IMG/VR virus record: IMGVR_UViG_3300047558_000084
Location: 1-44,538 of that record
Direction: 5' to 3' (one strand)
Source of the DNA: a virus
DNA: 44,538 bases
The translations under genes were made by a program, and so were the position numbers. The notes beneath the pieces were generated by a model. That model was given only the letters and a program-made list of their open reading frames with translations, was not told the DNA's origin and searched no databases. Positions within the stretch are counted from its first letter, which is position 1. Each line of letters begins with the position of its first letter. Below, in pieces: positions 1 through 44,538 of the stretch.

Positions 1-18
1 CAAGGTAGACGACAAGAA

Positions 19-267
19 ATGATGTCTTGGTTATCTACATTCGCAGCCATCTTCCTACTTGATATTGTCTATACCTATTACCTACGTTGTGTAGCAAACA
101 ATCAAGTGATGGCGGCTAGTCTGTGGAGTGTTGCTTGTTATATGTTAGGTAGTTACGCTGTTATCGAATACACATCAAACAATCTACTAATGATTCCCGC
201 TATGCTTGGTGCGTTTTGTGGCACCTATGCTGGTATGAAACTCAAGACTACAAATGAATCTAACTGA
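19..267 (+). CDS. small integral membrane protein
   Basis: An 82-residue, very hydrophobic protein with three likely membrane segments (about residues 4-21, 28-48 and 55-72) and a short polar tail ending KTTNESN. It resembles, from memory, small phage and alphaproteobacterial membrane proteins with a WLSTF/DIVYTYY-type start; no function is known. Two adjacent ATGs (19 and 22) could both serve as start. It overlaps the following dioxygenase gene by 14 bases, so the two are probably translated from one message. Its promoter lies outside the window. Confidence 0.7.
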   Translation: MMSWLSTFAAIFLLDIVYTYYLRCVANNQVMAASLWSVACYMLGSYAVIEYTSNNLLMIPAMLGAFCGTYAGMKLKTTNESN

Positions 268-1063
268 TATCACCACCAAGGGCTATGTTGTTTTGCGCAA
301 CTTCTTAGATGAAGGCGATGTAGATCGCTTGATTGGCGGTTATAAACAGTCGATAGATAATAGAGGCTCTAATAAAAACTATGGTGTAGTGTCTAGTAAA
401 ATAGATCATAGTCTAGAAGATAAAATACATCCGTTGCTTTCAAGCATAAGAGAAGTTAGCGACCTGACAGTTGATATGTGCTACAAAGGAGGCATGTACT
501 TTCGTTCAGAAAGTATTGACTTCAAATGGCATCAAGACCACGAAACTTACTATCTAACTCAACAAGCAACGAACGCAATAAATTTATGGATACCGCTAAT
601 CAAACCCGATAGAAATAATACAGGACTGTCGATAGTTCCATTTGATAAGTTAGGCACTAGTCTAAAACATTTCTTAGGTTTTGGAGCAAGAAATATTACC
701 ATCAACGATTCTGGTATTATTGTAGAGGATTGTGAGAATGGTGACAACTTTGAACTAAGTTGTGATATTGAATCACTAGCAGTTAGTCCTGAAATTGGAC
801 CTCGTGATGTTCTTGTCATGAGAGGTGATACCTTACACAGAACACAAGATACCAAGAATGATCGGTTAGCTATGTCTATCAGATGCTTTGATAGTCGTGG
901 TGTTATTAGTAGAGATAAATTCTACAGTGGATGTCAGCACAAGCATACAATGATAAGCAACAATCCCAAACTGTATCAATCACTAATTGACAAATTCACT
1001 CTGACTGATTCAGTACTTGTTGGTGATATCTTATCGCATCATAAGTTCGTTAGTAAACTCTAG
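254..1063 (+). CDS. PhyH-like Fe(II)/2-oxoglutarate dioxygenase
   Basis: A 269-residue protein of the phytanoyl-CoA dioxygenase type. The iron triad is visible: H93-x-D95 in WHQDHE and H195 in GDTLHRTQD, with R204 (NDRLAMSIR) as the likely 2-oxoglutarate-binding arginine. The double-stranded beta-helix spans about residues 85-215. Family members hydroxylate small metabolites, lipids or peptides; the phage substrate is unknown. The gene overlaps the membrane-protein gene upstream and overlaps the convergent amidotransferase-like gene by 33 bases. It ends in tandem TAG TAG, notable because a predicted amber-suppressor tRNA follows about 660 bases downstream. Confidence 0.8.
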   Translation: MNLTDITTKGYVVLRNFLDEGDVDRLIGGYKQSIDNRGSNKNYGVVSSKIDHSLEDKIHPLLSSIREVSDLTVDMCYKGGMYFRSESIDFKWHQDHETYYLTQQATNAINLWIPLIKPDRNNTGLSIVPFDKLGTSLKHFLGFGARNITINDSGIIVEDCENGDNFELSCDIESLAVSPEIGPRDVLVMRGDTLHRTQDTKNDRLAMSIRCFDSRGVISRDKFYSGCQHKHTMISNNPKLYQSLIDKFTLTDSVLVGDILSHHKFVSKL

Positions 1064-1666
1064 TAGCAAGTTGCCTTGTGGTCGATACTTGCCCTTCAAC
1101 CAACTGTAGCTATCATACCAGAATTGTTCACTCTCAGGATGACAGCCGATCAAGCCTATTCTGTCCTGAAATATAGCCATTGAATCGCCGTTAGCGTATC
1201 TGGCGACTGTCTCATAGTTGCCTGGACCGACTAGAGCACAACCATCATAGAAGAACATCCTGTCTTTGGTGCCGCGCCATTCGATATCAATGTTCTTAGC
1301 GTGTGGTCGACGGGTATCTGTTCCAGGTTGTTTGATATATTGGACAGCGTCTACACCACTGAGTATGTTGAAGTAGTGACTGCCTGCCCAGTAAGCGCCC
1401 ATACAGATGCCTAGGTACCTGCCACCACGCTCTAGGAAGCTCTGCACTGCGTTTTTATTAGACTTTAGTAGGGTGCCAAAGCTATCGCTGTCTCCGATGC
1501 CTCCAGGGAAGGCCACGATGTCCACATCATCAAAGAAACCGTCTTCCATTTCGTTCTTTGAGAACAGTCTGAAGTCATAGTGATCGGACAATGCCTTAAT
1601 CATCCCGTTCGCACATTGAACCGAGCACTTTGGGTCATAGATGAATAAGGCTATCTTTGGTTTCAC
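1031..1666 (-). CDS. class I glutamine amidotransferase-like protein (BPL_N family)
   Basis: A 211-residue protein with a class I glutamine amidotransferase fold. The nucleophile elbow is GICMGAYWA with C88, and the His/Glu pair lies in CHPESE (H176, E178). The whole protein matches the family annotated as biotin-protein ligase N-terminal domain (BPL_N), which occurs alone in many phages and bacteria. The reaction is unknown; hydrolase or amidotransferase activity is inferred from the triad. The start is GTG at 1666. A late-promoter-like CTAAATA ends only five bases upstream, leaving no room for a normal ribosome site. It converges on the dioxygenase gene. Confidence 0.7.
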   Translation of the reverse strand: MKPKIALFIYDPKCSVQCANGMIKALSDHYDFRLFSKNEMEDGFFDDVDIVAFPGGIGDSDSFGTLLKSNKNAVQSFLERGGRYLGICMGAYWAGSHYFNILSGVDAVQYIKQPGTDTRRPHAKNIDIEWRGTKDRMFFYDGCALVGPGNYETVARYANGDSMAIFQDRIGLIGCHPESEQFWYDSYSWLKGKYRPQGNLLLEFTNELMMR

Positions 1667-1671
1667 GTGGG

Positions 1672-1678
1672 TATTTAG
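1672..1678 (-). promoter_or_regulatory. late-promoter-like motif CTAAATA upstream of the BPL_N gene
   Basis: CTAAATACCC on the minus strand, five bases before the GTG start. It resembles the T4 late promoter TATAAATA and the variants found before the virion genes in this window. If used, the transcript would be leaderless or nearly so. Confidence 0.4.
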
Positions 1679-1691
1679 TTCTCCAAAAAAG

Positions 1692-1720
1692 TTGACTTGT
1701 GATGGGTTGAGATATATAAT
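1692..1720 (+). promoter_or_regulatory. sigma-70 promoter for the suppressor tRNA and amber gene
   Basis: TTGACT at 1692-1697, a 17-base spacer, and a perfect TATAAT at 1715-1720. The tRNA begins nine bases after the -10 box, so transcription would start almost at the mature 5' end. The same transcript would continue into the gene at 1826. Confidence 0.85.
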
Positions 1721-1728
1721 AGTGACAT

Positions 1729-1804
1729 GCGCTAGATTCTCAATGGCCGAGTAGGCGATTCTAAACCGCTGTTTGTGTGGGTTCGATTCCCACCTAGCGC
1801 ACCA
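1729..1804 (+). tRNA. tRNA with CTA anticodon (predicted amber suppressor)
   Basis: A 76-base class I tRNA with encoded CCA. The acceptor stem GCGCTAG/CTAGCGC (1729-1735 with 1794-1800) is perfect, A1801 is the discriminator, and the T arm is GTGGG-TTCGATT-CCCAC. The D stem is only CTC/GAG (1739-1741 with 1749-1751). The anticodon stem is GGCGA/CCGCT with one G-U and an A-C mismatch at the loop-closing pair. The loop TTCTAAA puts CTA (1761-1763) between U33 and A37, which reads UAG. Other foldings that give a different anticodon break the stem. The amino acid carried cannot be told by eye. The weak D stem and mismatch could mean partial decay. Confidence 0.75.
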
Positions 1805-1825
1805 TTTAACTTAAAGGAAATTAAA

Positions 1826-2389
1826 ATGTCAATGTAGATCCAATATCAATGTAAAGAGCTAGTGTTTCACTTCAACAAGAAACATCTAGAAGACCCATCA
1901 ATCCCTATGTGGGTAATCAAGACACACGGAGTAACCTTCTACGTCAATCACGTATCAGCGGACATTCCATGGTCAACAAAAGAAACGCCTGACAATACGC
2001 ATACTAAGGGAAGTATCAAGTTCAAGCGATGTAAACTGATTCTCGACCCAGAGAATAACGCAACAGTTACAAGTCTCAGTCTATTAGATAAAACCCTACC
2101 ATCACCTAAAGGTAAGCATACACGATTGCTTATGAGAGAAGGCTCGACCTTGTTAGAAGCCCTGCGAAACGGTGAGTTCAAACACACTGAGTTCAAAGAA
2201 GTTGTTGGTGCTTGTCACACTGAGTTTGTTATCTGTGATATGACTGATGAACTTGAGGTCACCGTTGCTCTACTCAAGTACAGTGGCGGATATCGTATCC
2301 TTTCTCCTAACGAACACTACTATCAAGTGTACGATACTAAGCAGTCATGGATAGATGCGATTTTTGATGACGATGAGGATGACGACTAA
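1826..2389 (+). CDS. conserved phage protein with in-frame amber codon near the start
   Basis: AAGGA (1814-1818) lies seven bases before ATG 1826. That frame reads ATG TCA ATG TAG, then ATC CAA TAT and on without a stop to TAA at 2387, giving 187 residues if the TAG at 1835-1837 is decoded. The alternative is a GTG start at 1862 (175 residues) with only a poorly spaced GAG upstream. The body (HFNKKHLEDPSIPMWVIK, then PWSTKETPDN) belongs to a family I recall from T4-like cyanophages, whose members begin near the GTG. The ATG-TCA-ATG-TAG could therefore instead be a minigene whose suppression fuses it to the main frame. The C-terminus is acidic (DDDEDDD). Function unknown. Confidence 0.7.
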
Positions 2390-2392
2390 ATA
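2386..2392 (+). promoter_or_regulatory. late-promoter-like CTAAATA before the small membrane protein gene
   Basis: CTAAATAAACTC overlaps the stop codon of the preceding gene. It is followed by an AAGGAG ribosome site (2401-2406) and ATG at 2415. It matches the T4-like late motif seen elsewhere in the window. Confidence 0.35.
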
Positions 2393-2414
2393 AACTCATT
2401 AAGGAGAATATTAT

Positions 2415-2642
2415 ATGGATATGGATCAAGCAGCCGTCTTTTTGGCAGGCAGTATTTTAACAGCAATGGGTATGATTGTGTTTGTGATTGCTATGGTAGT
2501 CATCAACAACATCATTCACAAATACTGGAAGCCACTAGGTTGGTTCAAATGGAGCGAAAGTATGTTCGGCCCAGTACACTATGTTGAACAAGAGAAAGTA
2601 CCTCCAAGTCTAGAGCCAGAAGGTACAAAGAAAAAGAGTTAA
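2415..2642 (+). CDS. small single-pass membrane protein
   Basis: A 75-residue protein with one long membrane segment (about residues 7-33), then a basic/aromatic stretch (HKYWKPLGWFKW) and a charged cytoplasmic-type tail ending in KKKS. The layout N-terminal helix plus HKYWKP recalls small membrane proteins of T4-like cyanophages (recalled, unverified). The start is supported by AAGGAG nine bases upstream. It is the last gene of the plus-strand island. Its stop overlaps the stop of the convergent gene at 2639 and no terminator is visible between them. Function unknown. Confidence 0.65.
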   Translation: MDMDQAAVFLAGSILTAMGMIVFVIAMVVINNIIHKYWKPLGWFKWSESMFGPVHYVEQEKVPPSLEPEGTKKKS

Positions 2643-2839
2643 CGCTTTCGAGTGGGAGTGTCGGGCTTAGACCACTCCCACTCCATAATGTACATGGTCT
2701 CAAGCGTGTCATTTCTAAATTCTATTTCGATACCCTTGAGACCACCTGTAAACTCCCAATCACGACCGCGTTCGCCGTGAGCACGAAGCCACTTCAATAC
2801 AGTAACGTTATCTGTTGCCCTAAACTTTCTTGTTCTCAT
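2639..2839 (-). CDS. LRW-family paralogue with C-terminal extension
   Basis: A 66-residue protein, last gene of the first LRW array. It keeps the family outline: a tryptophan helix (LKWLRAHGERGRDW), then a charged strand leading to LETMYIMEW, the counterpart of LF-x-LRW. It continues 12 residues further (EWSKPDTPTRKR). The ATG at 2839 overlaps the preceding TGA as ATGA, and the ribosome site GAGGTGG is formed by the preceding gene's LRW codons. Function unknown. Confidence 0.55.
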   Translation of the reverse strand: MRTRKFRATDNVTVLKWLRAHGERGRDWEFTGGLKGIEIEFRNDTLETMYIMEWEWSKPDTPTRKR

Positions 2840-3258
2840 AACCACCTCAATGCGAATAAGGTATTGTCAATGTCATTAGTAAATGCTACTACGATATAGT
2901 CACCGCCTCCCAGTTCATCTATTTGCCACTCGCCATCTCTTCGCCACTCGTCGTCTTTCTTTGACATTCTGTGCCAGTCTAATCGATAGTGACCTGTTAG
3001 ATTTGCTTCGCACCATTTGTCTAATACGTAAACTCCATCAACGCCTATGTCCCAGAAATATACTTCGTGCTTGTGGTTCGTGATCACGTGATACGACTTG
3101 TAGCCATGATAGAATGATGGTAGTGTACTAGCACTCCATCTGATACGTTTGTCGAAGTTTCTATTGTACTCTTTCCAACTGTCGCACAGGTGTTTAGCGA
3201 GAAAACGCCGAGACTTGTACAAGCGCCACGCGGCTCTAATTCTTCCCAGCAACATCAT
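2836..3258 (-). CDS. LRW-family paralogue, long form
   Basis: At 140 residues this is the longest member of the array. It has a basic N-terminal helix (residues 1-40), a middle domain with LDKWCEANL, and the family ending NTLFALRWL. The start ATGATG overlaps the previous gene by 23 bases instead of the usual four, because that gene carries a tail beyond its motif. Its own final codons TTG AGG TGG TTA TGA provide the ribosome site and the overlapping start of the next gene. Function unknown. Confidence 0.6.
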   Translation of the reverse strand: MMLLGRIRAAWRLYKSRRFLAKHLCDSWKEYNRNFDKRIRWSASTLPSFYHGYKSYHVITNHKHEVYFWDIGVDGVYVLDKWCEANLTGHYRLDWHRMSKKDDEWRRDGEWQIDELGGGDYIVVAFTNDIDNTLFALRWL

Positions 3259-3472
3259 ACTTCAATCTGAACCAAGTTGCCCATTCTTCTGAGTAGAATG
3301 TGTACTCGCAGTAACCGCTACGTTGACGCAACCAGTCCATCTCATCAGTTTCAGGTCTGTGCCACTTGAAGTCAAAGTCAATACCTTGTACAAGTCCCTG
3401 ATCTCTAAGGTCATAGATGACTGTTAACGCATCATTAACATTATCATAGTCTATCAGTACTGTATCTATCAT
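3236..3472 (-). CDS. LRW-family paralogue, variant ending
   Basis: A 78-residue protein. The motif is degenerate: EEWATWFRLKY followed by DVAGKN, where LKY occupies the LRW position. The codons of LKYD contain the ATG of the next gene, so the junction geometry is kept although the protein motif has drifted. It ends in TAG, one of only four genes here that do; reading through would add 14 codons before TAA. The ATG at 3472 overlaps the upstream TGA as ATGA. Function unknown. Confidence 0.55.
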   Translation of the reverse strand: MIDTVLIDYDNVNDALTVIYDLRDQGLVQGIDFDFKWHRPETDEMDWLRQRSGYCEYTFYSEEWATWFRLKYDVAGKN

Positions 3473-3693
3473 GCCCACATCAATCTAAAAAGGGTTGCGT
3501 CTGCGTCTTGCTCAAACAACCATAACTGACCAGTGCCTACCCAATCGCTACTAATATTAGCATCGACCCACTCATACAAGATTTCATTGATGGCGCTTTC
3601 GACCGAAATTGTCACTTCCTGCCATCCTTGCTTTCTGCGTTTATAATACGTTTCCCAGAATTCTGGCGCATAATACAAGCCATCGTATCTCAT
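3469..3693 (-). CDS. LRW-family paralogue
   Basis: A 74-residue protein with a tryptophan helix (YEWVDANISSDW) and the ending FEQDADATLFRLMWA. The ATG at 3693 follows GTGGGC and overlaps the preceding TGA; a GTG six bases upstream is possible but less likely given the junction pattern. Function unknown. Confidence 0.6.
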   Translation of the reverse strand: MRYDGLYYAPEFWETYYKRRKQGWQEVTISVESAINEILYEWVDANISSDWVGTGQLWLFEQDADATLFRLMWA

Positions 3694-3935
3694 GCCCACC
3701 TCAAAATGAATAAGGTCAAATCACTTTCGTTTTTGAATCGATACACGCTACGAGAAAAGTGGTGCTCGACTGCCCATATGTCTCGGTTGAGTGTATCTTT
3801 ACACCATTTGTGTGCGTCGATAGTTCTATCATCAAATCTTATCCAGTTATCATCATCTTCTCGTCTTGTGAGTTCTATTGTGTGAATAAGTGTGGCTTGT
3901 CTTCTGTTTTCTCGTCTGCGTTGTTTACTGTTCAT
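3690..3935 (-). CDS. LRW-family paralogue
   Basis: An 81-residue protein with a very basic N-terminus (KQRRRENRRQ), the helix HKWCKDTLNRDIW, and the ending FKNESDLTLFILRWA. The start is ATG 3935 in the ATGA overlap; ATG 3941 is an alternative. Stop context: TTG AGG TGG GCA TGA. Function unknown. Confidence 0.6.
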   Translation of the reverse strand: MNSKQRRRENRRQATLIHTIELTRREDDDNWIRFDDRTIDAHKWCKDTLNRDIWAVEHHFSRSVYRFKNESDLTLFILRWA

Positions 3936-4147
3936 AGCCATCTCAACATGAATAGGAGTAGTTGCTCTTCCGTTTCAAAAATAAATTCATAACCTTCCTT
4001 GTGTCCTCGCCAAAAACATGCCCAACTGCCGTTACGTTCAATAGCTGACCATCTCTCACCAAATGTTTCTTCACACCATTGAGTGATTTCTACTCCCATT
4101 CGCTTAGTATAGTAAACAGAGTAATTGAGGTCTCGCCTTATGCCCAT
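3932..4147 (-). CDS. LRW-family paralogue
   Basis: A 71-residue protein with ITQWCEETFGERW and the ending FETEEQLLLFMLRWL. The ATG at 4147 lies inside the upstream gene's CAA TGG codons, giving a ten-base overlap. This is the one junction where the start moved upstream because the preceding gene ends in TAA, not TGA. Function unknown. Confidence 0.6.
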   Translation of the reverse strand: MGIRRDLNYSVYYTKRMGVEITQWCEETFGERWSAIERNGSWACFWRGHKEGYEFIFETEEQLLLFMLRWL

Positions 4148-4365
4148 TGTAAAATGAATAAGGTTAGCGTGTCGTCATCAGGAATGTTTACAGTCATACC
4201 TAATACCTCACTGCGATTGTCTCGGCACCATGCCACGAGGTCCTCGTAGCGACTGTTCCAATAAGCGATATCTGATAAAAGAATAAGATGATCAAAACTA
4301 TCTTCATAGTCGTTTTCCGTTACAATAAATCTTTTATGGTTCCAATTGTCCATCACAATCGACAT
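4138..4365 (-). CDS. LRW-family paralogue
   Basis: A 75-residue protein with DLVAWCRDN and the ending PDDDTLTLFILQWA (Q in place of R). ATG 4365 lies directly after the upstream TAG; an in-frame ATG at 4386 would overlap the neighbour by 20 bases and is less likely. Function unknown. Confidence 0.55.
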   Translation of the reverse strand: MSIVMDNWNHKRFIVTENDYEDSFDHLILLSDIAYWNSRYEDLVAWCRDNRSEVLGMTVNIPDDDTLTLFILQWA

Positions 4366-4366
4366 A

Positions 4367-4570
4367 CTAGCCCCAACGTAACTCAAAGTGTGTTACGTCA
4401 CGCTCGTCGTCGAACTCAAACTCATACACGCCAGCACTGTAGCCAGCTTGCTCTTGTACGGTTACTAAGTCCCAGGGACCGACGCAGAATTCACCGCACC
4501 AGTCTAAGACTTCATCTAGACCGCCGTACTTGACAAAGATAGTGACCTTATGGTCAGACTTGATTGCCAA
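4367..4570 (-). CDS. LRW-family paralogue, first of array 1
   Basis: A 67-residue protein with VLDWCGEFCVGPWDL and the ending FDDERDVTHFELRWG. No ATG is available. A TTG at 4570, eight bases after GAGGT, gives a start overlapping the end of the dCMP deaminase gene. It ends in TAG; readthrough would add ten codons before TAA. Function unknown. Confidence 0.55.
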   Translation of the reverse strand: MAIKSDHKVTIFVKYGGLDEVLDWCGEFCVGPWDLVTVQEQAGYSAGVYEFEFDDERDVTHFELRWG

Positions 4571-5003
4571 TTTTGGTTACCTCAACGCCGCTGGTTTGGA
4601 GAAATTTAACTCCATAATCATCACGATATTGAGTGCCATAATACACACGGCGAATACCTGACTGAAGGATAAGTTTGGCACAGTCGATACAAGGTGCGTG
4701 AGTGATAAAAATATCAGCGTTAAGACCGCTGTTACTACTCTTAGCCAATTTACTAACCGCGTTGCTTTCTGCATGGAGTACCTCCGGTTTTGTTTTTAGA
4801 GCCTTGACGAACTTCTCGTCCATCTCTACTGTGATTTCATCTTCACAGTTGTTGTCCCAGCCACTGGGCATACCATTGTAACCATAGCTGATGACAGTAT
4901 CATCTTTAACGATGACCGCGCCTACTTGAAGGCGTCTAGCATGACTGAGTTTCGCTAAGCGTAGTGCCCAGTCCATGTAAAGATCGATGAATTTTTGTTT
5001 CAT
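4554..5003 (-). CDS. dCMP deaminase
   Basis: A 149-residue zinc-dependent deoxycytidylate deaminase. The catalytic H77-A-E79 lies in LHAESN and the zinc cysteines C105 and C108 in APCIDCAK. The N-terminal part (RRLQVGAVIV, then YNGMPSG) is typical of ComEB/T4 cd-type enzymes. It converts dCMP to dUMP and so feeds dTMP synthesis during phage DNA replication. It overlaps the preceding gene by four bases (ATGA) and precedes LRW array 1, which it probably shares a message with. Confidence 0.9.
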   Translation of the reverse strand: MKQKFIDLYMDWALRLAKLSHARRLQVGAVIVKDDTVISYGYNGMPSGWDNNCEDEITVEMDEKFVKALKTKPEVLHAESNAVSKLAKSSNSGLNADIFITHAPCIDCAKLILQSGIRRVYYGTQYRDDYGVKFLQTSGVEVTKIGNQV

Positions 5004-5242
5004 GTCAATCCGTAGTTATCTCTTATCCATCGTTCCGAAATATTTTTATCTTTGAAGTAGTAGAGTGAAGTTGGCGCTAATATTCCAAAGTGATCACAGA
5101 ACGCTTCGCCGTACCTTTTGTTTTGTAGGATTGCTAGTGTCCAGTGTACCTCTTTGAACTCGTCATACTCCTCTTGAGTAATCACATTCATTTTTCTGCT
5201 AAGTTCGGCAGATGTAAGTATGTTCACCATTTGATCAAACAT
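5000..5242 (-). CDS. conserved small phage protein
   Basis: An 80-residue soluble protein with the C-terminal pattern YYFKDKNISERWIRDNY, which I recall from other T4-like phages without a function. It is linked to its neighbours by TAATG at its start and ATGA at its end, so it is translated in the dCMP deaminase operon. Confidence 0.6.
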   Translation of the reverse strand: MFDQMVNILTSAELSRKMNVITQEEYDEFKEVHWTLAILQNKRYGEAFCDHFGILAPTSLYYFKDKNISERWIRDNYGLT

Positions 5243-5670
5243 TATAGGGACTCTTTGATTACACCATTAATCACGTATAGTTTTTGTTTTTCTGGTGTAA
5301 TGATACAACAGTCTTTTTTGTTCTTTGCTAGAAAGTTTTGAACCGCTTCCTGTCTAGATGTTCCTTGACACAAGAACTCACCTTTGTGAGTGTAGAAGTA
5401 GTGTGAGCCATTTTCAATATGCTCGTCAATGATTTCAAACTTTAACTTGCGCATGGCGTCATCAATCATAGCATCTGCCCTAGCTTCGTCTTTAGGATCT
5501 AGTTGCTCAAGTTGAGTTTGTAGTTTGTACATTTCTTCAACTTCTTCATCGGTCAACAAATCCATCATGCGACGAATCATCTTGTTCTCAGCGTAACGCA
5601 TACCAGAATAGAATACGATTGCGTATCCCACAAGCATTGCTAAGGTGTCCCACATTGTCCATTCAGTCAT
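5242..5670 (-). CDS. membrane-anchored protein with charged helical domain
   Basis: A 142-residue protein with one N-terminal membrane segment (about residues 9-25), an acidic coiled-coil-like stretch (EEVEEMYKLQTQLEQLDPKD) and a compact C-terminal domain (about residues 75-140). ATG 5670 is chosen because it starts just after the MazG stop. The domain would face the cytoplasm if the N-terminus is outside (inference). Function unknown. Confidence 0.6.
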   Translation of the reverse strand: MTEWTMWDTLAMLVGYAIVFYSGMRYAENKMIRRMMDLLTDEEVEEMYKLQTQLEQLDPKDEARADAMIDDAMRKLKFEIIDEHIENGSHYFYTHKGEFLCQGTSRQEAVQNFLAKNKKDCCIITPEKQKLYVINGVIKESL

Positions 5671-5672
5671 GT

Positions 5673-5948
5673 TCAATCCTTGAAAATGTTAGACCACTGT
5701 TCTAGCTTGGCTATTTTGTTATTGGCGTGATCGACTACCTGATCTAGGTCGACGATATTGTATTTGATACACAAATCAATCATAGCTTGTAGGTCACCTA
5801 ATTCTTCAGCTAAGTGTTCACGATTAGTTTTAGGTTTACCAGGCTTGACGTTATCAAGACCAAATCTACTGATCTTACTAACTGCCACGATTACTTCAGC
5901 ACATTCTTCTTGTAGAATGTCCATGATTTCTTTTGATTTGTTGTTCAT
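5673..5948 (-). CDS. MazG-like nucleotide pyrophosphohydrolase
   Basis: A 91-residue single MazG domain. Metal ligands are seen as E14-E15-x-x-E18 (QEECAEVI) and E-x-x-D in AEELGDLQAM (E49, D52). MazG enzymes hydrolyse NTPs or dNTPs to monophosphates; in phages they are proposed to clean the nucleotide pool or lower ppGpp. The gene follows a terminator hairpin and has no promoter of its own that I can see, so it may depend on readthrough from the histone-like gene. It heads the dCMP deaminase operon. Confidence 0.8.
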   Translation of the reverse strand: MNNKSKEIMDILQEECAEVIVAVSKISRFGLDNVKPGKPKTNREHLAEELGDLQAMIDLCIKYNIVDLDQVVDHANNKIAKLEQWSNIFKD

Positions 5949-5957
5949 GATATTCTT

Positions 5958-5992
5958 AAAAAAATGAGGATCGATACGTTATACCGATCCTC
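5958..5992 (-). terminator. Rho-independent terminator after the histone-like gene
   Basis: Stem GAGGATCG/CGATCCTC (5966-5973 with 5985-5992) followed on the minus strand by a run of seven T (5958-5964). It separates the gene at 6013 from mazG. Confidence 0.85.
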
Positions 5993-6012
5993 GTTTTACA
6001 GGAGAACCCTAA

Positions 6013-6300
6013 TTAAGCCTTTACTTTAGCAGTAGTCTTCACTGCTTTAGTTGGTTTAGCTTTTTGTGTTAGCGCACGATAGCCAGCTGCAACAACTTTA
6101 CGTGGTGCTTTGCCTGCGCGGTAAACGGCGCCATGAGCAGTACGTGTTGTAAAGATTGCGATGCCAGAATTCAAACGAATATCGCTAATAGTTGCTGTTG
6201 GGTTAGCAATGTTAAAACGAGATTTGATTTGAGCAACAGACAAGTCTTTACCTGACATTAGTGCTTCGATCAAGCGGGCTTTTTTAGTGATTTTTTTCAT
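6013..6300 (-). CDS. small HTH protein with lysine/alanine-rich tail
   Basis: A 95-residue protein. Residues 1-55 form a winged-helix-like fold (IEALMSGKDLSVAQIKSRF, then ATISDIRL). The rest is a histone H1-like tail rich in K, A and T (KPTKAVKTTAKVKA). It probably binds DNA. It is a single-gene unit with its own near-perfect sigma-70 promoter and its own terminator, which suggests strong early expression. Whether it acts on host or phage DNA cannot be told. Confidence 0.65.
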   Translation of the reverse strand: MKKITKKARLIEALMSGKDLSVAQIKSRFNIANPTATISDIRLNSGIAIFTTRTAHGAVYRAGKAPRKVVAAGYRALTQKAKPTKAVKTTAKVKA

Positions 6301-6354
6301 AGATGTTTCCTTTAGTTAAGTTTAAATTAGTTACTTTGTTTATGTAACATTGAT

Positions 6355-6383
6355 AGTGTAGCAGTAACTAAGCATACTGTCAA
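6355..6383 (-). promoter_or_regulatory. sigma-70 promoter of the histone-like gene
   Basis: TTGACA (6378-6383), 17-base spacer, TACACT (6355-6360). The leader of about 48 bases contains AAAGGA before the ATG. Just upstream, TGGTTAAATAACCA (6391-6404) forms a small hairpin that may end the metallophosphoesterase transcript. Confidence 0.85.
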
Positions 6384-6411
6384 TGTAAAATGGTTAAATA
6401 ACCATAATTCA

Positions 6412-7230
6412 TTATACTTCGAAGCTCTTAACTTCGAAGTTTGCCGCGGAACTTTCATGTCCTAAGTATCCGCGAGGATTTGCCACTACCCGTGTTTCGC
6501 CGATAACGTAATCGTGGGTAGAATGGACATGACCGTGAACCCAGGTCTTGATTTGAGGGTGATCCAGAATGAATTCCGACAGGTCACTAGCGTAACCGCC
6601 GTTCATGTGATGGTCACCAGGCGTACGGTACTGTTCCGAGATACTCATAAACGATGGTGCGTGATGGGTAATCACCACTACCGGCTTATCAGTATGCTTA
6701 ACAATTTCCTCACGGAAGAAATTCATAGCCTTGATGTGGTCACGGAACGTATACTCGGGTGTCAGCTTGAAGTACAAACCTTTGTCCTCGTAGAAGTTCT
6801 GAATAACACGGTAGTCGTTCATACCTGCTTTGAGTGTGTAAGTAGTCAAGGAGTCGCCGTTGTTACAGTTAGTCCACAGTGTGGCACCCATGAACACAAC
6901 ACCTTCAAACTCAAGGGCCTCTTTCTCAAGGATAGTCACGTTAGGAGGCACGATGCCTCTCAACACTTCTAAGGTCTTGTGAAACTTGCCATGGTAGTGT
7001 TCGTGGTTACCCATGACCATGAATACCTTGCGATACTTCGAGCACTCACGCTCAAAGAAGTCAGTGTAACGGTAAGCACCGTCATCATGGTCAATCAACT
7101 TAGTGTCATGGAACTGTTTACGTAGACTGCGTTCTTCACAGATATCACCAGCGAGTACCAACACATCACCGCCGGGAAGGGTAACGTAGCCAAACTCTAA
7201 GTGTAAATCTGAACAGTAATCAATCCTCAT
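6412..7230 (-). CDS. metallophosphoesterase
   Basis: A 272-residue calcineurin-like phosphoesterase. Motifs in order are SDLHLE (D8, H10), LAGDICEE, MGNHEHY, TTHHAPS and HGHVHSTHD, the full two-metal set. Such enzymes cleave phosphomonoesters or diesters; the substrate is not evident. ATG 7230 overlaps the upstream gene by 11 bases. It is the last gene of the operon that begins near 8939. Confidence 0.85.
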   Translation of the reverse strand: MRIDYCSDLHLEFGYVTLPGGDVLVLAGDICEERSLRKQFHDTKLIDHDDGAYRYTDFFERECSKYRKVFMVMGNHEHYHGKFHKTLEVLRGIVPPNVTILEKEALEFEGVVFMGATLWTNCNNGDSLTTYTLKAGMNDYRVIQNFYEDKGLYFKLTPEYTFRDHIKAMNFFREEIVKHTDKPVVVITHHAPSFMSISEQYRTPGDHHMNGGYASDLSEFILDHPQIKTWVHGHVHSTHDYVIGETRVVANPRGYLGHESSAANFEVKSFEV

Positions 7231-7600
7231 TTTGCTTTCTCTTTTCTCTCTCCTGGTGATGTTCATCACACAGTACTTTTAACCAACCGCCTTGACGCAA
7301 CTGCCCTCGTGCGCCACAGCGTTCACAAGTAATCTCGCTCATAGCTTCTGCCATACTAGCAAGACCTCTAATGTATTCATCACCGCCGTCATAGTAGAAG
7401 CGGAGTTCACCAAACTTCTCTTTGATTTGTGCTACTACAACTTGCGGCACTTCGGGCTTCCAATCTAGGTACGATTGAATGTTGCGACACAGCATTGTTA
7501 GAATAGGGAACCAGCCCTCGTCACAATAAATGTCTCGTGCGCCCTCAGGGAAAATCTTAGGGTACACGGTTCTCAAATAGTTTTCTTGTTCATCTGTCAT
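7220..7600 (-). CDS. conserved zinc-ribbon-like phage protein
   Basis: A 126-residue protein with a central block (PQVVVAQIKEKFGELRFYYD) and a C-terminal cysteine cluster (CERCGARG, then LCDEHH) likely to bind zinc. Very similar short proteins occur in many proteobacteria and phages (recalled), with no assigned role. ATG 7600 lies just before the preceding LRW-type gene's stop. Confidence 0.65.
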   Translation of the reverse strand: MTDEQENYLRTVYPKIFPEGARDIYCDEGWFPILTMLCRNIQSYLDWKPEVPQVVVAQIKEKFGELRFYYDGGDEYIRGLASMAEAMSEITCERCGARGQLRQGGWLKVLCDEHHQEREKRKQNED

Positions 7601-7604
7601 TCGT

Positions 7605-7790
7605 TTATATCCATTGCAAAATAAAAAGAGTCATATCTGATTCTAACTCAAACGCTATCTCTCTGATTGCTCTAAAGTATCGTCCTTGACAATTTTCTTT
7701 TAACCAAGTGTCAATGTTCTTCAAATCATATGCTGGTCTATCTATTCCCAAGGTTATTTTGTGCCATTTACTGCCAATGATTTCCATCAT
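7605..7790 (-). CDS. isolated LRW-family paralogue
   Basis: A 61-residue reading ending FELESDMTLFILQWI, with the family helix (IDTWLKENCQGRYF). Its opening MMEIIGSKWHKITL resembles MVDGTKWHTVS in the array 2 member at 17543. The start is uncertain. The frame stays open up to 7964 and overlaps the SprT gene; TTG 7862 is a possible longer start and no clear ribosome site precedes either. It lies outside both arrays and its last codons do not overlap the next start. Function unknown. Confidence 0.5.
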   Translation of the reverse strand: MMEIIGSKWHKITLGIDRPAYDLKNIDTWLKENCQGRYFRAIREIAFELESDMTLFILQWI

Positions 7791-7845
7791 AAGCGTAGAG
7801 TCAATAGCTCTGGCTAATTGTCTTGCCGATTCATCTAAGGCTGCC

Positions 7846-8265
7846 TCAACTGTGGCGTTCAATGGCTCGACGGAAAATGATTTCTTGTTTTTGGAATGCT
7901 TCGACTTCCCATGGTCTGCTAAGATAGGGAGTTGAGGCTTTGTAACTTTTGCCATTCCAAACAATCTTTCTATTTGTTGTTTTTAGCTTACCACTGACAA
8001 TTTGCTTGACATGAACCATTTCATGAGCAATAGTGGCACCTAGTTTAGCAAAGTCACGGGTAGAGCGTAGGGCAACTACGATAGCGTTAATGCCTGGTAG
8101 TGCTACTGTTATGCCTTCACTGTTTTCATCATCAACATCTTTTTCTACTCTGACCAGCAATGCTTTATTATATCTGGCTAGACCCAATTGGTCAATCATT
8201 TCTGGAATCATATGCTCCAAAAACTCTTTAGTTCGTTTAGAGCGAGTTTCAACTGCGAATTCCAT
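7846..8265 (-). CDS. SprT-like zinc metallopeptidase
   Basis: A 139-residue protein with the zinc motif H81-E82-x-x-H85 in IAHEMVHVKQ and a following region (PWEVEAFQKQ) that could supply a third ligand (E120 or E122). The layout matches phage SprT-like peptidases, though it lacks the C-terminal zinc ribbon of full SprT. Substrate unknown; protein-DNA crosslink processing is known for cellular relatives. It overlaps an open frame from the LRW-type gene downstream. Confidence 0.75.
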   Translation of the reverse strand: MEFAVETRSKRTKEFLEHMIPEMIDQLGLARYNKALLVRVEKDVDDENSEGITVALPGINAIVVALRSTRDFAKLGATIAHEMVHVKQIVSGKLKTTNRKIVWNGKSYKASTPYLSRPWEVEAFQKQEIIFRRAIERHS

Positions 8266-8266
8266 A

Positions 8267-8629
8267 TTATGCCTTATAGTCTTTGATTGTTAGTGCTGGT
8301 TCGTCTTTGAGAATTCTCAGTAATTGGTCGTCGCGGACGTGCTGTTCTTTTTTGGCACGTTTTGCTTCGTCGGATACTTTGAGCATCTTATCATAAGAAC
8401 GAGCCCACTCTACGCCACGGAGCCATTGCTCAAGTTGAAGGATAGTACCCGTGAAGATTTCAGCATCACGATTGTAGATAGGCAGGCTATCAGCGTCCTT
8501 AGGTTTGATTGATAGACCGTCACCGTAGTCACCGTCAAAGCGGTGACGAGAGTGAGCCATCATAAACCCGAGTTCGTCAAGCTCACGCTCAAGTCGTTTG
8601 ATTCTGATTACTGTATCATAGCCTGACAT
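8267..8629 (-). CDS. conserved T4-type small protein
   Basis: A 120-residue protein beginning MSGYDTVIRIKRLERELDEL, then LSIKPKDADSLPIYNRDAE and EQWLRGVEWARSYDKML. I recall close relatives across T4-like cyanophages, without known function. ATG 8629 follows the upstream TAA by one base; an upstream in-frame start would overlap the neighbour heavily. Confidence 0.7.
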   Translation of the reverse strand: MSGYDTVIRIKRLERELDELGFMMAHSRHRFDGDYGDGLSIKPKDADSLPIYNRDAEIFTGTILQLEQWLRGVEWARSYDKMLKVSDEAKRAKKEQHVRDDQLLRILKDEPALTIKDYKA

Positions 8630-8630
8630 A

Positions 8631-8939
8631 TTAGGCCAACTCTTTCCAACCGAAAGATGAGCACAAGAAGTTGACGCCATCAACTTCGACGATATCACCA
8701 ACACTCACAGAGCGGCCACGACCGTAGTATTTGTTGCGCTCATACTGACGGGAAGGATTGTTAGTAAAATCAAATGCTTCTTCAGCGGCGGTTTCGCCAG
8801 TTTCATTGAAGAAAAAATTAGCGACTTCATCATACAATCCTTGTGCCAAGAATTCCTTGGCCATAGCAACAGTATCTTCAGCGCCGTAGAATTCACGCAG
8901 TTTGTCGCTATCTACCAATTTGATTACTACTAGTGACAT
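8631..8939 (-). CDS. YodL-like conserved phage protein
   Basis: A 102-residue protein. The C-terminal half (RGRSVSVGDIVEVDG, then FGWKEL) resembles the YodL-like domain of phage and plasmid proteins (recalled). The N-terminal half is a helix-rich region with DEVANFFFNETG. The ribosome site AGGAG lies eight bases before the ATG and a perfect sigma-70 promoter precedes it, so this is the first gene of the operon running to the metallophosphoesterase. Confidence 0.7.
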   Translation of the reverse strand: MSLVVIKLVDSDKLREFYGAEDTVAMAKEFLAQGLYDEVANFFFNETGETAAEEAFDFTNNPSRQYERNKYYGRGRSVSVGDIVEVDGVNFLCSSFGWKELA

Positions 8940-8970
8940 TTGTTTCTCCTGTTACTGAATCGATGGTAAG

Positions 8971-8999
8971 ATTATACTAGAATACTGCTATCGTGTCAA
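8971..8999 (-). promoter_or_regulatory. consensus sigma-70 promoter
   Basis: TTGACA (8994-8999), 17-base spacer, TATAAT (8971-8976): both boxes perfect. It drives the operon 8939 to 6412. Confidence 0.9.
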
Positions 9000-9002
9000 G
9001 TA

Positions 9003-9194
9003 TTATTTGCGATTTTTCAAAATAATATCACGCACACGTTCACGATCCAGAGAGTCACCACAGAATTCTGGATCAGTGCGAAGATACTGATTTAATCCAC
9101 CAACGATTTCTTCCACAGTAAAATCTAACTCAGAGTAGACGCCGAATTTGCCGTAGAAATCCAACATATACTGTAAGAATTGTTGCTGATTCAT
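9003..9194 (-). CDS. conserved small phage protein
   Basis: A 63-residue protein, mostly helical, with FYGKFGVYSELDFTVEEI and DSLDRERVRDIIL. The FYGxxGVY and DRExVRDII patterns recur in phage proteins I recall, function unknown. AGGAG precedes the ATG by about eight bases. It is coexpressed with the acidic gene upstream. Confidence 0.6.
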   Translation of the reverse strand: MNQQQFLQYMLDFYGKFGVYSELDFTVEEIVGGLNQYLRTDPEFCGDSLDRERVRDIILKNRK

Positions 9195-9206
9195 TTGTTA
9201 CTCCTA

Positions 9207-9431
9207 TTATTTCAAAGATTTGATGTAATCGATTACTGTGTTTGCTTCAGTGAAATCTGTGATTTCATCGTTGAATTTAATCTCTTCTGATTCGAGTTCT
9301 GAACGGCGCAACTGGATCAATTCGATAGCATAAGCAATGTCATCATCACCAATAGTCATCATCCATTCATCAAATTCATCGTCAGTGAGTGACATGATAA
9401 ATTTGAGATTTTGAAGATCGTATGGATTCAT
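9207..9431 (-). CDS. acidic conserved small phage protein
   Basis: A 74-residue, strongly acidic protein (LTDDEFDEWMMTIGDDD near residues 15-31). Similar NLKFxMSLTDEEFDEW proteins are common in marine phages (recalled). GAGGT lies upstream of the ATG and a perfect sigma-70 promoter precedes it. The charge suggests DNA mimicry is possible, but nothing more supports that. Confidence 0.65.
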   Translation of the reverse strand: MNPYDLQNLKFIMSLTDDEFDEWMMTIGDDDIAYAIELIQLRRSELESEEIKFNDEITDFTEANTVIDYIKSLK

Positions 9432-9461
9432 TTTGTTTACCTCATCTGTTTTGATGGGGTA

Positions 9462-9490
9462 ATTATAATAGGTTTTCTATCTATTGTCAA
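9462..9490 (-). promoter_or_regulatory. consensus sigma-70 promoter
   Basis: TTGACA (9485-9490), 17-base spacer, TATAAT (9462-9467). It drives the two small genes 9431 to 9003. The -35 box lies just before the preceding gene's stop. Confidence 0.9.
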
Positions 9491-9493
9491 GTA

Positions 9494-9781
9494 TCACGAA
9501 AGTATTAGTTTTATGAGGGCGATTGTGTCTACGGTCACAATAAATCCGTAGTTAGCTAAGCCACCGAGACTGCCTCTGGTCCATAGTGCCCATGCGAAGA
9601 TAGCACTAGAGGTGACTGTTAGAGCGAGATACGCTAGGAAGGGTACATGGGGGACCGTGAGCATAAACATTATGTTAGCGCCTACGCTCATGGCCCATGC
9701 TAAGATTTCGAGGACACAACGGGCGGGACTACTTGACCAGTCGTCTTTGATCCACGTTATTGTGTCATCGATTAGTTTCAT
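9494..9781 (-). CDS. small membrane protein, PnuC-like outline
   Basis: A 95-residue protein with an amphipathic start (WIKDDWSSSPARCVLEILAW) and three membrane helices to the C-terminus, including LANYGFIVTVDTIALIKLI. T4-like cyanophages carry similar small membrane proteins (recalled). It starts at an overlapping TAATG with the gene upstream. Function unknown; the weak likeness to nucleoside transporters is not enough to assign transport. Confidence 0.65.
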   Translation of the reverse strand: MKLIDDTITWIKDDWSSSPARCVLEILAWAMSVGANIMFMLTVPHVPFLAYLALTVTSSAIFAWALWTRGSLGGLANYGFIVTVDTIALIKLILS

Positions 9782-10044
9782 TACTTCTTGGTGCCTGCGT
9801 TGACGAAGCCGTACATCTTCTCAGCAGTTTCAAGAATCTTATCCATGCCTGGGAATTCAGGCATTGCTACTGTACTGATTAGTTGACCGTCAACTTTTTT
9901 GGCTGACATTTCCCAACCAGCGAACTTGACTTGATACTCTTGCATAACAACGTCTTTAGCCATAGCTAGAACGTCGGCACGAATTTCATAGCCGTTCTTG
10001 TTGAATTTAACTTCTGGTAGTTTTGGTGTTTCGAATTTTGACAT
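9781..10044 (-). CDS. phasin-like small protein
   Basis: An 87-residue amphipathic helical protein (MSKFETPKLPEVKF, then VLAMAKDVVMQEYQVKFAGW). Together with the gene at 10451 it looks like short phasin-type proteins, which coat polyhydroxyalkanoate granules in proteobacteria. This rests on composition and pattern, not a firm match. The start is set by AAGGAG upstream of ATG 10044; the frame is open 21 codons further but without a ribosome site. Confidence 0.5.
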   Translation of the reverse strand: MSKFETPKLPEVKFNKNGYEIRADVLAMAKDVVMQEYQVKFAGWEMSAKKVDGQLISTVAMPEFPGMDKILETAEKMYGFVNAGTKK

Positions 10045-10093
10045 TTTAATCTCCTTATGTGTGTATGTCTGTGTATTCATTGTATAATGAATG

Positions 10094-10177
10094 TTACTGT
10101 TTGTCAACAGGTTTTGGATGCTTAGGGAAGTTTAATTGTTCCCATTCTTCGTCGGTTACTGGCCACCACTGGTTCAT
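10094..10177 (-). CDS. 27-residue peptide gene
   Basis: ATG 10177 overlaps the upstream TGA (ATGA) and reads MNQWWPVTDEEWEQLNFPKH to TAA at 10094. It is tryptophan-rich and acidic. Support comes from the unbroken chain of ATGA overlaps in three consecutive mini-genes. Function unknown. Confidence 0.45.
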   Translation of the reverse strand: MNQWWPVTDEEWEQLNFPKHPKPVDKQ

Positions 10178-10272
10178 GGCTTGTACCCCTTGATGTAACG
10201 CTGAGCCTGATAACGCTTAGCTTCTTGAATGCCTTCTAGTAAGGCTAGTAGAAAGTTTTTTATTGTTTTCAT
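10174..10272 (-). CDS. 32-residue basic peptide gene
   Basis: ATG 10272 overlaps the upstream TGA. The product starts MKTIKNFLLALLEGIQEAKR and ends YIKGYKP, an amphipathic basic helix. It is coupled on both sides by ATGA. Function unknown. Confidence 0.5.
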   Translation of the reverse strand: MKTIKNFLLALLEGIQEAKRYQAQRYIKGYKP

Positions 10273-10448
10273 ACTTTGCCCTGTTTAGCTTTCATGTTGT
10301 ACTCGACAGTTAGACGCTCTACGTCACCGCCGTTTTGTGGGTTGCGCTCACTGATATACTGCTCAAGACTTGAGCCGTATGTCTTTTCTTCACGAGCGAA
10401 CTTGATACCTAGCACTAAGAGTGCTACCATAATGATAAAGACCACCAT
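10269..10448 (-). CDS. 59-residue membrane-anchored protein
   Basis: ATG 10448 reads MVVFIIMVALLVLGIKFARE, one N-terminal membrane helix, then a polar tail with YISERNPQNGGDVERLTVEY. GAAGG lies ten bases upstream. It sits directly behind the gene at 10451 and overlaps the next start. A small single-pass inner-membrane protein; role unknown. Confidence 0.6.
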   Translation of the reverse strand: MVVFIIMVALLVLGIKFAREEKTYGSSLEQYISERNPQNGGDVERLTVEYNMKAKQGKV

Positions 10449-10450
10449 GA

Positions 10451-10729
10451 TTACTTGGCCTTCTTGTTTGTAGTAGCGCAGAATGGTGCTAGGAATTCAC
10501 TGACTTTCTTTGTTGCTTCAACATAAGGTGTACGGTCAGTAAAGACTTCAGTAACTTTAGTAGCGGCAACACTACCAGCAGTGATAGCATCTTTTGTGTA
10601 TTCAGCTTGAGCGTCGATGAAACCGATTAGGGCTGATTTGATTTGTTCGTGTTGTACGAATGTATTGACGAATTGCTTTTTAGCAGATTGAATGGCGTCT
10701 ACGCCTTGAAATGCGAAAGTGTTAAACAT
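10451..10729 (-). CDS. phasin-like protein
   Basis: A 92-residue alanine-rich, all-helical protein (FQGVDAIQSAKKQFVNTFVQ, then IDAQAEYTKDAITAG and a KKAK end). It has the phasin look (NTF-x-Q...AQ.EYTKDA) of short proteins found in T4-like phages and PHA-producing bacteria. Lipid-granule or membrane binding is an inference. AGGAGAAAAAT precedes the ATG. A CATAAATA late-type motif lies about 56 bases upstream. Confidence 0.55.
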   Translation of the reverse strand: MFNTFAFQGVDAIQSAKKQFVNTFVQHEQIKSALIGFIDAQAEYTKDAITAGSVAATKVTEVFTDRTPYVEATKKVSEFLAPFCATTNKKAK

Positions 10730-10784
10730 ATTTTTCTCCTGTGTATGTGTATGTTTGAGAGTGTTTAGACAGAACTCTCAACTG

Positions 10785-10792
10785 TATTTATG
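10785..10792 (-). promoter_or_regulatory. late-promoter-like CATAAATA
   Basis: CATAAATACAG on the minus strand, 55 bases before the phasin-like gene, which has a ribosome site. It matches the T4 late motif TATAAATA at seven of eight positions. No sigma-70 boxes are evident in this leader. Confidence 0.45.
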
Positions 10793-10988
10793 CTAGTTGA
10801 TCATGAGTCTCACGATATTTCTCTAGAGCCTTGGCTCTAATATCGGCAAGTTTTGCCATGATTTCATCTGATAGGTCATCAGTGTCATCATCGCGGATGT
10901 CAACTCTGACTAGTCTGAATCTACCTGATACCGGTGTTGCGATATCGTCGTCATCTGGTAAGTCAACGGGGTCAGCGCCCTGGACAAT
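10788..10988 (-). CDS. possible 66-residue acidic protein lacking a canonical start
   Basis: An open frame that looks coding (ADPVDLPDDDDIATPV, then RLVRVDIRDDDTDDLSDEIM and a helical end) fills the gap between 10729 and 11008. It has no ATG, GTG or TTG apart from a late internal ATG at 10859. AGGA lies about eight bases before ATT 10988, which could be a rare start, or the gene may have lost its start. Upstream the frame stays open behind the end of the lysine-rich gene. Function unknown. Confidence 0.35.
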   Translation of the reverse strand: MVQGADPVDLPDDDDIATPVSGRFRLVRVDIRDDDTDDLSDEIMAKLADIRAKALEKYRETHDQLA

Positions 10989-11007
10989 CAGGGATTTCCT
11001 GTAAGGA

Positions 11008-11196
11008 TTACTTCTTAGTATCTTTATTCTTGGAATTGCTTTTGGGATCTGCCTTGGCTGGTTTAGCCGCGGCAGATTTATCCTTCTTCTTTTTTGCTAG
11101 TTTCATTGGCTTTTCAGTTGCGGCAGCTGGCGCTGGATCAGCCGCTAGTGCTGACAAGCTAAATGCTACCATGATGATTGCTAATAGATGTTTCAT
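11008..11196 (-). CDS. exported lysine/alanine-rich small protein
   Basis: A 62-residue protein with a clear Sec signal peptide (MKHLLAIIMVAFSLSALA, cleavage near residue 18), then a low-complexity K/A/P/D region with KKKKDKSAAAKPAKADPKS. The mature product would be a short, basic, disordered periplasmic peptide. AAAGGAAACAAA precedes the ATG. It pairs with the next signal-peptide gene upstream. Function unknown; an envelope-directed role during infection is an inference. Confidence 0.6.
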   Translation of the reverse strand: MKHLLAIIMVAFSLSALAADPAPAAATEKPMKLAKKKKDKSAAAKPAKADPKSNSKNKDTKK

Positions 11197-11206
11197 TTTG
11201 TTTCCT

Positions 11207-11497
11207 TTAATTTTGAATTAGAACTAACTTGTAACAGTTACAGTCAGCAAAGAACATATATTCTTGGCGATAACCGTATGGTATTACTTGTGGCTGTTGA
11301 ACTACAACTGGTGGTTGCTGAACAACTACAGGCTGCGGTCTTGTTAGAGCATATGTTACTATGCCACCAATGATTAGTGGTGCCATCCAATCGCCACCAT
11401 GATGCCCGTGTCTGTGTCCATGACCGTGATGACCATGATGTTGAGCTTGTGCTACCGTAGCAACACAAAGCGTTAATAGTATAAACAGCTTTTTCAT
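11207..11497 (-). CDS. exported histidine-rich protein
   Basis: A 96-residue protein. Signal peptide MKKLFILLTLCVATVAQA, then a HHGHHGHGHRHGHHGG tract (about residues 20-35) able to bind metal ions, a glycine-rich hydrophobic segment (APLIIGGIVTYAL), a Q/V/P repeat (VVVQQPPVVVQQPQ) and a tail with CNCYKL. ATG 11497 is chosen because it begins the signal peptide and follows AGAGGGAACAAA. It resembles host envelope proteins more than phage ones and may be host-derived. Confidence 0.65.
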   Translation of the reverse strand: MKKLFILLTLCVATVAQAQHHGHHGHGHRHGHHGGDWMAPLIIGGIVTYALTRPQPVVVQQPPVVVQQPQVIPYGYRQEYMFFADCNCYKLVLIQN

Positions 11498-11548
11498 TTT
11501 TGTTCCCTCTATAATATAACGCCTCAACCTCTTGTTTCGTTGACTTGC

Positions 11549-11926
11549 TTACAGAGTATTTATGAATTGTTCTACCGTTTCAGTGAGGTGAATCATTGTA
11601 GAGATACTGCTATCGTATACTACCACGTATAGTCGAGTCTTTTGATACATTAGCATATACGGACAAGGCATCTTGCGATCCAGTTTCAACACATCCTGTG
11701 TCCAACTGGTAATGCTTACTTCGCCCTGAAATGGATGAGCAAATGATTCTATGTCGGCTAAGTCAAATTGTTCAGCACCATAGATAGTCAAGCCAAGACC
11801 GCCGTTTGGCCTGATGTTCTTCCACCATGTTTTCATGGCTGTGTCAAAGTCAGCATCGGTATACTGGGGGTTAAGAATACCTAGAACCGCCTTTGTGATC
11901 TTTGCTTTGTCTTTGACGAATGGCAT
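11549..11926 (-). CDS. conserved hypothetical protein
   Basis: A 125-residue soluble alpha/beta protein (AVLGILNPQYTDADFDTAMK, then GGLGLTIYGAEQFDLADIE). No family recognised. It starts at a TGATG overlap with the upstream gene and ends a chain of three coupled T4-type genes. A CATAAATA motif (11557-11564) sits over its last codons and may serve the histidine-rich gene downstream. Confidence 0.5.
   Translation of the reverse strand: MPFVKDKAKITKAVLGILNPQYTDADFDTAMKTWWKNIRPNGGLGLTIYGAEQFDLADIESFAHPFQGEVSITSWTQDVLKLDRKMPCPYMLMYQKTRLYVVVYDSSISTMIHLTETVEQFINTL
11557..11564 (-). promoter_or_regulatory. late-promoter-like CATAAATA before the exported-protein genes
   Basis: CATAAATACTC on the minus strand, inside the end of the upstream gene and 59 bases before ATG 11497. 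It extends the T4 late consensus TATAAATACTC at ten of eleven positions. Confidence 0.45.
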
Positions 11927-12216
11927 CAGTCTGGATAAACTTTAGTACCAGTTGTTAGAAACACAACTGAAAACTTATCCGTATTGAACTGCTTGTTTAA
12001 TTTACGGCACAAGTTTCTGGCATGGCCTGGATTTGAGAACGAAGTCTTTTTGTATTTTGGCACAACTGAACTGTCCAAGTAGTGTTGGTTCTTTAAGTTG
12101 ATAGGTTGATTATCGTAGTAGACCGCCCAGATGCCGCTTGCTTCGACAATCTGATCGACCTTGTACGTTTTCTTATCAACTAATTCAAGCAACACTTTGC
12201 TTGGTGTTCTGCTCAT
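11926..12216 (-). CDS. conserved T4-type protein
   Basis: A 96-residue protein with VDQIVEASGIWAVYYDNQPI and KYKKTSFSNPGHARNLCRKL. I recall the same pair of blocks in T4-like cyanophage proteins, function unknown. It starts at ATGA with the gene upstream and ends at TGATG, so three genes are translated together. Confidence 0.6.
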   Translation of the reverse strand: MSRTPSKVLLELVDKKTYKVDQIVEASGIWAVYYDNQPINLKNQHYLDSSVVPKYKKTSFSNPGHARNLCRKLNKQFNTDKFSVVFLTTGTKVYPD

Positions 12217-12689
12217 TTACTCGCTTCTTTCATTACTGTATTTAGTGCCTGTTTGCACTCGGCTGTCGTATTATACGGGCCTTGATATTCGTAGCGTTGT
12301 ACAAAGATGTACTTAGGGCAGAACTGGTGTTCCCACTCGCCATTCATCTTGATGTTGAAGTGACCTGCTACATAATAACACTTGCTGTCGGCTGTCTTTG
12401 TGTACACGTGTAGCTTACGTTGTACATCATAGAAGTTGTTGTGGGTCTTACCGTCAGTTGGCCAATGAGCATAGGTTAGCTCAGTTGACTTCTTTGTTTT
12501 TTGTGGCTTCTCAAATACCAAGTGAATGTTCTTTTCGATACTCTTGGTAGTCGAGAATGTGTGAGTAGTACCACCAATCTTTACGCTATAGCCCTGCGTG
12601 TTGGCTTCAATGTTACCAACTTTTGTAGTACCATCTGTGATAACCCACAATTGGTTCTTTACGATAGGTTTAGCGATTAAGTTTGTCAT
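12213..12689 (-). CDS. conserved T4-type protein
   Basis: A 158-residue protein beginning MTNLIAKPIVKNQLWVITDG, then KVGNIEANTQGYSVKIGG and a C-terminal half with AHWPTDGKTHNNFYDVQRKL and a few cysteines. It is recalled from marine T4-like phages as a conserved hypothetical. ATG 12689 overlaps the upstream gene's TGA (ATGA); the longer frame start would overlap further. Confidence 0.65.
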   Translation of the reverse strand: MTNLIAKPIVKNQLWVITDGTTKVGNIEANTQGYSVKIGGTTHTFSTTKSIEKNIHLVFEKPQKTKKSTELTYAHWPTDGKTHNNFYDVQRKLHVYTKTADSKCYYVAGHFNIKMNGEWEHQFCPKYIFVQRYEYQGPYNTTAECKQALNTVMKEASK

Positions 12690-13249
12690 TGGTGTTCTTC
12701 TTTCCATTTTTGAGCACGAGCTTTCATACCTTCAGGATCACGCTTGTGTTCTTCGATGGCCTCACGTAGTGCCTCTTCGACAAGCTGATTGAATGTCATG
12801 TCACGCTCGTGAGCAATCTTCATGTATTTTAACAGTTCTTCATCTGTAAAGTCAACAGGAATGGATACACGAGTATCGTAGTCACGACCATCACGAATAG
12901 CGGTTGCTTTTTCGATCCAGTCTTCCTCGGTTTCTAAGTCAACATAGTTAACATCGTCCCATGCTTCGTTTACGGAACAGCCACGTTCCTCTGATTCTAC
13001 TTGATAGTCAACAAGATAGTCAGGGTTAATCATACGATATGCGCGGTCGTTTGCGTAGTCGTGTGCTTGAGCTTCATACACTACTTGAGTCTTGGTATCA
13101 AAGATAATAGTGAATGAATGACCATCGTTATCGCCACTCCAACTGTCAAGTGTATGAGCATGTGGGCCGTAGCAAGACCAAGTGAAATTGCTACCCTCAG
13201 TGATCTTGTATTCAACTGTTTCTAACCATTCTTTAAGCGTAATCATCAT
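12686..13249 (-). CDS. conserved protein with RHH-like C-terminal segment
   Basis: A 187-residue protein. The N-terminal part (residues 1-115) holds GPHAHTLDSWSGDNDGHSF; the C-terminal part (DTRVSIPVDFTDEELLKYMK, then FNQLVEEALREAIEEHK) resembles ribbon-helix-helix DNA-binding segments. Similar C-termini occur in T4-like phages (recalled). The ribosome site GAGGAGG is provided by the RGG codons ending the upstream gene, and the start overlaps its stop. Confidence 0.6.
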   Translation of the reverse strand: MMITLKEWLETVEYKITEGSNFTWSCYGPHAHTLDSWSGDNDGHSFTIIFDTKTQVVYEAQAHDYANDRAYRMINPDYLVDYQVESEERGCSVNEAWDDVNYVDLETEEDWIEKATAIRDGRDYDTRVSIPVDFTDEELLKYMKIAHERDMTFNQLVEEALREAIEEHKRDPEGMKARAQKWKEEHQ

Positions 13250-13479
13250 TTGCCTCCTCTTTGTAAAATGTAAAGTAAGCCTAAGTTTTCATCTACCTTA
13301 ACGCAATCTTGTGGATATTTGTTTCGGCGCCATTTTGAGTTAACTCGTTTTAGACCAATCATCTTTGGGTTTAGTTTGTCAACAATACCCATAGCAAGTG
13401 AGTTGTGGTCAGCATAAGCAATGATATCGCCAACGGCAAGTACATTACCTAATACATCTTTGTGTTCGATATCACTCAT
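13246..13479 (-). CDS. conserved small phage protein, SH3-like
   Basis: A 77-residue protein (DVLGNVLAVGDIIAYADH, then GIVDKLNPKMIGLKRV) of the small beta-barrel kind seen in many phages (DxxGxxLxVGDxVAY). It ends QRGGK with TGA overlapping the next ATG. Function unknown. Confidence 0.6.
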   Translation of the reverse strand: MSDIEHKDVLGNVLAVGDIIAYADHNSLAMGIVDKLNPKMIGLKRVNSKWRRNKYPQDCVKVDENLGLLYILQRGGK

Positions 13480-13615
13480 GTAATTCTTTCTTCATTCTTT
13501 CTCGCCATTGAATGGCATCTTCCTCGTAATCAAAGTGTGGCGATAATTCAATGTTTTCATCGTGGTCATCAACCCATACATAAATTTGATCTAAGTCATC
13601 ACATAGTAGTTTCAT
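13472..13615 (-). CDS. 47-residue acidic protein
   Basis: ATG 13615 overlaps the upstream TGA (TGGCTATGA) and reads MKLLCDDLDQIYVWVDDHDE, then a helix with AIQWRERMKKELHE to TGA at 13472. It overlaps the next gene by eight bases. Acidic and tryptophan-containing; function unknown. Confidence 0.55.
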   Translation of the reverse strand: MKLLCDDLDQIYVWVDDHDENIELSPHFDYEEDAIQWRERMKKELHE

Positions 13616-13911
13616 AGCCAACTCCACTTATTGCGTCTTGTTAAGTATCGATACGAAGCATTTTTTGGCACATACTTGTCCAGAAACTGCCGCTCTACTT
13701 TATGCCATTTTGCTCTGATCGGCGCTGGGGCATGACTACCTAGATAATGTAGTTGGTCGAACATTCTAATCAGGTGCTTGTGATTTCTGTCACAGTCACG
13801 ATAGTATCGGGTGCGACTTTGCCAGTTGTATTCACCCATAGTATGACCAGTTTGACGAAAGTGCTTGATGGCCCAACGCTTGTTGTAATCTTGCGGTCTA
13901 AACTTGTTCAT
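13612..13911 (-). CDS. hypothetical basic protein ending WSWL
   Basis: A 99-residue, basic, aromatic-rich protein (NKRWAIKHFRQTGHTMGEYN, then RDCDRNHKHLIRMFDQLHYL). No family recognised. Its last codons TGG CTA TGA overlap the next ATG in the same geometry as the LRW arrays, but LF-x-LRW itself is absent. Confidence 0.5.
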   Translation of the reverse strand: MNKFRPQDYNKRWAIKHFRQTGHTMGEYNWQSRTRYYRDCDRNHKHLIRMFDQLHYLGSHAPAPIRAKWHKVERQFLDKYVPKNASYRYLTRRNKWSWL

Positions 13912-14078
13912 TCTTCAACTCCGAAATGTTCTAAAATATTCAATGCTTCATTACAAGTAACTTTACTGGCACATTTTCGAACAATCATCTCGGCGAACTT
14001 TTCCCACATATCTGGATGGACACTACTGAGATATGAAATGCCAGCCTGTTCAGCAAGTTCTTTAATTCGTTCGTTCAT
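13908..14078 (-). CDS. conserved 56-residue phage protein
   Basis: ATG 14078 reads MNERIKELAEQAGISYLSSV, then WEKFAEMIVRKCAS and a helical end. This MNERIxELAEQAG...EKFAExIVRxC pattern is common among tailed phages (recalled), function unknown. It overlaps the upstream stop (TAATG) and the downstream start (ATGA). Confidence 0.7.
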   Translation of the reverse strand: MNERIKELAEQAGISYLSSVHPDMWEKFAEMIVRKCASKVTCNEALNILEHFGVEE

Positions 14079-14281
14079 TACCAGTTCTCCACGCCAGTGA
14101 CGGGGATACGAATAGTTGCCTGGCGACCGTTTACCTCGGTATCAAACTCTACATCAAGTGTACTACCGATACCACTACCATCATTGTAGATTAGTTTTAC
14201 AGCATACTTGATATCATTCTCTTCCATGATTCTTTGAATGATGGCCAGTTCTTCTGGGTTTAGATAAATCTCTTTTGTCAT
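14078..14281 (-). CDS. hypothetical small protein
   Basis: A 67-residue protein (LNPEELAIIQRIMEENDIKY, then a beta-rich half with GSGIGSTLDVEFD and RIPVTGV). The ATG follows AAGGAGCATTAAA and overlaps the TGA of the exonuclease gene, so its ribosome site lies within the exonuclease codons. Function unknown. Confidence 0.55.
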   Translation of the reverse strand: MTKEIYLNPEELAIIQRIMEENDIKYAVKLIYNDGSGIGSTLDVEFDTEVNGRQATIRIPVTGVENW

Positions 14282-15282
14282 TTTAATGCTCCTTTGTATG
14301 CTTCGTTCAACCACTTAGCATAGAATTGTGCTTGTTCGCTAACTTTATTCAAGTCGTACTTGGAACAGAACTTCATGAAATGAAATCCCACGTTGCTAAT
14401 GTGTTCTGTGCGCAAGCCTTCACGAATACACTCGTCAACTGCTTGCTTGACTTCATCAGGCTGTGCGGTCAAATCGACCAGTGTCACGTTGCGATTGTAG
14501 TCGTCAAGAACACGATGCTCCACACCATCTGGGTCTGTCCAGCGATGCAACATCATATTGTTCCAGTTGAAGCCACGCTTCTCGCGGTCAGCATACGCTT
14601 CGATGAGGCCAACAGACTTCTTAGTTGACTTGGTACGAACGCCAGGATATGCCGAGAACACGTTGTCGGATGTGTCGCCGCGCATACACTTCTCGAAAAG
14701 TACAAACTTAGGGTCACCAAGTGTTTTGTGCTCACCGGTCTTTTTATCTACAATGGGCTTATCACGACCATCAAAGTAGCCTTCGACTGTGATGAACTGA
14801 TCGTTGATGCCGTTGAACTGCTTGACGTTTGGTGCGATCAACTGGGCAAAGTCTGTGTCCGAACTGATAATGTAGTGTTCGTCTTCGGGATGTAGATGAA
14901 TGAAACGTGCGATAATGTCATCCGCTTCTGCTGTAGGGCAATGTAGGACACTAACGTTAGTCTTGGTCTTGAGGTACTCGACCAGAGCCTCATATGTCTC
15001 CCAGTACATCTTGTCGAGTGCTAGTTCTTCATCAGTCAAACCTTGACGCTTGACAGCACGATTAGCTTTGTAGGGTTTGTAGAAGTCTTTGCGCCATGAG
15101 CGGCCCTCAGTACAGAACACAACGTGGCAACCTTCACCACCAAAGCGACGAACAACGCTTTGTACAGATGTGAACGTAAGGTGTAGACTCATGCCTACTT
15201 TTTCTTCGTCAGTACTCATACGACCCGCAACATAGCGAGACTTGAAGAACATATTGGCAGAGTCGATCAAAATATAACGCAT
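14278..15282 (-). CDS. 5'-3' exonuclease (FEN/T4 RNase H type)
   Basis: A 334-residue nuclease of the 5'-3' exonuclease/flap endonuclease superfamily. Metal-binding acidic motifs are seen in order: YILIDSAN (D7), AEADDIIA (E119, D121, D122), SSDTDFAQL (D142, D144) and RGDTSDNV. T4 RNase H of this family removes RNA primers and flaps during lagging-strand synthesis, the likely role here. It has its own sigma-70 promoter and an AAAGGA ribosome site, and heads the chain of small genes running to 11549. Confidence 0.85.
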   Translation of the reverse strand: MRYILIDSANMFFKSRYVAGRMSTDEEKVGMSLHLTFTSVQSVVRRFGGEGCHVVFCTEGRSWRKDFYKPYKANRAVKRQGLTDEELALDKMYWETYEALVEYLKTKTNVSVLHCPTAEADDIIARFIHLHPEDEHYIISSDTDFAQLIAPNVKQFNGINDQFITVEGYFDGRDKPIVDKKTGEHKTLGDPKFVLFEKCMRGDTSDNVFSAYPGVRTKSTKKSVGLIEAYADREKRGFNWNNMMLHRWTDPDGVEHRVLDDYNRNVTLVDLTAQPDEVKQAVDECIREGLRTEHISNVGFHFMKFCSKYDLNKVSEQAQFYAKWLNEAYKGALK

Positions 15283-15309
15283 TTAGAATTTGTCCTTTAA
15301 TATGCTGAT

Positions 15310-15338
15310 ATTTTAATCTATTTCTGCCAGAATGTCAA
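15310..15338 (-). promoter_or_regulatory. sigma-70 promoter of the exonuclease operon
   Basis: TTGACA (15333-15338), 17-base spacer, TAAAAT (15310-15315), 27 bases before ATG 15282. Confidence 0.85.
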
Positions 15339-15344
15339 GTGTTT

Positions 15345-15797
15345 TTATTTGAATTTCTTTCTATTTTTATCCATAATCTTAGTCATTTCATCGTAAGATT
15401 TGACTCTTCCGTAGAATCTAGTCTTATAATTATGACAATTATGGCATAGGGTATGAAGATTTTTGTCTTCATTGTTATAGTGATCTTCGTCGATATGATC
15501 TACTGTCAGCATACTATCGTCGTGAATTTCCGCAGAACATTCAAAGCCTAGCCTACCGTCCATGTTTTCGCAATAGCTTTTCTTCTTTGCTTTGTAACCG
15601 CCCTTGATTGCGTTTGCTCCCTTTTCCCCCTTGTAATGTGCCTTACATACGAGAAGATATCCGCCATGATTCTTGCCTTTATTATGGGCAGAATTATAAC
15701 AATCTTCTATTACACAAATTGGGTTACCATTCTTATTGTATTCAATATGCTGAATAAAAGAAGACCCATCTTCATTTTCAAATAAGTGACTAAACAT
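15345..15797 (-). CDS. HNH endonuclease
   Basis: A 150-residue protein with a zinc-braced HNH core: CVIEDC and VCKAH near the N-terminus, YCEN and FECSAE, then LTVDHIDEDHYNN with the catalytic DH and LHTLCHNCHNYKT. Free-standing phage HNH nucleases of this kind are often homing endonucleases; a resolvase-like (endonuclease VII) role is the alternative. It overlaps the upstream stop (TAATG), so it belongs to the operon above it. Confidence 0.75.
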   Translation of the reverse strand: MFSHLFENEDGSSFIQHIEYNKNGNPICVIEDCYNSAHNKGKNHGGYLLVCKAHYKGEKGANAIKGGYKAKKKSYCENMDGRLGFECSAEIHDDSMLTVDHIDEDHYNNEDKNLHTLCHNCHNYKTRFYGRVKSYDEMTKIMDKNRKKFK

Positions 15798-16210
15798 TAA
15801 CTAATCTCCGTTCTTCCGTTTCCTAAATCTTTTCTCGTAGATGGTGGTTTAACATCATCATATGCTCTGGCAGTAAGGTCAGCATTTTGTTGTTCGTAGA
15901 CCTCAAGTGCGATGTTGCGACAAACAGTTTGGAACCATCTGTCCACGATAGTGCTATCCTCTTCGTCAGGCTTGATTTGATATCCTGCTCGGACTAGGTT
16001 TGCCACGAACTTGTCATTCCAATCCAATTCAAATGAGCCACTGTTGATATTGTTTGGATCAACATCTACCTTTAGAATCGAGATATACGGCTCACCTGCG
16101 GCAGTTGCTTTTTCTTTCTCAGTTGGCTCAACTTTTTTCTCACGCTTCTTAGGCGCTTCTTGCTTTGGTTGTTCTTTTTTCTTGAACAAGTTTTTTAGTT
16201 TATCAAACAT
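15797..16210 (-). CDS. conserved T4-type protein with basic N-terminus
   Basis: A 137-residue protein with a lysine/glutamate-rich N-terminal 35 residues (MFDKLKNLFKKKEQPKQEAP) and a conserved C-terminal domain (SFELDWNDKFVANLVRAGYQ, then VDRWFQTVCRNIALEVYE and KDLGNGRTEIS). The same domain is recalled in T4-like cyanophages; function unknown. It overlaps both neighbours. Confidence 0.65.
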   Translation of the reverse strand: MFDKLKNLFKKKEQPKQEAPKKREKKVEPTEKEKATAAGEPYISILKVDVDPNNINSGSFELDWNDKFVANLVRAGYQIKPDEEDSTIVDRWFQTVCRNIALEVYEQQNADLTARAYDDVKPPSTRKDLGNGRTEIS

Positions 16211-16667
16211 CTTTAACCTCTATCCATGTGTAATCACCAAGCCATTGAACTTGTGTGATGTATTCGTAACTGTCTGGCTTGCCTGTAAACCAATCATTAG
16301 GTCCATGTATTGCCAGTCTTGTGCCGTTAATCTTAGTATCGTATAAGAGCCAGTATTTATTGCCAGGATACAACTTGAAATCATATTTTGCCGCGTGTAC
16401 TTGGTCAGTGATATCAAGACGATGTTTGATCTCTTGTGCTTGCTTTTGTAGCACCGCCACTAAGTCCATGATTCTGTTGTACTCTTGCTGGGCGTGTAGA
16501 CGAGCGGCGTTAATCATCAAGTCTTTTTGCTGGGTAACAGGCACTAAGTCAAATTTAACGCCCTGCTCAGTAGGATACTCACTGACGTTTCTGTTAAAGA
16601 AGTGAATCAGTGAGCCTGTTGATGTGCTGTCGTAACTGTTTACGCCGTTTGCTGAGTTAGTAGACAT
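16203..16667 (-). CDS. DUF2452-like conserved protein
   Basis: A 154-residue protein: KFDLVPVTQQKDLMINAARL, then a helical segment to KHRLDITDQVHAAKYDF and YWLLYD, ending WLGDYTWIEV. This matches, from memory, the DUF2452 family conserved in T4-like and other marine phages. Function unknown. Confidence 0.7.
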   Translation of the reverse strand: MSTNSANGVNSYDSTSTGSLIHFFNRNVSEYPTEQGVKFDLVPVTQQKDLMINAARLHAQQEYNRIMDLVAVLQKQAQEIKHRLDITDQVHAAKYDFKLYPGNKYWLLYDTKINGTRLAIHGPNDWFTGKPDSYEYITQVQWLGDYTWIEVKDV

Positions 16668-16896
16668 TTTTGCTCTTTAGTGATTTGCGAACCTTGCTAG
16701 TTCTGCGTCTTGATTCTGTTACTAGATAGTTAGTCAGTTTCTCTGGCCATCTAGCAAATAAGAAGGGCAAGATAGCATGAATTGTACCCATGACTGCTAG
16801 TAAGAATTGTATGCCGGCAACCCATAGCCCGAACCGTAAATGTTCGATGTAGCCTTCGCCTACTTCTTGTAAGTGTTTAAAATTTAGTATGTTCAT
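16657..16896 (-). CDS. small membrane protein (DUF6356-like)
   Basis: A 79-residue protein with an amphipathic start (EVGEGYIEHLRFGLWVAG), one strong hydrophobic helix or hairpin (residues 24-48, HAILPFLF) and a basic tail (RRRTSKVRKSLKSK). This VGExYxEHxxF...HAxxPFLF outline fits the DUF6356 phage/bacterial membrane family (recalled). It overlaps both neighbours. Confidence 0.6.
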   Translation of the reverse strand: MNILNFKHLQEVGEGYIEHLRFGLWVAGIQFLLAVMGTIHAILPFLFARWPEKLTNYLVTESRRRTSKVRKSLKSKNVY

Positions 16897-17137
16897 AAGT
16901 TATTAGCCATAGTAAGTGATATCTGGGGTGATGATACTTATGCTCGACGACAGGATCACCAGGACCTGTCCATATTGAAGTGCCACGCTCCGCCCATTGT
17001 AACCATAGCCACTTGCCAGTTAGATTACATCGCTTGGGTAGTATGACGAATACTGTTTCCCAATGCGCTCTACCGTAAAAACTAGAGAAGTGAATTATGT
17101 CACCACTAGCCTTGTATTGTTCATACCAATATGTCAT
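16877..17137 (-). CDS. hypothetical protein at the end of array 2
   Basis: An 86-residue aromatic-rich protein (GKWLWLQWAERGTSIWTGPG, then HHPRYHLLWLITYEH). It lacks the LF-x-LRW ending but starts at the ATGA formed by the last LRW gene of array 2. Function unknown. Confidence 0.5.
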   Translation of the reverse strand: MTYWYEQYKASGDIIHFSSFYGRAHWETVFVILPKRCNLTGKWLWLQWAERGTSIWTGPGDPVVEHKYHHPRYHLLWLITYEHTKF

Positions 17138-17340
17138 GCCCACCTTAATGCGAATAGTGTTGCTTCAAACTCATGCTTGAACACATATCTATCGCCTATT
17201 ATAACATAGTCCTTCTCGCTTTGGCAATTTTCTTTTAACCATTTTCTGCGGGCTTTGAATGTTTCCATCTCGTTGGCCTTGTCTAGTTTAGGCAACTCGA
17301 TTTCATATGGCCAATACTTTTTGTTTAGTATTCTAGGCAT
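17134..17340 (-). CDS. LRW-family paralogue
   Basis: A 68-residue protein with RKWLKENCQSEKDY and the ending KHEFEATLFALRWA. ATG 17340 overlaps the upstream TAA (TAATG); a GTG nine bases upstream is less likely. Its LRWA-stop provides the ribosome site and the ATGA start for the gene at 16877. Function unknown. Confidence 0.6.
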   Translation of the reverse strand: MPRILNKKYWPYEIELPKLDKANEMETFKARRKWLKENCQSEKDYVIIGDRYVFKHEFEATLFALRWA

Positions 17341-17546
17341 TATGACCACCGTAAAACAAATAACGTAGCGTCTGCGTCATGTTCAAACCACCAACTATTA
17401 GAGCCATAGTAGAAGTAGAATCTACCAGTACTTGATTGTAATTGACACCAACGCTTTATTTCTTGATTGCCAGCAATACCTGGCTTTCTGGTAACCTTCG
17501 TCCAATGCCTCTGACGAACGTGTTTATCTTTGTTCCAGTACTTCAT
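17340..17546 (-). CDS. LRW-family paralogue
   Basis: A 68-residue protein with a basic start (KYWNKDKHVRQRHW), IKRWCQLQSSTG and the ending EHDADATLFVLRWS. The stop is TAA and the next ATG overlaps it. Start ATG 17546 in ATGA. Function unknown. Confidence 0.6.
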   Translation of the reverse strand: MKYWNKDKHVRQRHWTKVTRKPGIAGNQEIKRWCQLQSSTGRFYFYYGSNSWWFEHDADATLFVLRWS

Positions 17547-17749
17547 GACCACCTCAATACTAACAATGTGTACAGTTCTTCGCTCATATCGAATACATTA
17601 AAGTTGACCATCCAGTTTTGATCGATGTTTTGATGCCAGTCGATATCTTCTAGCTCGGCGAATTGCTGTCTGAACCAGATACTAGCTTGCCGAGTACAAC
17701 TGACTGTGTGCCATTTTGTGCCATCTACCATGGCACTTTCTAATATCAT
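17543..17749 (-). CDS. LRW-family paralogue
   Basis: A 68-residue protein starting MILESAMVDGTKWHTVS, then ASIWFRQQFAELEDIDW and the ending SEELYTLLVLRWS. ATG 17749 forms TAATG with the upstream stop; the frame is open further but would overlap the neighbour by about 70 bases. Its start resembles the isolated paralogue near 7700. Function unknown. Confidence 0.6.
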   Translation of the reverse strand: MILESAMVDGTKWHTVSCTRQASIWFRQQFAELEDIDWHQNIDQNWMVNFNVFDMSEELYTLLVLRWS

Positions 17750-18099
17750 TACGTCCATCTCAGCACCAATAAAGTATAAAGTTCTTCCGATATTATATAC
17801 CGAATATAGCTCACGTGGCAACCATCATCTTCTTCTGCGTACTTCCACATTGACACATCTTGTGCTTCTACCCACGGAGATACATCACGAATTCTAACAT
17901 CAACAGCAATGTGATTGCCAGCATACAGCACACACTCGTTCTGATTATTAACTACTTTGTAGTTGAGCATTCCTAATTTTCTGCTACCTTCTATTTCTGT
18001 GAATGTGAAATAACTATCAGACTCACCTGGCAGAGGCACACGTTCGATCTCTATTTTGCCCTTGTATTTTGTTTTTATCCAATCAAATATCGATTTCAT
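17749..18099 (-). CDS. LRW-family paralogue, long form
   Basis: A 116-residue member with an N-terminal extension (KSIFDWIKTKYKGKIEIERV), VSPWVEAQDVSMW and the ending SEELYTLLVLRWT. The last 12 residues are nearly identical to those of the next gene, suggesting a recent duplication of this part. Start ATGA with the upstream gene. Function unknown. Confidence 0.6.
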   Translation of the reverse strand: MKSIFDWIKTKYKGKIEIERVPLPGESDSYFTFTEIEGSRKLGMLNYKVVNNQNECVLYAGNHIAVDVRIRDVSPWVEAQDVSMWKYAEEDDGCHVSYIRYIISEELYTLLVLRWT

Positions 18100-18302
18100 T
18101 CCTGCGTCTTTCGCTCATCGTATATATTACAAGCATCACAGTAACGAGATTGACGAATATAAATGCTTGATGGTGACCGGCGCGGTTCATTCCATCGTTG
18201 CCACTTGTGAAACCCAATGCTACACCAGAAAGGGCGCTCTGATAATAAAGGCTGTTCTTTTAACATTCTAACTAAGTTCTCTTGCTCTTCTTTACTGCTC
18301 AT
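18096..18302 (-). CDS. small zinc-ribbon-like protein within array 2
   Basis: A 68-residue protein with WCSIGFHKWQRW and RYCDACNIYDER, a CxxxxxH/CxxC set that could bind one zinc. It lacks the LRW ending but is coupled on both sides by ATGA and GAGGTGGGC-type junctions. Function unknown. Confidence 0.55.
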   Translation of the reverse strand: MSSKEEQENLVRMLKEQPLLSERPFWCSIGFHKWQRWNEPRRSPSSIYIRQSRYCDACNIYDERKTQE

Positions 18303-18562
18303 GCCCACCTCAATATGAATAAGGTTCTGTGTGCTTCATCTTTTACTCGCCATAAGTTGACATTGAATAGTCGTTGTGCCATAGCATCACTAGAGTCACG
18401 AGCATATACTTCTACTACTATGCCGTTCTCTGCGCACCAGCGTAGCACTTCACTCTGATACTTGTTAGGTACCATGATATCACGAGCATCGCCGACTAGT
18501 TTCAAGCCATGTCGCTCAGCAAAAACTTTTGTGCCTGGCAGCGGTGTCAACGGCGGCCCCAC
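18299..18562 (-). CDS. LRW-family paralogue
   Basis: An 87-residue protein with VLRWCAENGIVVEV and the ending KDEAHRTLFILRWA. The start is uncertain: GTG 18562 overlaps the upstream gene by 16 bases, and TTG 18550 overlaps its stop as TTGA. Function unknown. Confidence 0.55.
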   Translation of the reverse strand: MGPPLTPLPGTKVFAERHGLKLVGDARDIMVPNKYQSEVLRWCAENGIVVEVYARDSSDAMAQRLFNVNLWRVKDEAHRTLFILRWA

Positions 18563-18732
18563 ATACCTACACGTGAGTAACCTAACTCACGCTTGATTTC
18601 TTTTCTGTCATCGCCATCGAACTCAGCAAGATCAGGATAAGGTCGACTGCGCTCACGCTTGTAGCGTTTTGCTTCACGCTCTAGGCGTTCCATGTCTTCT
18701 GGTGTTGCTCTTGGAATTTTATGCTTTTTCAT
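18547..18732 (-). CDS. basic helical protein within array 2
   Basis: A 61-residue, highly charged helical protein (TPEDMERLEREAKRYKRERS) ending RVGMWGRR. It has no LRW motif, but its start lies in the ATGA of the LRW gene before it. Possibly a nucleic-acid-binding peptide from its charge; otherwise unknown. Confidence 0.5.
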   Translation of the reverse strand: MKKHKIPRATPEDMERLEREAKRYKRERSRPYPDLAEFDGDDRKEIKRELGYSRVGMWGRR

Positions 18733-18911
18733 GCCCACCTCAAATAATAAATCGTTGCGTCACATTCACGGACGTTGTATATTATATCATCTTGACCTAG
18801 TTGCCACAAGTCCCAATTCGTCCAATCTTGAGCATCAGGACAGTTTGCTTTGATCCATTCACAGCGTTCCCACCATGTGATGCGGTCAGTGATAACAAGT
18901 GTTTCTCTCAC
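18729..18911 (-). CDS. LRW-family paralogue
   Basis: A 60-residue member, the shortest in array 2, with CEWIKANCPDAQDWTNW and the ending RECDATIYYLRWA. GTG 18911 is the only start consistent with the junction, lying a few bases after the upstream TAG. Function unknown. Confidence 0.55.
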   Translation of the reverse strand: MRETLVITDRITWWERCEWIKANCPDAQDWTNWDLWQLGQDDIIYNVRECDATIYYLRWA

Positions 18912-18913
18912 TG

Positions 18914-19198
18914 CTATCTCAACGTCTTTGATTGATACACTAACAAGTCAAAAGCAGTAGCATACTGTACATGTGGCTCCATGTGAAAGCCTGTGCCCCA
19001 CATGATCCACACTCTACGCTTATATGCTTTTACCCAGAACAATGGCGTACCCATGACCGACTTTGTTGGCCACCATATGAACGTTTCAGTCCATGGGTAA
19101 CAGTCGGCGCCGTCTTCGATGATTGTGTATTCCACGTTGTCTTTCAACTTTCTGTACCTCTTGTTGTCACCAATGCTTCTGTTCCAAAGTATCTTCAT
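18914..19198 (-). CDS. array 2 protein ending LR-amber
   Basis: A 94-residue aromatic-rich protein (WTETFIWWPTKSVMGTPLFW, then RRVWIMWGTGFH). It ends TLR followed by TAG CAG TGA. Where the array normally has TTG AGG TGG x TGA, this gene has TTG AGA TAG CAG TGA, so an amber stands in the tryptophan position and suppression would add two residues. The rest of its C-terminus fits the LRW family poorly. ATG 19198 is in the ATGA overlap. Function unknown. Confidence 0.5.
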   Translation of the reverse strand: MKILWNRSIGDNKRYRKLKDNVEYTIIEDGADCYPWTETFIWWPTKSVMGTPLFWVKAYKRRVWIMWGTGFHMEPHVQYATAFDLLVYQSKTLR

Positions 19199-19437
19199 GA
19201 CCACTTGAGTAAGAAGATGGTATATAAGTTATCATCAATGATTTCGTATCGTTCAATCTGGCCGTAATCGTGACTCAAGTGTACACGCAAGCCGTAATTG
19301 GTTTCTAGGTAATGTAAGTGTGAGTCGATTTTTGGATTGCCAGAAACATAACGCTCAGTACCCGTTAAGAACCCCGTATCAGGGCCCTCATGGCGATACT
19401 GTTTCTGTACCATTTTTATTACTGCTTGTAAGTTCAT
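19195..19437 (-). CDS. LRW-family paralogue
   Basis: An 80-residue protein with LHYLETNYGLRVHL at the tryptophan-helix position and the ending IDDNLYTIFLLKWS. Both ends lie in ATGA overlaps with GTGGGC or GTGGTC before the ATG. Function unknown. Confidence 0.55.
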   Translation of the reverse strand: MNLQAVIKMVQKQYRHEGPDTGFLTGTERYVSGNPKIDSHLHYLETNYGLRVHLSHDYGQIERYEIIDDNLYTIFLLKWS

Positions 19438-19685
19438 GCCCACCTCAATGCGAATAATACAGCGACCGTTTCATCTCTAAAGAAGTAGATGCTTCTATGA
19501 TTAGCGTCCATCAACGAATCACCAGCATACACATAAGCATCATAATCATCATCAGCACCAGGGCAATGCTCGGACAACCAAGACGGCAAATAAATAATCT
19601 TATCATAGAAATCTTTAGGAGACTGGATAACAACCGCATGCCAATCTTCAACAGTCTCGTATAGATGACCTTTGTATCGCTTCAT
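19434..19685 (-). CDS. LRW-family paralogue
   Basis: An 83-residue protein with PSWLSEHCPGADDDYDAY and the ending RDETVAVLFALRWA. ATGA starts on both sides. Function unknown. Confidence 0.6.
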   Translation of the reverse strand: MKRYKGHLYETVEDWHAVVIQSPKDFYDKIIYLPSWLSEHCPGADDDYDAYVYAGDSLMDANHRSIYFFRDETVAVLFALRWA

Positions 19686-19936
19686 GCCCACCTCAATAAA
19701 AATAAATTCAAGTCGCTGTCGTTTCTGAACCAGAACTTAGCATTGTTTACATACCATCGCATATTGGGTGTCCATACACCATCAGGTGCGGTAGCGCCAA
19801 ATGTTTCTACACACCAACCAATCATCTTGTCCCACTCTTGATTATGACCAAAGTAATGAATAGAGGGGTCGAATACAGGCTTGGCACAATAGTACCTACT
19901 GCCGTATACTCTGCCCTCATCAATATCTACAGTCAT
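19682..19936 (-). CDS. LRW-family paralogue, first of array 2
   Basis: An 84-residue protein with KMIGWCVETFGATAPDG and the ending RNDSDLNLFLLRWA. It follows a 30-residue membrane peptide gene behind uvsE and opens the array. ATG 19936 overlaps the upstream TGA. Function unknown. Confidence 0.6.
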   Translation of the reverse strand: MTVDIDEGRVYGSRYYCAKPVFDPSIHYFGHNQEWDKMIGWCVETFGATAPDGVWTPNMRWYVNNAKFWFRNDSDLNLFLLRWA

Positions 19937-20025
19937 TCAACCATCAAGATAAGAAACGACAAAAACAATGCCCAGCCAAGGTGACCCAGAAATAACAATA
20001 GTATCACGCCAATCCATGCCATCAT
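19933..20025 (-). CDS. 30-residue transmembrane peptide
   Basis: ATG 20025 overlaps the uvsE stop and follows GGAG. It reads MMAWIGVILLLFLGHLGWAL, then LFLSFLILMVE to TGA, one continuous membrane helix. The ATGA overlap on both sides supports translation. A holin-like, signal or inhibitor peptide are all possible; the sequence does not decide. Confidence 0.5.
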   Translation of the reverse strand: MMAWIGVILLLFLGHLGWALFLSFLILMVE

Positions 20026-21056
20026 TTTACTCCTAAACTTTCATACAATGCTTGTGAGGCAAGGTTCTTGCCTTTTGATTCGCACATGATATCGCTATGT
20101 TCTAAGAATGATAGAGCATAGTCGTTGGCTGCCTTGTTAGGGTAGAAGTCAGAGTGAGCACGTAGCTTCTGCTTCTTGTGACCACTTTCAAGAAGAATCT
20201 TCATATCAGGTAGAGCATCATGCTTGAAGTCAACAGGCAGATGTTCATCACGACTGTATGAGTAGTGTAGCACAGGACGAACGCCGCGCCATGAATCAAT
20301 CACACGCTTATATCTATCGTCGGTGGGCTGAATGTATGTACCTTCACGGCACCAGTGATGGTGTATGTCGAGTACAAGGGCACAATGGTCTGCGAGTTCG
20401 ATTGCTGAGTCAATGCCCCAGGCGTTTTCTTCGTTCTCGATTGTGATTGTGTTTCGTGCTTCTGGTGACATGCGAGATAAAGCTCGGATAACACCTTGCG
20501 GACCTTGTTTACCTGAGATATGAACATTGATTTTGAAATCCTGAAATGTTTTGCCATAGCCCATCATACGAGCCATGTCTACGTGATACTCAAACTCTTC
20601 TATAGAATTAGCAACGATACCAGGATTATCGCTAGCCAACACACAAAACTGCCCAGGGTGAAAAGACAGGCGTACTTGCTTGTTGCGTCCAATATCACCC
20701 ACTCTCGCAAAGTTAGCTCCGAGGAAAGCTCGAACGTCAGAACGCTGATAAAAATAACTCCAGTCCCGATGAGTGTACACAGGAAGAATATCACTGCTAA
20801 GTCTAAGCATACGTTGAGCAAGGGGGAGGTCTCCTACACGATCTACCAGCATACGCACCGCTTCTAAGTTGGCCTTCATAATTGACCATAGCTTTTCTTC
20901 AGCAACGTCTTTGCTTTGTCTATTTAGCCAGGCAACTGTAGTAGTGCCCGTGTTGTATTTTTTAGCATCGTCTTTAGCACCGACGCCATTCACCTGATGG
21001 GGATGGTCGATCCATTTACAAGCGAAACCAATTTTGGGTGTAGTATGGGCAGTCAT
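20022..21056 (-). CDS. uvsE: UV-damage endonuclease UvsE/UvdE
   Basis: A 344-residue TIM-barrel endonuclease. Family motifs are clear: RLSFHPGQF, ENEENAWG, LVLDIHHHWC, HYSYSRDEH, RAHSDF and DIMCESKGK, which supply the metal-binding His, Glu and Asp residues. It nicks DNA 5' of UV photoproducts and starts alternative excision repair, useful to a phage exposed to sunlight. It has its own sigma-70 promoter and leads into LRW array 2. Confidence 0.9.
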   Translation of the reverse strand: MTAHTTPKIGFACKWIDHPHQVNGVGAKDDAKKYNTGTTTVAWLNRQSKDVAEEKLWSIMKANLEAVRMLVDRVGDLPLAQRMLRLSSDILPVYTHRDWSYFYQRSDVRAFLGANFARVGDIGRNKQVRLSFHPGQFCVLASDNPGIVANSIEEFEYHVDMARMMGYGKTFQDFKINVHISGKQGPQGVIRALSRMSPEARNTITIENEENAWGIDSAIELADHCALVLDIHHHWCREGTYIQPTDDRYKRVIDSWRGVRPVLHYSYSRDEHLPVDFKHDALPDMKILLESGHKKQKLRAHSDFYPNKAANDYALSFLEHSDIMCESKGKNLASQALYESLGVK

Positions 21057-21063
21057 GTGTTCT

Positions 21064-21091
21064 ATTATACCACAAAGTTCTTAGATGTCAA
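21064..21091 (-). promoter_or_regulatory. sigma-70 promoter of uvsE
   Basis: TTGACA (21086-21091), 16-base spacer, TATAAT (21064-21069). The leader before ATG 21056 is only a few bases, so the message may be nearly leaderless. This promoter probably also reads into LRW array 2. Confidence 0.85.
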
Positions 21092-21113
21092 TAGTTATTG
21101 GAGAGTTGAAAAT

Positions 21114-21121
21114 GATAAATA
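21114..21121 (+). promoter_or_regulatory. late-promoter-like GATAAATA
   Basis: GATAAATAG on the plus strand, 23 bases before ATG 21145, with GAGAGGA between as ribosome site. It lies back-to-back with the uvsE promoter. Confidence 0.5.
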
Positions 21122-21144
21122 GTTTATACAAGAGAGGATTATCC

Positions 21145-21747
21145 ATGGGTAACATTTTTAGAAAATATCTTGATATTATTCAAGATTTATCAGAATCAGT
21201 AAGTATATTCGAAGGCAGAGAAGAAGACGAAATTGCTAAAATTCAGGCTGGCAGATATGGCACAAAGGAATTATTACAGTTCAAAGCAAACATAGAATCT
21301 CGTCCTGGTCTAGAAAATTTAAAAAGAGCTATTGAATTGAGATTAAGAACCTCAGATCCTAGAGCATCCAATCGAGCATATGGCAATGAGCGAGAGAAGG
21401 CTGCCAGTGAGATGGAAGACCTCAATAAAAAGTTAGGTGACATTATCCCCCAGGGCACCAATGTAATTGGATCTGGTGTTAAAACTGGAGGAGATGAGAT
21501 TCGAGGCGAACGATACATTCACAAGTACCTCAGTTATAAAAATCGTGATAACTTAAAAGCACAACTTTCTGTGATTCAAGATACCGTGGAATCAGAAATG
21601 TTTTGGAGAACGGAACTAATGATCCTGGATTCCAGTGATAGAAACCGAATCAATCACGTTGATGTTAAAACTTTTGCCTACAGTGAAAAGGCTCAAGCAT
21701 TTAATTCATATGTAAGTAATCTAAAAGAAGTTATAGGAAAAAGATAA
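21145..21747 (+). CDS. isolated plus-strand protein of unknown function
   Basis: A 200-residue, mostly helical charged protein beginning MGNIFRKYLDIIQDLSES. Middle: RAIELRLRTSDPRASNRAYG and MEDLNKKLGDIIPQG; end: YSEKAQAFNSYVSNLKEVIG. ATG 21145 follows GAGAGGA; an upstream ATG at 21112 would place the start within the late-type motif. Its N-terminus weakly resembles the capsid-targeting starts seen at 30948-33139 (hydrophobic helix then ES). It is a lone late-type gene ending in a shared terminator, so a minor virion protein is plausible but unproven. Confidence 0.55.
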   Translation: MGNIFRKYLDIIQDLSESVSIFEGREEDEIAKIQAGRYGTKELLQFKANIESRPGLENLKRAIELRLRTSDPRASNRAYGNEREKAASEMEDLNKKLGDIIPQGTNVIGSGVKTGGDEIRGERYIHKYLSYKNRDNLKAQLSVIQDTVESEMFWRTELMILDSSDRNRINHVDVKTFAYSEKAQAFNSYVSNLKEVIGKR

Positions 21748-21748
21748 T

Positions 21749-21770
21749 CTACAAGGCCTAAGCCTTGTAG
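21749..21770. terminator. bidirectional terminator between convergent genes
   Basis: CTACAAGGC and GCCTTGTAG form a nine-base-pair stem with a CTAA loop. T-rich sequence follows on the plus side (ATTTAGATTTTTT) and on the minus side (ATTATCTTTTT). It serves both the plus-strand gene and the minus-strand gene at 21773. Confidence 0.85.
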
Positions 21771-21772
21771 AT

Positions 21773-22726
21773 TTAGATTTTTTGCCAAGTAATACTAGCC
21801 GCAGTCAATCTAGCGTAGATATCATCACCCCAGGTCCAATTCTCAGGCATACTATCACGGAGACTGAGGGTATTGTCAACATGAATACGTTGACGGTCGG
21901 ATATCATAACAATAACCAAATGCTTTTCGATAAACTCAGCGACTTCTTCAATAGTTGAACCGGACTGGAACATTTCAATCACACGATTATGAATACGAAC
22001 ACATGGCACTACGTGTTCACGGCGTGATTTTTCTTGCTTCTCGTCATCGTGACAGAGCGTTTTGTATTCGTCAGACCAACCTTTAGTAATCATATGATCG
22101 ATGCTGTCAGCGCCGAGCAGTGTCCGGAAGTTATTCAAGAGTCGTTGATTCTTTGTTTCAATCGCAACCTTATATGTTGCGGCTGTAGACAAGAAATGAT
22201 TTTCATCAGCTTCCGAAAGTTCACACAGTTGCGTGGCAATGCGAACTCCACCGCCAGAACTTTTTGCTACCAACTCGTCAATGTTAGCAACAGCATCAAC
22301 AATTTCGAAGAATTGATCCAGGTCTTTACACTTAATACGACACTTACCCTTGTCACTACCCTTACCTTTAGTTTCGCCAGTATGTTCATATGAGAAATTT
22401 TTGGCTGACATTTCCTCGAGTAGAGCATTTTGGCGCTCAGTACTCAGTGAATAGATATTGATATCTGCTCGTAATTGTTTGTCTTTAGCCGTGAGTTCCA
22501 CTGGAGAAATAATTTTTTTCCCACGAACACTATAATTGTTTATAGAACTAACGCCCTTGGTATTTTCTTTGTTTAAATAAAAATCAGGAGAGTAACCATT
22601 GGCAACGCATTTATCATTAAACAAGTGAATAGAAATTCCAGCTTCTGAATTCCTATTCTCTGGTCTGACTTTTCCCTGATTTACCAGTTCAACAATATCA
22701 CTGTAGTTTTTGGTACGCTTGCTCAT
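21773..22726 (-). CDS. conserved protein with REHVVPC motif, unknown function
   Basis: A 317-residue protein. The N-terminal half is charged with a basic loop (GETKGKGSDKGKCRIKCKD). The C-terminal part has SRREHVVPCVRIHNRVIEMF, then SGSTIEEVAEFIEKHLVIVM and SMPENWTWGDDIYARL. The REHVVPC block recalls HNH-like nucleases and restriction-type enzymes, but no complete HNH is visible, so nuclease activity is only a guess. It has its own sigma-70 promoter and terminator. Confidence 0.55.
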   Translation of the reverse strand: MSKRTKNYSDIVELVNQGKVRPENRNSEAGISIHLFNDKCVANGYSPDFYLNKENTKGVSSINNYSVRGKKIISPVELTAKDKQLRADINIYSLSTERQNALLEEMSAKNFSYEHTGETKGKGSDKGKCRIKCKDLDQFFEIVDAVANIDELVAKSSGGGVRIATQLCELSEADENHFLSTAATYKVAIETKNQRLLNNFRTLLGADSIDHMITKGWSDEYKTLCHDDEKQEKSRREHVVPCVRIHNRVIEMFQSGSTIEEVAEFIEKHLVIVMISDRQRIHVDNTLSLRDSMPENWTWGDDIYARLTAASITWQKI

Positions 22727-22757
22727 TTACTTCTCCAATTTCATTCTCAATACAAGT

Positions 22758-22786
22758 ATTGTATCATAAATGGAATTTATTGTCAA
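22758..22786 (-). promoter_or_regulatory. sigma-70 promoter
   Basis: TTGACA (22781-22786), 17-base spacer, TACAAT (22758-22763), before the REHVVPC gene. Confidence 0.85.
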
Positions 22787-22799
22787 TAGCACTAAAGTA

Positions 22800-23636
22800 T
22801 TACTTTTTTACCCAGTAGGCAGGGCGATTATTCCACAATTTTGTCTTAACTTTGACGTATCCGTGATGCTTCATACGCTCATTGAACAATTTGCCAGTTG
22901 CTTTGGCTGTGGTCTTTTCATATCCGATGATATCGTTCACCTTCACATCATAGAAATCAAAATGACCAATTGCTTTTGGTCCGAATGCGTTGGCAATTAG
23001 CATAGCTTTTGGATTGATTGTCTGAACTACATAATCTAGATGGTCAATTGGTTTATCAAAATGCTCGAAGTATTCACTAGCAAATGCCAAGTCGACCTCT
23101 TCGCTCAACTCACCAGGATCGCCTCTCATAGTAAACCCATAATCTATAGCCATTTGCTTAGCTACATCCATCTGTAGAGTACCGTCTAAGTTAGTACCGT
23201 ATACTTTAGCTTCTGGGAAAATCTGAGTAATCGCGGCAGTAGTATAAGCAAAGCCACAACCTAAGTCTACCATAACTTTGTCATTCATATGAGAACTAAC
23301 AATACTATGTGTCACCAGTGAGTTTGGCTTTTGAATATTTCGCAGATGTTGCTTACTGTATACTTTCCAGCAAGCCCATAGTTCAGCGATATAGTCGTCA
23401 TGACCGTACACAGAATAATCCGGTGTGCCAGTTGGTAACGAAGCGTACCATTGGTCGAATAGAGCCTGTAAAGCCGCTGGCATAGGAATATTTTTAGGAT
23501 CGTTCGTTGCTTTACAGTGGTCATTTGCCAGAGTGGCAATCCGTTGAACGTTAATTTGCTTAATGCTGTTACAACGGGCAAGTAGATCAGCTTGTACTGA
23601 TTTATTATCTGCTTCTAGAATATTATTAAAAATCAT
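22800..23636 (-). CDS. SAM-dependent methyltransferase
   Basis: A 278-residue protein with the SAM-binding motif I VMVDLGCGFAYTT (about residue 122), an acidic motif II region (KVYGTNLDG) and FASEYFEHFDKP. The N-terminal 100 residues are helical (MPAALQALFDQWYASLP). Substrate unknown: the lack of a DPPY-type motif argues against an amino-methyltransferase of DNA, and small-molecule or glycan methylation is possible. It has its own sigma-70 promoter, and AAGG before the ATG. Confidence 0.75.
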   Translation of the reverse strand: MIFNNILEADNKSVQADLLARCNSIKQINVQRIATLANDHCKATNDPKNIPMPAALQALFDQWYASLPTGTPDYSVYGHDDYIAELWACWKVYSKQHLRNIQKPNSLVTHSIVSSHMNDKVMVDLGCGFAYTTAAITQIFPEAKVYGTNLDGTLQMDVAKQMAIDYGFTMRGDPGELSEEVDLAFASEYFEHFDKPIDHLDYVVQTINPKAMLIANAFGPKAIGHFDFYDVKVNDIIGYEKTTAKATGKLFNERMKHHGYVKVKTKLWNNRPAYWVKK

Positions 23637-23668
23637 AATTACCTTTTTAAATGAAATGTGTTACATTC

Positions 23669-23697
23669 AGTATAGCATATTCTACATGGTCAGTCAA
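23669..23697 (-). promoter_or_regulatory. sigma-70 promoter of the methyltransferase gene
   Basis: TTGACT (23692-23697), 17-base spacer, TATACT (23669-23674). Confidence 0.85.
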
Positions 23698-23752
23698 GTT
23701 AGAATAGATCCAAACGTTACCATGGCATACCTGGCTTACCGAAATAAATAGC

Positions 23753-24223
23753 TCATTTAGTCTTTTTAGTTTGTTCTGCTTCTGCCACACGTTTGCGTAG
23801 ACTTGAAGAAGAGAATGAATGGTCACGACTGTTGAAGATACACTTGATATTACGGTCGGTACACTCTTTACGGCCTGAGAAATCTTGACTCTGATACTCT
23901 ACGCCTAGGATGCGAACATCTAGCGGTAGAATAAGAATCAAGTCTCGTAGGTCTTGCTCAGTTTGATAAACGACGATTTCATCAACAAAGCGGCAAGCAC
24001 TTAGTTGAATCTGGCGCTCTACTACCGACTGAATAGGTTTGTTCTTAGTATCAGGACGATCAATCGTTGGGTCTGTTTGTAAGCCAGCGATTAAGTAGTC
24101 ACAATGATTCTTAGCTTCGCTCAACATAGCGATATGGCCAGCGTGTAGCATATCGAATGTAGAGAATGTAATGCCAATGGTCTTGCCTTGGTCTTTTAGT
24201 TCTTTAATTTTATTGAAAATCAT
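23753..24223 (-). CDS. cytidylyltransferase-like nucleotidyltransferase
   Basis: A 156-residue protein of the TagD/glycerol-3-phosphate cytidylyltransferase type. The HxGH site lies in TFDMLHAGHIAML (about residues 22-34) and the C-terminal signature in FSSSSLRKRV. Such enzymes join a nucleotide to an alcohol phosphate (CDP-glycerol, CDP-ethanolamine and the like). It could act with the methyltransferase or the glycosyltransferase in glycan or surface modification (inference). It is coupled by ATGA to the gene upstream, and ends the clamp operon. Confidence 0.8.
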   Translation of the reverse strand: MIFNKIKELKDQGKTIGITFSTFDMLHAGHIAMLSEAKNHCDYLIAGLQTDPTIDRPDTKNKPIQSVVERQIQLSACRFVDEIVVYQTEQDLRDLILILPLDVRILGVEYQSQDFSGRKECTDRNIKCIFNSRDHSFSSSSLRKRVAEAEQTKKTK

Positions 24224-24441
24224 ACAGGGTATTCGATGTGAAAAATCTCTACTTTGTTACCTTTGAGTAACTGTACTGTTTGTTCTTCTTGTGCGTCATC
24301 TAGGGTAGAGTATACGCCCGTACCTAACAAAGTCCCGTTGATAGTCGCACCAGGACCAGCTAGAGAGAATAACCCTGTAGATGATTTCTGTACTACGAAA
24401 TATAAGTCGTAGTATGTTGGACGATCAACGGGCTTAGTCAT
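24220..24441 (-). CDS. conserved small phage protein
   Basis: A 73-residue protein: YYDLYFVVQKSSTGLFSLAG, PGATINGTLLGTGVYSTLDD, QLLKGNKVEIFHIEYPV. This highly conserved protein is recalled across marine T4-like phages with no known role. It is coupled by TAATG and ATGA to its neighbours. Confidence 0.7.
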   Translation of the reverse strand: MTKPVDRPTYYDLYFVVQKSSTGLFSLAGPGATINGTLLGTGVYSTLDDAQEEQTVQLLKGNKVEIFHIEYPV

Positions 24442-24662
24442 TAGATGTTACATCCTAGCTTACGAGCGTCATCAGCCCATTGATCCTTGAAGTTCTTGCC
24501 TGCGGAGTACTTCGAGAATTGTTGAAATGCGTAGTTGCGCATATCATAGAGTGATGATTCATCGAACTTGTAACCATAGTCGATACAGAATTCACGATAA
24601 AGTTCTAGGTCGTTTAGAATCTGACGGACTTTAGGGTTAGGAGCGAATGTAGGTTTTGCCAT
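24441..24662 (-). CDS. conserved small phage protein
   Basis: A 73-residue helical protein: NPKVRQILNDLELYREFCID, then YDMRNYAFQQFSKYSAGK and WADDARKLGC. The type is recalled from T4-like marine phages, function unknown. AAGGAAATCAAA precedes the ATG. Confidence 0.65.
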   Translation of the reverse strand: MAKPTFAPNPKVRQILNDLELYREFCIDYGYKFDESSLYDMRNYAFQQFSKYSAGKNFKDQWADDARKLGCNI

Positions 24663-24674
24663 TTTGATTTCCTT

Positions 24675-25034
24675 TTAAACAGCGATTGTTAAGTTAGGTT
24701 TGTATAGATAGTAATTTTTCGTGAAGCTAATACCAGTGTCACGATTGTAAGCACTGATAGTAATATCACGCTCTGAGTGTACTCTGCCAATGACAAGATA
24801 AATGCCATCACAGAGTTCCTCAAAGGAGGGCGTAGTTTCTTTATCTAGTGAGTCTAGATAATTAACTACAGATTCGCGGACTGTTTGAAAGTCAATAGTG
24901 TCGCCTGTCTTGGCTGCTAAGTCAAACATAAATTCGATGCCTGAAAAGTCCATAGTGATACCATAGAACTTCTCGGCGGCAGTGATTACACGGGCTCGTT
25001 GCTCTGCTAGAGCCATCTCACGTTGTTCACTCAT
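24675..25034 (-). CDS. hypothetical protein
   Basis: A 119-residue protein with helical N-terminus (REMALAEQRARVITAAEKF) and SFEELCDGIYLVIGRVHSE. No family recognised. It starts at ATGA with the gene upstream and lies in the clamp operon. An internal ATG at residue 7 is an alternative start. Confidence 0.5.
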   Translation of the reverse strand: MSEQREMALAEQRARVITAAEKFYGITMDFSGIEFMFDLAAKTGDTIDFQTVRESVVNYLDSLDKETTPSFEELCDGIYLVIGRVHSERDITISAYNRDTGISFTKNYYLYKPNLTIAV

Positions 25035-25414
25035 TGTTGTTCCTTTGTTTTGTGTGCTTTTGCTAGGGTGACTAATAGTTCAAACTCTTCAATCTTTTCA
25101 GCAAGACTCTTACTAGCATCCTCTAATTGAGGATACTGTTCAACAATCTTAGAACGTGCGTGTTCTTCGTCACGCTTTTGTCTTGCCCAGTTGAGTAAGG
25201 ATTCTGCTTCGTATGATAGATTGATAGTAGCATGAGAACCATGTAAGACGATCCAGCTTTGACCATCATAGACTTTGATACATTGTGCTTCTAGGTCATA
25301 CATCATAGAGCCTTGCATATGATTAGATGAACCGTAGTTTCTAGAGGGGCCGCCTGTTGCGCCGCCGCCCATAACTTCAATGTATCTGCCGTTACTGTTA
25401 ATCGTCTTAATCAT
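25031..25414 (-). CDS. conserved phage protein
   Basis: A 127-residue protein: glycine-rich start (VMGGGATGGPSRNYGSS), MMYDLEAQCIKVYDGQSWIV, HATINLSYEAESLLNWARQK and a C-terminal coiled helix. This G(Q/S)M.Y....I.VYDG.SW layout is recalled from T4-like phages and resembles small virion proteins, but the role is unknown. It directly follows the clamp gene. Confidence 0.6.
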   Translation of the reverse strand: MIKTINSNGRYIEVMGGGATGGPSRNYGSSNHMQGSMMYDLEAQCIKVYDGQSWIVLHGSHATINLSYEAESLLNWARQKRDEEHARSKIVEQYPQLEDASKSLAEKIEEFELLVTLAKAHKTKEQQ

Positions 25415-25417
25415 TGC

Positions 25418-26149
25418 TTAGCGTTGTTGTGCTGGTAGTAAGTATTCGTATTCAGCAATGCCGCTGTCAACTGTAATCTTCATAGCGCCTTGGTCACTGA
25501 TGTAAATCTTCTTGTCGCCTTGTAGATCCATGATTGATAGGAACTGCTTAACTGGCCATGCCCAGCCTTTTGATAGGGTGCCTTGAACTGCGGGTTCGAA
25601 AATAAAGTTACCACTGTGTGATGAAACATCACCGAAGTAAACTTTTAGGTCGCCCTTCTCAGTCTTAGTAACGAATGTCATTTCATCGTTGTTAGCGGTA
25701 GCTTGACGTTTCATACGCTGAATGTTAGCAACTTGCGGTGCGAACTCTACGTTCCATGTAGCGCCTGCGAACTTTACTGCCTTGACTTTTTCTTCTACGA
25801 TGCCTTGACTCATTAAGCGATAGTCGTTAACGAAGTCGCCCTTCTTAGTAGCAAAGTGAATGTAGCTAGGTACTTGCTCACCATCACGATCTTGTGTTTT
25901 CATTTCAACAACTGCGTCGGTTTCATAGTCTTCGAAACTTAGAATCGTGCGCAACTTGCTTAGATTAGGCAAGCCGTATGTGCCGATGAATGATGCGTGT
26001 GGTGTTTTGAACTTACCACTAACGATGACCGTACGGTCATCCGCAATAGCATTGATTTTAGTCTCGTTGCTGTTGCCTGTTACTTTGATAAGGTCAACGA
26101 AGCCCATTTGATTAGTATGGGCGATAAGGTCTTGTAAGTGATCTTTCAT
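25418..26149 (-). CDS. 45: DNA polymerase sliding clamp, gp45-like
   Basis: A 243-residue protein with the T4 gp45 outline: N-terminal ATPase-free clamp fold, TYGLPNLSKLRTILSFEDYE, MTFVTKTEKGDLKVYFGDVS and the ending EYEYLLPAQQR. It would form the trimeric ring that tethers the polymerase, and in T4 the same ring activates late promoters together with gp33 and gp55. That fits the late-type motifs in this window. It has its own sigma-70 promoter, directly downstream of the polymerase gene. Confidence 0.85.
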   Translation of the reverse strand: MKDHLQDLIAHTNQMGFVDLIKVTGNSNETKINAIADDRTVIVSGKFKTPHASFIGTYGLPNLSKLRTILSFEDYETDAVVEMKTQDRDGEQVPSYIHFATKKGDFVNDYRLMSQGIVEEKVKAVKFAGATWNVEFAPQVANIQRMKRQATANNDEMTFVTKTEKGDLKVYFGDVSSHSGNFIFEPAVQGTLSKGWAWPVKQFLSIMDLQGDKKIYISDQGAMKITVDSGIAEYEYLLPAQQR

Positions 26150-26172
26150 TTTAATTTCCTTTGATAGTGTTA

Positions 26173-26200
26173 ATTATATATGAGTTGATAGTTTAGTCAA
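26173..26200 (-). promoter_or_regulatory. sigma-70 promoter of the clamp operon
   Basis: TTGACT (26195-26200), 16-base spacer, TATAAT (26173-26178). AAAGGAAATTAAA precedes the clamp ATG. The promoter lies between polymerase and clamp genes. Confidence 0.9.
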
Positions 26201-26215
26201 CATTTTTTGGATGAA

Positions 26216-28930
26216 TTACTCAAAACTGAATAAGTCTTGGAAGGTGCTACGAATGTTGGTAGTCTCTCGTAGATTCCAGTTGAGTACACCGATAATGTTC
26301 TCAATCTTTTCATCAACGAGTGCTTGTTCCATAGCGGCATCATCAAATGGTAGTTCTTTGAACCAATCTGGTAGGCGAATCTCGTCAACGGGATAAGCGA
26401 TTGATGTGATACCAAGTGGATTGTCTTTGAGTTTACAAACCACAATCTTCATACCATCGACAATCTTCATCGAGTAGTTGTCACCATTCATTCTACGTAG
26501 ATAGTTCCAGTTGATAGAGGCACGAGTGTGACCAGGCATGTTGATCTTCTCTGCTAGTTTGCCGAACTGAGAACTTGCCGACTTTGCCATCTTTTCCTCA
26601 TACGAAGTCAGCTTCTTAATGCCCTTAGGTGAGCCCTTCTCCCAAGGTTGTAGAGTCTGTAAGTACTCTTTGAATTCACGAATAGCGGCCACAACTTCTT
26701 CACGCTCACGACCAGCAAGCACAAGAGTTAGAATCTTCATCAAGAATTCTTGAATGAACTTAGGCGTATCACTACGCTTGATATCAAGACCCGTAACTTT
26801 TACGTCACCCATCTTGCCTTCTTTGTCTTTACGCTTGCCTTCTTTGTCATACACGTTTACTGCGTACTTCTTCTTGGTCACAAAGATGCCACGATCTGCT
26901 ACGATTTCTCGACCAGCTTTGATAATCTCACCGTTCTTACGTGGGCAATGGAAAGCACGTTCCATAAACTCAGGGAAAGAACTGTTGACTGATTCGCCTA
27001 GTTGATCGTAAATCTCAATAGCGGTATCTTTGTTCCAGTTCTTTGCCATCTCTTTGTCTTTGCGCAAGATAGGCCAAGCTGAGAAGTAGGCGGAGTCAGT
27101 ATCGTTATAGATGATTGATTCGCCCGTGTGATCATACTCACCAGCAATCGCTTCATTTAGATACGCTGACATATGCTTAACAATCTGACGACCGGTTAGA
27201 GTTGTTGACTGACCGATGCGCTTATCATAGAAACGACAATGCTTGTTCAAGAGGGCGCCGTAGGCTGAGTTCAATAGAATCTTACGAACTAGCTGGCGCT
27301 TGTCATAGTATTCAAACTCTTCTTTGTCTGTAGCGTTCTTGGCTTTCTTCTGTAGCTCTTTACGCTCACTGTACCACTTTGTTAGTAGACCAGGGATAAC
27401 ACCCTCGGTCTTGTAACTAAAGATAGTACCGTTAGCACTTAGCATCCATGGTTGATTGCTGTTAAAGATTAGTTGCCACGCTTCTGCGGCTGATAGTTCA
27501 TCACTACCGCCGGCTTCCCAATCAATAGTTAAGATAGTACCACGCTCTTGATTCATTACTGCTGTGTATTCTAGGGCGCCGAACACGCCTTCCCACGCAG
27601 CCGCAAATGAAACTTTCGGGTTCTTCATCTTTTCGGCAATATACCTGTCAGTAAGTACGGGACGGATCTGCCCGACAATGGTTTCTGGTGCCATGTTGAG
27701 GGCACGGATTGTTGAAGGGTAGAGTGAGTTAAGGTCGACTGCGGCGATCCACTCGTGCATTCCCTTTTTGGGATAAGCAACATAGGCACCGACCGCCCCG
27801 TCATCGTTCTGTTCTTCGTCATCGCTGTCGAAATCATTTGTATCTCTCTGTTTGTTAGGAACCATTAATCCACGTTCGTGGGCCTCGTTAATTACTGCCT
27901 GCTCGATTAGAGCTACAGAACCCATTGCTGTTTGTAGCAACACTGTGTTCTGATGGGCAATACTACATGCCAAGTCTAAGAACTTTAGCTTGTCATGAAT
28001 CTTGAATAACAACATAGTATCTTGTCTGTTGTATTCTAAGAATGTCTTCCAGTCTTTGTTGTAAAGCTGGTCTAGGGTACCTTCGTACTGAGTCTTAGTC
28101 TCGCCAATTTCCATCTCACCAATGAAGTCGAGTTTGTATGAGTGGCGAGATTCATAGTTGTACTTCTTGTAGAGTTCAAGATAGTCCATGTGAACACGGC
28201 CGATCAAGTCGTATGTTTCTTCTTCTTGGTCGAACTTCATGTACTTGCGTTTCTTAGGAAGTTGTTTCCATAAGCAGAAGCGACGAGTATCGTCTTTACT
28301 CATAACACGAGTAACACGATTGACCATGTAGGGAATATCGAAACCGCTTGAGTTCCAGCCAGTAAGTACATCAGCATCTTCAATAATGTCAAAGAACATA
28401 TTGAACATTTCTGTTTCGTTAGCGACTAGATAGGTGTTTTCGAATTGCGCTACAATGCCCTCAGCAGACTCAGGACTCATATGCTTAGGCGGAATACAGA
28501 GGGTGATCAGTGTTTCTGCCCAGTCTAAGTACATAGTGATAGCAGTGATTTGGTTGAACGGATCATCTGGCGGTGCGAAGCCACGCTCAGGGTCAAAGTC
28601 AACCTCAATGTCAAAGAAACAAGTGTGTAGTTTAGGTACATCTGAGTTGAGATAGTTATCTTCTAAACAACGAAATACAGGACTGATGTCAGACTCATAC
28701 AACTTCTTACGGCTGTTGAGTCTGACTTCTTTCTGAAACTCGTCACGCTTGTTGGTCGATACTTTGGTTAGCGACTGACCATCCACACCACGAAACTTGC
28801 CGCGAGGATCGGCATAGTAAAAGGTATAGTTAGGAGCGAATTGTTGAAAGATTCTGCGACCATTTTTATCACGTTCTACAACGTGAATGATATCTTTACT
28901 TCGCTCGTGAAATGCGTCCACGTATGACAT
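26216..28930 (-). CDS. 43: family B DNA polymerase, T4 gp43-like
   Basis: A 904-residue polymerase, close to T4 gp43 (898). The exonuclease motifs are FFDIEVD (D107, E109), GWNSSGFDIPY (D198) and NRQDTMLL (D304). The polymerase motifs are DLNSLYPS (A, D399), RKILLNSAYGA (B, near 549-559) and YNDTDSAYFS (C, D610, D612). All catalytic residues are present and there is no intein or split. The C-terminus STFQDLFSFE is a clamp-binding peptide like T4's. It overlaps the DsbA-like gene (TAATG) and shares its promoter. Confidence 0.95.
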   Translation of the reverse strand: MSYVDAFHERSKDIIHVVERDKNGRRIFQQFAPNYTFYYADPRGKFRGVDGQSLTKVSTNKRDEFQKEVRLNSRKKLYESDISPVFRCLEDNYLNSDVPKLHTCFFDIEVDFDPERGFAPPDDPFNQITAITMYLDWAETLITLCIPPKHMSPESAEGIVAQFENTYLVANETEMFNMFFDIIEDADVLTGWNSSGFDIPYMVNRVTRVMSKDDTRRFCLWKQLPKKRKYMKFDQEEETYDLIGRVHMDYLELYKKYNYESRHSYKLDFIGEMEIGETKTQYEGTLDQLYNKDWKTFLEYNRQDTMLLFKIHDKLKFLDLACSIAHQNTVLLQTAMGSVALIEQAVINEAHERGLMVPNKQRDTNDFDSDDEEQNDDGAVGAYVAYPKKGMHEWIAAVDLNSLYPSTIRALNMAPETIVGQIRPVLTDRYIAEKMKNPKVSFAAAWEGVFGALEYTAVMNQERGTILTIDWEAGGSDELSAAEAWQLIFNSNQPWMLSANGTIFSYKTEGVIPGLLTKWYSERKELQKKAKNATDKEEFEYYDKRQLVRKILLNSAYGALLNKHCRFYDKRIGQSTTLTGRQIVKHMSAYLNEAIAGEYDHTGESIIYNDTDSAYFSAWPILRKDKEMAKNWNKDTAIEIYDQLGESVNSSFPEFMERAFHCPRKNGEIIKAGREIVADRGIFVTKKKYAVNVYDKEGKRKDKEGKMGDVKVTGLDIKRSDTPKFIQEFLMKILTLVLAGREREEVVAAIREFKEYLQTLQPWEKGSPKGIKKLTSYEEKMAKSASSQFGKLAEKINMPGHTRASINWNYLRRMNGDNYSMKIVDGMKIVVCKLKDNPLGITSIAYPVDEIRLPDWFKELPFDDAAMEQALVDEKIENIIGVLNWNLRETTNIRSTFQDLFSFE

Positions 28931-29229
28931 TAGAGAGTCTTACCTGTTGCTTCTAGAATGGTTTCGAGTACTGAGTGGTCACGTTGGGTTTGACCGAATT
29001 CTGCTTTGTGGGCAATTTTGATAGCTTTCTTGAGGATAGCTGGTTTGATGTTTAGCTCTTCGGCGACTGCTTTGATAGTGTCGTTCAAGCCTTCTGTTAG
29101 TGTATCAACTTCATGAAGAATCTGCATACCTTCTTTCATGACTTGATTGAGTTTGATTTTTTGGTCACCAGAGAAAGTTACGTTTTCTTCTTGGTAGTTA
29201 CCGCTTACGTCCATTGCGTCATTTGACAT
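28930..29229 (-). CDS. dsbA: dsDNA-binding protein DsbA-like
   Basis: A 99-residue helical protein. The core LNDTIKAVAEELNIKPAILK, then KAIKIAHKAEF, matches from memory T4 DsbA, a double-stranded DNA-binding protein linked to late transcription, and its cyanophage relatives. The N-terminal 25 residues are acidic and probably disordered. AAGGAG precedes the ATG, and a sigma-70 promoter drives it together with the polymerase. Confidence 0.75.
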   Translation of the reverse strand: MSNDAMDVSGNYQEENVTFSGDQKIKLNQVMKEGMQILHEVDTLTEGLNDTIKAVAEELNIKPAILKKAIKIAHKAEFGQTQRDHSVLETILEATGKTL

Positions 29230-29258
29230 TGTTACTCCTTAGTGTTAGACAATGATTT

Positions 29259-29286
29259 AGTATAACACAGGATGTCAAAGAGTCAA
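29259..29286 (-). promoter_or_regulatory. sigma-70 promoter of dsbA-polymerase
   Basis: TTGACT (29281-29286), 16-base spacer, TATACT (29259-29264). A second TTGACA inside the spacer is too close to the -10 to be used. Confidence 0.85.
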
Positions 29287-29292
29287 TAGACT

Positions 29293-30948
29293 TTACGCGG
29301 TTTGTTGTCCAATTAGAAGTTTTTTGTAACCACTTTTAGTCGTTGTGGGTCTATACAAGTCATGTCCCATCTTTTTGCCGATAGCACGTTCGTTGAGAGT
29401 TTTAGATAGATACTCTTTACGCTTGACTAGATATGCCTGAATTTCACTGTATACCATTTTTATATAGCGTTTGAACACCTCGTATTCTTTTCTATTTTCA
29501 GGATTACGATAATATCTACCTACTTCAGTAGTGACGTAATCGATAATACTTTCCGCACTGATAGCAGATGCCATATACTTCAGGTCTTCTGGATCAGTAG
29601 CATCAGTAACGTTGAAATCTTTAACCATCTTTAATGCGATTTGGTGGGAGAAGGCGGCAATTTCTTGAGGACTTGCTCTATACAACTTATTGTATCTTTC
29701 GTCCTCCTCATCACTATACAACTTATCGTATCCTTCGTTCTCCTCATCACTAGAAGATGTCTCACTATCATGGCTATCATCTTTCGGATAGCTATTTAAT
29801 AGAATTTTTTTCAACTCTTCAATGGTAGAATTATAATTTTTATAATGGATTCCTATACCACCAGATTTAATCCATGGTTTCAAGAAAGTATCCCTATCAT
29901 CAATTAATATATTATCACTGCCGGCATATTCACTTTTGTTTGATGTAAACGAAACTTTGTCTTCGTATCCAGGAACGTAATGTTTTATCCATTCAACTTT
30001 TGCTAGTTTACTTGCTTCTGAACCACGGTCATCGTTTTTGGTATTTTTTCGCAGGGGGGCACTCAAGAATTCAAAATCTAAATTATTATATTGTAGATAC
30101 TTTACTAGCTTCATGCCATCCGTCAATGGTTTAAGATTCCTATAGAATTCGTAAATAGTTTCGGGGTCACTAGCAGCCAATTTTTTTATATCATTGCCGA
30201 ACTTTTCAAAATCCGAATTAAAATCAGCAATGACACCGTCCATATCAACATAAATCTTCCGTTGTTGGACGGCCGCTCGCTTTTTATGAATATTGACAAA
30301 TTCACCTTTCTTCTTGTCTAAGTAACTACGATACTCGTGCTCTTTCTCGTATCTACCAATTTCGTTTTGTCTATTATGTTGAGTTACGTGTACTAACTCG
30401 TGTATCGTAGTAGTTACTATTTGGTCGATAGTTTTCTCAGTGTACTTGTCATTGTACAAACTGTACATATACTCTCTGTCTTTAGCGCCGATAGAGCGTA
30501 TAACAAACCACAGGCCGTCGATTAGCTCATACTCACCATAGTTGTCTAATATGATGGTCTGAAGAATGTCTAAGATGCGTTTAGTTAATCTTGGTACAAA
30601 CTTATCGCTGATTTCAATAAAGATATCTTGCGCGGTGCCTCCGGCATCTTTAGTATCGGCAAACTTATAAGCTACTCTGGTTTCTTTGTTGAGTACTTCT
30701 ACAACTTCTTTTGAAATCGACCAACCCATGCCTTCCATATTGTTAGGCTCAAGTAATACCTTCTTAAACTCTTTGAATAAGCCATTAGTGAAGCCTTCGT
30801 CAAATTCAGCTTCTTCAGTCTCATGTTTACCCTTCACGCTATACAAATTTCCAATAGCACGAGCGATACCAGACTTGATTGCCATTTCAATAGGCTTTTC
30901 CAAGTGTATTGTGTTGATTGCTTCGTTGACGAATTCGTTATAGCGCAT
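29293..30948 (-). CDS. predicted capsid-targeted metallopeptidase-like protein with HAD domain
   Basis: A 551-residue protein. Residues 1-10, MRYNEFVNEA, resemble the T4 capsid-targeting peptide (recalled MKTYQEFIAEA), with a predicted prohead-protease cut after E9. Residues 10-225 hold a gluzincin-like region with TIHELVHVTQH (HExxH). About 230-395 is a HAD/5'-nucleotidase-like domain (KIYVDMDGVIADF, then DNILIDDRD). After an acidic linker with a 12-residue tandem repeat, helices begin SPQEIAAFSHQIALKMV. The flanks read as one peptidase-type unit interrupted by the HAD domain. CTAAATA lies four bases before the ATG. Delivery into the host with the DNA is an inference. Confidence 0.6.
   Translation of the reverse strand: MRYNEFVNEAINTIHLEKPIEMAIKSGIARAIGNLYSVKGKHETEEAEFDEGFTNGLFKEFKKVLLEPNNMEGMGWSISKEVVEVLNKETRVAYKFADTKDAGGTAQDIFIEISDKFVPRLTKRILDILQTIILDNYGEYELIDGLWFVIRSIGAKDREYMYSLYNDKYTEKTIDQIVTTTIHELVHVTQHNRQNEIGRYEKEHEYRSYLDKKKGEFVNIHKKRAAVQQRKIYVDMDGVIADFNSDFEKFGNDIKKLAASDPETIYEFYRNLKPLTDGMKLVKYLQYNNLDFEFLSAPLRKNTKNDDRGSEASKLAKVEWIKHYVPGYEDKVSFTSNKSEYAGSDNILIDDRDTFLKPWIKSGGIGIHYKNYNSTIEELKKILLNSYPKDDSHDSETSSSDEENEGYDKLYSDEEDERYNKLYRASPQEIAAFSHQIALKMVKDFNVTDATDPEDLKYMASAISAESIIDYVTTEVGRYYRNPENRKEYEVFKRYIKMVYSEIQAYLVKRKEYLSKTLNERAIGKKMGHDLYRPTTTKSGYKKLLIGQQTA
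29678..29749 (-). repeat. two-copy 36-base tandem repeat in the linker of the HAD fusion
   Basis: Units 29678-29713 and 29714-29749 differ at three positions. They encode SDEE..(E/R)Y(D/N)KLY twice, at the point where the HAD-containing part rejoins the SPQEIAAFSHQ segment. This looks like a duplication made or tolerated at an insertion junction. Confidence 0.85.
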
Positions 30949-30952
30949 ATTA

Positions 30953-30959
30953 TATTTAG
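30953..30959 (-). promoter_or_regulatory. late-promoter-like CTAAATA, four bases before ATG
   Basis: CTAAATATAAT runs straight into ATG 30948. A late start here would give a leaderless message. Upstream to 31054 there is no gene; that stretch holds GC-rich inverted repeats (CGGG-TGA-CCCG, CTCA-GAAG-TGAG, ACTCC with GGAGT), suggesting a folded leader or processing region. Confidence 0.45.
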
Positions 30960-31054
30960 TCCTCACTTCTGAGTGTTGGGGCACGACTCCCACGTTCTCA
31001 ACCCAGCAGGCGGGTCACCCGGAGTACCGTTAAGGTCCTAAGGTAGGGTGTTCT

Positions 31055-31315
31055 TTATTTGCCTTCTCCGCAGGCTCTACAGCCTTCCCAAAATGAATTA
31101 CTGTTTCCTAATTTACATTGATTCGTTGCTGTTACGCCTTTTTGTTTTGCCCAGTTGTAACCAGCTTTGTGACCACTACAGTCTTTAGTACAGCGATAGC
31201 CTTTGAACCACAAACCAGTACGTTGAGCGTTAGCATATCGTTGCTGACGCTGTTGTAATCTACGGCGTTGCATCATGCCAACGCTGGCTTCGTTGATGAA
31301 TTCGTTAGCTCTCAT
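31055..31315 (-). CDS. predicted capsid-targeted cysteine-rich protein
   Basis: An 86-residue protein starting MRANEFINEASVGM, nearly the same start as the metallopeptidase/HAD gene (MRYNEFVNEA). Then comes an RQ-rich helix and a cysteine domain (YRCTKDCSGHKAGYNWAKQK, then CKLGNSNSFWEGCRACGEG) likely to bind zinc. That domain is recalled as a frequent appended module in large marine phage proteins. ATG 31315 is three bases after the upstream stop. Predicted to be packaged and trimmed after E9. Confidence 0.6.
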   Translation of the reverse strand: MRANEFINEASVGMMQRRRLQQRQQRYANAQRTGLWFKGYRCTKDCSGHKAGYNWAKQKGVTATNQCKLGNSNSFWEGCRACGEGK

Positions 31316-31316
31316 T

Positions 31317-32537
31317 TTAGTGTCGTAGTAATAGTGTGCTAATAACATTAGGATCATTTGCGCTAATGTCACCTTCACCAGGAGCAACAATCACATTATA
31401 TTTCATGCCAGAAATTTTAGGTTTGCTTGTATATTCGTCATAAGAAAGAATACTACTTGGACTCAACTTATACTTCTGTGCTAGGCGTTGTTTTAGTTGT
31501 GATAGTTTATCTGGCTGAACTTGCCATTGTCCATTTGGTCCTTTTACTAAGTTGCCTTTTTGATCTTTGATTAGCAAATCTTGGAAAATTTCATCTGGAA
31601 CAATGCGGGAATTCTTAGTTGTGTCTAATTCAGGATCGGCTGCTTTAACTTGTTTCTCTTGTGATGTGTGTGCGCCCTCACTCCAGTTAATAATAAAGTT
31701 ACCTGGCTTCTTAGCTAAGGCAGCATTAGCCATCTTAGTGTAGGCATAGAACTTAACACCTGGATGCTTTGCGGCCATCTTCATAGCCATATCTAAGTAT
31801 TCTGGACTAAAGAAGTCACCGGCATCGTGCCAACGAATAGTTACTTCATAACCACCTTTATCGCCCAGCTTTTCTTCTTTTGCAATTTCACTACTTAGTT
31901 GATTGAAGAAACCATCTGGATCATTTAATAGATATGTAAGAATCTTACCATCACTAACCCATGCGTTCTTGAATTGTACTTTGCCGCCCTTCATAGCAAA
32001 GCAGTCAACTTTACAACTGCCAGCACCTGGGCATGTGTTTACGATTACTAGTTTGTCTTTTGATTCGTCTACTGCTATGCCAGTTAGTGCGGCGAAGCCA
32101 ACGTTGAAGAACTGTTCTAATTCACCATTAGAATGTTTCATCTTTTCGTTTTGCTTTAGTAGTGATTTAGGACGTTGCTTCAACTCAGCGATTACTTTGT
32201 TTTCATCATAGCGTTGACCCTTTTCATCATAGTATGTGATAACAGAACTACGATGCATGTATGGCAACTTATACTTGTCTGTCTTAGTCTTACCAGAAGT
32301 GTATTTAGGAATACCTTTCTTATCTACTTTGACTTGACCTGTTTTCTTATCAATATCGTCTGTACCCTTGATGCGTGTCATGTAGTCTTGAAACTCTTGA
32401 TCACCAAATTCACGAGCTTGCGCACCTAGCAAGTCTTCTTCTAGTTCTTCGGTTGTTGATTGCGCAACAAACTCTTCAGGTGACATAATCTTGATACCTG
32501 ATTTCTTCTTTGACTCTAATAATTCATAATAACGCAT
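31317..32537 (-). CDS. GP88-domain protein with capsid-targeting-like start
   Basis: A 406-residue protein starting MRYYELLESKKK. The central part (about 160-300) matches the family known as gene product 88: VNTCPGAGSCKVDCFAMKGG, with three cysteines, then TIRWHDAGDFFSPEYLD and VKFYAYTKMAN. The activity of GP88 proteins is unknown; the cysteines could hold metal. The C-terminal third has proline/lysine-rich linkers and NVIVAPGEGDISANDP. It lies between two genes with similar N-termini, so virion packaging is inferred. Confidence 0.65.
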   Translation of the reverse strand: MRYYELLESKKKSGIKIMSPEEFVAQSTTEELEEDLLGAQAREFGDQEFQDYMTRIKGTDDIDKKTGQVKVDKKGIPKYTSGKTKTDKYKLPYMHRSSVITYYDEKGQRYDENKVIAELKQRPKSLLKQNEKMKHSNGELEQFFNVGFAALTGIAVDESKDKLVIVNTCPGAGSCKVDCFAMKGGKVQFKNAWVSDGKILTYLLNDPDGFFNQLSSEIAKEEKLGDKGGYEVTIRWHDAGDFFSPEYLDMAMKMAAKHPGVKFYAYTKMANAALAKKPGNFIINWSEGAHTSQEKQVKAADPELDTTKNSRIVPDEIFQDLLIKDQKGNLVKGPNGQWQVQPDKLSQLKQRLAQKYKLSPSSILSYDEYTSKPKISGMKYNVIVAPGEGDISANDPNVISTLLLRH

Positions 32538-32538
32538 T

Positions 32539-32982
32539 TTATTCTCTTTCTGTTTTTAATACTGATCGTAAGAACCAGCCGTGTTTGCCATGAGCATCAA
32601 TGCGCTCAGCGATAAAGTTAGCGATGCCTTGTTCGTTTGCTTCTTCAGCAATAGTAAATGCTTCTTTGAGCATAGCAGACATTTTCTCGTTGTCGGCATA
32701 TAGCTCTTGAATCATTAGCTCGGCACGTGGTACTTTAGTTTGATCTTCAATGATAGATAATTCTCTCATACGGAGTAAACTACCTGGTGCGTATTGATCG
32801 AGTACACGAACAAACTCAGCGGCTCTATCTACCGTGTTGTCGAATACTTCGTCTGCGATTTCGTCAAAGAGACCATGATACTCGCGGAAGTTTTTGCCCT
32901 CTACGTTCCAGTGAAAGTTCTTAGCTTTCAAATAGAAAGAGACTGCGCTTGCTTGAATGATTTTAAGTTGTTCTGCTAACAT
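32539..32982 (-). CDS. dps: Dps-like ferritin
   Basis: A 147-residue four-helix Dps protein: AKNFHWNVEGKNFREYHGLF with the ferroxidase-type His and Asp/Glu positions, FDEIADEVFDNTVDRAAEF, and a final helix with RIDAHGKHGWFLRS. Dps dodecamers store iron and protect DNA. ATG 32982 overlaps the spacing of the preceding stop (TAA-T-ATG); a longer frame to 33027 is not needed. Placement among virion genes suggests late expression or packaging with the DNA. Confidence 0.85.
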   Translation of the reverse strand: MLAEQLKIIQASAVSFYLKAKNFHWNVEGKNFREYHGLFDEIADEVFDNTVDRAAEFVRVLDQYAPGSLLRMRELSIIEDQTKVPRAELMIQELYADNEKMSAMLKEAFTIAEEANEQGIANFIAERIDAHGKHGWFLRSVLKTERE

Positions 32983-32983
32983 A

Positions 32984-33139
32984 TTATTCTTTCGATTTCT
33001 TATCCAGTAGGTCACCTGTTTTGCCACGCTTGCCTAGATCCCTTGTTTCCGATTTTTTCTGGCCAATTTTATCGCTGGCAGGCTTTCGGTCTTTACTAGG
33101 AATGAATTTTTCCTCTGGTAGTATGTCTTTTATTCTCAT
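32984..33139 (-). CDS. 51-residue basic protein with capsid-targeting-like start
   Basis: ATG 33139 reads MRIKDILPEEKFIPSKDRKP and continues as a lysine-rich, disordered chain (KIGQKKSETRDLGKRGKTGD) to TAA at 32984. The start fits the Mxxx(D/E)(F/I/L)(I/L)xE pattern of its neighbours. A small basic DNA-associated internal protein is the likely reading. Its GATAAATA late-type motif is seven bases upstream of the ATG. Confidence 0.55.
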   Translation of the reverse strand: MRIKDILPEEKFIPSKDRKPASDKIGQKKSETRDLGKRGKTGDLLDKKSKE

Positions 33140-33146
33140 AATAATG

Positions 33147-33154
33147 TATTTATC
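33147..33154 (-). promoter_or_regulatory. late promoter GATAAATA, seven bases before ATG
   Basis: GATAAATACATTATT then ATG 33139. It probably drives the small basic gene, dps, GP88 and the cysteine-rich gene as one late operon. Confidence 0.55.
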
Positions 33155-33164
33155 AGTTTAAGTC

Positions 33165-33195
33165 AGGCAAAAGAAAACAGGGCCTGGGCCCTGTT
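33165..33195 (-). terminator. Rho-independent terminator after the tail-fibre gene
   Basis: AACAGGGCC and GGCCCTGTT (33176-33184 with 33187-33195) form a strong stem followed by TTTTCTTTTG on the minus strand. Confidence 0.9.
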
Positions 33196-33212
33196 ATTCT
33201 TGGTAGTGTAGA

Positions 33213-36200
33213 TTAGAACGGCGAAGCGTGTGCTAGTTCGGTTCTGATCCACTGGTTGGTAGCTACGCAGATGTATACATCAACTGTGCTGTTGCCAGCG
33301 TTGTTGAACATTCTGATCTCGCCTTGTACGCCGGTATCTGCGGCAGAAGTAGGTACTGACTGACCAAATGCGCCGGTTAGAACTACTGCGCCGTTCAAGG
33401 TTGTAGTTTGTGCCGTAATTAGTGCGCCTAGAATGTTTGTTGTGTTGCCTGAGCTACTTATGTTCACTGTAGCGGCACCGCCTAGGTTGACTGTTGTAGC
33501 AACTGTGTTAGCGATATTGATAGTAGTAGCAGTAGTTGTGATATCGCCGCCGTTGACGCCTAGATCGCCTGTTACAGTGGCGTTCTGTGCTACTGTTAGT
33601 GCGCCTAGCATTGCTACTGTGTTACCACTAGCGCCTACGTTTAGTGTAGCACTTGTTGAAGTGATATCACCGCCGTTGACTGCTAGATCGCCTGCTGTGC
33701 TGAAGTTAGCTGCCGAAGCATTGCCTGTTACAACTAAGGCGTTGCCGATAGTTGTTGTGCCAGTAGTAGCACCCATGTTGAGTGTAGTTGCTGCACCGCC
33801 TAAGTTGACTGTTGTAGCTACTGTGTTAGCGATTGCTACTGAGGTTGTGCCTGCTGCCGGTACGATATCACCAGCAATCATCATACCGCCGCCTAGCGCA
33901 GTTGTACTACCTGCAGCACCAATATTGACCGCTGTTGCTGAGCCGAATGCGTTGACTGTTGTAGCAATGGTGTTAGCTAGATTGAATGTAGTAGCAGTTG
34001 TGGTGATATCACCGCCGTTAACAGCTACGTCACCAGCAGTTACGATATTACCGCCTGTTACGTTACCTGTAGCAACTACTTGACCAGCTGTGTTGAAGTT
34101 AGCCGCGCTTGCGTTAGCAGTAACAACAAGTGCGTTGCCGAATGTTGCTGTGCCTGTTGCCGCACCGATAGCCACTGTTGTTGCTGCACCACCGATGTTT
34201 AGAGTCGTAGCAGTTGCGTTGACTAGGTTGAATGTAGTAGCAGTTGTAGTTAGATCGCCGCCGTTGATTGCTACATCACCTGTTGTAGTTACGTTGCTTG
34301 TAGTTACGCCGGTGGCACTGACTGATACTACGTCTGCTGTACTACCAGCAGAGATGTTTGCTGTTGTTGCTGTTAGAACTACGTTACTAGCACTAGTAGC
34401 AATACTGTTAGTCAACGTAGCGGCAATCATTGTAGTAGTGATGTTGCCGTCTACGTCTAGATCATTAGTGATAGTTAGGCCGTTAGTATCAAAACTAGCA
34501 TTAGATGAACCAGCAACTGATACTGTAACTGCGCCGTTGTTTACGATTGAGATTGTTGATGTACCGTTAGCTAGTGTGCCTACTAAGTTAGCACCAGTGA
34601 TGTTGCCTGTTGCTGTTACATGACCAGTGATGTTAGCACCAGTACCTGTGATTGTAGCAGTAGCATTGCCTGCTGATGTAATGACTACGTTACCAGCTGC
34701 CGCAGGGATAGCTACACTTGATGTTGTGTTAGCTAGTACGCCCATGAAGTTAGCTGTAGTAGTAATATTGCCTGTTGCTGTTAGATAACCAGTGATGTTA
34801 GCACCAGTGTCTGTAGAAATAACTGTAGCATTGCCTGCTGCAAATAAGGTAACGTTGCCACTAGCAGCCACGTTCACACTGCTTGTACCGTTTACAATGT
34901 TACCTGTTACAGTTGCGCCGGTGATGTTACTAGCATTTAGAACATTAACAGTCAAGTTAGCTAAGACTTCTGTAGCGCCGTAGCCACTCTTTACAACTCT
35001 GAAGTTGCCAGTGTTGTTCATACCGATAAACGCTGTAGCATCTGCTGTGTCATAGTATCTTAGTTCTAGACCACGATCACCACTTGTTGCTGTCGAATGA
35101 GCAGTAGCTCTGTTTGAAGAGTCTAGTGCAGCGCCTAGTGTGATCGTAGGATCAACTACAACTAGGTCACTTACGTTCTCTGTGTGATATGTACCAGCAA
35201 CAACCATATTGCCTGCTACAAGTAGCGTACCGTTAACTGTTGTTCTTGTAGTTGCGCCACCTAGAATTGTGTTGCCGACAACTTGTAGAATACCTTGAAT
35301 GTTGGCCGCTGGTACTGAGCTATCAGTACTTGTGATGTTAGCAGTAACGAATGTGCCCACGTTACCGTTGACATTGCTTAATGCGTTACCAATGATGCCA
35401 GCAGTTACGTTGCCTGATAAAATAGTACCGTTGCCGAAGATAGAGTTAGCAGTAGCGTTACCGACCGTTAGGCCTGTTAGTGTGCCTAGTGATGTGATGT
35501 TAGGCTGTGCGTTGCTGTTAGTGTTGAACACGCCTTCGAATGTAGACGCTACTACTGTGTTAGGTACTCGTAAGTTACCTAGCGCAGTTAGCTGCATTGT
35601 TTGTTCACCAGCGGTCGAACCGCCAGCATCAACGTTTGCTACAAATAATAGTCCGTTGGCAGCAGTTGATTTTAGAGCAGAATTACCAGATGAATTATCA
35701 GGTAATACGATATTACCCGTAGAGTACAAAGTAAACTCACGATTACCCGATGCAGTTGGAACACTTAGTGCTAGCGGTGTGTTGTTTACTAGTGTAGTAA
35801 TGTACTGAGGAGTAGTAGCGGTAGCGGCTCGATTGCCCTCGATACGAATGTTACCTACTGTTAGTGTTGTTGCCGCGCTTGTTAAGTTAGGCTGAGCAGA
35901 AGTTACCAAGACACCTTCAATATAATTAGCTGATACTAAGTTGCCTAAGTTAGCGTTTGTGGTTGTTAAGTTGCCGTTGACTGTTAGTGTACGATTGACA
36001 AATGAGTTGCCTACTGTTACGTTGCCGAATGCGTTTAAGTTGCCGTAAGTGTCTGTGTTACTTGAAGTTACACGGAAGTACATTGTAGGTGTGCCGCCTG
36101 AACTCTGTACTAATAGATTCTGATTGACTGTTACATTGCCAGTAGCATTGACATCTACAGCACTGATGGTGTTAGCAGATACCTCATAGCTTGTTACAAA

Positions 36201-36536
36201 GTTGTTGCCGCGAATATTGCCGAATACTGTTAGATCACTGCGAGACTCATCAAACATCAACTGAGTTACCGCTTCGAAGCCGCCGTCTTTGTAGTACTGA
36301 ATCTGACCGTTAGTTGAGCCGCCTGGTGAGTTTACATAAGTTGTAACTGTGTTGAACTCGTCTACGTATTTCTTAACCACCTTCTGGTTTAATACTTCTT
36401 CACGAATAGCAGTAACATAGATATTCTTATCTGTTTCTAAGATAGTTACATCACCATTTTTCTGTAAAATGGCTAACTCTGCTGGATCTAGTGAACCGCC
36501 ACCTAGTTTTTGAATTGGATTATTTTGCGCTGGCAT
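33213..36536 (-). CDS. large repetitive tail-fibre-like protein
   Basis: A 1107-residue protein. The N-terminus (about 1-130) is a non-repetitive attachment-like domain (GGSLDPAELAILQKNGDVTI). Then follow hundreds of short Thr/Ala/Asn/Gly-rich beta repeats (GNITTT, TTTATTFNL-NATATTLNIGG units), typical of fibrous phage structural proteins. The C-terminus (VQGEIRMFNNAGNSTVDVYI, then CVATNQWIRTEL) is a tip seen at the end of phage fibre and neck proteins. It is likely to reach host receptors, though a collar or whisker role is possible. A terminator follows. Confidence 0.8.
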   Translation of the reverse strand: MPAQNNPIQKLGGGSLDPAELAILQKNGDVTILETDKNIYVTAIREEVLNQKVVKKYVDEFNTVTTYVNSPGGSTNGQIQYYKDGGFEAVTQLMFDESRSDLTVFGNIRGNNFVTSYEVSANTISAVDVNATGNVTVNQNLLVQSSGGTPTMYFRVTSSNTDTYGNLNAFGNVTVGNSFVNRTLTVNGNLTTTNANLGNLVSANYIEGVLVTSAQPNLTSAATTLTVGNIRIEGNRAATATTPQYITTLVNNTPLALSVPTASGNREFTLYSTGNIVLPDNSSGNSALKSTAANGLLFVANVDAGGSTAGEQTMQLTALGNLRVPNTVVASTFEGVFNTNSNAQPNITSLGTLTGLTVGNATANSIFGNGTILSGNVTAGIIGNALSNVNGNVGTFVTANITSTDSSVPAANIQGILQVVGNTILGGATTRTTVNGTLLVAGNMVVAGTYHTENVSDLVVVDPTITLGAALDSSNRATAHSTATSGDRGLELRYYDTADATAFIGMNNTGNFRVVKSGYGATEVLANLTVNVLNASNITGATVTGNIVNGTSSVNVAASGNVTLFAAGNATVISTDTGANITGYLTATGNITTTANFMGVLANTTSSVAIPAAAGNVVITSAGNATATITGTGANITGHVTATGNITGANLVGTLANGTSTISIVNNGAVTVSVAGSSNASFDTNGLTITNDLDVDGNITTTMIAATLTNSIATSASNVVLTATTANISAGSTADVVSVSATGVTTSNVTTTGDVAINGGDLTTTATTFNLVNATATTLNIGGAATTVAIGAATGTATFGNALVVTANASAANFNTAGQVVATGNVTGGNIVTAGDVAVNGGDITTTATTFNLANTIATTVNAFGSATAVNIGAAGSTTALGGGMMIAGDIVPAAGTTSVAIANTVATTVNLGGAATTLNMGATTGTTTIGNALVVTGNASAANFSTAGDLAVNGGDITSTSATLNVGASGNTVAMLGALTVAQNATVTGDLGVNGGDITTTATTINIANTVATTVNLGGAATVNISSSGNTTNILGALITAQTTTLNGAVVLTGAFGQSVPTSAADTGVQGEIRMFNNAGNSTVDVYICVATNQWIRTELAHASPF
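33425..34282 (-). repeat. imperfect coding repeats in the fibre gene
   Basis: This stretch encodes about five copies of a roughly 45-60-residue module: GD-x-A-x-NGGD-(I/L)-TTTATT-(F/I)-N-(L/I), then ATT-x-N-x-GGAAT and a GNALVVT-NASAANF segment. DNA copies such as GATATCACCGCCGTTGA recur. They are probably sites of recombination that change fibre length. Confidence 0.7.
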
Positions 36537-36545
36537 TTGTTTTCC

Positions 36546-36749
36546 TTATTTCTTCTTTACCGCTGTTAACTTAGGACTCCAGTTGCCCCACTCTAAGCCC
36601 TTCTTGACTGCTGGTGCTGTTTCTGGACCAGACTCTTGGACACGTTTTTCGGTGATGCCTAATGGTGCTGAGACTGGTGCTACGCCGCCGGCAACCGTGC
36701 TTTCTTCTAGTTTTTTGAGTAAATCGAGGGTGTTTTTAATGTCTGACAT
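36546..36749 (-). CDS. small virion-associated protein
   Basis: A 67-residue protein (MSDIKNTLDLLKKLEESTVA, then GGVAPVSAPLGITEKRV) ending KKK. N-terminal helices of this kind with LEES-(T/S)xAG are recalled from T4-like marine phages. It has a late promoter (GATAAATA) and AGGAT before the ATG, and leads into the fibre gene. Function unknown. Confidence 0.55.
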   Translation of the reverse strand: MSDIKNTLDLLKKLEESTVAGGVAPVSAPLGITEKRVQESGPETAPAVKKGLEWGNWSPKLTAVKKK

Positions 36750-36773
36750 TCTAGTATCCTGTGTAGATACTAG

Positions 36774-36781
36774 TATTTATC
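36774..36781 (-). promoter_or_regulatory. late promoter GATAAATA
   Basis: GATAAATACTAG, 24 bases before ATG 36749, with a normal ribosome site between. It overlaps the stop codon of the NTase gene. It probably drives the small protein and the fibre. Confidence 0.6.
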
Positions 36782-37667
36782 ATTTACCGCTACTACGAAG
36801 CAGGGGCGGTCTGCCGTCTCTGGCAATAGTTGAGCCTAGCTGTTGTGCTGACTTTTTGAGCGTTTGTGGGCCTACATCAACTGATAGAGCCATACGAAAG
36901 CGTGGATCATAGCGTTCGGCCTCAGTAGGAATGTAGCCTGAGCACTCATTGATCTGTTCGTCAATACTCAACTCCTTGCTTCTTAACCAGTCACGATGCT
37001 TGTATAGTTGATCTACGATACCACGACTACGAAGTGCTTTATATGCTAAGTTTTCAGTAGAAAATTCGCCATTTGCGTCCAGACCTGCTTTACGGTACTT
37101 TTTAATAGTTTCAAGTAGCGAGTCTAGAAGTTCTAAGTCGTTTGTTTTGATAGCTAGTAGACTGACTTCTACTAGTTTTCTATACTTTGCCTCAACATCT
37201 CGGTGTTTGATGGTAGCTGACTTCTTGCCTGGAAACTTGATCCATTTATCATTCAATATACTATACTCACCAAGACTTTGTACCTGTTGCTGTGAATCCT
37301 GAATATACAATTCAACGTCAAACCCATGAATTGTAATATCGTGCTTCATATTATACAGATTCTTCTTACTATTGAATAACTCTAGATAAACGTCATCATT
37401 ACTAATTTTAGTCATATCGACTAAGATATGTAGGTCAATATCACTATGTAGGGTGTAGGTATATGCGGCGTTTGATCCGCAGATAACAACGTCCGAAACG
37501 TCCAAGTCGGTGATTCCCATAAAATCAATAAAATCCTGAGCGATAATAATAAGTTGTTCTCTGACTTCTGGATTCATATGGTCGCCGTCGAATAGGTACT
37601 GGTTAAGTTCGTCATGGAACTTGACCGCGTAGTCTAAGCTGAAGTTTTCGATATCGTTGATGTTCAT
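36780..37667 (-). CDS. nucleotidyltransferase-fold protein
   Basis: A 295-residue protein with a minimal nucleotidyltransferase signature VVICGSNAAYTYTLHSDIDL (G64, S65, D76, D78) and a third acidic position in GFDVELYIQD. The C-terminal half (about 190-295) is helical and ends in a basic tail. Such NTase domains add nucleotides to proteins, RNA or small molecules; the virion-region setting suggests a packaged or late effector (inference). CATAAATA ends seven bases before the ATG. Confidence 0.75.
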   Translation of the reverse strand: MNINDIENFSLDYAVKFHDELNQYLFDGDHMNPEVREQLIIIAQDFIDFMGITDLDVSDVVICGSNAAYTYTLHSDIDLHILVDMTKISNDDVYLELFNSKKNLYNMKHDITIHGFDVELYIQDSQQQVQSLGEYSILNDKWIKFPGKKSATIKHRDVEAKYRKLVEVSLLAIKTNDLELLDSLLETIKKYRKAGLDANGEFSTENLAYKALRSRGIVDQLYKHRDWLRSKELSIDEQINECSGYIPTEAERYDPRFRMALSVDVGPQTLKKSAQQLGSTIARDGRPPLLRSSGK

Positions 37668-37674
37668 AGCAATA

Positions 37675-37682
37675 TATTTATG
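37675..37682 (-). promoter_or_regulatory. late promoter CATAAATA, seven bases before ATG
   Basis: CATAAATATATTGCT then ATG 37667. No ribosome site fits in the gap. Confidence 0.5.
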
Positions 37683-38523
37683 TTGTGCCTACGATGGCCC
37701 AAAAGTCCATAGCAAGCGTTGTGTCTTTGACGATTGAGTAGGGGATGTATCCGTAGCCTCTGTCGCCCCATGAGGCGCCCCAACTGTTCTTGACTATGAA
37801 CACCTCACGAGCGTCATCGTAACCTACGAAGCATAAGGCATGACCGCCTAGGATTGCTTCTTTCTTTTTGTTAGGGTGAGGCACGGTGCCTGTCTTTGTC
37901 GTGATAGCCGATAAGAAGCTAGAGTACACAATGATACCGCCGACTACTGGGTAGCCTTGTGCTAGACTTGCTCTGACTTCTACGAATGTAGGGCAACGAC
38001 GATACTCTGTGATTCTGCGCTTCAGTGCGTCATCATAGGCCGCTTTAGCAGGTGGTCTGTTGAATAAGCGTATGTTGTATGACCATACTCGCTCGTCACT
38101 TGCGCCCCATTTGTTGGCTGCCTTGACCGCGTCACGTAAGTAAGCGCCTGCGTCATATGAGGCGGTGCCCTCTAGTAGTCTGGCTTGATAGTAAACGAAT
38201 AAGCGACTCAATTCAATGCGTTTGTTTGCCTTGTTGAGTAAGATTTCCATAGCACTAGTAACAGCGTGACCGGTACAACTGCCTAAACGGCCTTGATCTT
38301 CCATCGTTGTACAGTATTGTCGCATATCAACTGATGATAGTGAGGTAGGTGCGGCGGCAGTGAACAAGTAGTCACGCTTGTCAGTCTTGTCTTTTGCTAG
38401 GTTGAACTTTCTGTCAGACTGTGCTACCCTCTCTTGAGGTTCAACGTAGCCTGGGTTGAATCTGCGGGCTAGCGCAGGGTCTTGAATAGTGTCTACTAGT
38501 TGGGCTCGTTGATTCTTAGGCAT
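37678..38523 (-). CDS. papain-like cysteine peptidase (C1 family)
   Basis: A 281-residue protein. The N-terminal about 60 residues could be a propeptide (RAQLVDTIQDPALARRFNPG). Catalytic residues: oxyanion Q77 and C83 in DQGRLGSCTGHA, H228 in GGHALCFVGYD, N246 in VKNSWGASWGDRGYGY, so all four are present. There is no signal peptide. In the late region it may process virion proteins or be injected; it is not the T4 gp21-type prohead protease, which is a serine enzyme. CTAAATA ends seven bases before the ATG. Confidence 0.85.
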   Translation of the reverse strand: MPKNQRAQLVDTIQDPALARRFNPGYVEPQERVAQSDRKFNLAKDKTDKRDYLFTAAAPTSLSSVDMRQYCTTMEDQGRLGSCTGHAVTSAMEILLNKANKRIELSRLFVYYQARLLEGTASYDAGAYLRDAVKAANKWGASDERVWSYNIRLFNRPPAKAAYDDALKRRITEYRRCPTFVEVRASLAQGYPVVGGIIVYSSFLSAITTKTGTVPHPNKKKEAILGGHALCFVGYDDAREVFIVKNSWGASWGDRGYGYIPYSIVKDTTLAMDFWAIVGTT

Positions 38524-38530
38524 AATCTAG

Positions 38531-38537
38531 TATTTAG
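38531..38537 (-). promoter_or_regulatory. late promoter CTAAATA, seven bases before ATG
   Basis: CTAAATACTAGATT then ATG 38523, directly after a terminator. The next transcript would be nearly leaderless. Confidence 0.5.
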
Positions 38538-38540
38538 CCC

Positions 38541-38569
38541 AAAAAGTAAAGGGAGCACTAGGCTCCCTT
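38541..38569 (-). terminator. Rho-independent terminator after the glycosyltransferase gene
   Basis: AAGGGAGC and GCTCCCTT stem with a CTAGT loop (38549-38569), followed by TACTTTTTG on the minus strand. Confidence 0.85.
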
Positions 38570-38588
38570 GATAGTCAACTATAGTTGA

Positions 38589-39530
38589 TTATGCCGCTGG
38601 CTTGCCGTCAGCGCCTACCATCTCAACCTTCATCTTACCTTGTTGAACCATAGCATCAACATAGATTGGGCCGAATGAGTTCATTAGGTGGTCATGAGCT
38701 TCTTGACAGAAGTTGAAGTGACCAGCGTGACGTAGTAGAACACGACGGTCAACCCAGATACGACCGCCTAAGTCACGGAAGTTTTCACAAGCTGTCCAGT
38801 CTTCGGAGTAGTAACGGTTCTGACGAATCGCTGTGTCCCAATATGTACGTAGATATTGGTCATAAATTGGATCTAAGCCGATATCGTTCTTGTATGGCTT
38901 AACTGCTGGGTGACCAGACATTAACTCTAGGGCTTTACGAGTGGTCAACAAGAAACCTGTACCTGCTTTAGATACTTCTTGTAAGCCATTCTCGCCTTGC
39001 TCAGCACCTTCGAAGCCGTTAACAACCCACTTTAGCGGCATTGTTTTCATTGGGTATAGGCCACCGATCATGTCCTTTTGATGATTGAGTAGCACTAAGA
39101 GGTGCCATGGTTCCCAACCAATGTCAGCGTCAATGAACATCAAGTGAGTGGACTCTTTCTGATGTAAGAACTTAGCTGTGAGTGTGTTACGAGCACGTGA
39201 GATTAGGGATTCGTTGACCATGGTCTCTAGTGTCCAATCAACGCCTAGCTGACGGGCTGTATTAGCGAACTTGATGTATGACATGAATGTTGATTCAGTC
39301 AACATACCACCGTAGCAAGGCATTGCTAGGTGAGCCTTAGTTGTGCGTAGATAGTCTACGTTAACTTGAACTTGATTAGGGTTAGGAGCTTCGCCTTCCT
39401 TAGCCTGTTCAATCTGGCCAGTTTCGGCCGCTTTGTCTGTACCGCCGATAGAGGCTGCCTGTGCTGCCTTGTCCGCTAGTTCTTGAACTGCGTCAACTGG
39501 TACTAACTTTTCTTTGTCTTTTTTGGTCAT
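38589..39530 (-). CDS. GT-A fold glycosyltransferase
   Basis: A 313-residue protein. N-terminal 55 residues are polar (KAAETGQIEQAKEGEAPN), then LAMPCYGGMLTESTFMSYIK, SRARNTLTAKFLHQ, the metal-binding D-x-D in HLMFIDADIGW, GTGFLLTTRKALELM and EDWTACENFRDLGG. The order fits GT-A phage glycosyltransferases of large myoviruses. Donor and acceptor unknown; a virion protein or host surface glycan are candidates. ATG 39530 follows AGAGGATCAT. Both a sigma-70 and a late-type promoter precede it. Confidence 0.75.
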   Translation of the reverse strand: MTKKDKEKLVPVDAVQELADKAAQAASIGGTDKAAETGQIEQAKEGEAPNPNQVQVNVDYLRTTKAHLAMPCYGGMLTESTFMSYIKFANTARQLGVDWTLETMVNESLISRARNTLTAKFLHQKESTHLMFIDADIGWEPWHLLVLLNHQKDMIGGLYPMKTMPLKWVVNGFEGAEQGENGLQEVSKAGTGFLLTTRKALELMSGHPAVKPYKNDIGLDPIYDQYLRTYWDTAIRQNRYYSEDWTACENFRDLGGRIWVDRRVLLRHAGHFNFCQEAHDHLMNSFGPIYVDAMVQQGKMKVEMVGADGKPAA

Positions 39531-39555
39531 ATGATCCTCTGTTGAATGATGTAGA

Positions 39556-39562
39556 TATTTAG
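39556..39562 (-). promoter_or_regulatory. late-promoter-like CTAAATA
   Basis: CTAAATATC, 25 bases before ATG 39530 with AGAGGATC between. It lies inside the leader made by the sigma-70 promoter at 39602, so the gene may be read early and late. Confidence 0.45.
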
Positions 39563-39601
39563 AAGCTAGACAGAGCCTCGAAATATTTTTCATCTACCTC
39601 A

Positions 39602-39629
39602 AGTATAGCACAAGAGTATCAGTTGTCAA
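39602..39629 (-). promoter_or_regulatory. sigma-70 promoter of the glycosyltransferase gene
   Basis: TTGACA (39624-39629), 16-base spacer, TATACT (39602-39607). The only sigma-70 promoter found in the structural region, placed directly behind a terminator. Confidence 0.8.
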
Positions 39630-39635
39630 TGAAAA

Positions 39636-39653
39636 AAGCGCCCTAAGGCGCTT
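39636..39653 (-). terminator. Rho-independent terminator after the virion protein gene
   Basis: AAGCGCC and GGCGCTT stem with a four-base loop. T-runs flank it on both strands (CTTTTTT on the minus strand). Confidence 0.9.
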
Positions 39654-39672
39654 TTTATAGTCCATTCTTAGA

Positions 39673-40032
39673 TTAGTAAGATAAGGTGATTGAGTTGATA
39701 TTACCTGCTGTCCAGTTAGTAATATTGACTCTGATCCACACGTACTTGCCGTTTAGATTGGTGTATCCGCTTTGACGAGGGATAGTAGTACTAGGTGAGG
39801 TAGGAATCATATCGACTGTGAACCAGTCATAAACGCCTGGTGTTGTTGCTAGACTTGCCTGAATACTGATATCTGCTGAGAATGTGTTTTGTAAATCCCA
39901 AGCGACTGTTTGTAGGTCTTTGCCTGCTACATAGTATGATGCGGCTGGTTGTCTATCGCTGACAAAGCTAACCGAACCAGTTGCTGGGCCAGCACGTGTT
40001 GGTACCATTGTGATTACGGTTGCTTGTGCCAT
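39673..40032 (-). CDS. probable virion structural protein
   Basis: A 119-residue all-beta protein (FSADISIQASLATTPGVYDW, then NLNGKYVWIRVNITNWTAG and ITLSY at the end). This pattern is that of small phage head or tail decoration proteins I recall from marine myoviruses. It ends an operon at a strong terminator, and follows the small gene at 40035 after two bases. Confidence 0.65.
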   Translation of the reverse strand: MAQATVITMVPTRAGPATGSVSFVSDRQPAASYYVAGKDLQTVAWDLQNTFSADISIQASLATTPGVYDWFTVDMIPTSPSTTIPRQSGYTNLNGKYVWIRVNITNWTAGNINSITLSY

Positions 40033-40034
40033 GA

Positions 40035-40202
40035 TTACGCCTTCATTACTTCAACAACAGCGCCAGCGCCAACTAACTCTTGTGCTACTTGCTCTAGTGC
40101 CGCTTCTACTTCTGGCGTAACTGCCGAAGTTTGGTCAGCCGCTTCGTCTTTGACTAACTGACTGATTTTGATGACGATTACGTCCTCTACGATTTTTGCC
40201 AT
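40035..40202 (-). CDS. 55-residue acidic protein
   Basis: A small protein (KIVEDVIVIKISQLVKDEAA, then VEAALEQVAQELVGAGAVVE). ATG 40202 is chosen for AAGGAG nine bases upstream and the late motif further back; the frame is open to 40268. Together with the gene at 39673 it probably makes a late structural pair. Function unknown. Confidence 0.6.
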   Translation of the reverse strand: MAKIVEDVIVIKISQLVKDEAADQTSAVTPEVEAALEQVAQELVGAGAVVEVMKA

Positions 40203-40221
40203 GAAATACTCCTTGATGGAG

Positions 40222-40229
40222 TATTTATC
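40222..40229 (-). promoter_or_regulatory. late promoter GATAAATA
   Basis: GATAAATACTCC, the closest match here to the T4 late consensus TATAAATACTCC, followed by AAGGAG and ATG 40202. It overlaps the stop of the gene at 40228. Confidence 0.65.
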
Positions 40230-40962
40230 ATGGCTGGACTGTATCTGTAGTTTCTTGACGGCACTCAAAGCACTTGCCGAAGTACTTCTGGTCGAACATT
40301 AGTAGCAGGATTGTCTGATGGCCTTCATCATCATATTCAATGAAATGACTTGCTTGTAGGTATTCAGTATGCCACCAGCGAGGCTTGTTGGTGTTCTTGA
40401 GCCATTCTACAAATGCGTAGCTAGGAAATACAATGCCCTTGTATGTGTCTAAGAAGTCAAGCATATTTGCTTTGAATGGATCAGCGGCCTTTTTGTTCTT
40501 GAAGTAGATTCTGTACTTGTGCTTTGGTGGATTCTTGAAGAATCTGACTTCACGAGGCAAGGATGCGTCACACTCAACTACTTCTGTGATTTGTATTCCT
40601 AAGTCCTCGAACTTGCGTACCAGTTTCAAGTCTGTGATGTAGGCCGCACCTTGATGCCTGCCTACTGTTATCATTACCTTGTTGTCTTTTTTCTTTGATG
40701 CTCTGGGCGCATATGTTCGCTTGAACTTGAAGAAAGCGTCCATCTGGTCCCAGTCGATTGAGTCAATCTCGGCCTGTAATTGTTTAGCGTCTACCGTACT
40801 TCGATACCATTGTCGCACCTCAGTCATGTGGTGCTTTAGTTGATCTGATGAGTAGCAATAGGCTGTTCTGCCTGCCATAGACAGACGAAACGACACTCGA
40901 TAAGTGAAGCGACCATAGAATAAGTCGCTTCGCTTTATTACTTTGTAGCCACTCTTAGACAT
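40228..40962 (-). CDS. hypothetical protein in the ClpA operon
   Basis: A 244-residue protein. Blocks seen: YRVSFRLSMAGRTAYCYSSD, VMITVGRHQGAAYITDLKLV, KYRIYFKNKKAADPFKANML, and a C-terminal CFECRQE pair of cysteines. No family recognised. The start overlaps the clpA stop by eight bases, so it is cotranslated with the chaperones. Confidence 0.5.
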   Translation of the reverse strand: MSKSGYKVIKRSDLFYGRFTYRVSFRLSMAGRTAYCYSSDQLKHHMTEVRQWYRSTVDAKQLQAEIDSIDWDQMDAFFKFKRTYAPRASKKKDNKVMITVGRHQGAAYITDLKLVRKFEDLGIQITEVVECDASLPREVRFFKNPPKHKYRIYFKNKKAADPFKANMLDFLDTYKGIVFPSYAFVEWLKNTNKPRWWHTEYLQASHFIEYDDEGHQTILLLMFDQKYFGKCFECRQETTDTVQP

Positions 40963-43204
40963 TCACCGGCTCTTGCGTGAGAACAACAAATTCTACGCGG
41001 TCATCAGTCATACGAGCTTCTAGTGTTGCTGTCTTGAGGCGTTCGAACAGAATCTTCTTAGACAGTGGCACACGAATCAACTCGTCAATCTTACGAGCAA
41101 GTGGACGGGCACCCATCTTTTCATCGTAGCCGTTCTTAGCTAAGTGTTCGATAACATCTTCGCCTACGTTGAGCGTGATAGCATGATTATTGAACAAGGA
41201 TGTCTTTAGTTCATTGACAAACTTAGCAACAACCTTCTTGATTGATAGGTCATCTAGCTTCTTGAACTTGACAATCTGATCGATACGGTTGCGTAGTTCA
41301 GGCTTGAAGAACTCTTTGAGTGCTTTATCATCTTCGCCGTCTTTGCTTTGCTTGCCGAAACCGATGTTGTTGCGCTCACTGTCTGCCGCACCTAGGTTAG
41401 AAGTCATGATAATGATTGTGTTCTTAGCATTGACTACTTTGCCGTTAGTGCCTGTCAACTTGCCTTCGTCTAGTAGTTGTAAGAACAAGTTATAGACATC
41501 AGGGTGGGCTTTCTCTACTTCGTCAAACAACAAGATAGAGTAGGGGTTCTTTGACAAGTCATTGATAATCTTGCCGCCGCCTAGATTGCCCTCATCAAAG
41601 CCTACATAGCCTGGAGGCGCACCGATGAGTGATGCGACACTATGCTTCTCTTGATACTCGGACATATCATACTTGTGTAGAGGCATGTCTAAGTGTTGTG
41701 ATAGTAAGCGGGCAAGTTCAGTCTTACCAGTGCCAGTTGGGCCTAGGAAGAGGAATGATGCCATAGGCTTCTTCTCGTTAGCAATGCCTGCGTATGATAC
41801 ATAGATGCGATCAAGCACTTCATTGACTGTTGTATCTTGACCATACAACTTAGACTTGACGTTAGCTTCAAGTTCAACTAAGCGGTCGGTCTTGTCTGTG
41901 TCCATCTTATCAACAGGCACACCGCACAACTTAGTAACTTGTTGCTTGATGTTCTCTGCGGAGATAACAGCACCAGTAGCATTAGCTACACGTTGAACCG
42001 CGCAAGCGGCGTCAAGCAAGTCGATTGACTTATCAGGGTTTTTGCGGTCATGAATGTATCGACCACTCATTTCAACTGCGGTCTTGATAGCAGTCTCGTC
42101 GATAACAACATTATGAAACTCATTGAGGCGCTGAGAGATACCAGTAAGAATCTTTTCAGTAGTCTCTGGATTAGGTTCGTCAATGTCTAGTTTGTAGAAG
42201 CGGCGCATGAGTGCGCGGTCTTTCTCAAACGATTCGTAGTACTCTTCCCAGGTTGTGCTTGCGATAATCTTGACGTTGCCCTTAGTAATAAGGGGCTTGA
42301 TCATGTTAGCAAAGTCCATGGATGAGTTAGAGCCGCTACCTGCGCCGCGCATTGTATGCGCCTCATCAATGAACAACACTGTCTTTTCTTTTGAGGCGAG
42401 TGCTTCGAACACGTGCTTGACTTTTTCTTCAAAGTCACCTCGATACTTAGAGCCGGCAAGTAACGAGCCGATCTCTAGCGAGTAGACTTCGTGACCTTTC
42501 AAGAATTCAGGTACCATGTCGTCAGCAATGCGCTGTGCTAAGCCCTCAGCAATAGCAGTCTTACCTACACCAGCATCACCTACCATCAGTACGTTTGCTT
42601 TGAACTTCTTAGCAAGCACTGTGACTAGGTCTTCAACTTCACGATCACGGCCGATCATAGGCTCAAGTTTGCCACTACGAGCCCGCTTAGTCAAGTCAGT
42701 AGTATGCTCTTCTAAGATTTCATTTGCGGTTGCTGTGTCCATCTTAGTGACCGCGTTGTGAACCTTCTGTGCTTTCTTCCAGTAGGTCATAAACTCAGCA
42801 CGAGTAACACCATACTTGATTAAGAAGTACGAAGCATGTGAGTTAGTTTCAAGTAGGATGCTCAAGTAAAGGTCAGTAATGTCCATCTGACGACGACCAG
42901 AGAAGATTGCTTGAGCAACAGCACGATTGAACATACGCTCTAAGGCTGCGGTCTTGCGTGGGTGTGGTTGACGACCGTTCTCGTCGGGTAGCATATGAAT
43001 ACCTTGAAGATTCAATACATAAGTGCCTACATCACTGACCATAGAATCAGTATCTACACCAAACTCATTCAAGTGATTTCTGAAGGGCTCGTATGTAATC
43101 ATGCTCAATAGCACGTGCTCTAAGGTAACATAGCCATGTTTATGTTCCTGAGCAATCTGTGCGGCATGCTCAATGATTTGTTGAATCTCTGGGTTATTGG
43201 TCAT
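40955..43204 (-). CDS. clpA: ClpA-type AAA+ unfoldase
   Basis: A 749-residue double-ATPase protein, close to bacterial ClpA (about 758). The N domain (1-145) has the two Clp-N repeats. AAA1 holds Walker A GDAGVGKT (209-216) and Walker B VLFIDEAH. AAA2 holds GPTGTGKT (488-495) and LLFDEVEK, with PELRNRID as sensor region. There is no ClpB-type middle coiled coil. A candidate ClpP-binding loop is NNIGFGKQ (IGF at 614-616), so it could dock to host ClpP. It is coupled to dnaJ by ATGA. Confidence 0.9.
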   Translation of the reverse strand: MTNNPEIQQIIEHAAQIAQEHKHGYVTLEHVLLSMITYEPFRNHLNEFGVDTDSMVSDVGTYVLNLQGIHMLPDENGRQPHPRKTAALERMFNRAVAQAIFSGRRQMDITDLYLSILLETNSHASYFLIKYGVTRAEFMTYWKKAQKVHNAVTKMDTATANEILEEHTTDLTKRARSGKLEPMIGRDREVEDLVTVLAKKFKANVLMVGDAGVGKTAIAEGLAQRIADDMVPEFLKGHEVYSLEIGSLLAGSKYRGDFEEKVKHVFEALASKEKTVLFIDEAHTMRGAGSGSNSSMDFANMIKPLITKGNVKIIASTTWEEYYESFEKDRALMRRFYKLDIDEPNPETTEKILTGISQRLNEFHNVVIDETAIKTAVEMSGRYIHDRKNPDKSIDLLDAACAVQRVANATGAVISAENIKQQVTKLCGVPVDKMDTDKTDRLVELEANVKSKLYGQDTTVNEVLDRIYVSYAGIANEKKPMASFLFLGPTGTGKTELARLLSQHLDMPLHKYDMSEYQEKHSVASLIGAPPGYVGFDEGNLGGGKIINDLSKNPYSILLFDEVEKAHPDVYNLFLQLLDEGKLTGTNGKVVNAKNTIIIMTSNLGAADSERNNIGFGKQSKDGEDDKALKEFFKPELRNRIDQIVKFKKLDDLSIKKVVAKFVNELKTSLFNNHAITLNVGEDVIEHLAKNGYDEKMGARPLARKIDELIRVPLSKKILFERLKTATLEARMTDDRVEFVVLTQEPVNV

Positions 43205-43992
43205 TGTTTTCCTTTGTTGCGTTCTTGTTCTAACAGGGAAGTTAGCTCTGGACTAATTGTATCAGGCATTAGGGCTTCAATCAATAGAAATTGGTTGCCC
43301 TTCATAGTGGAATGAACCAGACCATGACCAGCCATACGCATTGTTGAACCTGGCTTGAGTTTAGGTGGGATATTAACATCCATTTCCGTGCCCCAGATAG
43401 TTTTGAATCTGACGGATGTGCCAAGTAGTAAGTCATAGATTGATACTTCTATTTTGGAATACAAGTCTAAGCCGCGGCGCTCGTATGTTTGATGCGGTAG
43501 AATGCGGAATTCAACCTGTAGAACACCATCAGTCATCAAGCCATCATAGCGAATACGTTGACCATGTTCGACTGATTGCGGTACTTTGATTTGGAATGTT
43601 TTGACACCGTGTGGTGTTCCAACTTGAATAGTCTCAGTAGAGCCACGTGCTACTTGTTCAAGCGTAACTGCTACCGCAACGGTGTAGATACGCTGTTGTT
43701 GCTGATGTTGTCGATGAAAGTGTTGAAATATGTCATCGAATGGATTGCCACCACCAAAGTTGAAGTGAAAGCCGCCGCCAAATGGATTACTATCACCGAA
43801 TGGGTTAGGATTGTCGTGCTGTTGCTTGAGGTTAGGGTCGCTTAGATTGCGATATGCCTCTTCAACTTTTTGAAAGTCCTCTTTATTGCCGCCACGATCA
43901 GGGTGGTGCTTAGCTGCCATCTTGCGATAGGCTTTTTTGATTTCGTCGGGGCTTGCTGAACGCTCTACCCCTAGTGTCTTATAATAGTCCAT
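43201..43992 (-). CDS. DnaJ/CbpA-like co-chaperone
   Basis: A 263-residue J-domain protein. Residues 1-65 form the J domain with HPD in AAKHHPDRGG. A G/F-rich stretch (NPFGDSNPFGGGFHFNFGGG) and a C-terminal substrate-binding domain follow. The four CxxCxGxG zinc repeats of DnaJ are absent, so it is CbpA-like. ATG 43992 is chosen because it begins the J domain (MDYYKTLG) directly after the -10 box. It presumably delivers clients to host DnaK, or with ClpA to proteolysis (inference). Confidence 0.85.
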   Translation of the reverse strand: MDYYKTLGVERSASPDEIKKAYRKMAAKHHPDRGGNKEDFQKVEEAYRNLSDPNLKQQHDNPNPFGDSNPFGGGFHFNFGGGNPFDDIFQHFHRQHQQQQRIYTVAVAVTLEQVARGSTETIQVGTPHGVKTFQIKVPQSVEHGQRIRYDGLMTDGVLQVEFRILPHQTYERRGLDLYSKIEVSIYDLLLGTSVRFKTIWGTEMDVNIPPKLKPGSTMRMAGHGLVHSTMKGNQFLLIEALMPDTISPELTSLLEQERNKGKQ

Positions 43993-44000
43993 AGTTGTAA

Positions 44001-44029
44001 AGTATAACACCTCCGAAGAGGTGCGTCAA
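44001..44029 (-). promoter_or_regulatory. sigma-70 promoter of dnaJ-clpA with hairpin spacer
   Basis: TTGACG (44024-44029), 17-base spacer, TATACT (44001-44006). The spacer contains the perfect inverted repeat CACCTC-TTCG-GAGGTG (44008-44023), a UUCG-type hairpin. ATG 43992 begins eight bases after the -10, so the message is predicted to be leaderless. Confidence 0.8.
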
Positions 44030-44047
44030 GTTTATTGGATAAGTGTT

Positions 44048-44538
44048 TTACCACTTACGGCAAGACCAATAACGTGCTTTTGTTCTTGGTCCTGGGTTAG
44101 CGCAGTTGTGTCTTGCGCGGAAACTCTTACGAGCTTTAGGATTACTCTTGCGAATCTTCATGTTAGGGTCGCCGAAGTTTACTTTGACTACGTTGCCCTT
44201 CTCGTTCTTGACATAGACCTTGAACTTCTTAACGTCACCTCGCATAGGCTTGCCTAGTTGAACTTTGCGGCCTTGATACTCTGCTTCGTTTAGCATTTCT
44301 TCATCGTACCATAAGTCACCGTATGCTTCGTAGAACTCATCACCGTCATATGACTCTTCAAGAATGCCTTCCGCCACATCTTCGTCTTCATCTAGTTCGA
44401 TGTTACTAGCATGTTTTCTATATTCGGCATCCAAAACGTCTTGGTCAATCTCAAAACTATTACTTGCTTGTTCTAGAGCCTCTTCATATGATGCGCCACC
44501 GTGATATACTAATTCATCAATCATAGCTAGTGCTTCTC
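44048..44538 (-). CDS. C-terminal part of a protein with a conserved cysteine-rich end
   Basis: The frame is open to the window edge (ATG 44524 is the last in-window start, without a convincing ribosome site), so the gene is probably partial. About 90 acidic residues (ELDEDEDVAEGILEESYDGD) precede a basic module: GRKVQLGKPMRGDVKKFKVY, KNEKGNVVKVNFGDPNM, KARKSFRARHNCANPGP and KARYWSCRKW. I recall this module at the C-terminus of several large marine phage proteins; role unknown. The CxxxxxxxxxxC layout suggests metal or nucleic acid binding. Confidence 0.6.
   Translation of the reverse strand, partial: EALAMIDELVYHGGASYEEALEQASNSFEIDQDVLDAEYRKHASNIELDEDEDVAEGILEESYDGDEFYEAYGDLWYDEEMLNEAEYQGRKVQLGKPMRGDVKKFKVYVKNEKGNVVKVNFGDPNMKIRKSNPKARKSFRARHNCANPGPRTKARYWSCRKW

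Follow-up and report, generated by a model that had tools for sequence, protein, structure and literature searches.

The Window Locus and the Product of Its Gene

The locus studied here raises the question of why a phage gene would carry an in-frame amber codon within its first few codons, directly behind a suppressor tRNA whose anticodon matches that codon. The window, meaning the whole stretch of DNA that was analysed, is a 44.5-kb virus record whose relatives are jumbo phages. The elements read from its sequence in the original prediction were confirmed. A sigma-70-type promoter, TTGACT-N17-TATAAT, is located at positions 1692–1720 on the plus strand and is near-consensus (11 of 12 positions). 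ARAGORN identified a single tRNA in the window (1729–1804, plus strand) with anticodon CTA at 1761–1763, an encoded CCA, and A at N73; no other anticodon was obtained, and Rfam model RF00005 scored this tRNA at 39.1 bits against a cut-off of 29. The anticodon-stem pair adjoining the loop is an A–C mismatch in the sequence, which was counted against the gate reading proposed below. The end of the −10 box lies 8 nt upstream of the tRNA, a spacing kept exactly in approximately ten relatives; transcription therefore probably begins at the tRNA.

A Shine-Dalgarno sequence, AAGGA (1814–1818, plus strand), which is conserved in homologues, lies 7 nt before the ATG at 1826. The gene (1826–2389, plus strand) starts with ATG TCA ATG TAG ATC and then remains open to a TAA at 2389, giving M-S-M-TAG-IQYQCKELVFHFNKK... 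with 183 aa after the stop. The early TAG occupies 1835–1837 on the plus strand, and its next base is A (TAG-ATC). Cotranscription of tRNA and gene, which had also been claimed, is supported in the window, where no terminator-like site was found between the two. It did not stand as a principle: tRNA and gene are kilobases apart in many relatives, and cotranscription is therefore a local feature.

The product contains a conserved N-terminal domain (VFHFNK...W.TKETP; 1838–2074, plus strand) and a C-terminal alpha/beta domain (2114–2314, plus strand) with only a weak ACT/ferredoxin-like resemblance in model m325cd55ca78f. The best Foldseek E value was 0.035 and Z was at most 6.3, mostly over residues 93–170 (the ACT-like part); these scores are weak, and the fold was consequently not interpreted, nor was the lack of other fold matches taken as evidence. 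The window protein had no match in Pfam, PHROG, or the defence library, PF01981 (PTH2) was not matched, and a sequence search against solved structures returned nothing credible. The N-terminal domain also occurs as a short separate gene, and in phages Phosso and Atu_ph07 it forms the C-terminus of a larger protein encoded two genes behind an early-stop PTH2 gene (L022:2695-3225 and L023:2707-3228). Two conserved peptide patterns were used to seek cellular homologues of the window gene in the GTDB genome collection, and none were found.

Conservation of the Early TAG in FHFNK Genes

Relatives of the window gene were collected by two scans of viral contigs, which gathered 88 loci from which duplicates were then removed. 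The layout counted consisted of a Shine-Dalgarno sequence, an ATG, zero to eight further codons, a stop, and a conserved block ending in C-[KR]-x-x-V-F-H-F-N-K. The stop was TAG in 44 of 44 distinct loci with this layout and never TAA or TGA, many of the loci being related, such that these counts are not independent. The TAG of the window recurs in L001, a nearly identical contig, and in 42 additional distinct loci. The number of codons before the TAG varied from one to nine among the 44 homologues, and the ATG and the downstream gene were in one frame in every case. One of the loci with the early TAG belongs to a complete genome from a cultured phage (MN988519; Rhizobium phage RHph_I1_18), in which the tRNA stands directly behind the gene and not before it. 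A sequencing error at the TAG, which the original prediction had named as a way in which it could fail, was rejected, as the same stop recurs in a contig of 96% identity and in the genomes of cultured phages.

A CTA tRNA was located within a few kilobases around the gene in approximately 30 of the 44 loci, and in G012, G025, and G018 it was found farther off on the same contig. In G019, G029, and LR745206, which are partial records or were covered by a limited search pattern, the gated gene was present and a CTA tRNA was not detected.

A Second Gene Family with an Early Stop

An early TAG was also observed in approximately 30 loci of a phage family of PTH2-type peptidyl-tRNA hydrolases, including genes on Bacteroidota-type contigs. 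In one contig group, the FHFNK gene carries no stop and the preceding PTH2 gene (PF01981) begins with M-x-TAG; a CTA tRNA lies upstream, typically within 100 to 200 nt. Likewise, in L051 the TAG is found before PTH2 and not before the downstream FHFNK gene. Cultured phages with an early-TAG PTH2 gene were XacN1, RAS14, ME3, CBB, GAP32, BF, XbC2, Kaldavass, Arash, pT24, and Phosso. The XacN1 and RAS14 genes encode a fusion in which an HD-like domain (Pfam HD below the cut-off only; PHROG 14850) comes ahead of PTH2, and their TAG precedes the HD part. The stop thus stays at the front of the module across gene orders, whether FHFNK, PTH2, or the HD-PTH2 fusion comes first, and is therefore tied to where the module starts, not to a given residue in any single protein. 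PTH2 and the HD-like domain are fused in both orders, as HD-PTH2 in XacN1 and as PTH2-HD in pT24, and are neighbours elsewhere (L226:3735-4592 versus L302). No PTH2 gene was found in the main-clade genomes G005, G006, G008, and G012.

These genes belong to the phage PTH2 family (PF01981; PHROG 1866, 14850, and 34073) or next to it. PF01981 scores were above the cut-off of 23 for L075 (37.9), Phosso (60.6), Atu_ph07 (59.2), and XacN1 (25.3), and below it for CBB (18.8) and RAS14 (21.7). The lysine of the G-K motif, present in human Pth2 and in some ungated phage PTH2 proteins, was kept in Phosso and Atu_ph07 and absent in CBB, ME3, Arash, L075, and the gated XacN1 copy. Since most gated members outside the rhizobial phages lack it, hydrolase activity should not be assumed for them; they may be inactive or have a different substrate. 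Annotators have shortened or omitted the early-TAG starts of PTH2-type genes. Database entries of the family have starts cut behind the stop, unlike the gated frames described here, and current annotations carry wrong starts for the gated genes in CBB, GAP32, XacN1, Phosso, and Atu_ph07.

Agreement between Stop Codon and Anticodon

ARAGORN detected a CTA tRNA in all eleven cultured phages with an early-TAG PTH2 gene and in RHph_I1_18. The tRNA of Salmonella phage Arash (L301:2516-2587), annotated as tRNA-Phe, has anticodon CTA according to ARAGORN. The PTH2 gene of Atu_ph07, an orthologue of the Phosso gene (72% identical), has TGA as its early stop (ATG ATT GGC GAA CAC TTT TGA ATT). The only suppressor in this phage is a UCA tRNA at 430713–430787, and no CTA tRNA was found in its 490 kb; the genome paper reports the UCA tRNA and identifies no target for it (PMC6102473). 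Judging from this pair of orthologues, the early-stop codon and the tRNA anticodon switch together. The dependence of full translation on the suppressor tRNA, a central claim of the original prediction, is thereby supported and very probably holds, with TAG found beside CTA tRNAs and TGA beside a UCA tRNA.

Among 17 cultured genomes, a matching tRNA was present in 13 of 13 gated and in one of four ungated genomes (one-sided Fisher test, ~0.006, or 4/680, calculated by hand and uncorrected for relatedness). In the ungated RaK2, SCTP-2, and phiM12, the PTH2 gene lacks an early stop, and a pattern search detected neither a CTA nor a UCA tRNA. The fourth, Mycobacterium phage Myrna, is an exception, with a CTA tRNA and a PTH2 whose start lies beyond the stop. 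Specifically, its PTH2 gene (L151:1470-2043) is preceded by GTG-TAG, the Shine-Dalgarno sequence fits the GTG after the stop, and the gene is followed by the CTA tRNA, annotated as tRNA-Ser. A further exception is G031, in which a CTA tRNA accompanies an FHFNK gene that lacks an early stop. In DLP5, where a CTA tRNA is present, an early-TAG gene was sought and none was found. A genome-wide scan for early TAGs without a Shine-Dalgarno filter gave many chance candidates, and therefore only those conserved between genomes were counted.

Readthrough, Restart, and Other Explanations

We considered whether translation passes through the stop or begins again behind it. In the latter case, M-x-TAG would be a translated short leader, and the protein would start after the stop, at GTG 1862 as the original prediction had offered as its alternative, or at a non-AUG codon. 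The type of stop would then be irrelevant, or it would act by peptidyl-tRNA drop-off, as it does in the lambda bar minigenes. The leader is indeed always very short, and PTH2 is the enzyme that clears drop-off products, which makes an autoregulation by minigene thinkable. The sequence after the stop nevertheless argues for readthrough. When the codons near the start were aligned with relatives, homology among FHFNK genes extended right up to the TAG. The column of GTG 1862 was variable (GTG 18, GTA 8, GTC 7, GTT 7, and ATC 3), and the six codons between TAG and GTG 1862 had a pN/pS of 0.49 in 43 sequences, indicative of purifying selection. With this column not conserved and the preceding codons constrained, restart at GTG 1862 is disfavored, and by this measure of selection the codons between TAG and GTG 1862 are translated. 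Other members have AAT, ACC, ACT, or AAA immediately behind the stop, so that the codon there is often no start codon and restart at that point is not general. An indifferent stop also fits poorly with the choice of stop, which was never TAA, although TAA is the most frequent stop in most of these genomes, and was TGA only beside a UCA tRNA. We consequently regard a leader followed by restart, with or without drop-off, as improbable.

The base after the stop was a purine in all of the approximately 70 cases and was mostly A. A purine in this position favors amber suppression in E. coli. No conserved RNA structure was found around the stop in 16 sequences, and the tRNA was the sole Rfam match on the window, where no cis-acting RNA element was reported; a cis-acting RNA element was rejected on these grounds.

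It is more doubtful still that the suppressor tRNA serves to bring a particular, perhaps unusual, amino acid near the N-terminus, in the manner of pyrrolysine or selenocysteine. A dedicated tRNA with dedicated genes would suit such a requirement, and tRNA-finders do label the tRNA "Pyl", a label given from the anticodon alone. The position of the stop, however, varies from codon 2 to about codon 10 and across unrelated proteins, and the region around it is free of the conserved RNA structure that was looked for. The tRNAs are also ordinary in shape, mostly with G1 and with A or G at N73; in the comparison with tRNA-Pyl, the acceptor was seen to be an ordinary one of 7 bp, with two bases preceding the D stem.

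The least probable of these explanations is a recoded genome of the code 15 type, in which TAG would be a plain sense codon and the early TAG one of many. CTA tRNAs are present and TAG stops are scarce, making up 0.7–11% of stops in the genomes read (approximate values from piecewise gene calls by codon score). TAG nevertheless still ends genes, 10 of 385 in G006 and 12 of 186 in RHph_I1_18, which argues against a change of code. Internal TAGs joining two coding stretches were absent from G006, RHph_I1_18, XacN1, and the window, and all 378 kb of CBB contained one, in the HD-like gene behind and adjoining the gated PTH2 (L298:1653-1655, contig 286476; ELDTG-TAG-GD). An internal TAG occupies the same place in Kaldavass, XbC2, GAP32, and BF (L296, L297, L299, and L300), and Arash and ME3 have valine there. 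With TAG still a stop and at most one internal TAG per genome, code 15 was rejected.

A Proposed Suppressor-tRNA Gate

The reading that we prefer, with a probability of roughly 0.86, is a conserved gate: one operon would be licensed by a dedicated suppressor tRNA acting on a start-proximal stop. Comparison of the sequences establishes its groundwork: the conservation and identity of the stop, its place near the start, selection on what follows it, and the match of the anticodon. The phage would transcribe a tRNA that reads UAG (UGA in Atu_ph07). It would also keep one matching stop within about ten codons of the start of a small module related to translation, whose leading gene is FHFNK, PTH2-like, or an HD-PTH2 fusion. 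If the phage tRNA were missing, host RF1 would terminate translation after a few residues and no product would be made; once charged suppressor tRNA had accumulated, ribosomes would read through and make the full protein. In many giant phages, expression of the early-stop gene would thus probably require that the phage's own tRNA be active. If the gate is general, an ochre version pairing TAA with a UUA tRNA might also occur.

That the tRNA is charged and decodes the early stop is inferred from the sequences, as is the timing. The products themselves, PTH2-like and HD-like proteins, together with neighboring tmRNA genes in several loci, suggest a connection to translation. They may act in peptidyl-tRNA or ribosome rescue, and hence the product could report how suppressor and release factor are balanced; the self-monitoring switch put forward in the original prediction is hypothetical. 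Plausible purposes are that rescue functions are switched on in proportion to readthrough or, as another possibility, that the module proteins are delayed until phage tRNAs dominate. It is a tentative step further, and one we would not favor at even odds, to see here a natural class of circuit that measures suppressor charge against release factor and turns on rescue proteins (PTH2-like, HD, and FHFNK) when readthrough does damage, with output proportional to readthrough.

Relation to Known Systems

The closest designed counterpart is the engineered "leak dampener", in which leaky expression is eliminated by an AND gate built from a suppressor tRNA and a target gene carrying a nonsense codon; both amber and opal codons work (PMC7969014). 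That system is synthetic, whereas the gate proposed here would be its natural counterpart, conserved across phages of distant hosts and with the stop fixed at the start of one module. Autoregulation of prfB (RF2) also uses a strictly conserved early in-frame stop and release-factor competition (PMC12421855). There, the stop is UGA, bypass is by +1 frameshift with slippery and Shine-Dalgarno-like signals, and the gene encodes a release factor, whereas in the gated genes the reading frame stays the same, a search for cis signals found none, and the suppressor tRNA would give the bypass. A prfB-type frameshift was rejected, since ATG and gene share a frame in every case and no structure is conserved. 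Genome-wide recoding in phages (PMC9523058, PMC13037316, PMC10879173) likewise involves a phage CTA tRNA and a proposed control of gene timing (Borges 2022 as cited in PMC10879173; Peters 2022, PMC9523058). Code 15 phages use TAG as sense throughout many late genes, whereas in the gated phages TAG is still a stop and one start-proximal codon is kept.

Suppressor tRNAs in phages without a changed code have been a puzzle. Those of XacN1 (PMC5852040), Summit (PMC9022506), Atu_ph07 (PMC6102473), and RsoM2USA (PMC8504454) are of the same kind as here and partly from the same phages. In the parts of these papers covered, the authors of the first two examined readthrough of terminal amber codons and found no target, those of the other two noted many potential targets and named none, and stops at gene starts were not considered, although Atu_ph07 and XacN1 have one. 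The early stop would be a conserved target of the kind sought without success in XacN1 and Summit, and one directly testable in cultured phages. The literature covered excluded preprints and included few subscription papers; within it no conserved start-proximal stop matched to a phage suppressor was described, and so we make no claim of priority.

Two observations concern the surroundings of these loci. Genes for tmRNA were seen in L006, L013, L210, RHph_I1_18, XacN1, G012, G025, and G019, and in L006 and L013 they lie directly upstream of the CTA tRNA. In the window, positions 2639–4570 are occupied by a series of short minus-strand genes that overlap one another; their products share a similar ending (LFxLRW), and the genes are probably tandem paralogues.
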